A stretch of DNA of 54,778 bases, from assembly GCA_016875405.1 (NCBI GenBank), contig VGRJ01000020.1:1-54778 (forward strand). The letters run 5' to 3'. Numbering within the stretch: the stretch's first letter is position 1; the number at the start of each line of letters is the position of its first letter. Below, in pieces: positions 1 through 54,778 of the stretch. The notes beneath the pieces were generated by a model. That model did not search any database. It saw only the letters and a list, made by a program, of their open reading frames with translations, and was not told the origin of the DNA. The stretch is from Deltaproteobacteria bacterium. Its GTDB lineage: Bacteria > Myxococcota_A > Polyangia > Polyangiales > Polyangiaceae. The position numbers and the translations under genes are program-made.

Positions 1-1977
1 CTCGACTACGAGCTCGACGACCTCGCGCGCGCGGTCACCCCGAAACTCCTCGAGGATGGCGAGGAGATCGACGAGCCCGAACTCGCCCGCCTCGACGAGC
101 GCCCAGGCGTTCGAGAGGAACCCGACCCGAGCGCGAACGTCGCTGCCACGCATCGCACGCGCGAGCGTCCTCATGGCATCGGCAGGCAGGGCGTAGCGGT
201 AGTAGCCCCGGTGGTCGTCGCTGGGGAGCACCCACGCCGCGCACGACTCGAGCTTCAGCGTCGTGACCGGACCCTCGAGCGTCGTGCACGCTCGCGAAGT
301 CTCGACGACCTCGAGCGCACCCGCGAACAGGCCGTTGCGGGGCGCGTAACGAACGCACACCGGGATCGACCACGGGCTGCCGTCGTCCGACCTCGGCAAG
401 CGCCGGTAGCGCTGCTGTTCGAGGCGGAGGCTCCCGACGCCATCGACGCAGCTCGCGGTCACGCGGACGAGCGGGACGCCCGGCTGTTCGACGAACGAGC
501 GAAAGGTGGTGCCGACATCGAGCTTTCCCTCGTCGCCGAGCGCGCGAAAGAGATCCTCCGACGACGCGCCGCCGTGCGCGTGCCGAGCGAGGTAAGCCTG
601 CACGCCGCGCTGAAAGGCACCCTCGCCGAGGTGGTCCGCGATCATCCCGAGCAGCGCGCTCCCCTTCGCATACGTGATCGGATCGAACGCCTCCTCGGCA
701 TCCTGGACCGTCCGCACGGGCTCCCGCACACGGCGCGCCGCATCGAGACCATCGAGCGCCATCACCCTCCCGAGCTGCGCGAACTCCTCGAGCTCGGCGC
801 GCGTCTCGGGGCGCCACTCGTCGGCGACGAGCGACTCGTAGTAGGACGCAAAGCCCTCGTTCAGCCAGAGATCGTCCCACCAGCGCAGCGTGACGAGGTT
901 GCCGAACCACTGGTGCGCGAGCTCGTGCGCCATCACCTGGAGCGCGTGCCGCCGCTCGAGTGCGCTCGACGTGGGATCGACGAGCAGGAGCTCCTCGCGG
1001 AACAGGATGAGCCCCGCGTTCTCCATCGCGCCCGCTTCGAAGTCGGGTACCGCCACGAGGTCGAGCTTCGAGTAGGGGTAAGGGCTACCGAAGCGCCGCT
1101 CGAACAGCTGGACCAGCTCGCTCGCCATGGCCACGACGTAGGCCCCGCGCGCCGCGAGTCCTGCGGGCGCGATCATCCGGACGGGGACGGGCTCGGTCGG
1201 TCCGTCGAAGACGTCGAAGGGCCCGACCGCAAACGCGAGCAGGTAGGTGGGCAGCGGTCGCGTCTCCTCGAAGTCCGTGCGGACGCGGGGGACTCCCGAC
1301 TCGGGATCTTCGCCGGCGTCACGCTCACGCACCGCCTTCGCGTTCGCGAACACCCGCTGGCCGCGCGGGGCGAGCACCGAGATCTCGAAGGGCACCTTGA
1401 AGCTCGGCTCGTCGAAACACGGCAAGACGCGGCGCGCATCGGCGGGCTCGAGCTGCGTGAAGAGGTAGCGCTTCCCGTCGCGCTCCGACCGGTAGAGGCC
1501 CCGCGTCGTGTCGTCGAGCGCGCCCTCGTACGCGATGCGGAGCTCGGCCTGGCCCGCGGTGATGACCTCGGGCGACTCGATGACGAGCTCCTCGGCGGAG
1601 GCCTCGGCTCCCTCGACACCAGCGGCGCGACGCATCGTGGCCCGGCCGGTGACCAGCCGGTCCCCGAACCCGAGCTCGATCTCGTTGAACGTCAGCCCGG
1701 ACGCGTGAAGCACCACCGCCCGGGTCGGGCGGACCACCTCGAGCGCGATGCGGACCTCACCGCGGAAGCGACGCCCGGCAGGGTCGACCTCGAGGGTCCA
1801 GCGATAGCGGCGGGGGCGGACCTCGTCTGGCAAGCGCCCGTCGCTGCGCGGCGGTGGAACCGCGGGGAGCTCGGCCACCTGCACCTCGGCCCGCTGCGGC
1901 GCCACGACGAGGTCGGTGCTCGGCCGACACCCGAAGGTCACGAGCGAAAACGCGAGGACCGTGAGGAGCGGCCACAT
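1..1977 (-). CDS. M1-family zinc aminopeptidase, putative lipoprotein (3' end outside window)
   Basis: Gluzincin aminopeptidase that would remove N-terminal residues from peptides. The translation shows the exopeptidase motif GAMEN at about residues 316-320 and the zinc site HELAH at 351-355 with the third ligand Glu374 in WLNEG, the exact HEXXH-x18-E spacing of family M1. Before that lies the beta-rich N-terminal domain, including the PCFDEP segment. About 659 codons are present. The C-terminal ERAP1-like helical domain is only partly seen because the gene runs off the window. The chosen ATG gives a short hydrophobic signal (WPLLTVLAFSLVTFGC) with a plausible lipobox, suggesting an envelope-anchored enzyme; an upstream TTG at 2016 is possible. 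It lies downstream of a lipoprotein gene on the same strand, separated by a hairpin. Family assignment is very secure; lipidation is inferred. Confidence 0.93.
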   Translation of the reverse strand, partial: MWPLLTVLAFSLVTFGCRPSTDLVVAPQRAEVQVAELPAVPPPRSDGRLPDEVRPRRYRWTLEVDPAGRRFRGEVRIALEVVRPTRAVVLHASGLTFNEIELGFGDRLVTGRATMRRAAGVEGAEASAEELVIESPEVITAGQAELRIAYEGALDDTTRGLYRSERDGKRYLFTQLEPADARRVLPCFDEPSFKVPFEISVLAPRGQRVFANAKAVRERDAGEDPESGVPRVRTDFEETRPLPTYLLAFAVGPFDVFDGPTEPVPVRMIAPAGLAARGAYVVAMASELVQLFERRFGSPYPYSKLDLVAVPDFEAGAMENAGLILFREELLLVDPTSSALERRHALQVMAHELAHQWFGNLVTLRWWDDLWLNEGFASYYESLVADEWRPETRAELEEFAQLGRVMALDGLDAARRVREPVRTVQDAEEAFDPITYAKGSALLGMIADHLGEGAFQRGVQAYLARHAHGGASSEDLFRALGDEGKLDVGTTFRSFVEQPGVPLVRVTASCVDGVGSLRLEQQRYRRLPRSDDGSPWSIPVCVRYAPRNGLFAGALEVVETSRACTTLEGPVTTLKLESCAAWVLPSDDHRGYYRYALPADAMRTLARAMRGSDVRARVGFLSNAWALVEAGEFGLVDLLAILEEFRGDRAREVVELVVE

Positions 1978-2052
1978 ACCGCGAGGAGCGTCCGCCGCGG
2001 AGGCGCGCTGCGTCAAGCGGAGTCGCGCACGTCGCGGTCCCTCGAGACACGC

Positions 2053-2088
2053 GAGCCCGCCGGATCGCGGGGGCGATCGGGCGGGCTC
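2053..2088. terminator. strong inverted repeat between two minus-strand genes
   Basis: Two 16-base arms (2053-2068 and 2073-2088) match with one mismatch and are separated by GGGG. The hairpin lies between the stop of the cysteine-rich lipoprotein gene (2125) and the start of the M1 peptidase gene (1977). No clear T-run follows on either strand, so it may be an imperfect terminator, an mRNA-stabilising hairpin or a small repeated intergenic element. Confidence 0.5.
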
Positions 2089-2124
2089 GGGACGGCCTCG
2101 GGCGCCGCGCTCGGTTCGTTCGGA

Positions 2125-3978
2125 TCAACCCGTGCCGGGCACCGTCGCGTTCGTCAGCCACTTGAAGCCATCGAGGATCGCGAGCGAATCGAAATTTGAA
2201 TCACCCACGTCCCAGATCACGATCCGCAGCTCGACGATGTCGCCCGGGATGACATTCCCGGCCGTCGTGAGCCAGAACGAACCTCCGCCGATGACGCAGC
2301 CGCTCGACGTCGCTTCGAATCCCGTGCCGACGAGCTGACCGGCGCCGAGCGAGCATGAAGCCTTCGACACGTCCTGCTCCCAGCACGTGGGGTTCTCGGC
2401 CTCTGTCTGGCAGACGCTGAAGAGCGGCGTCCCGGCCGCGACGTTGATGCCGATCGGAAACTTCGACTTCCCGTCGCTGTAGGTCATCAAGTTCTTGTCG
2501 GGCGGGTTCGGGATCGGCTGCGGCGTGCCGCCCGGCGTGTTCACGAGCGCGACGAACTGGTCGTTGAAGTTCGAGCAGACGAACTCGGGATACTCGGCCG
2601 ACATGAAGTAGCTGTTGAAGCTGAAGGCCTTCGCGTTCGTCGGTGCGCGGAGCTTCAGGTAGAGCATCACCGAGTCGTTCGCCTCGGAGGGCATCCCGCT
2701 ATTGCCGGAGCCGCAGTTCGGCGCGACCGGCAGTTCGTTCGCCTTCTTGAGCGGTGGGTTCGCCGTCGTGAACCAGTCCTTGATGCAGAGCGGGTCGCTG
2801 CAGCCTGAAATGTCGGCCGAGCTGCCGAAGGAGTCGTGCTTGTTCGAGACGTTGGAGCCGGTCGGCGTGCCACCGTTGGGGCCGGGCATGGTCTGCGTCG
2901 CGTCCGCGGCGATGCCGCTCGACAACACGACCGTACGGCTGCCCTCGAGGGTCGCGGGGTTGATACTGCCAAAGCTCGCGCGGATCGAGTGCGCGTCGGT
3001 GTCGACCATCGGCGTACCGTCGGCGTGGAGGAGCTTGGCCTCGAGCAGGCCCCAAGTCTTGTCCTGGAGCTTGCTCGGCATCAGCGTCGTCGCGCGGCAG
3101 ATCCCGAGCGCCTTGGCGTAATCGACCGGAGCCGATGAGTTCGAGGCGAGCCCCTCGTCACACGGGAGCGCGTCCGTCTTGTCGAACAGGTCGATCAGGT
3201 TGTTGCAGTTGTCGTCGATGCCGTTCCCGACAACCTCGATCGCGCCCGGGTTCACGAGCTCGGGCTCGAGGCCGCAGAAGCCCGTCTTGTCGCAGCAGTC
3301 CCCATCGGCCTGGAGCCATCCGTCGCCGTCGCAGTCGGTGGTCGTCGGGTCGCAGATGATGCACTTGCCGTCGACGCAGTCCTGGCCGAGGCCGCACGCG
3401 GTGCCGCACCCGCCGCAGTTCGCCTCATCCTTCTTCAGATCGAAGCAAGCGTCGCCGCACTTCTCGAGGCCGAGGCCGCAGTTCGTGACGCAGACGCCGG
3501 AGGAGCAGAGCTCCTCGGCCGTGCAGGCCTTGCCGCACTCGCCGCAGTTCTTCGGGTCATTGCCCGCGTCAACGCAGACGCCGCTGCAGACCTTCCCACC
3601 GCCGGCCTCGCAGCTCAGCGCGCAGGTGCCGTTCGCGCAGACCTCGCCGGCGCCACAGGCGGCTCCGCAAGCGCCGCAGTGAGCGGGGCTGCTCGACGTG
3701 TCGACGCACGCGCCGTCGCACGAGGTCGTTCCCCCAGGGCAGGCTGCCGCGCACTGCCCTTGAATGCAGACGCCGCTGTCGCAGACGTTGCCGCAGGCGC
3801 CGCAGTTCGAAGGGTCGAACGCGAGCACCGTACAGGTCGTCCCGCATGCCGTCGTGCCAGCGCCGCACGACTCGCCGTCCTTGCCACCTTCCGCGGCACA
3901 GCCGGCCGCGAAGGCCACCGCCGCCACGACCATCCCGATGCCGAGCCGCGCGGCTCGGAGCTTCCAATCGCGCACCAT
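2125..3978 (-). CDS. Cys-rich surface lipoprotein with MopE-like metal-binding motif and choice-of-anchor-L-type domain
   Basis: The chosen ATG is preceded by an AAGGAGAG ribosome binding site and gives a signal peptide ending in the lipobox AAGC (Cys at about residue 25). Four tandem modules of the form CGxCGxxC...C then follow, roughly residues 35-210. Next comes an acidic DCDGDGW...GNGIDDNCNN segment resembling the putative metal-binding motif found in MopE and many myxobacterial proteins. The C-terminal half contains the aromatic-rich pattern (SFNSYFMSAEYPEFVCSNFND) typical of choice-of-anchor L domains. It is probably an outer-membrane or surface-exposed lipoprotein. Its binding partner and role are unknown. 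The gene is monocistronic-looking, with 105 bases to the next upstream gene. Architecture is clear; the exact domain names are from memory. Confidence 0.85.
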   Translation of the reverse strand: MVRDWKLRAARLGIGMVVAAVAFAAGCAAEGGKDGESCGAGTTACGTTCTVLAFDPSNCGACGNVCDSGVCIQGQCAAACPGGTTSCDGACVDTSSSPAHCGACGAACGAGEVCANGTCALSCEAGGGKVCSGVCVDAGNDPKNCGECGKACTAEELCSSGVCVTNCGLGLEKCGDACFDLKKDEANCGGCGTACGLGQDCVDGKCIICDPTTTDCDGDGWLQADGDCCDKTGFCGLEPELVNPGAIEVVGNGIDDNCNNLIDLFDKTDALPCDEGLASNSSAPVDYAKALGICRATTLMPSKLQDKTWGLLEAKLLHADGTPMVDTDAHSIRASFGSINPATLEGSRTVVLSSGIAADATQTMPGPNGGTPTGSNVSNKHDSFGSSADISGCSDPLCIKDWFTTANPPLKKANELPVAPNCGSGNSGMPSEANDSVMLYLKLRAPTNAKAFSFNSYFMSAEYPEFVCSNFNDQFVALVNTPGGTPQPIPNPPDKNLMTYSDGKSKFPIGINVAAGTPLFSVCQTEAENPTCWEQDVSKASCSLGAGQLVGTGFEATSSGCVIGGGSFWLTTAGNVIPGDIVELRIVIWDVGDSNFDSLAILDGFKWLTNATVPGTG

Positions 3979-4083
3979 GAGCTCTCCTTCCGCGGCAGCG
4001 GGCAGAGCATCCGGACGACGCTCCGCCGCGTGGACCACGTTCGGCGGTCGCTAGGCGAGTTCGAAGACGAAGGCAAGCGCGCG

Positions 4084-5184
4084 TTACGGAGGAGCGAAGC
4101 CGAGCGCGCGCGCCTGCGCGGGGCCGCCGTCGCGCCTGCGCCACAAGAAGCCGTCGAGCGCGTAGTGCACCGCCTGCGGCAGCGCGAGCAATGGCACCAC
4201 GAACGCTCGTGCCCGCGCGTCGAGCGAGCGCCCCTCGCCAAAGAGCCACTCGCGATCGTGCCAGACGAGGCGATCCCAGCCGAGCTCCTCGACGAAGGCG
4301 AGGGCGAGCGCGACAGCGAAGAAGGCCACGAAGCCACCTCGCGCGATGCGACCGACGAGGCCCTCGGGGCGCTCGGCGCCGCGCGCCTCGGCGTAGCCCC
4401 AGACGAGCGCGATGTATGGCAGACCGTGCAAGGTGACGTTGGAGACCGTGAACGTGACGTCGTCATCGAAGGTGACGATGCCGATCCACCAGACGAGCGC
4501 GGTCGACACCACCACGACGTGCTTCGACCACAGGGTGCGCCCGCGCCGCGCAAGGGTCACCGCCCGCGAGACGTACGCGACCGCGACCAACCCGTAGAGC
4601 GCTTCGGCGAAGGGCAGCGCGCTCGCCGCCAAGGCGCGGCTCCGCGCCGAGTCGACGAAATCGCCCGCGACGAACCAATGAAAGGCCCTCGGCATGCGCG
4701 CGTGCCAAGCAAGGAGCGGGACGCCGGTCGCGAGGTAGATCGCCGCGTCGTCGAGCCAGCGGTCGAGGCGGCCTGAACCTCCGGCGCGCGCGCGACCGAC
4801 CGCGACCCACCCGATCTGTTGCCGGACGAAGTGAAAGACCGCGACGTAGGCGAGCACGCGCCAGAACCAGGCGTGCGACACGAGGTGCAGCGCGACGCCG
4901 CCGACGTAGCAGGCGAGTGGCAACCCGAGGTAGAGCGCGCGACGTCGGGCCACCTCCTCGCGATCGAGGTAGGTGCGGAAGAGCGTCGTCCAGACGTGCG
5001 CAACGTCGAGCCCGAGGACGAAGACGAGCCAGAGCCCATCGGAGAGGCGCCCCTCGGCCAGCGGGCGGAGCGCGACCCCAAGGCCCAGGGCGAGGGCGGC
5101 AGAGCCGCCGAACACGACGACATCGCGCCGCGTCGACTCTCCCCGGCTCGCCGGCCGTACCGGCGCCTCGAGCCCCGACGTCAC
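4084..5184 (-). CDS. polytopic integral membrane protein of unknown function
   Basis: A 366-residue protein with about eight to ten hydrophobic segments. Noticeable conserved-looking stretches are HFVRQQIGWVAV in the middle and LLALPQAVHYALDGFLWRR near the end, with several intramembrane His and Trp residues. I do not recognise the family. The start is a GTG that overlaps the TGA of the upstream DUF350 gene, so translation is almost certainly coupled to it. That pairing suggests a joint membrane function, but nothing in the sequence defines a substrate. Confidence 0.8.
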   Translation of the reverse strand: MTSGLEAPVRPASRGESTRRDVVVFGGSAALALGLGVALRPLAEGRLSDGLWLVFVLGLDVAHVWTTLFRTYLDREEVARRRALYLGLPLACYVGGVALHLVSHAWFWRVLAYVAVFHFVRQQIGWVAVGRARAGGSGRLDRWLDDAAIYLATGVPLLAWHARMPRAFHWFVAGDFVDSARSRALAASALPFAEALYGLVAVAYVSRAVTLARRGRTLWSKHVVVVSTALVWWIGIVTFDDDVTFTVSNVTLHGLPYIALVWGYAEARGAERPEGLVGRIARGGFVAFFAVALALAFVEELGWDRLVWHDREWLFGEGRSLDARARAFVVPLLALPQAVHYALDGFLWRRRDGGPAQARALGFAPP

Positions 5185-5438
5185 CCCTGAATCGCGGCGG
5201 CGATGATGATCGCGAGGCCGATGATGACCGACCCGACGATGATGCCGAGGGCGATGTTCTGATCCTCCTCGATCTCCTTGCGGATCGAGAACGGCGAGAT
5301 CTTGGTCATCAAGAAGAACGCGATGAGGAAGGCCACGAGGCCGATGCCGACGAAGGCCGCCGACTCGACGAGGTGGCGGATGAAGCGCGACGAGCCGTCC
5401 AGCTCAGCGGCCTGTGCGAGCAAGTGGCGATGGTCCAT
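5181..5438 (-). CDS. small DUF350-type membrane protein
   Basis: An 85-residue protein with two transmembrane helices (about residues 27-45 and 62-82). They are joined by a short loop containing the SPFSIRKEIEEDQNIALG pattern typical of a single DUF350 (UPF0719) unit. Many family members carry two such units, so this is a half-size form. GGAGG lies just upstream of the ATG. It is the first gene of a two-gene unit and overlaps the next gene by four bases. The function of DUF350 proteins is unknown. Confidence 0.8.
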   Translation of the reverse strand: MDHRHLLAQAAELDGSSRFIRHLVESAAFVGIGLVAFLIAFFLMTKISPFSIRKEIEEDQNIALGIIVGSVIIGLAIIIAAAIQG

Positions 5439-5541
5439 GTCGGTCAGTCCTCCAGCGCCGCGAGCCTACCACCGACTCGCTTCGTCCACCGAGATCGTTC
5501 CGCGCCGCGGCGGATGGCGATACCGGCGGGGTCGAGGTATC

Positions 5542-6402
5542 GTGCCGGCCGTGTCGCGAACCGAGAGGCTCCTCGCCCACGCTGCGGCGCTCGGGGTCAT
5601 GCTCTTCGGCGCCGGGTGTCACGCCTCGCTGCCGGGCCCTGCGACTTGCGATGCGTCAAGCCCGTGCCGGGAGGGCGAGTCCTGCTCGCTCGGTCGCTGT
5701 CGCGACGCGGGGAGCCTTCCGGCGTCGACGCTCGCGACTCGACTCCAGCTCCGGCCGACGGGCTGGCGCCTGCGCGGCGCGCCTCCGCTCCGAGACGGCG
5801 GCGCGACGCTGGAGGAGCTCGTCGTCGACGCAGAGCGCGGCGAGACCCGGCTGGTCCTCGAGTTTGGCTCCCTACCCTTCGCGCGCTGGCCTGCGACCGC
5901 AAAGGCGAGGGCGGCGGAGCCCTCGAGCGCATCGCTCGAGGGGCGGCCGATCGAGCGAGCGCTGGTGGTGTTCGAGCCGCAGAGGACCTCGGACGCCACC
6001 TTTGGGCTCATCGACGTCGAGGTCGCCCTCGAGTCTGCATCCCGACCGCGCGAGGACGCGTCGGTCGAGGGGCCGCGCGAGGCGCGAGCGAGCCTTCCGA
6101 TGCGCCTCGGCGCCTTCGTCGCGACGCCTGGGGCGCCGCTCGTGCTCGACGTGACGGAGCTCGTGAGAGCCTGGGAGCGGGAGCACCGCGGCGCCGCGAG
6201 CCTCGAGGTCGGCGCGCTGCCGAGGGCGGGCGTGCGCGCGAGCTATGCGCTCGGGCGCCTCGACGCGGGGTCGCCGCGACTCGACGTGTACCTCGCCCCG
6301 AGCGACGACGAGCGGGCCGCCGCTCGCGCAGGCGCCCAGACGAGGAGCGCGAGCCCCGGGCGCGACGAGGACCGAGAGCCGCGCGAGGAGGAGGCCGAGT
6401 GA
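5542..6402 (+). CDS. lipoprotein with DNRLRE-like domain
   Basis: About 286 residues. The frame is open further upstream, but coding sense begins at GTG 5542 (GAGG just before it) or GTG 5551. Either start gives a signal peptide with lipobox FGAGC. A small Cys cluster (CDASSPCREGESCSLGRC) follows. The rest resembles a DNRLRE-type beta-sandwich: a paired pattern ending in LVLDVTELVRAWEREHRG...LEVGAL...SPRLDVYL. It is likely a surface-anchored protein. Its stop overlaps the GTG of the downstream ABC ATPase (GTGA), so it is co-translated with the ABC pair; it has no substrate-binding-protein signature. The family call is moderate. Confidence 0.7.
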   Translation: MPAVSRTERLLAHAAALGVMLFGAGCHASLPGPATCDASSPCREGESCSLGRCRDAGSLPASTLATRLQLRPTGWRLRGAPPLRDGGATLEELVVDAERGETRLVLEFGSLPFARWPATAKARAAEPSSASLEGRPIERALVVFEPQRTSDATFGLIDVEVALESASRPREDASVEGPREARASLPMRLGAFVATPGAPLVLDVTELVRAWEREHRGAASLEVGALPRAGVRASYALGRLDAGSPRLDVYLAPSDDERAAARAGAQTRSASPGRDEDREPREEEAE

Positions 6403-7403
6403 GCCTGACGCAACTCGTCGACGACGCCCCCCGACTGAGCGTGAGCGGGCTCACGATCGAGCTCCCGACGCCCTCCGGCGGGGGGAGGACGCGCGTCGTC
6501 GAGGACGTGTCCTTCGAGGTCCGCGCGGGCGAGACCTTGGCGCTTCTCGGTGAGTCGGGCGCGGGCAAGACGATGACGGCGCGCGCGCTTCCGCGCCTCT
6601 TGCCCGACGGTGCCTCGGTCCGCGGGCGGATCGTGCTCGACGGTGTTGCCCTCGAGCAGCTCGACGAGCGCGCGATGACGGCCGTGCGCGGGCGCAAGGT
6701 AGGCTTCGTGTTCCAGGATCCTGCGGCCGCAATGAACCCGATGTACTCGGCGGGGTGGCACGTGACCGAAGCCGTGAAGCTGGCCTTCGACGTCCGCGGG
6801 CGCGACGCGCGCACCCGCGCGGAGAGGCTCCTCGAGCGCGTCGGGTTCCCGAGCGCGCGCTTCGACGCTTACCCGCACGAACTCTCGGGCGGAATGCGTC
6901 AGCGCGTGATGATCGCGACCGCGCTCGCCGGTGAGCCGCAGCTCCTCATCGCCGACGAACCGACGACGGCGCTCGACGTGATCGCCGCCGCCGAGGTACG
7001 AGGCCTGCTCGCGGAGCTCGCCGCGGAGCGCGCGCTCGCGATCCTGCTCATCTCGCACGACGTCGGGACGATCGCCGAGCTCTCCACGAGCGTCGCGGTC
7101 ATGTACGCCGGCGAGATCGTCGAGCGCGGTGCGACGGTCGACGTCCTTGGCACCCCGCGGCACCCCTACACGCGAGCTCTCCTTGGATGCTTGCCTCCCG
7201 ACGCGCCCCGTCCCCGCCGTGCCCCTCGGCTGCCGCTCGCCGTGATTCCCCCAGGAGAGCGCAGCGCGCACGAGGGCTGCCGCTTCGCCAGCCGCTGCGG
7301 GGACGTCGAGGATCGCTGCGAGCGCGCGCACCCCGAGCTCGTCCGCTTGCGACACCGCGACGTTCGCTGCCTGCTCGCCGATGGCACGGAGGAGACCCGA
7401 TGA
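6399..7403 (+). CDS. oligopeptide/dipeptide-type ABC transporter ATP-binding protein (DppD/OppD-like)
   Basis: A 334-residue ATPase that would energise a peptide-type ABC importer at the inner membrane. Walker A GESGAGKT is at 51-58, the signature LSGGM at about 162-166, and Walker B LLIADE at about 182-187, followed by the switch SHD. The C-terminal extension has HPYTRALL and the Cys pattern CRFASRC...C...C, characteristic of the oligopeptide/nickel subfamily, where it can bind an iron-sulfur cluster. The GTG start overlaps the previous stop. The gene is followed with a 4-base overlap by its DppF-like partner. No permease or substrate-binding protein gene lies beside it, so the transporter's other parts must be elsewhere. 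Confidence 0.9.
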   Translation: MSLTQLVDDAPRLSVSGLTIELPTPSGGGRTRVVEDVSFEVRAGETLALLGESGAGKTMTARALPRLLPDGASVRGRIVLDGVALEQLDERAMTAVRGRKVGFVFQDPAAAMNPMYSAGWHVTEAVKLAFDVRGRDARTRAERLLERVGFPSARFDAYPHELSGGMRQRVMIATALAGEPQLLIADEPTTALDVIAAAEVRGLLAELAAERALAILLISHDVGTIAELSTSVAVMYAGEIVERGATVDVLGTPRHPYTRALLGCLPPDAPRPRRAPRLPLAVIPPGERSAHEGCRFASRCGDVEDRCERAHPELVRLRHRDVRCLLADGTEETR

Positions 7404-8494
7404 GCGGCGCGGATCCGCGAGGCATGGACGCTGCCGACGACGAGCCGCTCGAGCCACCGACCGTCGAGGCCACCGACGCTCCCACCGAGGGGCGCGCCCG
7501 GTCGAAGGATCCCGCGCGAGCGCTCGTCTACGTGCAGAAGCTATCGAAGGTGTACGCCACGCGGCGGAGCTTGTTCCGTGCTCCAGAGCTCCTCCACGCG
7601 CTGAGCGGCGTGAGCTTTTACCTAAAGCCCAAGGAGACCCTCGGGATCATCGGCGAGTCGGGCTCGGGTAAGAGCACCCTCGCGCGCGCGGTCCTCAGAC
7701 TGACGGAGCCCACGCTCGGGCGCGTCGTCTTCGACGGACTCGACCTGATGGCGCTGTCACCGCGAGAGCTGCGGGCGCAGCGCCGTCGAATGCAGATCGT
7801 CCTGCAGAACCCCGCGACCGCGCTCGCGCCGCACATGACGCTCTCGGAGCTCGTGGCCGAGGGGATCGACGCGTTCGGCCTCGCGGCCAGCCGAAAGGAT
7901 CGGCTCGAGCAGGTCGTCGGCTACTGCCATCGCGTCGGGCTAGACGAGCGGCTCCTCGAGCGCTATCCGCACGAGCTCTCGGGCGGCCAGCGGCAGCGCG
8001 TGGCGCTCGCTCGAGCGCTCGCCGTCGGCCCTGAGTTCCTCGTGCTCGACGAGCCGACGAGCGCGCTCGATGTATCGGTGCAGGCCCAGGTATTGAACCT
8101 CCTCGGCGAGCTCCAGCGAGAGCTCGGCCTGACGCAGCTCTTCATCTCGCACGATCTGCGCGTGATCCAGCACGTGAGCGACCGCATCGGCGTCATGTAC
8201 TTCGGCAAGCTCGTCGAGCTCGGCCGCGCGCACGACGTCGTCACGCGACGACACCATCCGTACACCCGCGCGCTCTTCGACGCCCTGCCCGCCCGAGACG
8301 GGACGCGCCGCTCGCTTCCGATCGTCACCTCACGGGAGGCTCCCGATCCGAGCGCACCCCCGCGTGGCTGTGCGTTCTTCTCGCGTTGCTCACGCGCCGA
8401 GGCCGGGCGCTGCGACGTCGAGGAGCCGCCGCTCGCCGAGACGGCGCCACGCAGTCGGCACCGCGTGGCCTGCTGGTTTCCGCACGAGGCTTGA
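7400..8494 (+). CDS. oligopeptide/dipeptide-type ABC transporter ATP-binding protein (DppF/OppF-like)
   Basis: A 364-residue partner ATPase of the preceding gene. ATG overlaps the upstream TGA (ATGA); the frame is open further upstream but that is not coding. It has Walker A GESGSGKST at about 85-93, signature LSGGQ at 193-197, Walker B FLVLDE at 213-218, and the C-terminal HPYTRALFDALP region with the Cys motif CAFFSRCSRAEAGRC. A roughly 40-residue acidic N-terminal extension is longer than in typical OppF. It would form a heterodimeric ATPase with the DppD-like subunit. Confidence 0.9.
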   Translation: MSGADPRGMDAADDEPLEPPTVEATDAPTEGRARSKDPARALVYVQKLSKVYATRRSLFRAPELLHALSGVSFYLKPKETLGIIGESGSGKSTLARAVLRLTEPTLGRVVFDGLDLMALSPRELRAQRRRMQIVLQNPATALAPHMTLSELVAEGIDAFGLAASRKDRLEQVVGYCHRVGLDERLLERYPHELSGGQRQRVALARALAVGPEFLVLDEPTSALDVSVQAQVLNLLGELQRELGLTQLFISHDLRVIQHVSDRIGVMYFGKLVELGRAHDVVTRRHHPYTRALFDALPARDGTRRSLPIVTSREAPDPSAPPRGCAFFSRCSRAEAGRCDVEEPPLAETAPRSRHRVACWFPHEA

Positions 8495-8535
8495 GTGCTC
8501 CGCGGCGCGCCCCGTGATAAGCGGAGCGGGTCACG

Positions 8536-9957
8536 ATGCCACCGGCCGAGACACCACCGCGCCCCCCCGACCCCGAGGCGCCTTCGCCACGGACGAGCGA
8601 GGGTCGACTCGGCGCGGCGTTCACCGGGCTCGCGGTCGTCGCGCTGGTCGGCGGCGCCGCGTATTGGGTCGTGCGCGCGCCCGTCGATCGCAAGGGGCTG
8701 ACGGACGAGACCACCCCCTCGACTGAGCCGACGGCTTCCTCGGAGACGCCTCCGCCTCCGCCACCTCGCTGCGCGCGCTTCGGAACGCAGCCGGGCTACC
8801 GACTCGGGACCTTCGAGGCCCGAGAGGATGAGGTCGACGAGGTCGACGACGATCCAGCCGAGCGCGCGGCCGCGTTCGGGGTCGAGGTGAGCCGCGCGGT
8901 CCCGCTCGGGGACGGCTTCCTCGTCGGCGTGCGAAGCGACGGGGCGAGAGGAGCCTCGGCCGCGGTCGCGCGCATCTCAGCCGACGCGACGACGGGCAAG
9001 ACGATCGAGCTCGGGCGCTCGCGCGGCGACTTCGATGCCCCGCTCGTAGCGGCTCACGGTGGCGGCTGGCTCGCGGGCATCCTCGAGCCGAACGCCTCCG
9101 GCGCCACATTGCGGCTGGGAGTGAGCCGCGGTGACGAACCCCCACGCCTCGAGGTTGAGCTCGATCAAGGACGCGACGAGTCGCTCGCCTTCGACTTCAC
9201 CCGCGGCAAGGAGGCGCTCGTGGTCGTGTGGGACGACGTCACGAAGGACGGGAAGCTCGCCCGCGTCCTCGGCTCGACACTCGACGTCGAGGCGAAGAAG
9301 ACTGCCGGTCCACCTGTGGTGCTGTCGCGCAAGGGCTACGATGCCGAGACGCCCCGTATCGTCGCTCGCGACGGAGGCTTTTGGGTCGCGTACATCGCCC
9401 GCAAGGCGCTCGACGTGCCGAAGCGCGACGACGACGAGGTGCTCGATCGCAACCCGAAGGGCGACCGATACGCCGCCGAGAAGATCGATCCGAGCTGGCT
9501 CGAAATCCTGACCCTCGACGCGAGCGGACGCCCTTCGGCGACCCCGTGGCCCGTCACCCCAGAGAGGGGGCACGTGCTGTCGTTCGACATCGCCACGACC
9601 TCCGACGGGAGCGCGCTCGTCACGTGGCGCGACGACGACACCCCCTCGGGCTCGCAGGGCGGGCGCGTGAGCGTGATGACGGTGAGCGCATCCGGCGGCA
9701 CGCAGGCGCAGGTCGTCGCCGAACACGACGTCGGGGCGGGCGTGCCTTCCCTGCTCTCTGGCTGGCTCGCGATCCCGAACGCCGCAGGCAAGGCGATGCT
9801 GGCGCCGCTCGACGCGGATGGAACGGTCGCGGGCGATCTCAGGCTCGAGCCCGCGATCGGCGTCGGCGACCCGCTCGTCGCGAACGGGGAGCGCATCCTC
9901 GTCGCGACCTCGGCCGGTACCGCGCTCGATCTCGGCGTCGTCACCTGCAAGCGCTGA
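8536..9957 (+). CDS. membrane-anchored, propeller-like hypothetical protein
   Basis: A 473-residue protein with a Pro-rich cytoplasmic N-terminus, one transmembrane helix (about residues 27-46, AAFTGLAVVALVGGAAYWVV) and a long extracytoplasmic part. The latter repeats patterns such as GDGFLVGVRSD, GGGWLAGIL, DGGFWVAYIA and DGSALVTWRDDD, suggesting a beta-propeller of five to seven blades. An acidic low-complexity stretch lies near residues 95-115. I recognise no catalytic motif. GGAG sits before the ATG. The gene starts 41 bases after the ABC genes and could be co-transcribed. Confidence 0.75.
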   Translation: MPPAETPPRPPDPEAPSPRTSEGRLGAAFTGLAVVALVGGAAYWVVRAPVDRKGLTDETTPSTEPTASSETPPPPPPRCARFGTQPGYRLGTFEAREDEVDEVDDDPAERAAAFGVEVSRAVPLGDGFLVGVRSDGARGASAAVARISADATTGKTIELGRSRGDFDAPLVAAHGGGWLAGILEPNASGATLRLGVSRGDEPPRLEVELDQGRDESLAFDFTRGKEALVVVWDDVTKDGKLARVLGSTLDVEAKKTAGPPVVLSRKGYDAETPRIVARDGGFWVAYIARKALDVPKRDDDEVLDRNPKGDRYAAEKIDPSWLEILTLDASGRPSATPWPVTPERGHVLSFDIATTSDGSALVTWRDDDTPSGSQGGRVSVMTVSASGGTQAQVVAEHDVGAGVPSLLSGWLAIPNAAGKAMLAPLDADGTVAGDLRLEPAIGVGDPLVANGERILVATSAGTALDLGVVTCKR

Positions 9958-10003
9958 CGCCGCGGGTCTCGTCGGCGTAGCGCACGCGGCCCCGCGCGAG
10001 CCT

Positions 10004-10027
10004 TGCCACTCGACCGCGTCGATGGCA
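10004..10027. other. short inverted repeat upstream of plsB
   Basis: TGCCA-C-TCGAC, loop CGC, GTCGA-TGGCA: 10 of 11 left-arm bases pair, with a single bulged C. It lies 46 bases after one gene's stop and 16 bases before the plsB ATG. It may be a weak terminator or an operator/leader hairpin; no T-run follows. Confidence 0.35.
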
Positions 10028-10043
10028 CGTCCCCCGGGGCGCG

Positions 10044-12620
10044 ATGTTCGTGACGAAGCTCCTGCGACGCGCGACGGCGCGACTGTTCGATCACCTCGAG
10101 GTCGATCCGGCCTGGGTGCGTGAGGTCGAGGCCGCGGCGGCCCGGGGCGTCGTGGTGTACGCGCTCCGCCATGCCTCGACCCTCGACGTCCTCGCCCTCG
10201 ACGCGGTCGTTCGGCGTCACGGGCTCCCGGAACTCGGCTTTGCGAGCGAGGAGCCCCCGGCGGCCCGCCTCGGCGGGTTTGCATTCGCCTCCGCCGGAAC
10301 CGCGCCCGACGACCTCGCTCGCGCGCTCCGCCGGGGCGACTCGGCCGTCCTGTTCGTGCAGCGGGCGCCGCACGGCGCGGACTCGAAGAAGCGGGACGCG
10401 GCCCTCCTCGAGCGGCTGCTCGCCTGGCAGCGCTCCGAGCCGACGCGCCCCGTCACGATGGTGCCGGTGCTCTTCGTTTGGTCGCGCCGCTCCGAGCGCC
10501 GCGGCTTCTCGCTCCTCGACTCGGTGTTTGGACCGGCTGACTTTCCAGGGGATTTGCGTCAAGTCGGGCAGCTCATCGGCAATTTCGACCGTGCCGAGCT
10601 CCGCACGAGCGCGCTGCTACCCCTGCCGACGTTCCTCGCCGACGAGGGCGCCGCAGAAGACGCCGTGCTCGCCACGCGCCTCGGCTACGCCCTGCTCCGC
10701 CGCCTCGATCGAGAGCGGCGAACGATCGTCGGGCCCGCGCGCAAGCCGCTCGATCGAGCCCGCGAGGAGGTCGTCCGCAGCCCGAAGCTGCAGGCGGTCC
10801 TGCGCGAGCTCGCCGGCCCCGAGCCAGCCCAGCTCGCCGAGCTCGAGGCGAGCGCCCGGGCGATGCTCGACGAGTTGATGACCGTCCCCGATCCGGAGGT
10901 CGCGAAGACGCTCGAGTCGCTCGCGGTGACGCTCCTCGAGCGCGTCTACTCTGGCATCGACGTCGACGAGGCGGGCATCGAGCGAATCCGCGAGGCCGCG
11001 CGCGAGGGCTCGGTCGTGCTCTTGCCGAGCCACAAGAGCCACGTCGACTACATCGTCCTGTCGTGTGTCTTGCGTCGCCGCTCGCTGCAGCTCCCGGTCA
11101 TCGCGGCCGGTGACAACCTCTCGTTCTTCCCGCTCGGACCGCTCCTCCGCCGGGGAGGCGCGTTCTTCATCCGCCGCAGCTTCCGAGGCGACAGGCTCTA
11201 CGCCGCGGTCGTCGACGCGTACATCCGCCGTCTCTTGCGCGAAGGGTGGATGATCGAGTTCTTCATGGAGGGCGGCCGGTCACGCTCCGGCAAGCTCCTC
11301 CCGCCGATGCTCGGGCTGCTCAGCATGGTGGTGTCGGCCGCGCTACCGCTCGAGCGCCGCAAGGTGACCTTCTTCCCGATCTCGATCGGCTACGAGCGAC
11401 TCATGGAAGAGAGCGCCTTTGCGCGCGAGCTTGCGGGTGGCGCGAAGGTCCGCGAAGACGCCTCGCAGCTGCTCGCCGCGAGCCGAGTGCTCGCCGATCG
11501 ATGGGGCCGCGTGAACGTCCAGGTCGGGCGCGCCATCGAGCTCGGCGCGCTCCGCGAGGAGCTCGGCGTCGCCTCGGCCCCGAACCCGGCGAAGCGACGT
11601 GAGCTCGTCAAGCGCCTCGCGCACCGCGTGATGAGCGAGATCAACCACGTGACCCTGGTCACGCCCGGTGCGGTCGTCGCGCTCGTCCTGCTCGGGCACG
11701 GCAAGCGCGCGATGGCGTATCGCGAGCTCATCGACCGCTCGAGCCGCGTCGCCGAGCGCCTCCGACGCGAGGGCGCTCGCCTCGCCCCGTCCCTCTCGAC
11801 GCCAGAGAGCGACGCGCTTCGCGAGCAGGGCTTCGTCGAGGCGATGCGGCTCTACGTTCGGAGCGGGCTCGTCGCTCAGCACGTCCCGGGCGAGCTCCGC
11901 CGCGAGGGCCGCCGCCGGGAGCGCCTCTACACCGGGACCGACGTCCTCTTCTCGGTCCCCGACGATCGACGCATCCAGCTCGATTTCGCCAAGAACCAGA
12001 TCGTGCACTTCATGGTCGATCGCGCCCTCGTCGCGACCGCCCTCGGCAGCACGCGAAGCCTTGCCGCGCAGCCGCTCTCGTCCGTGAAGGAGCGCGTGCA
12101 GGCGCTGTCGCGGCTCTTCAAGCTCGAGTTCATGTTTCGAGCCGACGCGACGTTCGATCGCAATTTTGAAGAGACCATCGCGGCCATGGTGCGCGATGGC
12201 GAGGTGGTGCTCGAGGGCGGTGGCCTCAAGGCGGCGCCGGCGCTCGACGAGGCGCAGCGCCACGACTGGCTCGGCTTCCACGCTGCCACGCTGCGAAACT
12301 TCGTCGAAGGGTACCTCGTCGCCGCTCGCGGCCTTGAGACGCTGCTGCGCGGAAAGCTCGCGAAGAAGGAGCTCGTCGCGCGGACCCTGAAGGCTGGGCA
12401 GCGCATGGCGCTCCGCGGCGAGATCGAGCGCGCCGAGGCGGTGCTCCGACCGCTCCTCGAGAACGCCCTCGAGTCGTTCGTCGAGCAGGGCTACGTCCTC
12501 CGCGCCGATGGCAGCTACGCGCTGACGCCTTCGTTCGCGACCGAGTCTGGGGTCCGAGCGGTCGAGGCCCGCATCGCCGCGTTCGTCGTCGCGTCCCCCA
12601 CGTCCATGAGCGGCGGCTGA
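10044..12620 (+). CDS. plsB: glycerol-3-phosphate 1-O-acyltransferase (PlsB type)
   Basis: Membrane-associated enzyme that acylates sn-glycerol-3-phosphate at position 1, the first step of phospholipid synthesis. The 858-residue length fits PlsB rather than the short PlsC/PlsY types. The four acyltransferase blocks are present: HKSHVD at 330-335 (catalytic His and Asp), GAFFIRRSF at 372-380, FMEGGRSRSGK at 407-417, and a later FFPISIGYERLMEE block. The N-terminal third has a degenerate acyltransferase-like segment, HASTLD at 43-48, in register with the active one. The methyltransferase gene follows after 10 bases. The ATG is not preceded by a strong ribosome binding site, so the start is moderately sure; the enzyme call is secure. 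Confidence 0.93.
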   Translation: MFVTKLLRRATARLFDHLEVDPAWVREVEAAAARGVVVYALRHASTLDVLALDAVVRRHGLPELGFASEEPPAARLGGFAFASAGTAPDDLARALRRGDSAVLFVQRAPHGADSKKRDAALLERLLAWQRSEPTRPVTMVPVLFVWSRRSERRGFSLLDSVFGPADFPGDLRQVGQLIGNFDRAELRTSALLPLPTFLADEGAAEDAVLATRLGYALLRRLDRERRTIVGPARKPLDRAREEVVRSPKLQAVLRELAGPEPAQLAELEASARAMLDELMTVPDPEVAKTLESLAVTLLERVYSGIDVDEAGIERIREAAREGSVVLLPSHKSHVDYIVLSCVLRRRSLQLPVIAAGDNLSFFPLGPLLRRGGAFFIRRSFRGDRLYAAVVDAYIRRLLREGWMIEFFMEGGRSRSGKLLPPMLGLLSMVVSAALPLERRKVTFFPISIGYERLMEESAFARELAGGAKVREDASQLLAASRVLADRWGRVNVQVGRAIELGALREELGVASAPNPAKRRELVKRLAHRVMSEINHVTLVTPGAVVALVLLGHGKRAMAYRELIDRSSRVAERLRREGARLAPSLSTPESDALREQGFVEAMRLYVRSGLVAQHVPGELRREGRRRERLYTGTDVLFSVPDDRRIQLDFAKNQIVHFMVDRALVATALGSTRSLAAQPLSSVKERVQALSRLFKLEFMFRADATFDRNFEETIAAMVRDGEVVLEGGGLKAAPALDEAQRHDWLGFHAATLRNFVEGYLVAARGLETLLRGKLAKKELVARTLKAGQRMALRGEIERAEAVLRPLLENALESFVEQGYVLRADGSYALTPSFATESGVRAVEARIAAFVVASPTSMSGG

Positions 12621-12630
12621 GCGGCCAGCG

Positions 12631-13530
12631 ATGCGCGGGCCGCACCTGCTCGTTCATGGCGACGCGCTCGCCACCCTCGCTGACCTTCCGGCCGGCGAGG
12701 CGCTCGACCTCGTGTACCTCGATCCGCCCTACGGCGTCGGAGCCGTCATGGCGATGCGCGAGCGGCCGGGTGAGGCGCGCGGGCGTCGGCACCGGACGAG
12801 CGGGCGGGCGGCGTACGTCGACGGCCGCGACGTCGACGCGCTCCTCGCGATGCTCGAGCCGGTCCTCGCTGGGTGCCGCGACCGCATGAGCGAGACTGCG
12901 TCTCTCTACCTTCACATGGACTGGCGCGCCGTTCACGAAGCGAAGGTCACGGCCGATCGAGTGTTCGGGCGACGCGCATTCGTCGGCGAGGTCATCTGGA
13001 CGCCAGGCAACGGCAGCCGCGGCGCGCGCGGCTTCGCGGTGACGCACCAGACGCTGCTCGTCTACGCGCGAGACGATCGCAAGCGCGCCCGTCATCGGGT
13101 GGACCATCCGCTGCTCCGTGAGCCCTACGCACCCACGAGCCGCGAGATGCACTTCACCAAGGTCGACGCGGACGGGCGAACCTTCCGGGAGCGCGTCGTC
13201 GCGGGGAAGACCTACCGCTACTACGCCGACGAAGGGCGACGACTCGGGAGCGTCTGGACCGACATCCCCGCGATGACCGCGAACACGCCGCTCCGTCGCG
13301 AGGCAACGGGCTATCCGACGCAGAAGCCCGAGCGGCTCCTCGAGCGGATCGTTCGGGCTACCACGCTCGAGGGCGACACGGTGGCAGACCCGATGTGCGG
13401 CAGCGGCACCACGCTGCTCGTCGCCGCGCGGCTCGGCCGCCGCTTCATCGGCGGCGACGCGAGCGCGGTCGCGATCGAGACCGCGAGGCGGCGCCTCGAC
13501 GCGGCCGGGGTCGCGTATCAGGCTCGTTGA
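12631..13530 (+). CDS. site-specific DNA methyltransferase, DPPY beta class, orphan
   Basis: A 299-residue amino-methyltransferase (N6-adenine or N4-cytosine) acting on DNA with S-adenosylmethionine. DPPY is at residues 31-34 and lies ahead of the cofactor-binding motif DPMCGSGTT (253-261). The signature TQKPERLLERIV is at 230-241. This order marks the beta class, as in bacterial RsrI-like or CcrM-like enzymes. The region between, including WTPGNGSRGARGF and the Lys/Arg-rich centre, would carry target recognition. No restriction endonuclease gene adjoins it, so it is probably a solitary regulatory or housekeeping methylase. It starts 10 bases after plsB, suggesting co-transcription. Confidence 0.88.
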   Translation: MRGPHLLVHGDALATLADLPAGEALDLVYLDPPYGVGAVMAMRERPGEARGRRHRTSGRAAYVDGRDVDALLAMLEPVLAGCRDRMSETASLYLHMDWRAVHEAKVTADRVFGRRAFVGEVIWTPGNGSRGARGFAVTHQTLLVYARDDRKRARHRVDHPLLREPYAPTSREMHFTKVDADGRTFRERVVAGKTYRYYADEGRRLGSVWTDIPAMTANTPLRREATGYPTQKPERLLERIVRATTLEGDTVADPMCGSGTTLLVAARLGRRFIGGDASAVAIETARRRLDAAGVAYQAR

Positions 13531-13602
13531 GCGACCGCCGCGAAGCCCGCGGTTGACGACACATGTCGGAGGCTCGAACGCGCGCGTCGCCAACGGTACC
13601 TC

Positions 13603-13634
13603 TTGACAGCCGCCAAACCCCTCGGCTCCACAAT
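13603..13634 (+). promoter_or_regulatory. possible promoter elements upstream of the SPFH operon
   Basis: A perfect TTGACA (13603-13608) lies about 60 bases before the first ATG of the four-gene operon. The best -10-like hexamer, CACAAT at 13629-13634, is 20 bases away, which is too far for an ideal sigma-70 promoter. The 139-base gap before the operon is the only space for its promoter, so the element is worth testing but is weak evidence. Confidence 0.3.
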
Positions 13635-13669
13635 TTCCTCAGGCGTCGCCGTGACGCGGGGAGGAAGTG

Positions 13670-15850
13670 ATGAGGATCGCGGGTCAAACCGTTGAAGGGG
13701 CCAAGGACGACTGGGAGGAGCTCGCGCTGCTCTTCGCCGCTACGGTGCAAGAAGAGGCGCGCGGGATCGTGACGCAGGTCCAGGAGCTCGACGGCGCAAT
13801 GGCGCAAGCTCAGCACGCGCTCGCCACCTCGCAGGCGCAATACGAGGCTGCGCGCGCCGCGCTCCAGGCAAAAGATGTCGAGCTCGAGCACGCGACGGCC
13901 CGCTCACCGGGACCGTTCACCGAGTCGGAGAAGGCCCACAAGGCCGCCGCGGTGATTTGCCTCGTCGTTGGGGTCGTCGGGGGGCTCCTGGGCATCATCC
14001 CCCTCTTATTTGTTGCGGTCTTTGGAGTCATCTGGGCCCTTCACACGCGCGGCAAGCGCAGCGACGAGAAGGCCGCAAAGGACCGCGCCGTCGCAGGCTT
14101 GCAGTGGGAGCGCTCTCAACTCGAGGCGCCCCTCGCGGGCCTCCACCAGAGCTGTGAGGCCACCGCTGCCGCGATTCGCGGCCTCGAGGAGCGTCGGCGC
14201 GCTCTTCGACCGCAGAAGGTCGTCAAAGCCCTCGGCCGCGCGTACCTCCCCTTCCTGCCGATCGAGCTCGCCGGCTACACGGTGATGGTCGACGGGACGG
14301 GCGCGACCGCCGCGACCACGCTCTCACTGCCGGATCTCGCCGCGAACGGCGACACTCTCGCGCGCGTGCAAGACACTGTCGAGCGAGCGAAACGCACGCC
14401 CATCCTGTTGCGGCCCACCGGGGATGGGCCCAGCGCCGTGGACCACATCCACGGCGAGGAGCGAGACCTCGGCGAAGCGATCGACACCTTCGGTGAGCTG
14501 CTCGAGTCGGTACCGGTGCTCTCGGCCGAGGTGCCGCTGGTCAACGCCGACACCCCGATCATGCGAGCCCTGCGCGCGAAGGCCGAGGCGAAGAGCGCGT
14601 CTGGCGCGGTCATCCGAGGCAACGAGGAGGCGACCCGTACGAACCTCGCGCTCGTCCAGCGCTACACCGACAACATGCGGGGCACCGGGAAGAACATCGA
14701 GCAGACCCTTCGCCGAATTCGGGACGACCTGCGGACGACGCTGGTGCGCTACGGCAGCCTGCGCGCCGAGGCCGTCGAGGAGGCCCACCGAGCCGTCACC
14801 GAGGTGCTCGGACACGCGGACTACGCCCACGTCACCTACTACTGCCCTCGTTGCAATCGCGTCCCCCAGTACCTGTTCCAGCAGCTAGGCGTCGACATCG
14901 AGACGGCACATCTCGCGAACCCGATCGAGCTCTTGCACGCGCTGCAAGAGAACGAGCAGGCGCGCCAACGCATCGTGGCGGACGAAGGTCTCCTCGGAGA
15001 CATGTCGAACGTCTACCAGGGCATTCACGAGCTCGACGCCGCGATCACGAGCCTCAAGGCGAGCGTCCATGCGCAGAGCCTCACGATGGCGCAGCCCGAC
15101 CTTCGCGAGGTCCAGATCACCGAGACGCGCCTGCGCGCCCTCCTCTCGCAGAAAAACCAGCTCATCCTCCAGTACCAGTCGATCCTGCGGAAGATCGTCA
15201 CCGGAAATGCTCGGCCGGTCCTCGAGCTCTCGCGGCAAGCGCGCCTCCAGCTCGACCCCGACACCGGCGAGTGGGACTGCCCGCTGTGCGAGCTGCACGT
15301 CGACGATCAAGAGCTCGCGCGCATGGGTCGACTCCTCAAAATCAAGGACGAGCTCCTGATGCCGATGTGGAACGCCCTCTGGGCCGAGAAGGACGACTTC
15401 CGAAAGAGCGAGCTCTTCCGCACCAATGAGCAGATCCAGCGCCTCGTCGAGAAGGAGACCGGCGCGCTTCGAGACGTGGCCGAGCAGTACCGCGCCGACA
15501 TGCGGCCCGTGCGCGAGAACCTGATGCTGGCGACCACCGAGGCGGTCTCCGCGCGGGACAAGCTCGAGTCTGCCGTCATGAGCCTCCGCGCGCTCGGCGT
15601 CATCACCGAGGAGCGCGCGAGCGAGACAATGGGGCGGCTCGGCACGCAGACGGGCGGCAACCTCGACGAACACAAGAAGCGCGCCGAGGCCAAGGAGACG
15701 CTCCTCAACCAGGAGCCGCAGGCCACAATGAGCAGGCGCATCATGGCACGCGACCCGATCAACGTCCTCATGACGCCCGATCAGCTCTTCCGCGAGAGCG
15801 CCACCGACGCCGAGAAGACGTCACTCGGAGCGAAGGGAGCCGCACCGTGA
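13670..15850 (+). CDS. coiled-coil membrane protein with two separated CPxC zinc knuckles (SPFH operon gene 1)
   Basis: A 726-residue protein of no family I recognise. Order: N-terminal alpha-helical coiled coil (about 10-78), a hydrophobic hairpin or double membrane segment (about 91-125, ending before RGKR), a second helical stretch (130-185), a compact region, then long helices. Two knuckles, CPRC at 392-395 and CPLC at 537-540, are about 140 residues apart with predicted coiled coil between. They could come together as one split zinc ribbon. GGGGAGGAAG precedes the ATG (a GTG immediately before it is also possible). The stop overlaps the next start (GTGA), so it is coupled to the coiled-coil, bactofilin-like and SPFH genes. 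Most likely it is a membrane-tethered scaffold of a larger assembly; function unknown. Confidence 0.8.
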   Translation: MRIAGQTVEGAKDDWEELALLFAATVQEEARGIVTQVQELDGAMAQAQHALATSQAQYEAARAALQAKDVELEHATARSPGPFTESEKAHKAAAVICLVVGVVGGLLGIIPLLFVAVFGVIWALHTRGKRSDEKAAKDRAVAGLQWERSQLEAPLAGLHQSCEATAAAIRGLEERRRALRPQKVVKALGRAYLPFLPIELAGYTVMVDGTGATAATTLSLPDLAANGDTLARVQDTVERAKRTPILLRPTGDGPSAVDHIHGEERDLGEAIDTFGELLESVPVLSAEVPLVNADTPIMRALRAKAEAKSASGAVIRGNEEATRTNLALVQRYTDNMRGTGKNIEQTLRRIRDDLRTTLVRYGSLRAEAVEEAHRAVTEVLGHADYAHVTYYCPRCNRVPQYLFQQLGVDIETAHLANPIELLHALQENEQARQRIVADEGLLGDMSNVYQGIHELDAAITSLKASVHAQSLTMAQPDLREVQITETRLRALLSQKNQLILQYQSILRKIVTGNARPVLELSRQARLQLDPDTGEWDCPLCELHVDDQELARMGRLLKIKDELLMPMWNALWAEKDDFRKSELFRTNEQIQRLVEKETGALRDVAEQYRADMRPVRENLMLATTEAVSARDKLESAVMSLRALGVITEERASETMGRLGTQTGGNLDEHKKRAEAKETLLNQEPQATMSRRIMARDPINVLMTPDQLFRESATDAEKTSLGAKGAAP

Positions 15851-17025
15851 GCAACGGGGGCGGCATCACGCTGAGCGACGTGCGCTCGGAGATCGACCGA
15901 AAGCTCGGTCCGCTCGAGCGCGACATCAAGATTCTTGATCAACGACTCGACCAACTGGAGAGAGACATGGCGAACGTCGAAGGGGCCGTAAGGGAGATGC
16001 ACCGTGGCCTGCAGGGCGAGCTGAACCAGCTCCGCAGCACCAACAAGGAGTTGCTCGACGTCCAGCAGCAGACGAAGAAGATCACGCTCGAGCAGTTCGT
16101 CGAAGCCAACACGAAGCTCATGACCGCGAACGCCCAGATCGCGACGACGAACAACAACCTCGGCGTCATCAACGACACGAGCACGCGCGGCTTCCAAACC
16201 CTCGACGTCGGCATCGATCGGATGGCACAAGCGCTCGTCCAGACCGAGGTCATCCGCCTCCTGTACGAGGCGAAGGAGCCCACCGAGCGCGTGAAGACGT
16301 TCGCCTGCGAGATCGAGGAGCGCTTCGCGAAGACCGTCGAGAGCGTGTTCATGGTCCGGTCGCAATACGACCAGCTGCTCGGGACGGCGATGAACGAGTA
16401 CGACGCGAAGCTGCGCGTGATCGGGGAGCACATCTACCGGGTGCTCGAGGACGATTTCCAAAAGGCGGCCGAGACCCCGCTCGCGATGCCTTCGGGCCGT
16501 ACGGTAGAGCTTCCGCTCGCGCTCGACGACCTGCGGCTGACCGAACGTCGAACGGCGCTCGAGGCACGATTCGACAAACTCGGCGACGACCTCATCGAGC
16601 CGCTGCTTGAGGCGCATCGGTCCCTCGAACACACGCTCGCGTCGCAGTTCACGGCCCCTATCGAGGCGAGCGGCGAGGAGATCGCCTTGCCGGCTGCCCT
16701 CCGAATCGGCGTGAGCGGCGGCGTCGAGGTGCTCGGCAGCGTGCGCGTGGATGTCGAGTCCGCACCGAGCGGCCAGCGACGGGTCAACCTGAAGCCCGTC
16801 GGTGAAGCCAGCACCCGCGCGGCGATCGCCTCTCGGATCGAGCCCGTCGCCGCACGCATCAAGTCCGTCGCGCTCACCGCGGACCAGCGGGAAACGCTGA
16901 AGAAGACCCTCGAACGCCTCGGCAACGAAGGGCGGATCGACGCGAGCCTCGTCGGCGCCTACGGACACTATCTGGACATGCACGGGCTCGAAGTGGTCAC
17001 CAAGCAGGAAGTCAAGGCGCAATGA
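15847..17025 (+). CDS. coiled-coil protein (SPFH operon gene 2)
   Basis: A 392-residue soluble protein with no signal peptide or membrane segment. Residues about 8-75 form a heptad-rich coiled coil (SEIDRKLGPLERDIKILDQRL and following). A Thr/Asn-rich helical linker comes next, then a mixed helical domain and a C-terminal helix. No enzymatic motif is visible. The GTG start overlaps the stop of gene 1 and its own stop overlaps the ATG of gene 3, so stoichiometric production with both is likely. I infer an adaptor or structural partner of the membrane coiled-coil protein. Confidence 0.8.
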   Translation: MSNGGGITLSDVRSEIDRKLGPLERDIKILDQRLDQLERDMANVEGAVREMHRGLQGELNQLRSTNKELLDVQQQTKKITLEQFVEANTKLMTANAQIATTNNNLGVINDTSTRGFQTLDVGIDRMAQALVQTEVIRLLYEAKEPTERVKTFACEIEERFAKTVESVFMVRSQYDQLLGTAMNEYDAKLRVIGEHIYRVLEDDFQKAAETPLAMPSGRTVELPLALDDLRLTERRTALEARFDKLGDDLIEPLLEAHRSLEHTLASQFTAPIEASGEEIALPAALRIGVSGGVEVLGSVRVDVESAPSGQRRVNLKPVGEASTRAAIASRIEPVAARIKSVALTADQRETLKKTLERLGNEGRIDASLVGAYGHYLDMHGLEVVTKQEVKAQ

Positions 17026-18182
17026 CGGAGCGAATGCAAGGCGACCGCTTGGTCGTCACCGGTCGAAGCTCGGGGAGCCACTTCCCGCGCAAGCAAGAGG
17101 CGATTAACCAGCGCTACGAAGCCGACGGCACGACGAGCGCGGGCCCCTTCTACATCGAGGGCTCGATCTACGGCCGAGACATGCGCTTCCGAGGCCCCGG
17201 TGCCGTGCTCGGGCCGGTCCTCGGTCGTGGGGACATCACGCTCGAGCCGTCCGAGGGCAAAGGGCCGCAGCGCTTCCTCGGAGGCCTTCACACGGCGAGC
17301 GGCAACATCGGCTGCGCTGCGCGCAAGAGCGGCTATCGCGGCTCGCTGATGGCGTCGATCGAGAACACGGGCGTCGTGGTGCGCGGCGACGTGATCGGCG
17401 ACCAGGTCTCGCTCGTCGACGCCGTCGTCTTCGGAAACGTGCGCGGGCGGCGGGTCCGGCTCACGCGCTGCGTCGTGTTCGGCAACGTGATCGCCGAGGA
17501 GGGGGCGGTCATCGGCAGCTCGACGGTGATCGGCTACGACTCGAAAGGCGAGGTGCGCTTCGAGGGGCCGTCATCGATGATCTTCCCCATGGGTACGAGC
17601 GTCGAGGCGCCCGCGTTCGTCCCTGGCGTCGATGAGACCGGGCTCGAGCTCGGCTGCTCGGTCATGTTCCTTCCGGCGCTGCTCGCTCAGGGGTCGCAGG
17701 CGCTGGTCTTCAGGCCGCGGCTCGATACGACTGGAGCAGCGAGCGACAGCACGTGGCGGGCGACGGCCGAGGACCTCTCGACGGGCGACGCCGGCGTCTT
17801 GGGCTCTGGGCTCCACCCCGTCGACTGGGTGCAGCACCCGGTCGACACCACAGTTCGAAAGCTACGCGGACGTGAGGTCGTCGAGGAGCTCGTCCCTTCG
17901 GAGCGCTACATCATCAGCCTCGGCGGTCGCGCGCTCGATTTTCAGGCGATCGTCCCGACGCTGCATCACGTGACGTGGCTGTTGAAGACGGCCATTGAAT
18001 ACGACCACTATTCGCCGGTGAACCAGACGCGCACAGAGGCCGCGTGGCGGGAGCGTTGCCGACCGGACGAGCTCAAGCTCTTGCAGTGGGCGACATCGAA
18101 GGAGGCTCCATCGAAGGAGCCGACGACGAAGGAAGCTCCTGCTCCCCGGCGTCCCCTCGGCCGCGGCCCGCAGGAGGCTTGA
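17022..18182 (+). CDS. bactofilin-like beta-helix protein (SPFH operon gene 3)
   Basis: A 386-residue protein whose first half (about residues 40-185) is a run of short beta-strands separated by Gly and Asp: GPFYIEGSIYGRDMRF, then GVVVRGDVIGDQVSLVDAVVFG and CVVFGNVIAEEGAVIG. Hydrophobic residues recur every five to six positions as in bactofilins and other right-handed beta-helix polymer-forming proteins. The second half is a separate mixed domain (about 190-355) followed by a charged repetitive tail (EAPSKEPTTKEAPAP). It is longer than ordinary bactofilins (100-200 residues), so it is bactofilin-like rather than canonical. The ATG overlaps the previous stop. It could form a filament or lattice beneath the membrane for the operon's products. 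Confidence 0.75.
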   Translation: MTERMQGDRLVVTGRSSGSHFPRKQEAINQRYEADGTTSAGPFYIEGSIYGRDMRFRGPGAVLGPVLGRGDITLEPSEGKGPQRFLGGLHTASGNIGCAARKSGYRGSLMASIENTGVVVRGDVIGDQVSLVDAVVFGNVRGRRVRLTRCVVFGNVIAEEGAVIGSSTVIGYDSKGEVRFEGPSSMIFPMGTSVEAPAFVPGVDETGLELGCSVMFLPALLAQGSQALVFRPRLDTTGAASDSTWRATAEDLSTGDAGVLGSGLHPVDWVQHPVDTTVRKLRGREVVEELVPSERYIISLGGRALDFQAIVPTLHHVTWLLKTAIEYDHYSPVNQTRTEAAWRERCRPDELKLLQWATSKEAPSKEPTTKEAPAPRRPLGRGPQEA

Positions 18183-18185
18183 ACG

Positions 18186-19850
18186 ATGTTCGGATTCTTG
18201 AAGAAGCCCATCGCAGATCTCTTCATCGCGAGGCCCGAAAGCGCGACGCAGCAGATCGTCTTTCGCTGGCCGGACCAGAGCATCCCAAACGGGGCGAAGC
18301 TCACGGTCCGCGCCGATGAGTGCGCCTTGTTCTTCAAGCAAGGGGCGCTCGTCGGGCAGCTCGAGGCCGGCGCTCACGTCATCGACTCGGCGCACATGCC
18401 ATTTCTCGGCGACCTCATCGTCTCGCCGCTGACGAACGACAACCACTACATCACCGAGGTCTTCTTCATCCGCCGTACGGAGCACCCGTACGCGCTCGGA
18501 CCGGTGAAGCTTGGCACCTTTCAAGACCTTGCGTCGCGCCTGATGGTGACGCTCGGCTTCTCCGCGCAGTTCACCGTACGTGTGACCTCGCCGGAGAAGC
18601 TCATGACGCGCCTCGTGGGGATGAGCTCGGACGTCATGGGGGCGCTCGGGCAGTTCCTCGAGGGCCGCGTGCGCTCGATGCTTCAGCAGGCGGTCGGACG
18701 CCAAGCAGCGGCCGAGCCCATCCTGCAGATCGCGTCAAACCAGTACAACGAAGAGCTCGGCCAGGCCGTGATCGAGCGGACACGGGCCGAGTTCGCGAAC
18801 GACGGCATCGAAGTGACGCGCTTCCTCGCGCTCGACCTGCAGCTCGACGCGTCGTCCGAGGCACAGCTGCGGCAGTTTGGCGGAAAGCTCGCGGACCTTT
18901 CGGTGCAACGTGAGCAGGCCGACGTCGGCAATCAGGCAGGTTTCGCCGCGTACAACCTCGTCAAAGGCCAGGCCGACCTGATGCGCGGCGTCGCGACGGG
19001 GGCCGCGGTCCACGGGCTCCCCGCCCTCGCGCCGCTCGGAGGCGTTGGGCTTGGCGGCCCGATGCTGGCGGCCGCAATCGCCCCCACCTCGAGCCACGGC
19101 TCAAGCCAGCACACCCCGGCTGCCCCCGCGCCCCGGCTCGCAGGCGGCGCCTCCACGAAGTACTACCTGCGCGGGCCGGGAGGCGTCGAAGGCCCCTACC
19201 CTCCAAGGCAGGTCGCGCTGCGAGCGGCCTCGCTGAAGCTCCAGGCCGACACGGTGTTCGTCCGAGCACCCGGCGCCACCGATTGGGAAATCGGCGCCGA
19301 CATCCCAGATATCGCTCGCGAGCTCGAGAAGCGCCTCGCCCACGCTCCGGTAAGCTCCCCCACGGCAGCGGGGGTCGTGCCCTCACCGACGGATGCCTTC
19401 GAGCGCGCGCTCACGGTGGCCGTCGCCGACAAGGTGCTCACCGTCGACGAGCTCGACCTCCTCAGCATGCTCGCGGTAGGAGCGAACCTCGCAAAGGACG
19501 ACGAGTCCGCTCGGCAGTACGTCACCATTCGTGCGCGGGCGCTCGGGTGCGACGTCCAAACGTCTGCGCCGGCCCCAGAGCCCGTACCCGATGCTGCCCC
19601 ACCGTCAATGCCGCAACCACCACCCCTTTCAGCGAGTGCCCCCGGCGGCCCACCGCCGCTTCGCCTCGGGACGGTCTACGTCTACGACAACGGGATGCAG
19701 CGCACCGAAGGGCTCTCGGCCAAGGCCGTGGCGACGCGCGTGAAGGCCGCACCGGACGGGGTCCACATGGTGTGGTGGAACGGCGCGGCAGACTGGAGCT
19801 CGGCCGACGAGGTCGAGGCGATCCGCAGCGAGCTCGCGAAGCTTGGATGA
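18186..19850 (+). CDS. SPFH-domain protein of the YdjI/COG4260 type with GYF-like modules (SPFH operon gene 4)
   Basis: A 554-residue protein. It opens with MFGFLKKPIADLF and RPESATQQIVFRWPD. Residues to about 240 match the SPFH (stomatin/prohibitin/flotillin) family formerly annotated as virion core protein, exemplified by Bacillus subtilis YdjI. A Gly/Ala-rich hydrophobic stretch (about 265-300) follows, then a GYF_2/DUF4339-like domain (325-375, YYLRGPGGVEGPYPP). A TerB-like helical segment lies at about 403-453, then a Pro-rich linker (460-492) and a second GYF-like unit at the C-terminus (497-548, VYVYDNGMQRTEGLS...WWNGAADW). AGGAGG lies before the ATG, four bases after the previous gene. 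It probably assembles as a membrane-associated ring or microdomain organiser. SPFH and first GYF calls are strong; the TerB-like call is tentative. Confidence 0.85.
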   Translation: MFGFLKKPIADLFIARPESATQQIVFRWPDQSIPNGAKLTVRADECALFFKQGALVGQLEAGAHVIDSAHMPFLGDLIVSPLTNDNHYITEVFFIRRTEHPYALGPVKLGTFQDLASRLMVTLGFSAQFTVRVTSPEKLMTRLVGMSSDVMGALGQFLEGRVRSMLQQAVGRQAAAEPILQIASNQYNEELGQAVIERTRAEFANDGIEVTRFLALDLQLDASSEAQLRQFGGKLADLSVQREQADVGNQAGFAAYNLVKGQADLMRGVATGAAVHGLPALAPLGGVGLGGPMLAAAIAPTSSHGSSQHTPAAPAPRLAGGASTKYYLRGPGGVEGPYPPRQVALRAASLKLQADTVFVRAPGATDWEIGADIPDIARELEKRLAHAPVSSPTAAGVVPSPTDAFERALTVAVADKVLTVDELDLLSMLAVGANLAKDDESARQYVTIRARALGCDVQTSAPAPEPVPDAAPPSMPQPPPLSASAPGGPPPLRLGTVYVYDNGMQRTEGLSAKAVATRVKAAPDGVHMVWWNGAADWSSADEVEAIRSELAKLG

Positions 19851-19897
19851 GCTCGGCCCGACGGCGTGCGCGGTCCTCTGCGCCTGCCCGACGGCCG

Positions 19898-20908
19898 CTA
19901 ACCTCGTCGACGCGCGAGCCGCTCGGCGAGACGCAGCGCCGACACCATGCCTTCGTGCGAGGCGCGCCCCGTCCCCGCGAGGTCGTACGCGGTGCCGTGA
20001 TCGACGCTCGTCCGCACGATCGGGAGCCCGAGCGTGACGTTCACCGCCTCCCCAAATCCAAGCAATTTGCAGGCGATCGTCGCTTGGTCGTGGAGCATCG
20101 CGACGACTCCTTCGAACGCACCCTCGGCCGCAAGGCGGTAGGCGCTCTCCGCACCGAGCGGACCTTCGACGCGAGCACGCTGACGCGCGAGGCGCTCCTT
20201 GGCGAGCTCGACGCCTGGGGCGATGACGTCCCGCTCCTCTCGTCCGAGGAGGCCGCCCTCGCCCGCGTGCGGGTTCAGGCCGGTCACCGCGACCCTCGGC
20301 CGACGCACTCCGAGCGACGCGAACAGCTCGCAGAGCCGCGTCGTCGCGACCGCCACGCCTTCGCTCGACAAGGCCCGCGCCGCGCGCGCCACCGGGAGGT
20401 GGGTCGTCACGAGTGAGGTCGCGAACCACCCGGAGCCGCGCGGCATCGCGAACGCCATCACCACCGGCCCGGCGTCGAGCCGCTCGGCGAGGTGCTCGGT
20501 GTGGCCGCGGAACCGCCTCGCCCCACGCGCGCCGCTCGTCGCGATCGCCTCCTTCGAGACCGGGCCCGTGACGAGCGCAGCGCCAACCCCGCTCGCGACG
20601 AGGTCGCATGCGGCGTCGATCCACGCGAGCTGCGCTGCACCTCCCTCGGCGTCGGGCTCGCCGGGCTTCGCCGCGCGCGAGAGACTCAGGCTCGTCGCGT
20701 AGAGCCCAAGCTCGCCGCGTCGCAGGCGCACACGCTCATCGACGCGACGCATGCGCGCCTCGAGGCCGAAGCGAGTGCCGAGCCGCTCCAGAGACGAAGG
20801 ATCGCCGACGAGCACGGCGGTGGTGTCGGGGAGCGATGCGAGCGCCGCGAGGGACACCTCGGGACCCACGCCGCTCGGGCACCCGACCGAGACGACGAGC
20901 GGCTTCAT
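19898..20908 (-). CDS. pdxA: 4-hydroxythreonine-4-phosphate dehydrogenase
   Basis: NAD-dependent enzyme of the DXP-dependent pyridoxal-phosphate pathway, cytoplasmic. The 336-residue product starts MKPLVVSVGCPSGVGPE, the family's N-terminal signature. Metal-binding histidines are visible at TTHLP (His170), NPHAGEGG (His214) and LHDQ (His273). TGPVSKEA (114-121), GHTEHLA (135-141) and the end motif RTSVDHGTAYDLAGTG are also typical. The frame is open further upstream, but this start gives the conserved N-terminus. The gene is convergent with the SPFH operon (47 bases between stops) and follows a lipoprotein gene on the same strand. Confidence 0.95.
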   Translation of the reverse strand: MKPLVVSVGCPSGVGPEVSLAALASLPDTTAVLVGDPSSLERLGTRFGLEARMRRVDERVRLRRGELGLYATSLSLSRAAKPGEPDAEGGAAQLAWIDAACDLVASGVGAALVTGPVSKEAIATSGARGARRFRGHTEHLAERLDAGPVVMAFAMPRGSGWFATSLVTTHLPVARAARALSSEGVAVATTRLCELFASLGVRRPRVAVTGLNPHAGEGGLLGREERDVIAPGVELAKERLARQRARVEGPLGAESAYRLAAEGAFEGVVAMLHDQATIACKLLGFGEAVNVTLGLPIVRTSVDHGTAYDLAGTGRASHEGMVSALRLAERLARRRG

Positions 20909-20945
20909 CGCGCGGGGCGAGGCCCCGACGAATCCACCACCCCAA

Positions 20946-22328
20946 TCACTTCGGTGCCTTTGTGATCGTCTTGCCGCCGACGGTCGACCAGTAGACGTAC
21001 TTGGCGTCGACGACGATCTGGAGCGGTTTGTTCTGCGCGGCCGCGAGCACCACGACGTCGCCGCCGCCAACCGGGACCTTCGCGACCGAGCCGTCGGTGT
21101 CGGTCGAGCCGTAGTTCGTCCAGTAGACGTACTTGTCGTCGACCGCGAGGTGCGCAGGCTTCAGCTGCCCCGTGGCGAGCACCGTCGGGGTCGCGCTTCC
21201 GTCGATCGCGACGCGCGCGATCTCGCCCTTGTTCTCGGCCGCGACGTACACGAACTTCGAGTCGACCGCGATCCCGGTGGGGTTACCGAGCCCCTTCGCG
21301 AGGACCTTCGGCGCGCCACCGCCCGCGGGGATGCGTCGCACCTCGCCAGCTTCGTAGGACGTGAGGTAAACGAAGGCCGCGTTGGCGACGAGGTCCCAAG
21401 GCAGCCCGAGCAAAGACGCGAGCTTCTTGTTCGTGGTGTCGACCGGCGCCGTGAAATCCGCCGACCAGAGCTCACCCTCGTCGCGGTTCAGCCAGTAGAC
21501 GTTCTTGCCGACGACGGTCATCGCGTAGACGCCGTCTTTCATCGAGGTCGCGAGCGTCGTGGGCATGGCGGGGGCCTTCGCGCCGACGATCGCAGCGCCG
21601 AGGTCGGCGAGCCCGTTGTTTGCCCAGACGATCCCCGTGAAGTTCGCCTCGGTGGCGAGCGCGAGCTCACGGGGACGCTTCTGATTGTTGGCGATCAGCT
21701 CGGGAGCAGACGCGTCTGCGAGCTTCTTGCGGAACACGCTGTCGGTGACGCCGGACGTCGTCCAGTAGACGTAGGTCTCGTCGACCGCGAGTCCGTAGGG
21801 CTCTTCCTGGTTCTTCGCGAGCTCGAAGCTCGGGCAGAGGCCGCCCGTGCAGGTCCCGTCGAGGCAGGCGTGCCCACAGCCACCGCAGTGCTCTGCGCTC
21901 GTGTAGATGTCGACGCAGGCCCCATCGCAGTAGGCCTCGACCGCCATCAGGCAATCGCACACGCCGTCCTTGCACGCGGTGCCCTTCGGACAGGCGGTAC
22001 CGCACTTGCCGCAGTTCGCGTCGTCGACCGTCAGGTCGACGCACTTCTGACCGCACGCGGTCTCACCATCCAGGCAGTTCGGGCCGCCGCCGCTGCTCGC
22101 CGAAGACGAGCTCGCCGCCGACGGGTCGCAGTCGCAGTCGACGTAGACGTTGGGATCACCGACGACGCACTTGGTGACGCCGGTCGAAGGCTTGCCGTTG
22201 CAGTCGCACACGGTCGGCTGGTTCGGCACGCAACCGGTCGGTGGCGACGGGGCGTCGTCGCCGCACGCCTGAAGGCCCACGACGGCGAGCGCCGCGAAGG
22301 CGCCGAACCCAAAGATAAGCTTCGTCAT
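20946..22328 (-). CDS. Cys-rich lipoprotein with NHL/YWTD-like beta-propeller
   Basis: About 460 residues. The signal peptide (MTKLIFGFGAFAALAVVGLQ) ends in lipobox LQAC, so it is a lipoprotein. After a Ser-rich linker come two CGxCGxxC...C modules like those of the lipoprotein at 2125-3978. The C-terminal two thirds form a repeating propeller with blade motifs such as YGLAVDETYVYWTTSG, GIAVDSKFVYVAAENKGEIARV and HLAVDDKYVYWTNYGS. These read as six blades ending KYVYWSTVGG. GGGAGAG precedes the ATG, with a plausible -10 box upstream. It is a likely surface ligand-binding protein; the ligand is unknown. Confidence 0.88.
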   Translation of the reverse strand: MTKLIFGFGAFAALAVVGLQACGDDAPSPPTGCVPNQPTVCDCNGKPSTGVTKCVVGDPNVYVDCDCDPSAASSSSASSGGGPNCLDGETACGQKCVDLTVDDANCGKCGTACPKGTACKDGVCDCLMAVEAYCDGACVDIYTSAEHCGGCGHACLDGTCTGGLCPSFELAKNQEEPYGLAVDETYVYWTTSGVTDSVFRKKLADASAPELIANNQKRPRELALATEANFTGIVWANNGLADLGAAIVGAKAPAMPTTLATSMKDGVYAMTVVGKNVYWLNRDEGELWSADFTAPVDTTNKKLASLLGLPWDLVANAAFVYLTSYEAGEVRRIPAGGGAPKVLAKGLGNPTGIAVDSKFVYVAAENKGEIARVAIDGSATPTVLATGQLKPAHLAVDDKYVYWTNYGSTDTDGSVAKVPVGGGDVVVLAAAQNKPLQIVVDAKYVYWSTVGGKTITKAPK

Positions 22329-22347
22329 ATCGTCTCTCCCTAAAAAC

Positions 22348-22377
22348 ATCTTACCGGTTAGGTCGGGAAGTCATGAA
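22348..22377 (-). promoter_or_regulatory. probable promoter of the propeller lipoprotein gene
   Basis: On the minus strand TAAGAT (22348-22353) is a good -10 hexamer in a locally AT-rich patch. TTCATG (22372-22377) is a weak -35 at 18 bases. The predicted start of transcription near 22341 leaves a short leader just long enough for the GGGAGAG ribosome binding site. The -35 is poor, so the call is moderate. Confidence 0.42.
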
Positions 22378-22427
22378 ATTGTTGGGGGACCGACCGGCCT
22401 CCCGTGGGCTTGCCGGGCTGGAGTGAC

Positions 22428-23873
22428 TCAGCCGAGCTTGGTGCCGCCCACCGTAATTTCGTCGATCTTCACGGTCGGGCAGCCCACTCCGACGGGCACG
22501 CTCTGGCCATCTTTGCCGCACGTCCAGATCCCGTCGGAAACGGCGACGTCGTTGCCCAGCATGCTGACCCGCGTCAACACCTCTGGACCATTGCCGACCA
22601 GATTGACGTCCTTGACGGGCCTCGTGAGCTTGCCGTCCTCGATGAAGTAGCTCTCGGTCAGCGAGAACACGAAGTCGCCGTTCGAGATGTCGACCTGCCC
22701 GCCCCCGAAGCTCGTCGCGTAGATGCCGCGCTTCACGGAGCGGACGATCTCCTCCGGATCGTGCGGCCCGGCGACGAGGATGGTGTTCGTCATGCGCGGC
22801 ATGGCGCTCGAGGCGTAGCTCTCGCGCCGGCCGTTGCCGGTGGACTCGCGGCCGTAGTGGCGCGCCGACATCCGATCGTGCATGTAGCCGACGAGCACGC
22901 CGTCCTCGATGAGCACGCTCTTGCTCGGCTCGTTGCCCTCGTCATCGACGTTGATCGAGCCGCGCGACTGAAGGAGCGTCGCGTCGTCGATCACCGTGCA
23001 GAGATCGCTCGCGACGCGCTGGCCGATCTGCCCCGCGTAGCGACTCGTGCCCTTGCGGTTGAAGTCGGCCTCGAGGCCATGTCCGACCGCCTCGTGAAGC
23101 AGGATGCCGCTGTCCCCCGGCGCGAGCACGACCGGCATCTGACCTGCCGGCGCCTCCTCGGCGTCGAGCATCGCGATCGCTCGACGGGCCGCCTCGCGCG
23201 CGTGCCACTCGGGCGCCCGCTGGTCGAAGTAGCCCATCGTCATGCGCCCGCCGCCCCCCGACGAGCCCGCCTGCCGCTTCCCCTTCTGCTCGGCGACCGC
23301 CCGGATGGTGAAGCGGATCATCGGCTGCACGTCGAAGACGAGGCGACCGTCGCTCGTCGCGACGAGCACCTCGCGGACCGCCTCCGCGAACCCAGCCTCG
23401 GCACGGACGATCATCGGGTCGGCCGCGAGCGCCGCGAGGCTCGCGCGCTCGAGCAAGGCTCGCTTCTCGAGCGCCGGCTCGTCGATGCTGAAGGCGTCGA
23501 GCTCGTAGCGGCTCGGCAGCTCTCTCGGCTCGACCTTCACCGGCGCGACGCCCACCCCACCCGAGGCGATCCGCGCGGCGGTCTCGGCGGCGCGCTTCAT
23601 CGCCTCGAAGGTCAGGTCCTCGGTGTACGCGTAGCCGGTCGCCTCGCCGCGCTGGACGCGAACGCCGAGGCCCATCGACGTGCTGCGCGAGGCGGTCTTC
23701 AAGATCCCCTCGTCGAAGCTGAAGCCGGAGCCCTTCCGGTACTCGAAGAACAGATCCGCGTAGTCACCGCCGTGGGCGAGCGCGATCGAGAGCACGCGAT
23801 CGCAGAGCGCGGCGTCGATGCCGGCGGAGCCACCGGGGGCAAACGGAGCGAGGAAGGGGCCTTGGTGAGCCAT
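22428..23873 (-). CDS. tldD: TldD-family metalloprotease
   Basis: About 481 residues, the usual TldD length. The zinc motif HEAVGH (HEXXXH) is at about 260-265, preceded by VVLAPGDSGILL and followed by GLEADFNRKGTSRYAG. The C-terminal block GGGQVDISNGDFVFSLTE is also characteristic. TldD works with TldE (PmbA) as a heterodimeric protease that degrades unfolded peptides and matures some RiPPs. No tldE lies nearby, so the partner must be elsewhere. Two ATGs compete for the start (23873, or 23886 giving MLSDMAHQ); neither has a clear ribosome binding site. It is divergent from the CopD-like gene. Confidence 0.93.
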   Translation of the reverse strand: MAHQGPFLAPFAPGGSAGIDAALCDRVLSIALAHGGDYADLFFEYRKGSGFSFDEGILKTASRSTSMGLGVRVQRGEATGYAYTEDLTFEAMKRAAETAARIASGGVGVAPVKVEPRELPSRYELDAFSIDEPALEKRALLERASLAALAADPMIVRAEAGFAEAVREVLVATSDGRLVFDVQPMIRFTIRAVAEQKGKRQAGSSGGGGRMTMGYFDQRAPEWHAREAARRAIAMLDAEEAPAGQMPVVLAPGDSGILLHEAVGHGLEADFNRKGTSRYAGQIGQRVASDLCTVIDDATLLQSRGSINVDDEGNEPSKSVLIEDGVLVGYMHDRMSARHYGRESTGNGRRESYASSAMPRMTNTILVAGPHDPEEIVRSVKRGIYATSFGGGQVDISNGDFVFSLTESYFIEDGKLTRPVKDVNLVGNGPEVLTRVSMLGNDVAVSDGIWTCGKDGQSVPVGVGCPTVKIDEITVGGTKLG

Positions 23874-23979
23874 ATCCGAGAGCATGCATCGACCGACGGG
23901 GCGTTTCCACGTGCAAAGCAGCATCGATAGACGAGAACCCGAGGTGGACAACCCGGTCTCGGGCAGCTACGAGGTACGC

Positions 23980-24399
23980 ATGACCGGGGACACGACCCTC
24001 ATCTGGCTCCACCTCACCGCCAACCTGTTCTGGATCGGCGCCATCACGGCCGTCGCTGCGCTCGTCCTCGCGACCGGCACGGACCCGAAGGTCCGCGGGG
24101 CGCTCGCGGCGGGCGTCTATCAAAAAGTGGCCGCACCGGCGTTCGTGGTCTCGTTCCTGGCGGGGGCCGCGCGGCTCTTCTCGGACACCGCCTACTACTT
24201 CAAGGCGACCCACTTCATGCACGCGAAGCTCCTCTTTGCGGTGATCGTGATCGGCCTGCATCACGTCATCGGTGCCCGCGCAAAGAAGCTCGCGAGCGGT
24301 GAGGTCCGCGACGAAGGCCCGACCAAGGCGCTCCTCGGGGTGCTGATCGCGTCCGCTGCATTGGCCGCGTTCACCGCGATTTTCAAGCTTCCGAAGTGA
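23980..24399 (+). CDS. CopD/HemJ-like four-helix membrane protein
   Basis: A 139-residue protein with four hydrophobic helices. It begins TTLIWLHLTANLFWIGA and contains YYFKATHFMHAKLLFAVIVIGLHHVIG; the His residues inside helices and the HxxK pattern resemble the CopD/HemJ (UPF0093) group. HemJ oxidises protoporphyrinogen and CopD relates to copper uptake; which of these applies, if either, cannot be told. The ATG at 23980 has GAGG upstream and starts right before the first helix; the frame is open another 32 codons upstream, but that part looks non-coding. Confidence 0.72.
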   Translation: MTGDTTLIWLHLTANLFWIGAITAVAALVLATGTDPKVRGALAAGVYQKVAAPAFVVSFLAGAARLFSDTAYYFKATHFMHAKLLFAVIVIGLHHVIGARAKKLASGEVRDEGPTKALLGVLIASAALAAFTAIFKLPK

Positions 24400-24519
24400 T
24401 GCGAATGCCGTTAGTGTCTCGAACGACAACGTAGGACCGCTCCGTCGCCGGCGAGCCCACCTCACCCGGCGAGAGGCGCGGCCAGGGAAGTTCGCCCACA
24501 CCTCCCGGGGTCCGAGCGC

Positions 24520-26622
24520 GTGGCCATCGATCGCGAAAAAATCCAGCAGGCTGCTCAGACGTTCGTCGAGAAGCGCAAATACGGCAAGGCGATCGTCGAG
24601 TACCGGAAGCTCGTCGCGGTCGACCCCAACGACGTGCGCACGCTGCTGAAGATCGGCGACCTGCACCTGAAGCTCGACCAGTTCGAGGGCGCGATCCAGA
24701 CGTACGAGCAGGTCGGGGAGCACTACTTCCGCGAGGGCTTCGCGGTCAAGGCGATCGCCGTCTACAAGCAGTTGCGCGGCATCATCACGCGCCACGCGCC
24801 GCAGCTCGAGACGAAGTACGGCCACATCCTCCCGCGGCTCGCCGAGATCTACTCGCAGCTCGGGCTGACGAGCGATGCGCTCGCAGCGTACGACGAGGTC
24901 GCGACGCAGCTTCGCCAACAGGGGCGCGAACGCGACGCCCTCGACGTGTTCAAGCGCTTGGTCGAGCTCGACCCAGAGAACCCGATCGCCAAGCTCCGGG
25001 TTGCGGACTCGCGCGTGCGCCTCGGCGATATCGAGAAGGCCGCCGAAGCGTTCGCCGAGGCCGCCGAGATCATGCTGCGGCTAGGGCGTCACGACGACGC
25101 GATCAAGGTCCTCGAGCGGCTGCTCGAGCACGACCCTTCGCCCGAATACGCGCGCCTCTGCGGCGAGACCTACCTCGAGCGAGGCGGCCCCACCGACGGG
25201 ATGAGCGCGCTCTCAAAGCTGCAGATCGCCTTCAAGGCAGACCCCCAGGACCTCGACACGCTCGAGGTGCTCGCGCGGGCGTTCGACGCCATCTCCCAGC
25301 CCCGCAAGGCGGTCGAGGTGCTGAAGGAGGCCGCCAGGATCGCCCGAGATCGCGAAGAGTCCGAGCGCCTGTCCGAGATCGTGACGTTGCTCGTCGAGCG
25401 CGCGCCCTACGACCCGTTCGTGCTGCAGCTAACGACCCCGCCCGCGACGACTCAGCCCAGCGCGCCCGAAACGTTCGCCTCGATCGCGATCGAGGCGCCC
25501 GACATCCTCGACACGAGCGTCGCGATCGAAGAGGCGCTCGAGCTCAGCGAGGCAGATCTCGACACCATGGAGGTCGAAGACGTCGACCCGAGCGAGCCGA
25601 TGTTGCTCGACATGCCGCTCGACTCGTACGACGTCGAGACGGGAGGCGTCGACGCGGCGCTGCACTCCGCGCAGGGGATTCACGTCGAGCACAACCCGGA
25701 CGTCGTCGTGCAGTACACGACGAAGGCGGGGCTCGGCCACCAGCCGACGCCGTTCGAGACGCTGTCGGGCGGCATCGTCCAGCGTGCGCTCGAGGAGGTC
25801 GAGCTCCTCGCCGATCTCGGACGCTTCGCGGAGGCCCGCGCGCTCGTGCGGTCGCACCTGCAGAACCTCGCCGACCATCCGCTCCTGCTCGATGCGCTTC
25901 GGCAAATCGAGGCGATGGCGGGGCCTGAAGAAGTGGTACCTCTCCCCGAAGAGTTCATCGAGGAGGAGCCGCACAGCTGGGCCAACCTCGACCCGTCGAC
26001 GTACGCGCTCTACTCGACAGGCGGGTTCCCAGTCGCGCCGGACTCAGGCCCGAACCGCGACTCGGGGGCCTTCCCGGGCCGCGCCTCTCAAGTGCCGCAC
26101 TCCTCGTCGCGCTCGGGCAACTACCCCGCGCTCGCGGGCGCGACCTCGAGCCCGGCGGCGTCCTCGGGCAACTACCCCGCCGTCGCAGGCCCGAGCCCGG
26201 CGTCGGGCGTGCCCACATCGTCGGGAGCGTACCCCGCGGTGCACGTGCCCGACTTCCAGTCTCAGTACGACATTGGCATGACGTACCTCGAGGCGGGCCG
26301 CTACAACGAGGCGATCGCGTCGCTCAGCTACGCCGCGCGGGATCCGAACCTCGAGGTGGTGTGCCGCTCGCTCGTGGGCTCGATGTACCTCCAGCTCGGC
26401 GACCTGGACTCCGGCATCGCGGTGTTGCACCAGGCCCTCGGCGCCTCGGTACGCACGCGGGAGCAAGACGTCGCCGTCGGCTACGAGCTCGGCAACGCCT
26501 ACGAGCTGAAGGGGATGTTCGAGCAAGCCGCCCACTTCTTCGAGTGGCTGGTGCAGCTCGACCCGAACTACGGCGACCCGCGCGGCTCGGTCCGAGAGCG
26601 CCTCGCACGCCTCCGCCCCTGA
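24520..26622 (+). CDS. large tetratricopeptide-repeat protein
   Basis: A 700-residue soluble protein. Residues about 1-300 form TPR repeats, for example YGKAIVEYRKLVAVDPNDVRTLLKIGDLHLKLDQ (read in parts) and later DALDVFKRLVELDPEN. An acidic, low-complexity centre (about 310-560) includes two copies of SGNYPA. The end (about 580-700) holds further TPRs (YNEAIASLSYAARDPN and EQAAHFFEWLVQLDPNYGDP). There is no signal peptide. TPR proteins of this layout act as scaffolds, and in myxobacteria several serve motility polarity and type IV pili. A link to mglBA 14 kb away is only a guess. GTG start; the 120-base leader shows no clear promoter. Confidence 0.85.
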   Translation: MAIDREKIQQAAQTFVEKRKYGKAIVEYRKLVAVDPNDVRTLLKIGDLHLKLDQFEGAIQTYEQVGEHYFREGFAVKAIAVYKQLRGIITRHAPQLETKYGHILPRLAEIYSQLGLTSDALAAYDEVATQLRQQGRERDALDVFKRLVELDPENPIAKLRVADSRVRLGDIEKAAEAFAEAAEIMLRLGRHDDAIKVLERLLEHDPSPEYARLCGETYLERGGPTDGMSALSKLQIAFKADPQDLDTLEVLARAFDAISQPRKAVEVLKEAARIARDREESERLSEIVTLLVERAPYDPFVLQLTTPPATTQPSAPETFASIAIEAPDILDTSVAIEEALELSEADLDTMEVEDVDPSEPMLLDMPLDSYDVETGGVDAALHSAQGIHVEHNPDVVVQYTTKAGLGHQPTPFETLSGGIVQRALEEVELLADLGRFAEARALVRSHLQNLADHPLLLDALRQIEAMAGPEEVVPLPEEFIEEEPHSWANLDPSTYALYSTGGFPVAPDSGPNRDSGAFPGRASQVPHSSSRSGNYPALAGATSSPAASSGNYPAVAGPSPASGVPTSSGAYPAVHVPDFQSQYDIGMTYLEAGRYNEAIASLSYAARDPNLEVVCRSLVGSMYLQLGDLDSGIAVLHQALGASVRTREQDVAVGYELGNAYELKGMFEQAAHFFEWLVQLDPNYGDPRGSVRERLARLRP

Positions 26623-26657
26623 GCGCACGAGAGACGGGGGCGCGCGACGGCGACTCG

Positions 26658-28475
26658 TCACGCCTCGGGCGGCACGTCGACGTCCGCGATGGAGTCTGCA
26701 ACGCTCTCGGGAGACGGCGGGGCCTCCGTCGGAGCGTCCACCTCGGCGCGCAGAGCCATGTCGGCGTGGGGCGCGACATTCGTCGCGCGGTCTCGCTCGA
26801 GGGCCGCGTCCTCCTCGGCGAGGCGTCGGTCCGCATCGGCGAGCAAGGCGGTGTGCTGGTCGATCGCGGCGCGGCACCGCTCAGTCGCACGACGGCCGAG
26901 CCACACGCCACCCGCGGCGTAGAGGAGCGCAAAGACGAGCGGACAGGCCACGAGCGGTGACGAGAGAGCCCCCCCGGTGACGAGCGCGTCGTGCGTCACG
27001 AGCAAGAGAAAGACCGGTGAGGGAGCCGCGACCACGACGCCGGGATCGCTGCGGCTCGACAGAAGGCCAGCGACCGCGCCCACGATCCACGGGCCGACCG
27101 CAGTGACGAAGAGCGCGAGGATAAGCAGCGGACGAACCCCGCTGCCGCCCGCCGACCGCACGCGAAGGAACGTCGTGAGGCCAATCAAGAACTCGACGTA
27201 GGCGGCGAGAAAGACCCCCACGAGCGCGATCTGCGTCAGCTCGACCGTCGGGACGAAATGGGCGCCCGCGCGGGTCGTCGGCAAGCCGGAAGATGGCGTC
27301 GCGAGCATCCACCCGAGCGTGACCAGGATGAGCGGGAGCGTGAGGGTGAGCCGCAGCATGCGACGCGTCGGGGCGAGCCCTGGCGCGAGGCGCTGACGCA
27401 AGAAGCCACGACCGGCGAGGTCGACGAGGACGCGCCGCGAGGGGCCGAACACCTCGGTCGCAAACAGGTAAATCACGAACACCGCGTACGCCACGAACCC
27501 GAACGAGACGAGCGCGTGAAGCTCGCTCGGCGCGAGCGAGTCCACGTAGCCCGAGAGGACGAGGAGCAACGCGAGCGTCACCGGCGCAGCCACCAGATGC
27601 CAGCGCTTCAGGCCGAACGAGCGATCCTCCGTGATGCTCGAGAGGTTCGCGAGCGTGACCTCGAACAAGAACCACGCGGGGAGCCCCACGACCGCGAGCG
27701 GGATCGCGACGAGGAAGAGCAGAAACTCGCGACCGAACGGCGCGACGCCCCAGGCGACCGGATACCAGAACGGCGTCCCCTCCTGCACGCCGGGCCAGAC
27801 GCGATGCGCGAGCGTGGACGCCATCGGCCCCACCACCGCGAAGAGCCCGCTCGCGAGCGGGAACGCCGCGAGCAACGTCACGACGATGGCGCCCCGAAGG
27901 CTCTGCATGCGCGCGCTCAAGGCGAGCCCGAAGGCCACCGACAGCAGCGCGAAGACGAACAAGACCAAAAACGCGACCACGACCTCGGTGGGTGTGACGC
28001 CACCGAAGATGAAGGGAAGCGCCCCGACCGGCGCGAGCGCGACGATGTAGATCGCGATCGAGGTGTAGGCGCTCGCGAACTTGCCACGGGCGATGGTCGC
28101 GGGCCGCATGCCCGTCAGCAACACCACCTCCCAGGTGCGGCCTTCGCGCTCGGACGCGATGGTGTTCGCGCCCAGCGCGGGCCCAACCACCGCGACGATG
28201 AAGTACGCGAGGGTAAAGAAGGTCTGAAAGAGCACGCCACCGATCGACGCGGGGCTGAGCTTGAAAGCAGCCATCATGCCGCCGATCCCACCGATGAACA
28301 GCGTCATCAGGATGGTGAGCGCGGCGAGCGCGATCGGGGTGAGCTGGACTCGCGCCGCTTGGCGCATCTCGCGGAGCCAAAGAGGATTCGGCTCGTCACG
28401 AAGCTCGGCGAGGTACGCGCACATCCGCCCTCCAAGCGAGCGGCCCGAGGTCGAGCGGTGGATGGAATCGCTCAT
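26658..28475 (-). CDS. ABC-2-type transporter permease
   Basis: A 605-residue polytopic protein with about twelve hydrophobic segments. The first half follows the ABC-2 permease pattern, with the conserved GANTIASEREGRTWEVVLLTGMRP motif (read in parts) between helices 2 and 3. The C-terminal 80 residues are a charged cytoplasmic coiled tail. ATG overlaps the stop of the ATPase gene (ATGA), so the two make one exporter. It is the last gene of the run from 40455 and probably exports or organises an envelope component. Confidence 0.88.
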   Translation of the reverse strand: MSDSIHRSTSGRSLGGRMCAYLAELRDEPNPLWLREMRQAARVQLTPIALAALTILMTLFIGGIGGMMAAFKLSPASIGGVLFQTFFTLAYFIVAVVGPALGANTIASEREGRTWEVVLLTGMRPATIARGKFASAYTSIAIYIVALAPVGALPFIFGGVTPTEVVVAFLVLFVFALLSVAFGLALSARMQSLRGAIVVTLLAAFPLASGLFAVVGPMASTLAHRVWPGVQEGTPFWYPVAWGVAPFGREFLLFLVAIPLAVVGLPAWFLFEVTLANLSSITEDRSFGLKRWHLVAAPVTLALLLVLSGYVDSLAPSELHALVSFGFVAYAVFVIYLFATEVFGPSRRVLVDLAGRGFLRQRLAPGLAPTRRMLRLTLTLPLILVTLGWMLATPSSGLPTTRAGAHFVPTVELTQIALVGVFLAAYVEFLIGLTTFLRVRSAGGSGVRPLLILALFVTAVGPWIVGAVAGLLSSRSDPGVVVAAPSPVFLLLVTHDALVTGGALSSPLVACPLVFALLYAAGGVWLGRRATERCRAAIDQHTALLADADRRLAEEDAALERDRATNVAPHADMALRAEVDAPTEAPPSPESVADSIADVDVPPEA

Positions 28476-29557
28476 GCGCCACCCCCTCGCCCCGTCGTCC
28501 CCGTCGCCTCGAGGAAGATCCGCTCGAGCTCGCTGCGCTCGTGCTCGAGCCCGACGACGCCAAAGCCTCGATACACGAGATACCTCGCGAGCTCGGCCAC
28601 CTTTTCGTCGCCGCCGACGTACCCGACGTGCAGGCTCCTGCCGACGACGTTCACGTCGAGGATTCCAGGCCCGCCGTGGAGCGCGTAGGCCGCGGCGGCG
28701 AGGTCGCCGAGGACCCGTACCCGCACGACGCGTCGCGGCCCGAGCTCGGGAACGAGCGGTGCGGCGGCGGCAGGCTGCGTCACGCCACCGTCGAGCGAGG
28801 ACTCGGCCCCCGTCCCGAGAGGAGGCGCCGCGCGTCCACCGTGGCGCCCCGCGAAGCGCCGAGCAATCTCCTGGATGGGTCCCGAGACGACCATGCTCCC
28901 TTGCTCGATGATGCCGACCGAGGTGCAGATGTCGCTGAGCTCGCTCAGGATGTGCGACGAGAGCAAGATGGTCTTCCCGAGCGACTGGAGGTCGAGGAGC
29001 AGATCGCGGATCTCGATGCGCGCGCGCGGATCGAGATCGCTCGCCGGCTCGTCGAGGATCAAGACCTTGGGGTCGTGCAGGAGGATGCGCGCGAGCTGCA
29101 GCCGCTGCTTCTGCCCCTTCGAGAGCGTCGCGACCAGCTCGCTCGAGAGTCTCTTGATATCCGTCAACTCGAGGACCGCCTCGACGACGCCGGGCGAGCG
29201 AATGCCGTGCGCATCGGCAAAGAACTCGAGGAACTCGCGCACCGTCACGCGCTCGTAAACGCCAGCGTGATCGGGCATGTAGCCGAGCGTCTTCCGCACG
29301 CGCTCGGGGTCCATCGAGACATCGACGCCATCAAGCTCGACGCGCCCGCTCATCGGCTCGAGGAGCGTCGCCATGACGCGGATGGTGGTCGTCTTGCCGG
29401 CGCCGTTCGGACCGATGAAGCCGTAGATTTCTCCGGGATAAACGTCGAACGTGACGTCGCGCAGCACGTCCCGCTGACCGTACCGCTGCCAGAGGTGCCG
29501 CACCCGAATGGCAGGAGTGCTCTCGCGCCTCACCTCGATGGGAGCTCGAGAGCTCAT
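28472..29557 (-). CDS. ABC transporter ATP-binding protein (ABC-2 export type)
   Basis: A 361-residue ATPase with Walker A GPNGAGKTT at 49-57, Q-loop region, signature LSKGQ at 145-149, Walker B VLILDE at 165-170 and the H-loop SSHILSEL. The signature is LSKGQ rather than LSGGQ, common in the CcmA/drug-export branch. A C-terminal extension of about 110 residues includes a low-complexity linker and a small domain. It overlaps the upstream large membrane-protein gene and the downstream permease gene by four bases each, so three products are translationally coupled. Confidence 0.92.
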   Translation of the reverse strand: MSSRAPIEVRRESTPAIRVRHLWQRYGQRDVLRDVTFDVYPGEIYGFIGPNGAGKTTTIRVMATLLEPMSGRVELDGVDVSMDPERVRKTLGYMPDHAGVYERVTVREFLEFFADAHGIRSPGVVEAVLELTDIKRLSSELVATLSKGQKQRLQLARILLHDPKVLILDEPASDLDPRARIEIRDLLLDLQSLGKTILLSSHILSELSDICTSVGIIEQGSMVVSGPIQEIARRFAGRHGGRAAPPLGTGAESSLDGGVTQPAAAAPLVPELGPRRVVRVRVLGDLAAAAYALHGGPGILDVNVVGRSLHVGYVGGDEKVAELARYLVYRGFGVVGLEHERSELERIFLEATGTTGRGGGA

Positions 29558-31677
29558 GGCTCGCCTCCGTAGCCGACGACACGCACGAGCGTTCGGTCAT
29601 GCTCGACGCGCATCCCCAAGTCCTCGGTGATGCCCTCGCCTCCGTCGAGCTGTGCGAGCAGCACAGGGACGTCTTCTGGAAAGACGTCTGCGGCATCGCC
29701 GAAGCGATCCGCGAGCGCCCGCCAAGCCGCGCCAAGACCCGGGAGCCGCGTGTCGAGGGTCTCCTCGTTCACCAGGAGGTCGAGCGAGCTCACCTTGAGC
29801 CCGCCGAAGAAGTGCGCTCTCCGAACAGAGAAGGCCTCGAGATCGCCGTGGCGCGCGCGCGCGCCGTGCTCGAGGCGCGCGAGCCAGCCCGGAGTCTTCC
29901 CGGGCCGATGCAACATCAGCCCGAGGAGCGCTCGCCCTGAGCGATTGACGACCGTGACCTCGTCATCCGAGCCGCGTACGAGCGCGATCCCGGCCCCCAG
30001 CGACGCGACCCCGTCCTCACGCACCACGTGCGTCTGCCAGGGGCGCAGCTCGATCCCGACGAGCCGATGGCGATCTCGCTCGAGGCGCCACCGCTCATCG
30101 CTGTCGAAGGGATCGACGCCGTCCGAACGAACGAGCCCCGCCGCGTGGCGCGCCTCGACCGACAGCGAGCGGGCACGATGGGAGAAGAATCCGCGGTACC
30201 GATGCGCCGCTCCCATCGACATGCCCGCGCCGGCATCGACGAAGGTGAGGTGACGGGCCCGCTCCTTTACGCCCTTCACCGCCACGGCGAGGATCGCAAC
30301 GCCGCCGAAGGTCGTCGCCGAAAGCACCCCCAGCGTCGAGAGCGCGCGAAGCGGCGCGCCGCGGCGTCGCCACACGAAGAAATTAATGGGGCCGGCCGCG
30401 ATGGCGTACCCACAGAGCAACAGCACCGCGAAGACGATGGCCCAGCGCGAGCCCTCGTTCGGATCGAGGTAGCGGCGGACTCCGACGGCCTCGCCTTCCC
30501 CGCCGAAGTCCCCGGGGCGCGCGAGCATCGAGAGCCGGCGCTGGAGCGAACGCGCCGCCATCGCCGCGAGGCGAACATGCACCCAGGGCTCGTCGACGGC
30601 AGGTCGCGCCGTGGGATCGAACGGCAGGACGTGAACTTCGCCGAGGCCGTAGACCGCGGTCGAACCGAAGGGCGAGGGGCTCACGTTGCCACCACGGTGA
30701 CCGATCAGCACGGCCGAGAGCGTCGGCGAGACCGGAGGGTCGACCGGCAGCTCCTTCTTCCCCGACTCCGTGCCCGAAGGTGTCCGCGGCGCCGAGGGCA
30801 ACGCCGGCAAGCGCGCGAGCGTCACCCCGTCTACGGGCCCCTCTGCGAGCTCGCCGCCCAAGAGCGCCACGACCGTGGGGTGGCGAAGGTCTTCGGGGCG
30901 CGAAATGGCGAGGGCGAGCGTCCCTCCTGACAAGAGCCACCCCGCGAGCGCCGAGAGCTCGGGCGCCCCGAGACGGACGAGCGCGTCCGATCGCGCGAGC
31001 ACCGCAGCCACCCTCGCGTAGGAGGCTGACACGCGCGGCGCGACCGGCTCACCCGACAAGGTCACGTTCGGCACCGGCGCGAGCGACAGCGGGAGCAGGC
31101 GCGCGCTCCCGGACGGCGACAGGTAGGGGTGAGGGTTCGCCCGGTCGAACACGACGGGATGCCCGAGGTCGAGGACGGCGCCGTCGAGGTGCGTAGCGAG
31201 GGCCGAGCGCTGGCCGAGCTCGACGAGCAACGCGCCGTCGCCGCTCTGCCTACCCAGAGAGCGCTCGAGGAGCAGCTTCCCCGCCTCATCGCGGACGGCG
31301 ACCACGGGATCCCCGACGAACGACACGCCCGTCGGGACGAGGAGCTCGACCGCCCCCGACGGGGCAACCTCGAACGGTGCCTCAACGAGCCCGACGGAGC
31401 GGCCGCGAAAATCACGCCCGGCGAGGACCGAGACGGTCCCCCGCTGCAGCTCTTGGCCGCGATTGCGAAGCGAGACCGTCACCTCAGTGAAGCCTCCCGC
31501 CGAGAACGAATGCTCGCCGAACACCCCGGAGATCGCGACGTCGAGACCACGAACCTCCGCGCGAACGCTCGTCTCGGCGGGCGGGGCGGCGGGCGACGGG
31601 ACCGGCTTGATCGCGGCGGCGCGCCCCGATACCAGCGCGAGCGTGACCGCAAAGACGACGGCGAGCGCGTCTTTCAC
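29554..31677 (-). CDS. large envelope protein with central transmembrane hairpin, unknown function
   Basis: A 707-residue protein with an N-terminal signal peptide (MKDALAVVFAVTLALVSGRAAA). Residues about 30-200 look like beta-sandwich (FTEVTVSLRNRGQELQRGTVSVL). Residues 210-290 resemble a glutamine-amidotransferase-like fold without catalytic residues (SALAGWLLSGGTLALAIS). Two membrane helices come around 413-480, then a C-terminal beta domain. This arrangement recalls membrane proteins beside MoxR and ABC-2 genes in other bacteria. It overlaps both neighbours by four bases, tying it firmly to MoxR and the exporter. The precise role is unknown. Confidence 0.82.
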   Translation of the reverse strand: MKDALAVVFAVTLALVSGRAAAIKPVPSPAAPPAETSVRAEVRGLDVAISGVFGEHSFSAGGFTEVTVSLRNRGQELQRGTVSVLAGRDFRGRSVGLVEAPFEVAPSGAVELLVPTGVSFVGDPVVAVRDEAGKLLLERSLGRQSGDGALLVELGQRSALATHLDGAVLDLGHPVVFDRANPHPYLSPSGSARLLPLSLAPVPNVTLSGEPVAPRVSASYARVAAVLARSDALVRLGAPELSALAGWLLSGGTLALAISRPEDLRHPTVVALLGGELAEGPVDGVTLARLPALPSAPRTPSGTESGKKELPVDPPVSPTLSAVLIGHRGGNVSPSPFGSTAVYGLGEVHVLPFDPTARPAVDEPWVHVRLAAMAARSLQRRLSMLARPGDFGGEGEAVGVRRYLDPNEGSRWAIVFAVLLLCGYAIAAGPINFFVWRRRGAPLRALSTLGVLSATTFGGVAILAVAVKGVKERARHLTFVDAGAGMSMGAAHRYRGFFSHRARSLSVEARHAAGLVRSDGVDPFDSDERWRLERDRHRLVGIELRPWQTHVVREDGVASLGAGIALVRGSDDEVTVVNRSGRALLGLMLHRPGKTPGWLARLEHGARARHGDLEAFSVRRAHFFGGLKVSSLDLLVNEETLDTRLPGLGAAWRALADRFGDAADVFPEDVPVLLAQLDGGEGITEDLGMRVEHDRTLVRVVGYGGEP

Positions 31678-32690
31678 CGGGAGGCACGCTCCACGCTCGG
31701 GGGGCGCTCGGGCACGTGCGCGAGGAGCGCGTCCACGACGACGTCGGTGGAGACGCCGTCGGCTTCGCCTTCAAAAGAGCGAATCAGCCGATGACGAAGC
31801 ACCGGCCGCGCGACCTTCGCGATGTCAGCGAACGAGACGTGAGCACGTCCCGACAAGAGCGCGACCGCCTTGGACGCGAGCACGAGCGCCTGCGCGCCGC
31901 GAACGCCTGCGCCGTAACGGAGCGCGCGTCGGACGAGCTCGGGCGCCGCGGGCGAGGCAGGATCGCTCGCGCCGACGAGCCGCGCAGCGAACCGCATGAC
32001 CGGCTCCGCGACGAGCACGTCACGGCAGAGCGCGCGCAGCTCGAGAACCGCCTCGCGAGTCAGCACGGGCTGGGGAGGCGCGCCCTCTTGCGCCGTCGTT
32101 CGCACAAGGATCTCGGTGAGCTCGTCCTCGGTCGGGCTCGGTACGAGCACCTTGAGGAGGAAGCGATCGAGCTGAGCCTCCGGTAGCGGGTACGTGCCCT
32201 CCATCTCGATCGGGTTCTCGGTCGCGAGCACGAAGAACGGCGGCGTCATGACATGACGGGTCCCGGCGATCGTACAGGCCGCCTCCTGCATCGCCTCGAG
32301 GAGCGCGCTCTGCGTCTTCGGCGTCGCGCGGTTGATCTCGTCGGCGAGGACGATTTGAGCAAAGAGCGGCCCCTTGTGGAGCGCGAAGCTACGCTTGCCC
32401 GCCTCATCGGTGACGAGCACGTTGGTCCCGAGGACGTCGCTCGGCATCAAGTCGGGCGTGAACTGAATGCGCGAGAAGTGGAGATCGAGGCACCGCGCCA
32501 AGGTCTTGACGAGGAGCGTTTTTCCGAGCCCCGGCGCACCCTCGAGCAACACGTGCCCGCCGGCGATCATCGCCCAGAGGGTCTGCTCGACCACCGGCCC
32601 CTGCCCGACGATCACGCGGCCGATCGCGTCGAGCAGCGCCTCGGTGGTGCGCTGCGCCTCGCTGAGACGCGACTCGAGCCCTTCCGTCAT
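31674..32690 (-). CDS. MoxR-family AAA+ ATPase
   Basis: A 338-residue chaperone-like ATPase. The start MTEGLESRL is preceded by GGGAGAACGGAG; the open frame continues far upstream, but that part is antisense-type sequence. Walker A GAPGLGKT is at 51-58 and Walker B LADEINRA at 115-122. The arginine-finger region MEGTYPLPEAQLDRF and sensor 2 further on are also clear. MoxR ATPases usually remodel or insert cofactors into VWA-domain or DUF58 partners. Neither is encoded next to it here; instead it is flanked by a DUF4175-like coiled-coil protein and the large envelope protein. Confidence 0.94.
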   Translation of the reverse strand: MTEGLESRLSEAQRTTEALLDAIGRVIVGQGPVVEQTLWAMIAGGHVLLEGAPGLGKTLLVKTLARCLDLHFSRIQFTPDLMPSDVLGTNVLVTDEAGKRSFALHKGPLFAQIVLADEINRATPKTQSALLEAMQEAACTIAGTRHVMTPPFFVLATENPIEMEGTYPLPEAQLDRFLLKVLVPSPTEDELTEILVRTTAQEGAPPQPVLTREAVLELRALCRDVLVAEPVMRFAARLVGASDPASPAAPELVRRALRYGAGVRGAQALVLASKAVALLSGRAHVSFADIAKVARPVLRHRLIRSFEGEADGVSTDVVVDALLAHVPERPPSVERASR

Positions 32691-32742
32691 CGCTCCGTTC
32701 TCCCTCAGGTCCGCGAGGCTAGCACTTTCGCCCGCGACGCCG

Positions 32743-34587
32743 TCACCGAGCAGGGAAGTAGCGGCCGACTTGTTCTCGGTATTCGCGCGGGATCTCGCTC
32801 CGGCTCGCACCCTCGACCGCGCCGGGGGCGACCTCGCCGAGGCGCCCCTCGCCTGCGATCCGCGCGGTCTCACCCGCGACGCCCGGGGCGCGACCGACGA
32901 CCCCGCCTGGGTTCGGCGCCGCCGCGTTGAGCGGCGCGTTCGCGTGCGCGCGCAGCGAATCCCCGTCGACCGGAGCCGTGCCGCCGCCGTGCGTCCCAGC
33001 GCCACCACCTCGGCCCGCGCTGGGCGTCCCGGAGTCGGGCTTTCCTCCGGACGTAGCGTCGCGCCCTGCCCCAGGCGTGCCCTGTCCCGGCTTCCCCCGC
33101 CCCTGGCCGGGTGTCGCGCCCGGCGTCGGCACGGGCGTCCCCTGCAGTCGAGCCTCTCCGCGTCCGAGGCCACGCTCCGCTTCGTCGAGCCCACGGTCGC
33201 GTCGGGCCTCGGGGCTCTCCTCGGGCGCGCGCGCGAGCTCTCGCAGCCGCGCCGCGAGCTCACGGCGCCCCTCGGGCGTCGCCAGCTCTCGCTGCAAGCG
33301 CTCGAGCTCCTCGCGCGACGCCTCCCCCGCCGCGCCGGGCGGGCTCTCCTTCGCCGCCGCGGCGAGCTTCCGTGCGAGTCGCTTAAGCTCCTCGTCGTCG
33401 AGATCCGAGAGCGCCTCCGCGAGCTGACGACCGAGCTCCGAGCGCTCTCGCTCGCCGCCCTCGCGTCGCATTCCTTCGAGCGCATCGCGCCCCTCCTTGG
33501 GGAGGTCGTCACCAAGCGCGTCGGCGAGCTTTCGGAGGGCCTCGGCGCCCGCGCCGCGGTCCGCGAGACGACGAGCCTGCTCCTCGAGCTCACGCGCAAG
33601 CTCCGGCGCACCTTCGCGGCGCGCAGCCGCGGCTGCCTCCTCGAGCGCCTCCCTCGCGCGCGCGCGGTCCTTCTCTTCGAGCCGATTCGCGAGCTCAGCC
33701 ATCTCACGGTCGAAGCCCGTTAGGTCCCGATCGCCGAGGGCCTTTTGCGCGTCGGCGAGGCGGGGCTCCTTCGCGAGCTTACCGAGCGCGGCTTCGAGGC
33801 CGGCCCGCGCGCCGCCCGCCCCGAGCTTTTGTCGCTCCGCGGCGACGTCCTGCCGCAGGCGAGCGATCTCGGCCTGCGCTTCACGGCGAGGCATGCCCTC
33901 CGCGAGGCGCTTCTCGAGACGCTCCGCGCGCCCGGCGAGCTCACGCAGACGCCGGCGCTGCTCCTCGTCGCGAGCCTCGAGCCGCGCGAGCGCCTTGACT
34001 TCCTCGAGGCCCTCGAGCCCTTCGAGCGCCACGGCCTCGACTCCAGAGGGGCGTGGCGTGGTGTCCGCCGGCGAGGGCGGCAGCGGGAGTCGTACGAGCC
34101 ACGCAGCGAGAGCGAGCGCTACCGGGAGCAGCGCGTGCCAAGGCCGAAGCGCGCGCGGCGAGGCCCCGGGTCGCTCGAGCGCCGCTCGCGCCGAGAGGAG
34201 CACCGTCCTCGCCGACGCCGACGAGCGATCGGCGACCCCAGAGGCCGTGACGATGGCTTCGCTCGAGGCGTGCGCCTCGTCCAGGAAGAGCGCGACCTCC
34301 TCGTCCGACCAGCGCCACGCGCGCGAGCCAACGAGCGCGGCGAGAGCGCCGACCCCGACGAGCGACACGCTCCAAAGGCGAAGGTCCCCCCGCCGCAACC
34401 ACCACGCGACGCCGGCGGCTGCGACCGTGAGGGCGCCTCCGATGGTCGCACCTCCGAGCGCCCGTGAGAGCGCGAGCTTGGCCCGGACTCGAGCGGCGGC
34501 GCGCGCGAAGCTGCGGTCGAACTCGCTCCACGCCGGCTCCGAGCTCACGCTGGCTTCCGGTGCAGAGACGTCGCGCGAGCCGCTCAT
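32743..34587 (-). CDS. DUF4175-like coiled-coil membrane protein
   Basis: About 614 residues. Two N-terminal transmembrane helices (around 40-60 and 66-82), a loop, then a third (about 145-165) lead into a very long, highly charged helical region rich in Glu, Arg and Ala (about 185-480). The tail is Gly/Pro-rich and flexible, ending EYREQVGRYFPAR. This layout fits the DUF4175 proteins often found beside moxR. The ATG lies 11 bases after the upstream stop with no good ribosome binding site, so it probably depends on translational coupling. It would act as a membrane-tethered spacer or partner for MoxR. Confidence 0.8.
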   Translation of the reverse strand: MSGSRDVSAPEASVSSEPAWSEFDRSFARAAARVRAKLALSRALGGATIGGALTVAAAGVAWWLRRGDLRLWSVSLVGVGALAALVGSRAWRWSDEEVALFLDEAHASSEAIVTASGVADRSSASARTVLLSARAALERPGASPRALRPWHALLPVALALAAWLVRLPLPPSPADTTPRPSGVEAVALEGLEGLEEVKALARLEARDEEQRRRLRELAGRAERLEKRLAEGMPRREAQAEIARLRQDVAAERQKLGAGGARAGLEAALGKLAKEPRLADAQKALGDRDLTGFDREMAELANRLEEKDRARAREALEEAAAAARREGAPELARELEEQARRLADRGAGAEALRKLADALGDDLPKEGRDALEGMRREGGERERSELGRQLAEALSDLDDEELKRLARKLAAAAKESPPGAAGEASREELERLQRELATPEGRRELAARLRELARAPEESPEARRDRGLDEAERGLGRGEARLQGTPVPTPGATPGQGRGKPGQGTPGAGRDATSGGKPDSGTPSAGRGGGAGTHGGGTAPVDGDSLRAHANAPLNAAAPNPGGVVGRAPGVAGETARIAGEGRLGEVAPGAVEGASRSEIPREYREQVGRYFPAR

Positions 34588-34598
34588 CGGGAGGGCCG

Positions 34599-36122
34599 TC
34601 AGTCCTTGACCGATCGCAAGGTGCCGCCAAGCTGGGCGCACTCGGCGACGTCGCCCTCGCTCGCGCTGGAGACGCAGTCGCTGTAGGTCGCCTTCGCCTC
34701 GCGCATGCGCCCCTGGTCCTGAAGGGCCGCGCCGAGGCAGCGGTAGCCGGTCGCGTCGTTCGGCCGGAGCGCGACGAGCTTGCGCGCGATCTCCTCCGAC
34801 TCCTTCAGCTTCCGCTTGCTGTGCAGATCCACGAACTCCCTCCGGAGCGCGTCGAAGTCCTCCGAGGAGGTCGACTCGTCCGACGAGGCCGACGCGCTCG
34901 GCGCTGCGGAGGCGTCCGGCGAAGCCGTCGGCTCGATCGAAGCGGCAGGAGGGCTCGTCGTCGCAGCCGCCTTGGTCGAAGTGACCGCGGAGACCGCGGT
35001 TGGCGTCGCCGTCGCGCTCGGAGCGGGCCTCGCTCGAACGGAGCTCTTGACCACTGACCGCTTCACCCACAGCCCGCCCGCGACGGCGGCCAGGACGACG
35101 AGGCCGACCGCAAACGGAACGCCGATGGAGCGGCGGTTCTCGGCGCCGACGAGCGGTCGAAAATCATCTCCCGAGGACCGCCTCGAAGAAGGCGGCGCCT
35201 CCGAGTCGCGGCGGTGTTCGGACGGACGCGGTCGGTCGGAGTCGAGCGCGGATTGACGCGCCGTGATGCTCGAAGCGGCCGTGCGTGTCATCGGGTCGAC
35301 GCCCCAGACCGACCTCGCATGGTCCGACGACGGCGCGGCGTCGTCGTCGCCCGCGTCGTTCTCGGAGAACGGAGCCTCGGAGGACGGAGCCTCGGAGGAC
35401 GGAGCCTCGGAGAACGGAGCCTCGGAGAACGGAGCCTCGGAGAACGGAGCCTCGGAGAACGGAGCCTCGTCGTCGTCGCCTGCGTCTCGCTCGGACTCCG
35501 GCGTCTCGTCGAGGCGAGGGATGGGCTTCGCCTCGCGCGTCTTCGGAGCGCTCCCGAGCGCAAAGGAAGGCGCGGCGGGCCGCGAAAAACGCGGCGAGCG
35601 AGAGAGCGCATCGTCGAGATCCGCCGGCGCGCTGGACTCCTTCACGCGAATGCTCGGCTCGTCGAGGGCGCTCGCCGAGTCGCCCGGGTAGGCGCTCTCG
35701 TGGATCTCGATCTTGGGAGACTCGCCCGAGGTCGCCCCGTCCCTCGGCTTTGCCGGGGCTCGAAGTTCGTCGGCTCCTGCAGGGCGACTCAGCGGGAGGG
35801 GCTCCTCGTCGTCCTCGTGCGCCGCGTCGAACCGGTCGCTCATGCTCGGCGCGTCGAAGGGCGAGTCGCTCGATTCTGGGCGAGGCTCGTTCCAGAACGA
35901 CAGGCTCGGCGCGATCTCGTCTTCGCCGATGCTCGGCTCGACCGCGCCGAAGTCGTCCTTTTCCTGCCCGGAGAGAGGCTCGTCTTCCGCCGTCCCATCA
36001 GTCTCGACCGGGGCCCCCGGCAAGAGCGAAGGGCGCAGCTTGCGTCCACGTCGGATCGCGCGGCTCGCGACACGAAGTCCCTTGCGCGCCTTGGTCTTGT
36101 CTTCGTCTCCGTCCGTCGTCAT
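34599..36122 (-). CDS. single-pass membrane protein with repeat-rich disordered region and C-terminal TPR-like domain
   Basis: A 507-residue protein without a signal peptide. Residues about 1-330 are acidic, Ser/Pro/Glu-rich and surely disordered, including seven tandem copies of a five-residue repeat (AEPFS type) encoded at 35361-35465. One transmembrane helix (about 337-354, GVPFAVGLVVLAAVAGGLWV) follows, then a Thr/Ala-rich spacer and a TPR-like end (about 435-500). It would place the long disordered part in the cytoplasm and the TPR outside. It lies 47 bases after the transglutaminase-like gene and 11 before the DUF4175-like gene. Confidence 0.82.
   Translation of the reverse strand: MTTDGDEDKTKARKGLRVASRAIRRGRKLRPSLLPGAPVETDGTAEDEPLSGQEKDDFGAVEPSIGEDEIAPSLSFWNEPRPESSDSPFDAPSMSDRFDAAHEDDEEPLPLSRPAGADELRAPAKPRDGATSGESPKIEIHESAYPGDSASALDEPSIRVKESSAPADLDDALSRSPRFSRPAAPSFALGSAPKTREAKPIPRLDETPESERDAGDDDEAPFSEAPFSEAPFSEAPFSEAPSSEAPSSEAPFSENDAGDDDAAPSSDHARSVWGVDPMTRTAASSITARQSALDSDRPRPSEHRRDSEAPPSSRRSSGDDFRPLVGAENRRSIGVPFAVGLVVLAAVAGGLWVKRSVVKSSVRARPAPSATATPTAVSAVTSTKAAATTSPPAASIEPTASPDASAAPSASASSDESTSSEDFDALRREFVDLHSKRKLKESEEIARKLVALRPNDATGYRCLGAALQDQGRMREAKATYSDCVSSASEGDVAECAQLGGTLRSVKD
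35361..35465 (-). repeat. seven tandem 15-base units inside a coding region
   Basis: Seven consecutive copies of CTCGGAGAACGGAGC (plus-strand reading); copies two and three differ by one base (GGAC for GAAC). Each unit encodes five residues, so gain or loss keeps the frame. The near-identity suggests recent slippage or unequal crossing over. It sits in the disordered cytoplasmic part of the protein encoded at 34599-36122. Confidence 0.95.
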
Positions 36123-36169
36123 CGTCTCGTCCGTATTGTCGCGTGGATCGCTCGCGGATGGTCACCTAT

Positions 36170-39100
36170 TCAGCGAGCAACGAGCACCCGCGGGGCACCC
36201 GCAGCGTCGACGTCTCGGCAAAACGCTCGCCAAGGGCCGTACTCGCTCGCCTCGACCCTCGAGCGACGCAGCTCGACGGTCCGCGTCACGACGATCTTGC
36301 GCCCCTCGGTCGAGACACGCAGCTCGAAGCGGGCTGCGGGATGCTCGAGGGTCACGCTCTTGGGGAGCGACAACACCCGGGCGTCTGCCGGCAGCTCCAG
36401 CGCGAAGCGAACCACCGCCGTCCGCACCGGCCCGAGCAAGAGCGGCGTCGTGCGCTCGGCCATTGCGGCAAGGTTCGCAACGAGCTGGCTCTTGCCGCCA
36501 ATCGGAACCGACCAACCGACGCCATCGCGTACGGCTGTCCCGCGCCCGCGAGCCCGGAGGACGAGCGGCGACTCAAAGCGGTCGACGTTCTCGACCTCGA
36601 CCGAGCCGGGCTCGAGCTCGAGCGCGCCGAGCGCCTGCGACAGGTCGGCGCGGAGCCGCTCGGCGCGCGTCCCCTCGGCGTGGTAACGGCGCCGGACGAT
36701 CGGGGCCTCCGGGCCCGAATGACGCGACATCGCTTGAAACGGCAGCGCCCCATCTGGCTCGAGCGACATCGTGAAGTCCTGCTCGTCGAGCGCGGGCGTC
36801 GCGACGACCTCGGGGAGCGTCACGAGCTTCCCCTCGCCGCCGCTCACCCGCAGCCCAAGCGCGCCGCGGTCGAGCGCCGGGAGCTCGTTCGAGCCCGAGT
36901 CCTCTGCGGTGCCGTCGAGGTACCGGTCGAGCGCGGGGACGTAGGCGATCGCGTGGTCGAACGGCGCGAGGCTCGCGGTCGCCACATCGAAGCGCCCGCG
37001 CAACCCCGTGCGTACGAGCACGAGCTCCGCCTCGATCCCGAGAGACCGCAGCATCGCCACGATGAGCGCCGCCTTGTCTTTGCAGTCACCCCAGCCGCGC
37101 GCGAGGGTGAGGCTTGCCCGTCGCGGGCGGATCCCTTCGATGCCGAGCTCGAGCGCGACGTAGCGAATCTGGGTCGAGGCGAAGCGGTGCACCGCGGCGA
37201 CCTTGGCCTCGAGGTCGGCGGCGTGGCGGACGACCTCGGCCGCGAGTCGCCGGATCTCGTCGTCGGGCTCGAGCTTCTCCTTCGCGAGGCCCCAGTACCA
37301 TGAGCCCACCGCGCGCCAATCCGCGAGCGAGGTCACATGGACCAGGCCGAGCGCCTCGGCGAGCGGCGGCCCACCGGCCTCGAGTGTCGCCGCCGGGAGG
37401 TCACGCGCGACGAAGCTCCTCGTCGTGCGCCCGCCTTCGGTCCGCGTCGACTCCGCGAGGCCCGGGAGCCCCGTGGCGCGCGCGAGGAGTGGGCGCCCCG
37501 TCGGGGTGGACAGGACGTACTCGGCGTGTGCGACCGGATCGGCCTCCTGCAGGTACTCGAGCTCCGCGACGTAGTCCCCGAGCTCGCTCTCGCGCGCGAC
37601 ATCGTCGACGCGATATTTGATTTCGATCACGTCCCCGGGCGACACCTCGGGAAGCTGGATGTAGAAGAGCCGCTGCAACGTGTACATTTGCAAGGACGGG
37701 TCATCGAGCGGGGCCTCCCCGGTGGTCACCGTGGAGTCGATGCGTCCGTCCTTTCGGAAGACGCGCACGCCGCGGACCTCCACCACCTGGCGATCGGAGT
37801 GGTAGCTCACGGCGAAGCGCCGCGCGCGCTGGGCCGCCTCGGCCGTGAGCGGCTGCACGACGCGCTGGTGAAACCGCGACGCGAGCCCGCTGTCCCACAC
37901 CGTCGTCGCGACGAGGTTCCGCAGGACGCGCGAGGTCACGCCCGATGGCGCGGGCTTTGCGGCGAGCTCACGGAATCGGTCGTCGGGCCAGGCGAGGAGC
38001 TCGTCCTCTCTCGCGCGCGCCGGCTCGAGGCGCTCGAGGTAGTCGCGCGCCGTCGGATCCTGGGGCGAGAGGCGAACGATCGTCCGCAGAGCCGCGAGCG
38101 CCCTGGTCGTGTCTCCTCGATCGGCGTAAATCTCGGCGAGCGCGCGGAGCGTCCCGGTGTCCTCGGGAGCGTTGTCGAGCAGCCGCGCGTAGGTCGTCGT
38201 TGCCCGCTCCGGCTCGCCCACGGCGCGGAGGGCCCGCGCCGCGCGGTCGTGGGCCCAGGCGTTCGTCGGCTGGAGGCGGAGGAGCAACTCGGCCTCGCGC
38301 AGGACCGCAGCACGATCGGCCCGCGCCACCGCCAGCTCGAGCCGCTGCTCGACGGGCGCAGGGTCGTCCGCGCGCAGCGCCGCGTACCGTGCCTCGACCC
38401 GCTTCGCGTCGAGGTCGCGAGCGATCGCCCGGAGCGCAGCCGCTCGGGCTCGAAGCAAAATGGGCGCGCGAGGCCTCCGGTCGCTCGCGCGCGAGAGCTC
38501 GGCTTCGGCCGTGCGCGAGAGCCCCGCCTCGCTGAGGTGCTCGGCGAGGGCGAGGGTGGCCGACGGCTCCTCAGGGTCGAGGCGCGCGAGCGAGCGATGA
38601 AGCGCGAGCACGTCGGATGCCCCGGGCCCACTCGCCGCGAGCGCTGCCTGCGCGGCGACGAGGTCGGCTCGCTCTCTCGGCGTGCGGGCGAGCGCCTCGG
38701 CCCGCGCGAGCCACTCTCTTCGCCCGTTGCGATCGAGCGCGACGGTGGCCGCGAGCATCGTCCTCGAGAAGGTCGGCTCGCGCGTCGCCGCGCGCTCGGC
38801 GAGGTCGCGCGCCTTGGGGTCGTCTTCGGCGTCACCGCCCGTCACCGCAAGGTAGCGAGCGTATGCCTCGAGCGCACGCGGGTCCTCGGGCGAGCGCGCG
38901 AGCCAGCGATCGAACTCCTGCAGCGCGCCAACGACGCCCTCGCGCGCGGCGAGGCGCGGGCGGGCGGCGTGGCTCGACGGCGTCGTCCGGGTGCGGGCTC
39001 GACGAAGTCTCGCCGAAGCGAGCGTGCTCGCCACCTCGCTCGCCTCGACGGTCAGCCCTCGCGCCGGAGAGCCGTCGAGCTCGGCGAGCCGAAGCGAGAA

Positions 39101-39880
39101 GGCTGCGCCGTTGTCCGCACCGCAGACCTTCGCGGTGATGCGATGAAACTCGCCGGCCTCGAGCTCGAGCGGCACCGCGTACCGCTCCGCGTCGAGCTCG
39201 CGATAGCCGCCGTCGACGAGCACCTCGTCGGCGCCGACGAAGAGCTTGAAGGCTCCCGTCGCTCCGACGCGCATCGACAGCGTGCGCGCCCGCTCGCTCT
39301 TCACGAAGGTGGTCGCGAACACGCACACGTCCTTCGTTGGGCGCACCATGCTGCCGAGGTCGATCCAGCCGAGTCGATGCACGAGAGGAGCCGCGCGGTG
39401 GCTCACCGGGCGCACTTTGCCAGGGTAGGCACGGCCCTCGACGATCGGGGCGTCGAGCTCGAGCTCGGGGCCATGGCGCTCGCCGAGCCCGGTGCGGTTC
39501 TGGTTCTCGAAGGGCCCGACGATCAGCCAATCGCGGACGTAACCGAGGTCTGCTACCCGTCGCTCGGCGCCGTCGAGATCGCCGCGTCGACGGCGCGCGT
39601 AGGCCTCGATGAGCCCCGCGTAGGCGCGGAGGTGTGCCGGCTTTCGCGGGTCGCGCGCGAAGGCCGCGATCGACGCCTCCACGACGTCGGGATCCGAGAG
39701 GTCCCACGCCCGCCACAGCTCGCGGAGCGCCGCGTAGACCTCCGGACCGCGCGCGCTCTCGAGACGTCGCGCGAGCTCCGTCGTCCGCGCTTCGAGCACC
39801 GCTTCGGGCTCGGCGGCGAGGGCGCTCGACGCTGCGGCCGTCAGCGAGAGGGCGAGTACGGCCCCGAGGACTCTCCTCAC
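36170..39880 (-). CDS. TPR / DUF3857 / transglutaminase-like secreted protein
   Basis: A 1236-residue protein with a cleavable signal peptide (ending SSALAAE). Order: helical N-terminus, a beta-domain (about 115-290), a long TPR region (about 300-640), a DUF3857-type domain (about 660-880) and a transglutaminase-like core. Catalytic residues are visible: Cys933 in GWGDCKDKAAL, His976 in FDHAIAYV and Asp989 in YLDGTAED. Proteins of this type act in the periplasm; activity could be peptide crosslinking or hydrolysis. The GTG start overlaps the upstream stop (GTGA). The next gene begins after 47 bases, so it probably belongs to the MoxR/ABC run. Confidence 0.9.
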   Translation of the reverse strand: MRRVLGAVLALSLTAAASSALAAEPEAVLEARTTELARRLESARGPEVYAALRELWRAWDLSDPDVVEASIAAFARDPRKPAHLRAYAGLIEAYARRRRGDLDGAERRVADLGYVRDWLIVGPFENQNRTGLGERHGPELELDAPIVEGRAYPGKVRPVSHRAAPLVHRLGWIDLGSMVRPTKDVCVFATTFVKSERARTLSMRVGATGAFKLFVGADEVLVDGGYRELDAERYAVPLELEAGEFHRITAKVCGADNGAAFSLRLAELDGSPARGLTVEASEVASTLASARLRRARTRTTPSSHAARPRLAAREGVVGALQEFDRWLARSPEDPRALEAYARYLAVTGGDAEDDPKARDLAERAATREPTFSRTMLAATVALDRNGRREWLARAEALARTPRERADLVAAQAALAASGPGASDVLALHRSLARLDPEEPSATLALAEHLSEAGLSRTAEAELSRASDRRPRAPILLRARAAALRAIARDLDAKRVEARYAALRADDPAPVEQRLELAVARADRAAVLREAELLLRLQPTNAWAHDRAARALRAVGEPERATTTYARLLDNAPEDTGTLRALAEIYADRGDTTRALAALRTIVRLSPQDPTARDYLERLEPARAREDELLAWPDDRFRELAAKPAPSGVTSRVLRNLVATTVWDSGLASRFHQRVVQPLTAEAAQRARRFAVSYHSDRQVVEVRGVRVFRKDGRIDSTVTTGEAPLDDPSLQMYTLQRLFYIQLPEVSPGDVIEIKYRVDDVARESELGDYVAELEYLQEADPVAHAEYVLSTPTGRPLLARATGLPGLAESTRTEGGRTTRSFVARDLPAATLEAGGPPLAEALGLVHVTSLADWRAVGSWYWGLAKEKLEPDDEIRRLAAEVVRHAADLEAKVAAVHRFASTQIRYVALELGIEGIRPRRASLTLARGWGDCKDKAALIVAMLRSLGIEAELVLVRTGLRGRFDVATASLAPFDHAIAYVPALDRYLDGTAEDSGSNELPALDRGALGLRVSGGEGKLVTLPEVVATPALDEQDFTMSLEPDGALPFQAMSRHSGPEAPIVRRRYHAEGTRAERLRADLSQALGALELEPGSVEVENVDRFESPLVLRARGRGTAVRDGVGWSVPIGGKSQLVANLAAMAERTTPLLLGPVRTAVVRFALELPADARVLSLPKSVTLEHPAARFELRVSTEGRKIVVTRTVELRRSRVEASEYGPWRAFCRDVDAAGAPRVLVAR

Positions 39881-40455
39881 GCAGCCCCCGGCGCTCGCCC
39901 GAAGCCGCGATGCTCGGCGCAGAACGCCGCGCGCTCGGGGGACAGCTGGGTCCGCACGAGCTCGAGCAGCGCGGCCCCGTCGAGCAAGTCGACCGGCGCG
40001 GGCGTCGAGCCGATGGCGGTCTTCGCCTCGTCGCTGAAGCCCGCGAGCGCGACGTAGATCCCCTTCAACGCCCCCATGTCCGCGCGGACACTCTCGGCGA
40101 AGCCGAGCACCTCGACCGAGTCGACGGGCCCCGAGATGACCGGTGTCGCGTAGAGCAAGATGCGGCCGCCGGTGAGCGGCTTCGGATCACGAAGGGTCAT
40201 CTCGACGACTCCGCCCGTCCCCATCGAAGAGAACACGGTCTCGAGGCCAAGCGAGCCGACGATCTCCTCGACCAAATCCTTGAACTCGTCGCTCGTGATT
40301 TCGGGCCTGTCGTCTGCGTGCGCGCCGGTGAGGGACTGCGTCTCGCGCTGCACGTTCGGGGCAAAGCGCGCGACCACTAGGATGAGGATGAGGCCGGCGA
40401 CGAGCGGCGCCAGCATGACGAAGAGGGCGATCATCGCGGTGCGAGACTTAAGCAC
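39877..40455 (-). CDS. membrane-anchored Mrr-like (restriction-endonuclease fold) domain, apparently inactive
   Basis: A 192-residue protein with one N-terminal membrane helix (about 7-30). Residues 55-168 follow the Mrr-cat pattern: SDEFKDLVEEIVGSLGLETV, then GTGGVVEMTL, then GRILLYATPV, and finally ALKGIYVALAGFSDEAKTA and PVDLLDGAALLELV. The last two segments strongly resemble the GILVTT-GFT-EA and IDLIDGE-LAELL segments of Mrr nucleases. The catalytic Asp is Val84 (Glu85 next to it), and the QxK is replaced by Tyr-Ala-Thr (102-104), so nuclease activity is not expected. GTG start. It overlaps the transglutaminase-like gene and diverges from mglB. It may have become a binding domain. Confidence 0.75.
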   Translation of the reverse strand: MLKSRTAMIALFVMLAPLVAGLILILVVARFAPNVQRETQSLTGAHADDRPEITSDEFKDLVEEIVGSLGLETVFSSMGTGGVVEMTLRDPKPLTGGRILLYATPVISGPVDSVEVLGFAESVRADMGALKGIYVALAGFSDEAKTAIGSTPAPVDLLDGAALLELVRTQLSPERAAFCAEHRGFGRAPGAA

Positions 40456-40549
40456 CGCTTTTGCCCAGCCGCCAGCCGCGCCTTGCGTGGCGCGCCCCCC
40501 GCGTGCGCTTGCGAGCCGTGAGCGCGTCGGTTAGCGTCTCTTGGCCTTC

Positions 40550-41032
40550 ATGCTGCTGCCGACCACCGTCCTCCGCGAGGAAGACCAGCTCCGACTCCAG
40601 ACCACCGTCGACGCGCTGGTCCGGAGCGCGAACGCGAAGGTCGTGTTCCTCGTGGACAAGGCCGGGCAGCTCATCGCCGCGAGCGGGACCGACTCGAGCC
40701 TCGACACAACCTCCCTGGCCTCGCTGACGGCAGGCAACATCGCGGCCACCGGCGGGATCGCAAAGCTCCTTCGCGAGAACGAGTTCGCGACGCAGTACCA
40801 CGAAGGCAAGGACGCGCACGTCCACATTCAGGTCGTGCAAAACCGGGTGATCCTGGTCGTGATCTTCGACGCGAAATCGAGCCTAGGGCTCGTTCGCCTG
40901 CGGGTCCGCAAGACGAGCGACGAGCTCGCGATGATCTTCGACGAGATATCCCGACGCCCGCCCCCAGGACACGAGGGCTCGCCCTTCGCCGAGCTCACCG
41001 ATCAGGACATCGACAACCTGTTCAGCGACTGA
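40550..41032 (+). CDS. mglB: MglB, Roadblock/LC7 GTPase-activating protein
   Basis: A 160-residue Roadblock/LC7-fold protein. In Myxococcus it is the GAP of the small GTPase MglA and marks the lagging cell pole. It closely follows Myxococcus MglB: ANAKVVFLVDKAGQLI, DTTSLASLTAGNIAATGGIAKLL, then VILVVIFDAKSSLGLVRLRV and the end SPFAELTDQDIDNLFSD. ATG 40550 was chosen; a TTG three codons upstream is possible, and neither has a strong ribosome binding site. mglA follows after 94 bases, as in the classical mglBA operon. Confidence 0.95.
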   Translation: MLLPTTVLREEDQLRLQTTVDALVRSANAKVVFLVDKAGQLIAASGTDSSLDTTSLASLTAGNIAATGGIAKLLRENEFATQYHEGKDAHVHIQVVQNRVILVVIFDAKSSLGLVRLRVRKTSDELAMIFDEISRRPPPGHEGSPFAELTDQDIDNLFSD

Positions 41033-41126
41033 GCGCTTCAACGACCGAGGCCACCCCTGGCTTCGCTTCTCGACTACCACGCGCCTCGCGCGCCCTACCC
41101 TCCAACGACGAGGACTCGAACCGAAG

Positions 41127-41768
41127 ATGCCGTTCATCAACCTCAGGGCGAGGGAGATCAACTGCAAGATCGTCTATTGCGGCCCGGGCCTGGGCGGTAA
41201 GACGACGAACGTCGAGCGCATCCACGACACGACGAAGCCGGAAGCGCGCGGTCAGCTGACCAAGCTGAAGACCGACACGGAGCGGACGCTGTTCTTCGAC
41301 TTCCTGCCGCTCGAGCTGAAGGAGGTGCGCGGCTTCCGAACGCGCTTCCTTCTCTACACGACGCCCGGTCAAGTCTACTACCACGCGAGCCGGAAGCTCG
41401 TGCTGAAGGGTGTCGATGGCTGCGTGTTCGTCGCCGACTCGCAGCGCGCGCGGGCCGACGCGAACGAGCAGTCGCTCGAGGAGATGAAGGAGGACCTCGC
41501 CGACTACGGGCTCGACCTCGCGAGCCTCCCCTACGTCATCCAGTACAACAAGCGAGACCTGCCCGGGATCCTGCCGCTGGACGAGATGCGTCGCACGTTG
41601 AACCCGGCTGGGGTTCCCGACGTAGAGGCCATCGCGAGCCGGGGCGTGGGCGTCTCGGAGACGTTCAAGGCGGTCGCGCGCCAGGTCTTCTTGAAGCTAC
41701 GCGAGCAGCACGGGGCGCCCCCGTCGGGCGATGCCGTCGGCGGCATCGGCTGGCTGCTCGGACGCTGA
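41127..41768 (+). CDS. mglA: MglA, Ras-like polarity GTPase
   Basis: Small GTPase that sets front-rear polarity and drives gliding and type IV pilus motility in myxobacteria. The 213-residue product has P-loop GPGLGGKTT at 19-27 (Myxococcus MglA has Cys at position 5 of this stretch), the switch region YTTPGQVYYHASRK and the base-recognition motif NKRD at 141-144. MglA of Myxococcus is 195 residues; here about 19 extra residues (EQHGAPPSGDAVGGIGWLL) form a Gly-rich C-terminal tail. It is transcribed with mglB. Confidence 0.95.
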   Translation: MPFINLRAREINCKIVYCGPGLGGKTTNVERIHDTTKPEARGQLTKLKTDTERTLFFDFLPLELKEVRGFRTRFLLYTTPGQVYYHASRKLVLKGVDGCVFVADSQRARADANEQSLEEMKEDLADYGLDLASLPYVIQYNKRDLPGILPLDEMRRTLNPAGVPDVEAIASRGVGVSETFKAVARQVFLKLREQHGAPPSGDAVGGIGWLLGR

Positions 41769-41963
41769 CAGGCTCCCGTCGGAGGCGACTGGCGCGGGGA
41801 ACACCGAGCGCCCGCGCGACCTTCCGGCACGGCCCCCAAGACTCGAACGGCGCGGCCGCGCGTGGCACAGACGCGAAGGACTTCGACGGCGCAGCCGGCG
41901 AGTCCCTGGCTCGGTGCAACCGGCGCGCTGGCCCTTCGGCTCAGCAGGAGCGCCGGTCGAGGC

Positions 41964-42086
41964 TCAGCGGGCGCGCTGGTAGATGCGGGCGCGGCGGCTA
42001 GCAGCCTTCGCAGCCTTGGCGGCGCGGTTGCGCGAGGACTTGTTGCGGACGAGCTTGCGGGGCTTCTTCGAGATCAGGAGGTACAT
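41964..42086 (-). CDS. 40-residue basic protein
   Basis: A short gene: MYLLISKKPRKLVRNKSSRN then an Ala/Lys/Arg-rich tail ending YQRAR and TGA. Seventeen of 40 residues are Lys or Arg, so it should bind nucleic acid or ribosomes. GAGGAA is well spaced before the ATG and a good promoter-like TTGCAC-N17-TATGAC lies just upstream. It sits between mglA and the PIN-PhoH gene, on the opposite strand to both. It looks like a small ribosomal or ribosome-associated protein, but I recognise no family. Confidence 0.62.
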   Translation of the reverse strand: MYLLISKKPRKLVRNKSSRNRAAKAAKAASRRARIYQRAR

Positions 42087-42109
42087 GTCGGTTCCTCGAA
42101 AGGACGCGC

Positions 42110-42138
42110 GTCATACGACACGCTCCGCTCGAGTGCAA
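42110..42138 (-). promoter_or_regulatory. promoter of the 40-residue basic protein gene
   Basis: Minus strand: TTGCAC (42133-42138), a spacer of exactly 17 bases, and TATGAC (42110-42115). Transcription would begin near 42103, leaving a leader of about 17 bases that holds GAGGAA before the ATG at 42086. Spacing is ideal and the hexamers are fair for a GC-rich genome. Confidence 0.55.
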
Positions 42139-42269
42139 GCTCGTCACCCCTCGCGACCGCGGGTGTCCCGCAACCAAGAATCGAGGTTCGGCACGCGCCG
42201 AGCCGTGATACCTGAATCCATGACCAGGGGGCCGGGGACGCGTATCCCTCGGCGGCGACGAAGAGGCCG

Positions 42270-43598
42270 ATGAAGAAAAACTACGTACTCGACGCGAACG
42301 TCCTCCTTCACGACCCGCACGCGGTCTTCAAGTTCGAGGACAACAACGTCATCATTCCCATCTACGCGATCGAGGAGATTGACAAGTTCAAGCGCGAGCA
42401 GACCGAGCGCGGCAGGAACGCGCGCACCATCGCCCGCGTGCTCGACGAGGTGAGACCGCGCGGCGGAACGCTGTCGAAGCCAGTGCCGATGAAGCAGGGT
42501 GGAACGCTCTGGATCGCCCTCCCGAAGACGCGCCACGAGCTCGGGGTCGGCCTCGAGTCCAACTCGCTCGACCACGCGATCCTGCAGACGGCGATCGACA
42601 TCCGCGATCGCAACACCTCGATCCCCACCGTGTTCGTGACGATGGACACGAACCTTCGGATCCGCGCCGACGCGATCGGCGTCACGTCGCAGACCTACGA
42701 GAACGTCCGCGTTCACGACATCGACCTCGAGCAGACGGTGCTCGAGTGGATGGTCTCTCCCGCGCAGATCGAGGCGTTCTTCCGCGACGGCCAGCTGCCG
42801 CTCGAGGACGAAGCCCTGTACCCCAACGTCGGCGTCTTGCTGCGCAACGAGCAGTCCCGCAACCACACCGCGCTCGGCCGTTACGACGGCGCGCGGCGCT
42901 GCGTGCGAGCGCTCCGCGTCCCGCGCGAGGGGCTCATGGGCGTTCGGCCGCGCAACAAAGAGCAGAGCGTCGCGCTCGACCTGTTGCTCGACGATGAGGT
43001 GCCGCTCGTGTCGCTCTTCGGGAAAGCGGGCACCGGGAAGACGCTGCTCGCCCTCGCCGCGGGCATCGCGCGCACCACGGTGGATCGCACCTACAGCCGC
43101 ATGCTCGTCAGTCGGCCGATCATGCCGCTCGGGCGCGACCTCGGCTTCCTGCCCGGCAGCGTTGAAGAGAAGCTGAACCCATGGATGCAGCCGATCTTCG
43201 ACAACCTGGAGCAGCTCTTCACCTCCGGCCCGAGCGGCGGACGCGGCGAACGCGACAGCGCCCGGACCTACACCGCACTGATCGAGAGCGGCGTTATCCA
43301 GGTCGAGCCGCTCACCTACATTCGCGGCCGCAGCCTCCCGCGCCAATACCTGATCGTCGACGAGGCACAGAACCTCACTCCGCACGAGGTGAAGACCATC
43401 ATCACGCGCTCGGGCGAAGGCACGAAGGTGGTGCTCACGGGCGACCCGCAACAGATCGACCATCCGTACGTCGATCACGCGTCGAACGGCTTGTCCGTGG
43501 TGGCGCAGCGCTTCAAGAATGAGCGCCTCGCAGGACACGTCACGCTCACGAAGGGCGAGCGAAGCGAGCTCGCCGAGCTCGCGACGAACTTGTTGTGA
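42270..43598 (+). CDS. PIN domain fused to PhoH-like ATPase
   Basis: A 442-residue fusion. The N-terminal PIN ribonuclease domain (1-140) keeps its acidic residues: Asp8 (VLDANVLL), Glu35/36, Asp101 and Asp126 (MDTNLR). A linker leads to the PhoH helicase-like ATPase with P-loop GKAGTGKT (251-258), SRPIMPLG and Walker B LIVDEAQN (361-368), then TGDPQQID. Such PhoH2 proteins couple RNA unwinding with cleavage in RNA turnover and stress. GAAGAGG lies upstream of the ATG. The gene overlaps the next by four bases (GTGA), linking it to a DUF1704 metallopeptidase. Confidence 0.95.
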   Translation: MKKNYVLDANVLLHDPHAVFKFEDNNVIIPIYAIEEIDKFKREQTERGRNARTIARVLDEVRPRGGTLSKPVPMKQGGTLWIALPKTRHELGVGLESNSLDHAILQTAIDIRDRNTSIPTVFVTMDTNLRIRADAIGVTSQTYENVRVHDIDLEQTVLEWMVSPAQIEAFFRDGQLPLEDEALYPNVGVLLRNEQSRNHTALGRYDGARRCVRALRVPREGLMGVRPRNKEQSVALDLLLDDEVPLVSLFGKAGTGKTLLALAAGIARTTVDRTYSRMLVSRPIMPLGRDLGFLPGSVEEKLNPWMQPIFDNLEQLFTSGPSGGRGERDSARTYTALIESGVIQVEPLTYIRGRSLPRQYLIVDEAQNLTPHEVKTIITRSGEGTKVVLTGDPQQIDHPYVDHASNGLSVVAQRFKNERLAGHVTLTKGERSELAELATNLL

Positions 43599-44728
43599 AG
43601 ATCCCGCGGGTCGACGCGCCGTCGAGCCGACGTGACACCACCCTGGCCGACTGGGACGCTCGCATCACCGCGAGGCTCGTCGAGGCGGAGCGACACATCG
43701 CCGTGGTGGCGCGCGCGACGCCCGTCAATCTGAAGACCGAGCTCGAGGCGCTGGAGGCCGACTTCGCCGCCGGGCGACCGCGGCCTGCCAGGTTTCGGTA
43801 CGAGCCGGCGCCGCCCCACGCGCTGGAGGGGGACCTGCTGCGCCTCGCCGACGTGCTCGCGAGGGAGCCCCATCCGCTCGCCGCTCTCTACCGCGAGCGC
43901 GCCGAGGAGCTCGCGCTCGAGCATCGGATGACGACGCGCGTCGGGACGCGCGATTTGTGGCGGTTGGCCCGCGAGCGTTACCGCACCTCGCCTGCGCTCG
44001 GCGAGGCCGCCGATGAGGTCGCCTCGCGGTGGCTCGAGGCGCCGGCCTCGGGAGCTGCCGCGGCGAGCGAGTGCGTGCGAAGCGACGACGAGGGCGAGCC
44101 CCAAAGCCTCGTGTCGCGGCTCACCGCCGAGCTCGGCGCGCGACGACTTCCGGTGCGCGTCGCGACCACCGATCGGATCGCCGCGCTCGCAGCGACGGGA
44201 GATGGCCTCGTGGTCGTCGCGCGGGGACGATGGCTCTCGCTCGAGGACGTCGAGCGCACGGTGCTTCACGAGATCGAAGGGCACGTGATGCCGCGCGAGC
44301 GCGCACACAGGCTCACGCCCGGCTTGTTCAGGGTCGGCACGGCGAAGGGCTCGGATGACCAAGAAGGGCGCGCGCTCGTCCTCGAGGAGCGGCACGGCCA
44401 CCTTGGCCCTTCGCGCCGTCGCGAGCTCGCGCTGCGCCATCTCGCCGCTCGAGCGGTGGAGCGCGAGCAGGACTTCGTCGAGACGGTGGCGCTCCTTCGT
44501 GATCGAGGCGCACCGCTCGGCGAGTCGCTCCGGCTCGCGGCGCGCGCGCACCGTGGCGGAGGGCTCGCTAGAGAGATCGTGTACCTCCCAGCGTACCTCA
44601 CGGTGAAGGACGCCCTCGAGCGAGCTCCAGCCCTCGACGACACGCTCGGCTCGGGGCGGATCGCCGTCGGTCACGCCCCGCTCGTCCGCGACCATGCGAG
44701 GCCGCTCGTCTGCGCGCTGCGGTCGTAA
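43595..44728 (+). CDS. DUF1704-type metallopeptidase (QEG motif; MATCAP-like)
   Basis: A 377-residue protein. It has the HEIEGH motif at 225-230 (an HEXXXH zinc site) and DDQEGRALVLEE at 254-265, which match DUF1704, the family of QEGLP-motif proteins that includes the eukaryotic tyrosine carboxypeptidases called MATCAP. The N-terminal half is helical. The bacterial substrate is unknown, but a carboxypeptidase acting on protein tails is a fair inference. GTG start overlaps the stop of the PIN-PhoH gene, so production is coupled. Confidence 0.85.
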   Translation: MKIPRVDAPSSRRDTTLADWDARITARLVEAERHIAVVARATPVNLKTELEALEADFAAGRPRPARFRYEPAPPHALEGDLLRLADVLAREPHPLAALYRERAEELALEHRMTTRVGTRDLWRLARERYRTSPALGEAADEVASRWLEAPASGAAAASECVRSDDEGEPQSLVSRLTAELGARRLPVRVATTDRIAALAATGDGLVVVARGRWLSLEDVERTVLHEIEGHVMPRERAHRLTPGLFRVGTAKGSDDQEGRALVLEERHGHLGPSRRRELALRHLAARAVEREQDFVETVALLRDRGAPLGESLRLAARAHRGGGLAREIVYLPAYLTVKDALERAPALDDTLGSGRIAVGHAPLVRDHARPLVCALRS

Positions 44729-44821
44729 GCGCCCTGACAACCGCTGGGACGAGCATACCTCGGCTTGCGGAGGCCGAGGCAACCGTGGTGACCTTCTATG
44801 ACGATCCTCGAGGCCTTCCCC

Positions 44822-46108
44822 ATGCGTCGCTTCGCACTCTCCTTCGCCATCGCCTTGCCCCTCACCCTCGCTGCGGCCTGCGGGACCACCTCCGAGAACG
44901 GCACGTTCTCGTCGAGCGCCAGCGCAGGCTCGGGGGGCAGCGCCTCGAGCGGTGAAGGTGGCGGCATCAACCTCTCGACGAGTAGCGCAGGGGGGAGCGG
45001 CGGCGGCCTAGACGACAACACCGCGTGCGCGAAGGAGGAGGCGGAGGCCACCCTCACCTACGCACCGGTCGACATCGTCTTCGTCATCGACAACTCGGGG
45101 AGCATGACCGAGTCGATCGGCGGCGTGCAGGACAACATCAACGCAAACTTCGCGAAAATCATCGAGGCGAGCAAGGTCGACTACCGCGTGATCATGCTCG
45201 CCCGCCACGGCAGCGCGAAGGGCAACCAGTCGGTGTGCATTGAGTCCCCGCTCTCGGGGATCCCTCAAGGCGGATGCGCGAGCCCGCCCGCGACGCCGAG
45301 CAACAACCCGCCCAAGTTCTTTCACTACAGCGAGGAGATCTCGAGCCACAACGCGCTCTGCCAAATCCTTCGCACTTACACGCTTCCGGACGAGCACAAG
45401 CTCGCGCCAAACGGCTGGAAGGAGTGGCTGCGCCCCGAGGCCGTGAAGCTCTTCGTCGTCATCACCGACGACAGCGCGACCTGCTCGTTCGGCAACACGA
45501 ACTACGACGACAACGACACGGACAAGCCGTCGGCCACGAAGACCGCCGCGGCGTTCGACGCCGCCCTCCTCGCGCTCGACCCGACGCAGTTCGGCGACGC
45601 GATGAAGCGCAAGTACGTCATGCACAGCATCGTCGCGATCGCGGACAAGGACCCGCAGAACCCCGCGACGCCATGGCCGCCGATGGATGACCTCAACACC
45701 TCGAAGTGCGGGAACAACCCGGCGCCGGGGCTCGGCTACCAGGCGCTCAGCGTGCTCACCGGCGGGCTTCGCTTCCCGATCTGCTCGCTTAACCACTACG
45801 ACGCGATCTTCAACGAGCTCGCGAAGGGCGTCATCTCGGGCGCGGCACTCAGCTGCAACTTCCCGATCCCGGAGCCGCCTCCGGGGCAGATGATCGACCC
45901 CGCCACGATCGTGGTTCGGTTTACGCCGGGCGACGGGTCGGGGCCGAAGAACTTCACCCAGGTCGCGACCGAAGCCGAGTGCGCTCCCGAGCGCTTCTAC
46001 CTGTCGAACGGCGAGATCCGGCTCTGCGAAGATACCTGCGACGTGGTGAGCCAAGACAAGAACGGCAAGATCAAGGTGTTGTTCGGCTGCATCGGCATCT
46101 CGAACTGA
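44822..46108 (+). CDS. von Willebrand factor A-like surface lipoprotein
   Basis: A 428-residue protein. The ATG at 44822 gives a signal peptide with lipobox AAAC (Cys20); an upstream ATG at 44798 would add eight residues. A Ser/Gly-rich linker (25-65) follows, then a VWA-like domain beginning VDIVFVIDNSGSM. The MIDAS motif DNSGS is at 90-94 and further parts are VKLFVVITDDSA and HSIVAI. Many Cys residues suggest an exported, disulfide-linked protein. Such VWA lipoproteins are common in myxobacteria; function unknown. It lies about 90 bases after the DUF1704 gene. Confidence 0.88.
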   Translation: MRRFALSFAIALPLTLAAACGTTSENGTFSSSASAGSGGSASSGEGGGINLSTSSAGGSGGGLDDNTACAKEEAEATLTYAPVDIVFVIDNSGSMTESIGGVQDNINANFAKIIEASKVDYRVIMLARHGSAKGNQSVCIESPLSGIPQGGCASPPATPSNNPPKFFHYSEEISSHNALCQILRTYTLPDEHKLAPNGWKEWLRPEAVKLFVVITDDSATCSFGNTNYDDNDTDKPSATKTAAAFDAALLALDPTQFGDAMKRKYVMHSIVAIADKDPQNPATPWPPMDDLNTSKCGNNPAPGLGYQALSVLTGGLRFPICSLNHYDAIFNELAKGVISGAALSCNFPIPEPPPGQMIDPATIVVRFTPGDGSGPKNFTQVATEAECAPERFYLSNGEIRLCEDTCDVVSQDKNGKIKVLFGCIGISN

Positions 46109-46167
46109 TGCCGCTCGGGTGTGAGTGGCGTGGTGCGACGCGGGCGACGCGCTCCTCCCCGTCGCGC

Positions 46168-46629
46168 TCAAGAGGCGGCGTCTTCGGCGGGCCGCATCAG
46201 CCCGACGAGCGTGACCGCGGCGAGGTAGCCAAGGAGCGCGCCGGTCGCGAGCCGGGTGCCATGCCACGGGGGATGAACCCCCGCGTCCTGCGTGACGATG
46301 TCGACGAGGAGCAGCGAGCCCGCGACCGCGAGCAGGGTGCGCGCCCTCCCGAGCCCGAGGCGCGGCCGGCCGACGAGCGCACCGACGGCGCCCCCCGCGT
46401 AGAGCCCCGCACATCGACTGCACACGGGCATGACGACACCCAGAAACGCGAGCGAGCGCTCGGGGCGACGATGGCAGACGAGCGCGAACGGGAGGCCGAG
46501 CCACTCACCGAGCGTGGGCCCCACGGACACCGTCAAGAGCGCGACGAGCCAGGGCGCGAGCCCGACCAGAACGAGCACCGCGCGGGCCACCACCGCCGTG
46601 TTTCGTGCCCGCCGAGCGGCGTCGCTCAT
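46168..46629 (-). CDS. DUF2085 membrane protein
   Basis: A 153-residue protein with four hydrophobic helices. The family pattern is present: CHRRPERSLAFLGVVMPVCSRCAGLY (read in parts), with CH and CSRC motifs that may hold a metal. The ATG overlaps the stop of the upstream uracil-DNA glycosylase gene (ATGA). The biochemical role of DUF2085 is unknown. Confidence 0.82.
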   Translation of the reverse strand: MSDAARRARNTAVVARAVLVLVGLAPWLVALLTVSVGPTLGEWLGLPFALVCHRRPERSLAFLGVVMPVCSRCAGLYAGGAVGALVGRPRLGLGRARTLLAVAGSLLLVDIVTQDAGVHPPWHGTRLATGALLGYLAAVTLVGLMRPAEDAAS

Positions 46630-47579
46630 CGCCCCTTCTTCGGAGCTTCACGACCGAGGCGCTGCATGACCTCTTGCAGGTCCTCCCAGACCTCGCGCTT
46701 CTTGTCGGGTGAACGCAGCAGGTACGCGGGGTGGAACGTCGGCATCAGAGGGATGCGCCCCTTGTAGAGCCGCCATGTCCCGCGCAGGCGCGTGATCCCG
46801 GTCGTCGAGCCGGTGAGCGCCTGGACCGCGGTCGCGCCGAGCGCGACCATCACCTTTGGCTCGAGCAGCTCGAGCTGGCGGTCGAAGAACGGACGACAAG
46901 CGGCCAGCTCATCGGGCTCGGGCTTGCGGTCCTTGCTCGGGTTGTCCTGCTCGGACGGGCGGCATTTGACGACGTTGAAGATGTAGACGTCGTCGCGGCC
47001 GAAGCCCATCGCTGCGATCATCTTGTCGAGCAGCTGCCCCGCTGGCCCGACGAACGGCTCACCCTGCAGGTCCTCCTGGGTGCCAGGCCCCTCGCCCACG
47101 AACACGAGCTCCGCAGCGGGGTTTCCGCGCGCGAACGCGGTTCGTGTGCGGGTCTCGTGGAGCGGACAGCGCGTGCATGACGCCACCTCGGAGGCGAGGA
47201 CCTCGAGCCTTCGTCGTCGCTCGCCGCTCTCGAGGACGACGCGCGGGGCCACCGGGACACTCGGCGAGGCAGGCTTCGCCGCGACCTCGGCGAGCGCGCT
47301 CGTGCGCGCAACCATCCCCGAAGCGAGGGAATCTTCCGCCGGCTTGGGTCGCGCCGCCGCCGCCGCCGCCGCGGGGGAGACGGAAGGCGCGCGGTCAGCG
47401 AGCGGCGCGCGGCCCGACTCGTCGGGACCTCGGGAGTCCACGGCCCGAACGGGAGGGCGTGGCATCGCGCCGTGCACGTCGTCGACGCCGCTGTCGCGCA
47501 AGAGCTCGAGGTGCGCCTGCGCCGCGCGGACGAGCGCCCGCAGCTCGGCCCGCGCGGAGTCGTCAGTGGGCCGAGTCAT
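46626..47579 (-). CDS. uracil-DNA glycosylase, family 4/5 type with iron-sulfur cluster
   Basis: DNA-repair enzyme that removes uracil from DNA. The 317-residue product has motif A VGEGPGTQEDLQGEPFVGPAG (read in parts, about 161-181), motif B HPAYLLR (283-289) and cluster Cys residues CTRC (135 and 138), VVKC (206) and AAC (228). The first 120 residues are an Ala/Pro-rich extension not found in short family-4 enzymes. MTRPTDDSAR was chosen as the start; it overlaps the 3' end of trxB by 17 bases. The following DUF2085 gene overlaps by four bases. Confidence 0.9.
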   Translation of the reverse strand: MTRPTDDSARAELRALVRAAQAHLELLRDSGVDDVHGAMPRPPVRAVDSRGPDESGRAPLADRAPSVSPAAAAAAARPKPAEDSLASGMVARTSALAEVAAKPASPSVPVAPRVVLESGERRRRLEVLASEVASCTRCPLHETRTRTAFARGNPAAELVFVGEGPGTQEDLQGEPFVGPAGQLLDKMIAAMGFGRDDVYIFNVVKCRPSEQDNPSKDRKPEPDELAACRPFFDRQLELLEPKVMVALGATAVQALTGSTTGITRLRGTWRLYKGRIPLMPTFHPAYLLRSPDKKREVWEDLQEVMQRLGREAPKKGR

Positions 47580-48525
47580 TCGCGACGAGCCAGCGCTCGG
47601 CCTCGAGCGCTGCCATGCAGCCCGTCCCGGCCGCCGTGACCGCCTGGCGATAGACCCAGTCCGCGACGTCTCCCGCCGCAAAAACGCCGGGGATGCTGGT
47701 GGTCGTCGTCCCCGGCTGAACCTTGACGTACCCGTTCGGCTGCAGCTCGAGCTGCTCCTTCACGAGGTCGGTCATCGGAGTGTGGCCGATCGCGACGAAC
47801 AGCGCATCGGTCGCGTGGCGGGTCACCTCGCCGGTCTTGAGGTCCTTCACCGCGACCCCGGTCACCTTGTTCTCGGCGGGGTCGAACACCTCGACGATCG
47901 CGGACGATAGGGCGAGCTTGATCTTCGGGTTGGCGCGCACCCGATCCTGCATGGCCTTACTCGCGCGGAAGTCGTCGCGTCGATGCACGAGCAGCACGCT
48001 CGAGCAGATCCCCGCGAGGTAGCTCGCCTCCTCCATCGCCGTGTCACCGCCGCCGACGACGACCGCCGCCTTGCCGCGGTAGAGCGGGCCGTCGCACACC
48101 GCGCACGCCGAGACGCCGCGGTTCTTCAGCTTCTCCTCGCTCTCGAGGCCGATGTAGTTCGCGCGCGCGCCGGTCGAGAGGATGATCGTCTTCGCGAGGT
48201 AGAGCTGTCCTTCGGACCAGACCTTGAACGGCTGCTCCGAGAAATCGATCTTGTCGACGTCCTGCGTGATGAGCTCGCAGCCCTGCTTCTCGGCCTGGCC
48301 GCGAAAGCGCCCCATGAGCTCAGGGCCGGTGACCCCTTCGACAAAGCCCGGGTAGTTCTCGACCTCGGTCGTGAACATCAGCTGACCGCCCGGGATAAGA
48401 CCGCCCGCGTTGAAGCCCTCGAAGCACAGCGGCTTCAGGTTCGCGCGCGCGGCGTAGATGCCCGCGGTGAGGCCGGCGGGGCCGGAGCCGATGATGATCA
48501 CGTTGCGGACGGTGGGCTCGGTCAT
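47563..48525 (-). CDS. trxB: thioredoxin reductase
   Basis: NADPH-dependent flavoenzyme reducing thioredoxin in the cytoplasm. The 320-residue product has the FAD motif GSGPAG (13-18), active site CAVC (141-144), NADPH motif GGGDTAMEEA (158-167) and the C-terminal GVFAAGDVAD. The start MTEPTVRNVIIIG is chosen because the frame upstream lacks family similarity. It is divergent from pyrD and precedes the uracil-DNA glycosylase gene. Confidence 0.96.
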   Translation of the reverse strand: MTEPTVRNVIIIGSGPAGLTAGIYAARANLKPLCFEGFNAGGLIPGGQLMFTTEVENYPGFVEGVTGPELMGRFRGQAEKQGCELITQDVDKIDFSEQPFKVWSEGQLYLAKTIILSTGARANYIGLESEEKLKNRGVSACAVCDGPLYRGKAAVVVGGGDTAMEEASYLAGICSSVLLVHRRDDFRASKAMQDRVRANPKIKLALSSAIVEVFDPAENKVTGVAVKDLKTGEVTRHATDALFVAIGHTPMTDLVKEQLELQPNGYVKVQPGTTTTSIPGVFAAGDVADWVYRQAVTAAGTGCMAALEAERWLVANDSAH

Positions 48526-48645
48526 GGCGTGAGGTCCTAGCGCCGTTGCGAAAGGGCGTCGAGGGGTCGAGCCGCTCGCGGAGGCCGGCGCCGACGCCTC
48601 GCAGACCTCGCGCCGAGCGCGGTTCGGTGCAAGCCTTCGCGGGTC

Positions 48646-49740
48646 GTGTACGAGCTCCTCTTCCGTCACGTCCTCTCACGCCTATCGCCCGAGACTGCGC
48701 ATCACCTCGGCTTTGGCGCGCTGCGAGCCATGATGGCGCTGCCCCGCGTCGAGGACTTCGTGCGGGCAAGGCTCGCCCCGCGAAGCGCGGAGCTCAGGGT
48801 GAAGGCGCTCGGCCTCGAGTTCCCTGGGCCGCTGGGCCTCGCGGCGGGCTTCGACAAGGACGCACGCGGCCCGGATGCGCTCGGCGCGCTCGGCTTCGGC
48901 TTCGTCGAGATCGGCACCGTCACGGCGAAGCCGCAACCTGGCAACCCGAAGCCGCGGCTCTTTCGCTTGCCGGCCGATCGAGCGCTCGTCAACCGGATGG
49001 GCTTCAACAACGAGGGCGCTGCGGCCGCGGCCAGGCGCCTCGCGAAGCGCGATGGCCCGACGATCGTCGGCGTGAACCTCGGCAAGTCGAAGGTCACCCC
49101 CGAATCCGAGGCGGCCTCCGACTACGCCGAGAGCGCGCGCCTGCTCGGGCCGTACGCAGCGTACTGCGTCGTCAACGTGAGCTCGCCGAACACCCCTGGG
49201 CTGCGTGAGCTCCAGCGGGCGGACGCGCTGCGCCCCATCCTCGGCCGAGTCCGCGATGCTCTCGACACCGCGAGCCCGACGCGACACGTCCCGCTGCTCG
49301 TCAAGGTCGCGCCCGACCTCGCAGACGAGGACGTCGACGCCGTCGGAGCCCTCGCGCTCGAGGTGGGCCTCGACGGCATCGTGGCGACGAACACCACGGT
49401 CGGTCGACGCGACCTCGCCTCGCCCGTCGAGGAGGTCCTGCGCTGCGGAGCGGGAGGCTTGAGCGGCCCGCCGGTGAAGGCGCGCGCCCTCGAGGTGCTC
49501 TCACGGCTCGCGGCGCAGCTCGGCGACCGCGCGGCGCTCGTCGCCGCCGGAGGGATCGAGACCGCAGACGATGCCCTCGCGCGACTCGATGCCGGAGCGA
49601 CACTGCTCCAGGCGTACACCGGCTTCGTCTACGGAGGCCCGAGCTTCGCGGCCCGCTTGCATCGCGAGCTCGCCGCCAAGCTCGTGGCGCGCCGGGCTAA
49701 CGACGAGGCCCTCGCCCCGCACGGAGAGGCCAAGCGCTAG
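48646..49740 (+). CDS. pyrD: dihydroorotate dehydrogenase (quinone), class 2
   Basis: Pyrimidine biosynthesis enzyme oxidising dihydroorotate, tied to the membrane quinone pool. The 364-residue product has an N-terminal helical part typical of class 2, AAGFDKDARG (67-75), RLVNRMGFNN-type sequence (115-122), NVSSPNTPGLRELQ with the catalytic Ser (about 180), and the FMN-binding NTT and GGIET segments. GTG start. The stop TAG shares bases with the stop of the convergent FadL-type gene (CTAG). Confidence 0.96.
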   Translation: MYELLFRHVLSRLSPETAHHLGFGALRAMMALPRVEDFVRARLAPRSAELRVKALGLEFPGPLGLAAGFDKDARGPDALGALGFGFVEIGTVTAKPQPGNPKPRLFRLPADRALVNRMGFNNEGAAAAARRLAKRDGPTIVGVNLGKSKVTPESEAASDYAESARLLGPYAAYCVVNVSSPNTPGLRELQRADALRPILGRVRDALDTASPTRHVPLLVKVAPDLADEDVDAVGALALEVGLDGIVATNTTVGRRDLASPVEEVLRCGAGGLSGPPVKARALEVLSRLAAQLGDRAALVAAGGIETADDALARLDAGATLLQAYTGFVYGGPSFAARLHRELAAKLVARRANDEALAPHGEAKR

Positions 49741-51272
49741 TAGTGGACGGTGAGGCCGAGCGCGACCTCGTCGAGGCTGCCCGTCGCGCGACCGCCGTTC
49801 ACGACGAAATCGGTGCGAAAGCCCTTGTCGGGATTGCCCGACAGCCCGCGCGCGTTGCCCGCACCGCCGTTGTCGAGCGCTCCGTAGAAGGTGTGCTGGT
49901 ACGCCGCCGAGATGTCGAAGCGCGAGAGCCGAAGGGTCGCGCCGCCACCGACGCCCGCCTTGTAGCCTTGATGAAAATCAAGGCTTAGATCGGCATCGGC
50001 CACAGCCTTCGACTCGAAGAAGCCGCCCGCGCGCACCGCGAGCAGATCGGGGATGGCGACGAGCTCGCCGCCGAGGCGCACGCCGAGCGTGTCGCGCCAG
50101 TTGCGCGGCATGTCCGCGTTGGTCGGCGCCGAGACGGTGAGGCCGTCCCCCAGGTTGATCGGGATGTCGCTCCCGAGCCGGATCTCGATGCGATCGACCG
50201 CGCTCGTGTTGGCGTAGGTGAGGTCGACCTCCACGTCGAAGAGGTCCTGGCTCATGGCGTCACGCACCTGCTCGCCATGCTTCGCGACCCATGGCTGACC
50301 GTAGCCCGCGGACGCGCGAGGCTGGTGATAGCGGAAGCCGAGGCGGGCCTCCATCGGGATGTCGAAGCGGAAGGTGCCCGCGCGCTCGCGCTCGGTGACG
50401 AGGCTCGGGTCCGACAGCGCCGCCGCGTTCACGTCGCCGCCCGACGAATAGTACGTCGGCTGCACCTTGAGGTTCGTCGTCGCGCGGATCGCGTCCGAGT
50501 ACCGGAAGGTCCCCGCGATGTCGAAGCGCTTCGTCGGGGAGTAGAGCGCGCTCAGGATGAGCCCGGGAATGAACCCGTCGAAGCCGTCGATCGTCGACTT
50601 GATGTCCTGATTGAAGCCCTCGGGCGCGACACCGGTCCCCGCGACCATGTTGGAGAACTGGAACTTCGCGATCCCCCAGACGAGGCCGACGCCGAGCGAG
50701 AGGTTGCGGCGCAGCGCGACCGCGACCGAGACCGTCGGGTAGACGAGCAGGGCGTCGTCGTCGAGCATCAGGTAGCGCTGCGGCGCAGGGTGCGGCTGAT
50801 TGGGCACGCCGACCTTGTTCTGATAGCGGATGACGTCGGGCCAGCTGGCCTTGCCGTGCTTGTGCGGGCCAACGGCGGCGAAGCCGAGCCACACTCGGTC
50901 CGCGATGCGGTGCTGAATCGCGAGCTGCGGGTTCGGAAACGGGGCGATGTCCGCGCAGACCGGACCCTGCGCAGCCGCGAGGCTTGGGCCAGGCGCGACC
51001 GGAACACCACCGTCACCGAGACGCTCGAAGCAGTGCTCACGCAACATGAGGTGGCTGCCGACGTGGACTCCGTTGGCATTCCGAACCATCGCGGCCGGGT
51101 TCACGAAGGCGGCGAGCGGATCGTCCGCGCGCGCGACCCAAGCCCCGCCGCGTCCGACCTGCCTGACGCCGCCTGCCGGGGTGTCGAGGCCATCGGCCTT
51201 GGCTTGCTCCGCGAGACCCGTGACGAGCGCGCCCGCGAGCACGCCGACCAGCCGAATTCGATTCCTGAACAT
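49737..51272 (-). CDS. OmpP1/FadL-type outer-membrane protein
   Basis: A 511-residue outer-membrane beta-barrel with signal peptide (to about residue 27, EQAKADG). The mature N-terminus GLDTPAGGVRQVGRGGAWVARADDPLAAFVNPAA (read in parts) carries the NPA motif of the FadL family, which imports hydrophobic compounds. The remainder shows alternating strands and ends in LTVHY with a terminal aromatic. The frame is open far upstream, but the start before MFRNRIRLVG is clear from the signal peptide. It lies 23 bases after the sensor-like gene, probably in the same unit. Confidence 0.88.
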   Translation of the reverse strand: MFRNRIRLVGVLAGALVTGLAEQAKADGLDTPAGGVRQVGRGGAWVARADDPLAAFVNPAAMVRNANGVHVGSHLMLREHCFERLGDGGVPVAPGPSLAAAQGPVCADIAPFPNPQLAIQHRIADRVWLGFAAVGPHKHGKASWPDVIRYQNKVGVPNQPHPAPQRYLMLDDDALLVYPTVSVAVALRRNLSLGVGLVWGIAKFQFSNMVAGTGVAPEGFNQDIKSTIDGFDGFIPGLILSALYSPTKRFDIAGTFRYSDAIRATTNLKVQPTYYSSGGDVNAAALSDPSLVTERERAGTFRFDIPMEARLGFRYHQPRASAGYGQPWVAKHGEQVRDAMSQDLFDVEVDLTYANTSAVDRIEIRLGSDIPINLGDGLTVSAPTNADMPRNWRDTLGVRLGGELVAIPDLLAVRAGGFFESKAVADADLSLDFHQGYKAGVGGGATLRLSRFDISAAYQHTFYGALDNGGAGNARGLSGNPDKGFRTDFVVNGGRATGSLDEVALGLTVHY

Positions 51273-51295
51273 GGGGTGTCTTCTCTGCGCGCCGA

Positions 51296-53017
51296 TCACT
51301 TGACGGGCGACGCCTTCAGCGCTGCGCGCCCTTGCTTCTCGTAGACCGTGAACATCACGCGCTCGCAGCCGTGCCGCGCAACGAGCGCGTCCTTGTTGCG
51401 CTGAAGGGTCCCGCGGAACTTGTCGAAGGTGAGCTTCTCGACGGGCTCGCCGAGCTCGCGCTTCATCGCGAGGAACTCCTCGAACACGCGGCGCCACTCG
51501 GTCTCCTCGTCTTCGGGCTCGTCCGACTCCGGACCCGCGGACGCGAGCGGCTCGTCCTCGCCCGCGTCGCTCTCGCCGGCCTCGTCGTGGGGCGGCTCGT
51601 CGGCGGGGGCGTCGTCCTCGATGGGCGCGAGGCTCTCGGGCAACGCCGCCGGTTCGAGGACCTGCGCGGGGCGCGGCTTCGCCGCCGGCGCTTCGGCCTT
51701 CGGCTTTGGTGCGGGCTCCTCCTTGGGTGCCGCGGCGGGCTGGACCTTTGGCGCCGCCGCAGGCTTCACCGCCGCGAACGCGCTCATGGTCGGCTCCGTG
51801 GGGAGCGGCCCGAGCACGCGCGCCAGATCGGCTGGGCCGCGATCGACCCCCGCCGAGGACGCGACCTTGTCGAGCGCGTCGTTCACGAGCGCCGCGAGCT
51901 CCTTGTAACCCCCGCGGTAGGTCGCGGGCCGCAGCACGTCGACGGCGTTGCCCTTGTTCGCGAGCTCGGCGAGGCCTCGACGGAAGCCAGCGAGCGGAGC
52001 GGAGTGCTCGAAGCTCGTCAACACGAAGCCGACGAGCGCGGCGACGAGCGCGACCGCCCCGAGCAGCGGCAGCGGGACGGCGCGCTTCTCTTCGCTGGTC
52101 GCGTTGGCGTAGAACTCGGCGGGCGAGCCGAGGCGCTGGTGCTGGTGCATCACCGCGTAACCTGCCCCGAGGTCCCACGCCTCGCCAGGGAGCCTCACGT
52201 AGAGAGCGCGCACGTCGTAAGCCGCCTCTTCGCGGACGAGCATCGGCTTGCTGCGGCCTTCCGCCTGATAGGGATCCTCGGCGCCGAGCTTCGCAAGCTT
52301 CGCGAGGTCGTCGGGCGTGAGGTTCACGAGGTGCGTCTCGGACGCTGGCGGCGTCGCCTTGATGATCGGCCTGCCCGACGCGTAGAACACGACCGACACG
52401 CCGGTGTGCTCGACCACGTCGCGCGCGAACGCGTCGTCGACCTTCTTCAGCCCGACCACCGCCCCGACCGGAGCCGCGCCCGCCTCGGTCTCCACCGGTC
52501 GAGCGACGACGCGGTAGAGGTCGTCCCCGAACAGCCACGAGTCGTCGCGGATGTAGCCGTGCAGCGCGTCGGCCACGACCGGATAGCCGCCGAGCTCGAA
52601 GCCCTCGGCGCCCGTCGCGCGCTCGAAGTTCTCGCTCGCCACGACCCGGCCGTGGACGTCGACCGCGAAGAGCGCGTCGAACCCCACGAAGTCCTGCGCT
52701 TGCTCGCGGAACTTGCGGAGCGCGACGTTCGCCTTGTCGCGAACCGGCGAGTCGAGCTCCTTTACCGTGTCGGTCGACTGCGCCTTGCGCAGCGCGTCGC
52801 CGACGTCGCCGTTCACCGCGAGCGGGGTGAGCGCGGTGGCGCGGCGGGACGCGTCGTCCTTGAGATAGAGCGACACCGCGACCGAACCGGAGTTCAGGAT
52901 CCGGGCGGCGCTTCGCTCCTCGGCGTGATTCGCGATGCCCATCGCGAGAAAGAGGACGAACATGGCGCCGGCGACGGCGACGCCGAGCACGAGGTACCAA
53001 AATCGAGAGAAGATCAC
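51296..53017 (-). CDS. membrane protein with periplasmic sensor-like domain and MXAN_5187-type C-terminus
   Basis: A 573-residue protein. Helix one (8-30) is followed by a periplasmic domain of about 290 residues whose features (FVGFDALFAVDVHGRVVASE and VVGLKKVDDAFARDVVEHTGVSV) resemble a double-Cache or similar sensor. Helix two lies near 330-350. A long Ala/Pro/Glu-rich cytoplasmic linker (400-500) follows, ending in a compact domain (about 507-573, WRRVFEEFLAMKRELGEP...LTFDKFRGTLQRNK) resembling the MXAN_5187 C-terminal domain. It lacks kinase or methyl-accepting signatures. It sits between the cupredoxin-like and FadL-type genes, 8 and 23 bases away. Confidence 0.8.
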   Translation of the reverse strand: MIFSRFWYLVLGVAVAGAMFVLFLAMGIANHAEERSAARILNSGSVAVSLYLKDDASRRATALTPLAVNGDVGDALRKAQSTDTVKELDSPVRDKANVALRKFREQAQDFVGFDALFAVDVHGRVVASENFERATGAEGFELGGYPVVADALHGYIRDDSWLFGDDLYRVVARPVETEAGAAPVGAVVGLKKVDDAFARDVVEHTGVSVVFYASGRPIIKATPPASETHLVNLTPDDLAKLAKLGAEDPYQAEGRSKPMLVREEAAYDVRALYVRLPGEAWDLGAGYAVMHQHQRLGSPAEFYANATSEEKRAVPLPLLGAVALVAALVGFVLTSFEHSAPLAGFRRGLAELANKGNAVDVLRPATYRGGYKELAALVNDALDKVASSAGVDRGPADLARVLGPLPTEPTMSAFAAVKPAAAPKVQPAAAPKEEPAPKPKAEAPAAKPRPAQVLEPAALPESLAPIEDDAPADEPPHDEAGESDAGEDEPLASAGPESDEPEDEETEWRRVFEEFLAMKRELGEPVEKLTFDKFRGTLQRNKDALVARHGCERVMFTVYEKQGRAALKASPVK

Positions 53018-53025
53018 GCGCGCTC

Positions 53026-53826
53026 CTACTTGCCTTCGCCGTCGGACTTCTTGGGCTCCGAGACCACCAGCGGATCCCGGACCTCTTGCTCCTCGACGCC
53101 GACCTTGACGTCGACCGGCAGCGCCTTCCCCACCGGCTTCCCCATGAAGTACGCCTGCAGGTCATAGGCGCCGGGCTCGAGGTCGCGGATCACGAACGCG
53201 CCGTTGAGCTTCGGGTAGCTGCTCGCGATGGTCCGCGACTCGACGACCACCCAGGAGCGGAGGCTCGGCGCGAGTTGATCGCGCAGCTCGAAGACGCCCG
53301 CCTTCGGCGGCTTCCAGGTGCGATTGCCGCCGGCCTTCGTCTCTTCGGGGCCGAGGCCGCCCGAGCTCACGTCAAGCAGCCGGTGCGAGAAAGGGTCGTG
53401 GTTCACGAACTGGAGCGGCTGGCCCTCGGGGACGACGATCGTGACCGGGGTCGTGCGACCTCCGCTCACGCCCACGGTCACCGGGGTCCCGCGCGACTCG
53501 GCCGCGCCGTCTCGCCGCAGCAGCGCGACGCAGAGCTCGCGCGGCAAGTAGGAGGTCGGCCGCTGCTGCTTGCCCGCCGAGGTCGAGCGCGTCCGGAAGG
53601 TGTAGCGGTGGCTCTTCGCGTCATTGGCCTCGACCCAGACGGGGTTGAGGAGCGTCTCTCCGCCCTGGACCTTTCCCTTGAGCGCCACCTTCTTCGCCTG
53701 CGCGAGCGCAGCGTCAGGAGCGAGCGCCGCGCCCGCGACGAGCGCGAGCGCCATGCTGCGCGAGGCGACGGCGGCGAGCCTAAAGCGGGGACGGAGGCAG
53801 GATGCGTACCGAGCGACGTGCGTCAT
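53026..53826 (-). CDS. periplasmic cupredoxin-like / carboxypeptidase-regulatory-like protein
   Basis: A 266-residue secreted protein with a long signal peptide ending DAALAQA. The mature part has beta-strands with VVPEGQPLQFVNHDPFSHRLLDV, a cupredoxin-like pattern lacking the full copper ligand set, then a region (LNGAFVIRDLEPGAYDLQAYFMG) like carboxypeptidase-regulatory modules. Such proteins bind sugar or act as structural adaptors. It is the first gene of a three-gene minus-strand unit. The ATG is chosen for the signal peptide; no strong ribosome binding site is seen. Confidence 0.78.
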   Translation of the reverse strand: MTHVARYASCLRPRFRLAAVASRSMALALVAGAALAPDAALAQAKKVALKGKVQGGETLLNPVWVEANDAKSHRYTFRTRSTSAGKQQRPTSYLPRELCVALLRRDGAAESRGTPVTVGVSGGRTTPVTIVVPEGQPLQFVNHDPFSHRLLDVSSGGLGPEETKAGGNRTWKPPKAGVFELRDQLAPSLRSWVVVESRTIASSYPKLNGAFVIRDLEPGAYDLQAYFMGKPVGKALPVDVKVGVEEQEVRDPLVVSEPKKSDGEGK

Positions 53827-53914
53827 GAGGAGCCAAAAAAGCTACCGGAAGTGGGGCGCGGAAGGAAGTTCGGCGGCACCGCGCGATTCGTACGGCCAAC
53901 GCGGTGAGACGCGC

Positions 53915-53920
53915 TAATGT
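53915..53920 (+). promoter_or_regulatory. -10 element of the 6S RNA gene
   Basis: TAATGT lies six bases before the inferred RNA 5' end at 53926, matching the TAnnnT sigma-70 -10 pattern. A convincing -35 hexamer is not visible at the ideal spacing. Confidence 0.55.
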
Positions 53921-53925
53921 AGGAA

Positions 53926-54117
53926 GGTTCCCTCTACTGCTCTCCGTCAGGCGACGATTCATGAACCCCCTGTAAGATTGGAACCCGGGACACGAGCGAT
54001 GGTCGTGGTGTGTCCACTCGGAATACTTCTCCGAGAGGCCTAAAGCGGCCCCAAGCGTCCCACCTAGCGATCGCTAGGGGTTCAAATCTTTCGCCAACGA
54101 CCGCGGTGGTCAGGAAC
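53926..54117 (+). ncRNA. ssrS: 6S RNA
   Basis: A roughly 192-base RNA that would bind the housekeeping RNA polymerase holoenzyme and mimic an open promoter. Closing-stem arms: GTTCC (53927-53931) with GGAAC (54113-54117), and GGCGA (53950-53954) with TCGCC (54091-54095). Between them lies a large central bubble. Its 3' side contains the hairpin CCTAGCGATCGCTAGG (54063-54078) followed by GGTTCAAATC, like the E. coli hairpin followed by GGTTACAGCC. The upper stem starts GGGAC (53987-53991) with GTCCC (54057-54061). The apical hairpin CTCGG...CCGAG (54017-54035) is followed by AGGCCTAAAGC, closely matching E. coli CCGAGAAGCCTTAAAAC. A -10 box and terminator flank it. No coding frame fits. The assignment is from structure and sequence; borders are good to a few bases. 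Confidence 0.82.
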
Positions 54118-54121
54118 GGAT

Positions 54122-54152
54122 GGGGCCGACTCGCTCGGCCCTTTCTTTTTTT
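54122..54152 (+). terminator. rho-independent terminator of the 6S RNA gene
   Basis: Stem GGGCCGA (54123-54129), loop CTCGC, TCGGCCC (54135-54141), then TTTCTTTTTTT (54142-54152). It is a perfect seven-pair stem with a T-run on the plus strand, the best intrinsic terminator in the window. Confidence 0.9.
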
Positions 54153-54322
54153 CCACGCGCGTATGCTCGCAGGCTCGCGGACAATGCGCTCCCCGCGCGG
54201 CCCTTCAGCACATGGCCGTAACGGGCCACAGGGCGTGCGTGACACGTCCTCAACACGTCGCTTACAGCGCCGGTCCCTCTTTACTGCGGCGCCCAGTGCC
54301 CCGTATCAAGTTCGCTCGAGTC

Positions 54323-54778
54323 ATGTCGTCCCTCTTACGCCAGCCGCTCCGAGTCCGCGCGACGAGCGCGACCGCATCGGGAGCCGTCGGCCTCCTCGTA
54401 ACGACGGCGGCCTTCGCCGGCCCCGCCGCGCCTCCAAGCGCCAGCGCGCCCGCGGAGGCCATGCACCTCGAGGCCGAGGAGCGGCCGTTTCGGCTCCACG
54501 AGGCCGTCGGCCTCTCGTGGCTGCGCTTCGGCCTCGAGCACCGCAGCCGGGTCGAGCACCTCGACAACGACCTTCGGAGCGTCAACCCAGGCGACGCCAC
54601 CGCGTTCTCGATGCGGACCTTGCTCCAGGCCGAAGCTCGCTACCGCCACCTCGTCGTCGGCGGAGAGCTCGCGGACGCGCGCCTCCGGGCGAGCGCGAGC
54701 ACACCGCTCAACACCGGCCTCGGCGATGCGTTCGACATCTTGCAAGCCTACGTCGGGTTGCGCGGCAAGGACGTCCTC
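54323..54778 (+). CDS. alginate-export-type outer-membrane protein (3' end outside window)
   Basis: The first 152 codons of an outer-membrane beta-barrel. The start gives a signal peptide (ending TTAAFAGPA). The mature sequence WLRFGLEHRSRVEHLDND, then FSMRTLLQAEARY and LNTGLGDAFDILQAYVGLRGKDV, fits the N-terminus of the alginate_exp family, which forms a barrel related to AlgE and OprD. Actual cargo need not be alginate. The gene runs off the window. It lies 170 bases after the 6S terminator, in a gap in which no clear promoter is visible. Confidence 0.75.
   Translation, partial: MSSLLRQPLRVRATSATASGAVGLLVTTAAFAGPAAPPSASAPAEAMHLEAEERPFRLHEAVGLSWLRFGLEHRSRVEHLDNDLRSVNPGDATAFSMRTLLQAEARYRHLVVGGELADARLRASASTPLNTGLGDAFDILQAYVGLRGKDVL

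Follow-up and report, generated by a model that had tools for sequence, protein, structure and literature searches.

SPFH proteins occur in all domains of life, and two reports describe the role of most bacterial members as unclear (PMC12005517, PMC13086221). Foci of the Bacillus subtilis SPFH protein YdjI were demonstrated to require the membrane proteins YdjG and YdjH, and YdjI in turn recruits PspA (PMC8581546). Band-7 proteins and beta-helical Toastrack proteins have been proposed to act as sub-membrane assembly factors, and those band-7 operons without PspA were proposed to use a PspA encoded elsewhere (PMC11237479). Flotillin cages are reported to be attached to a membrane surface (PMC11260169), and Band-7 and GYF domains are both present in described conflict systems (PMC7159879).

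The cassette described here occupies positions 13670-19850 on the + strand of the window (the whole 54,778-nucleotide stretch of myxobacterial DNA that was analysed) and consists of four genes read in one direction, A (726 aa), B (392 aa), C (386 aa) and D (554 aa), the last encoding an SPFH protein. Operons that pair a YdjI-type SPFH protein with an anchor in the membrane are already known as a kind; the composition of A-D appears to be new. In the literature searched, which left most subscription papers outside its scope, neither a combination of SPFH protein and bactofilin nor a system of the cassette's composition was found. The cassette resembles the B. subtilis pspA-ydjGHI operon, in which an SPFH protein is encoded together with membrane proteins, one of which carries zinc-ribbon cysteine pairs, and with a coiled-coil partner (PMC8581546, PMC9239133, PMC11237479). 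Unlike that operon, the myxobacterial cassette contains neither PspA nor a match to the TPM domain, its D protein ends in GYF-like domains and not in zinc ribbons, and its beta-helix C and coiled coil B are without counterpart there. The Toastrack systems likewise feature an intracellular beta-helical protein, for which the role of an assembly platform next to membrane-stress proteins has been proposed, and they too occur without PspA (PMC11237479); C differs in having no fusion to membrane segments. SPFH-DUF4178-DUF350-aminopropyltransferase operons (such as locus L028) place an SPFH gene beside membrane-linked genes in a single run, but their polyamine-metabolism and DUF4178/DUF350 partners have nothing in common with the cassette. 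In Meth_adaptin ESCRT loci, which have a putative function in membrane remodelling, an SPFH protein likewise occurs with a coiled coil and a zinc ribbon (PMC10936438), yet these loci are archaeal and contain ESCRT and adaptin components that are missing from the cassette.

Gene A (13670..15850; all features given here lie on the + strand) is preceded by an RBS-like GGAGG (13660..13664), with an alternative GTG start possible at 13667. It is followed by gene B (15847..17025), gene C (17022..18182) and gene D (18186..19850). The A/B junction is a 4-bp GTGA overlap, the B/C junction a 4-bp ATGA overlap and the C/D junction a 3-bp gap, so that the four tightly joined genes of the preliminary description are confirmed by their coordinates. 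Comparison with two relatives gave changes of 0.22-0.37, 0.15-0.27 and 0.53-0.60 at the first, second and third codon positions respectively, a pattern typical of constrained coding sequence. A simple scan found no sigma-70-like promoter and no convincing terminator at the window operon. Upstream lie genes for a plsB-like acyltransferase and an N6/N4 DNA methyltransferase; downstream of D, on the opposite strand, is a gene that we take from its sequence to be pdxA.

Seven other Myxococcota loci, complete or nearly so and with identity down to 25-35%, have the A-B-C-D order, namely L007, L009, L010, L011, L024 and L025, together with L023, the A gene of which is cut by the contig end. The most divergent values were met in L011, from another family of the same phylum, which is 25-35% identical to the window cassette. 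The order holds at every locus with a contig long enough to display it; genome G439 retains the tail of C and D only, at a contig edge, and the G249 contig ends after A followed by B. Gene A was found in 4/189 and 6/379 genomes of the phylum by profile or protein searches, and gene C in 5/379. At family level, C was present in eight and B in seven of 108 genomes, and B, C and full-length D matched the same genomes, the one exception being a copy truncated by the edge of its contig. Full-length D matches (705-905 bits) were confined to the eight cassette-carrying family genomes among the 108 searched, an SPFH match of some kind being present in 89; the matches other than full-length D reached at most 188 bits and nearly all ended before or at the GYF region. 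Pairwise distances or identities among A, B, C and D correlate mutually (Spearman rho 0.77-0.94) as against -0.23 to 0.17 for A-D distances versus an SPFH paralogue of the same genomes, in a comparison comprising few taxa and a reference SPFH protein that may hide paralogy. The correlated distances support joint transmission of the cassette, which was probably in part horizontal. The four genes are thus one conserved, co-inherited unit in an arrangement far beyond chance: homologues in the Myxococcota loci are adjacent in the same order and not scattered, and the recurring order and co-occurrence uphold the earlier claim of a distinct four-gene system that centres on a YdjI-type SPFH protein, includes a membrane coiled coil and lacks PspA. 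The named relatives of the window cassette are Polyangiaceae and Myxococcales metagenome-assembled genomes; the search beyond the phylum was a single contig scan for exact peptides taken from the window cassette, a method that detects close relatives only.

Within the genus, the cassette is present in G000, G440 and G439, and was found neither in G164 (98% complete) nor in G438 (67% complete). The interval between the methyltransferase gene and pdxA measures about 0.1 kb in G439 and is empty of the cassette, the copy of that genome residing elsewhere (L026); the same interval holds one esterase-like gene in G438, and about 5.3 kb of ordinary lipoprotein- and repeat-type genes in G164. Locus L007, taken as that of G440, has its right flank (the pdxA side) in common with the window and a different left flank. 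The cassette is accordingly mobile or easily lost. No copy was found in the viral contigs, phages and plasmids searched, where the plasmid matches to D covered the SPFH part only. The upstream DNA methyltransferase was rejected as a fifth component, given that it stays beside pdxA in three same-genus genomes that lack the cassette there, and that the remaining cassette loci do not have it within the reach of their contigs. Neighbouring genes are otherwise unrelated among loci, except for protein-kinase-like genes near four of them. Such genes are common in myxobacteria, and because of this abundance their proximity may be a chance association.

Three of the four products, A, B and C, belong to no family described in Pfam, NCBIfam or PADLOC, as judged from profile searches. 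Protein A has an N-terminal coiled coil interrupted by a membrane hairpin, a split CPxC...CPxC cysteine site and C-terminal helices. The hairpin, predicted from hydropathy at residues 88-128 (13931..14053), is present in 7/7 homologues covering the region, in agreement with the membrane coiled-coil protein envisaged at the outset; it is the only strong hydrophobic segment of the cassette, no comparable stretch occurring in B, C or D, which are all soluble by sequence. The motifs CPRC (residues 392-395, 14843..14854) and CPLC (residues 537-540, 15278..15289) are real, and their cysteines C392, C395, C537 and C540 are invariant among homologues. They had been described as two CPxC knuckles, and it is the separateness of the knuckles that is doubtful: because the motifs are 141 residues apart, it is more likely that, if zinc binds, they form one Cys4 site. 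A single split site is plausible also from the predicted structure, in which the motifs flank a helical hairpin, in a model of low confidence (pLDDT 63, pTM 0.26); the same model shows a helix break at residues 105-110, within the membrane hairpin. Zinc-ribbon families gave no significant match to A, and searches of A against Pfam, NCBIfam, PADLOC and PHROGs returned weak coiled-coil-type matches at most. Foldseek found nothing for A in the PDB at E 0.001, and its best VIA rows (Z about 10) were generic long helices. The N-terminus of the G249 copy carries repeated GPP[PTA]L motifs.

Protein D contains an SPFH/Band_7_1 domain (18261..18869; PF13421, 53.8 bits against a cut-off of 24, residues 26-228), which was matched in 9/9 D proteins. 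It is followed by a first GYF_2 domain (PF14237; residues 326-374, 19161..19307), for which window D scored 21.2 bits against a cut-off of 25.8 while all nine members matched, the best at E 3e-11. Beyond a middle region assigned to no family lies a second GYF-like domain (19677..19850), recognised by homologue comparison in eight of the nine proteins and above the cut-off in L025. The two GYF-like ends proposed beforehand are therefore sustained by the homologues, where the second domain is detected, and not by the window copy, which alone gives none. A PPPL motif (residues 489-492, 19650..19661) precedes the second domain in window D, and PPP[LIM] or PPL stands at this place in 8/9 D proteins; by analogy it is a possible GYF ligand, and both motif and second domain are missing from the L024 protein. 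A TerB-like domain was matched in 1/9 members at E 0.0027, and in none of three members when the middle region was scanned alone. The genome of the window also encodes a solo SPFH protein (G000:C2) with two zinc-ribbon-like C-terminal motifs, for which reason D is, on sequence grounds, regarded as a specialised, cassette-specific relative of the SPFH protein found in most family genomes.

Protein B is helical and soluble by sequence; it is a coiled coil whose core (KLRxIGxHI), around residues 141-197, is conserved. PspA (PF04012) had no match among the four window proteins or eight B homologues, and B is not PspA by Pfam. Both B and C gave weak coiled-coil or hexapeptide-type matches at most against Pfam, NCBIfam and PADLOC, and a PDB sequence search yielded none for C and only weak matches for A, B and D. 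The AlphaFold2 model of C (mean pLDDT 81.5) comprises a beta-helix at roughly residues 1-216 that is followed by a beta hairpin and three helices; the tail of C is variable and carries a GYF_2 domain in L009 and DUF6982 in L010. C is predicted to be a right-handed beta-helix, the best VIA-align rows being right-handed helices (Z 11.9, rmsd 3.3-3.6 over about 205 residues) as opposed to an rmsd above 10 for left-handed LpxA-type rows; Foldseek against the PDB gave nothing for C at E 0.001, and no Toastrack-type family was among its Pfam matches. Bactofilins are right-handed beta-helices too, and C had been called bactofilin-like. This fits as a general fold only and fails as profile membership: of the five members that were scanned against PF04519, none came near the Pfam cut-off and the best one gave E 0.15, and an hhalign profile comparison gave a probability of 3.6%. 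C is moreover larger than a bactofilin, with a helical C-terminal part, and it is not among the four true bactofilins that the profile hits elsewhere in the source genome.

We judge the chances to be about even that the cassette encodes a transferable, four-component, PspA-less membrane scaffold around a YdjI-type SPFH protein. In such a scaffold, A would be inserted in the inner membrane by its hairpin, with the coiled coils and a single Cys4 metal site facing the cytoplasm, and would serve as the anchor, as YdjG and YdjH do for YdjI. D, by family the oligomerising module, would use its SPFH domain to form a ring or cage at the cytoplasmic side of the membrane, and its GYF domains might link neighbours via proline-rich motifs, one candidate being the PPPL of its own linker. 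B, as a coiled coil, and C, as a beta-helical rod or plate, would be structural partners that cross-link, stiffen or extend the assembly. Since an enzyme domain is not recognisable in any of the subunits, the output would likely be mechanical or organisational, that is, the sealing, supporting or partitioning of a stressed inner membrane. Membrane stress or compartment formation may be the role of the cassette, and envelope stress is by analogy its most likely occasion of action; we prefer it to defence, since the nearest relatives of characterised function are active in such stress and since neither an effector nor a known defence model was found.

Defence nonetheless deserves consideration on account of the patchy distribution. 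An anti-phage conflict module, in which an SPFH-centred membrane assembly senses infection and disturbs the membrane, would agree with the mobile-looking pattern, the absence from a near-complete same-genus genome and the variable insertion site, with the occurrence of Band-7 and GYF domains in described conflict systems (PMC7159879), and with the position of the L010 copy 0.4 kb from a DpdJ/Lhr-type helicase gene. We consider it unlikely, as the neighbours are ordinary at most loci, none of the viral contigs or plasmids searched yielded a copy, A-D contain no nuclease, NTPase or toxin domain, and no credible PADLOC match was obtained for them, the best being a coiled-coil-type hit to LmuB (1.3e-4, 18.5 bits). 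The suggestion of a defence role was accordingly not borne out, neither a credible PADLOC model nor an effector domain having emerged. PspA genes were present elsewhere in 10/10 carriers tested, so that a replacement of PspA by C is not borne out, and a different prospect is raised: since carriers keep PspA, the cassette might feed the ordinary Psp response as an accessory arm, in which D recruits the unlinked PspA, A anchors, and B and C are adaptors. The recruitment of PspA by B. subtilis YdjI (PMC8581546) and the proposed use of a distant PspA by PspA-less band-7 operons (PMC11237479) are in line with this, but PspA is also encoded by non-carriers, so that there is no specific association, and no copy of the operon contains a pspA match; we deem such an arm distinctly improbable.

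A compartment or cytoskeletal structure of C and D (a filament, rod or bounded patch), unrelated to stress and serving for instance to position another membrane complex, seems to us scarcely likely. GYF/zinc-ribbon proteins do position a complex at the membrane in myxobacterial motility, and the GYF region of D weakly matches the gliding motility protein X chain (PDB 7z3c), albeit at an E value of 0.087 that is not significant. The predicted beta-helix fold of C and the reported membrane attachment of flotillin cages (PMC11260169) would also suit such a structure, whereas the cassette is rare and patchy, unlike a core structure, and C is not a bactofilin by profile. To return to the membrane scaffold, its boldest form would be an undescribed PspA-independent membrane structure, with a GYF-linked SPFH cage, a beta-helix skeleton and a zinc-stapled coiled-coil tether, spreading among myxobacteria as a cassette; this we put forward tentatively and regard as doubtful.

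As a compact, transferable unit of four genes, the cassette supplies parts that are well delimited and presumably all present; transferred to a laboratory host, they can be used to study the anchoring of an SPFH assembly and its effect on the membrane. The cassette would also be an example of a YdjI-type SPFH protein coupled to a beta-helix scaffold in an operon that lacks PspA.

The four-gene cassette occupies a variable site (window 13530-19898) flanked on one side by an N6/N4 DNA methyltransferase gene that appears to be an orphan and on the other by pdxA. On comparison with the corresponding loci L051, L052, and L053, this interval was found to differ within the genus: it is empty, contains a single esterase-like gene, is filled by lipoprotein/repeat genes (~5 kb), or holds the cassette. 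Mutually related protein-kinase-like genes lie several kb or less from four cassette loci in other Myxococcota (flanks of L009, L011, L023, and L024), that of L011 being co-directional with the SPFH-GYF gene D and 0.35 kb downstream of it. In genome G062, a DpdJ/Lhr-type helicase gene (L010 3651-8168; 1547 bits to a PADLOC DpdJ model) is located ~0.4 kb upstream of the cassette.

Homologues of the predicted beta-helix protein C end in differing C-terminal additions, each preceded by a proline-rich linker: a GYF_2 domain (L009 8832-10235), a DUF6982 domain (L010 12029-13555), and an unassigned domain (L023 7843-9483). The most divergent cassette copy, L011, carries an additional ORF of 123 aa between C and D (7436-7807), the product of which has a hydrophobic N-terminus and returned no Pfam match. 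In G249, the homologue of the membrane coiled-coil protein A (L043 980-3991) is extended at its N-terminus by ~11 GPP[PTA]L-type repeats and, after them, acidic repeats, an extension that resembles GYF-domain ligands.

Outside the cassette, SPFH matches reaching across the first GYF domain were detected in two genomes of the family that lack the cassette (G442:C331 and G198:C420, profile positions 18-381 and 47-381, respectively). The solo SPFH protein encoded in the genome under study (G000:C2:48900-50400; L055 6950-8344) carries two zinc-ribbon-like motifs at its C-terminus. Most genomes of the family have SPFH matches with scores similar to that of this protein, which provides a useful reference for the evolution of YdjI-type SPFH proteins.
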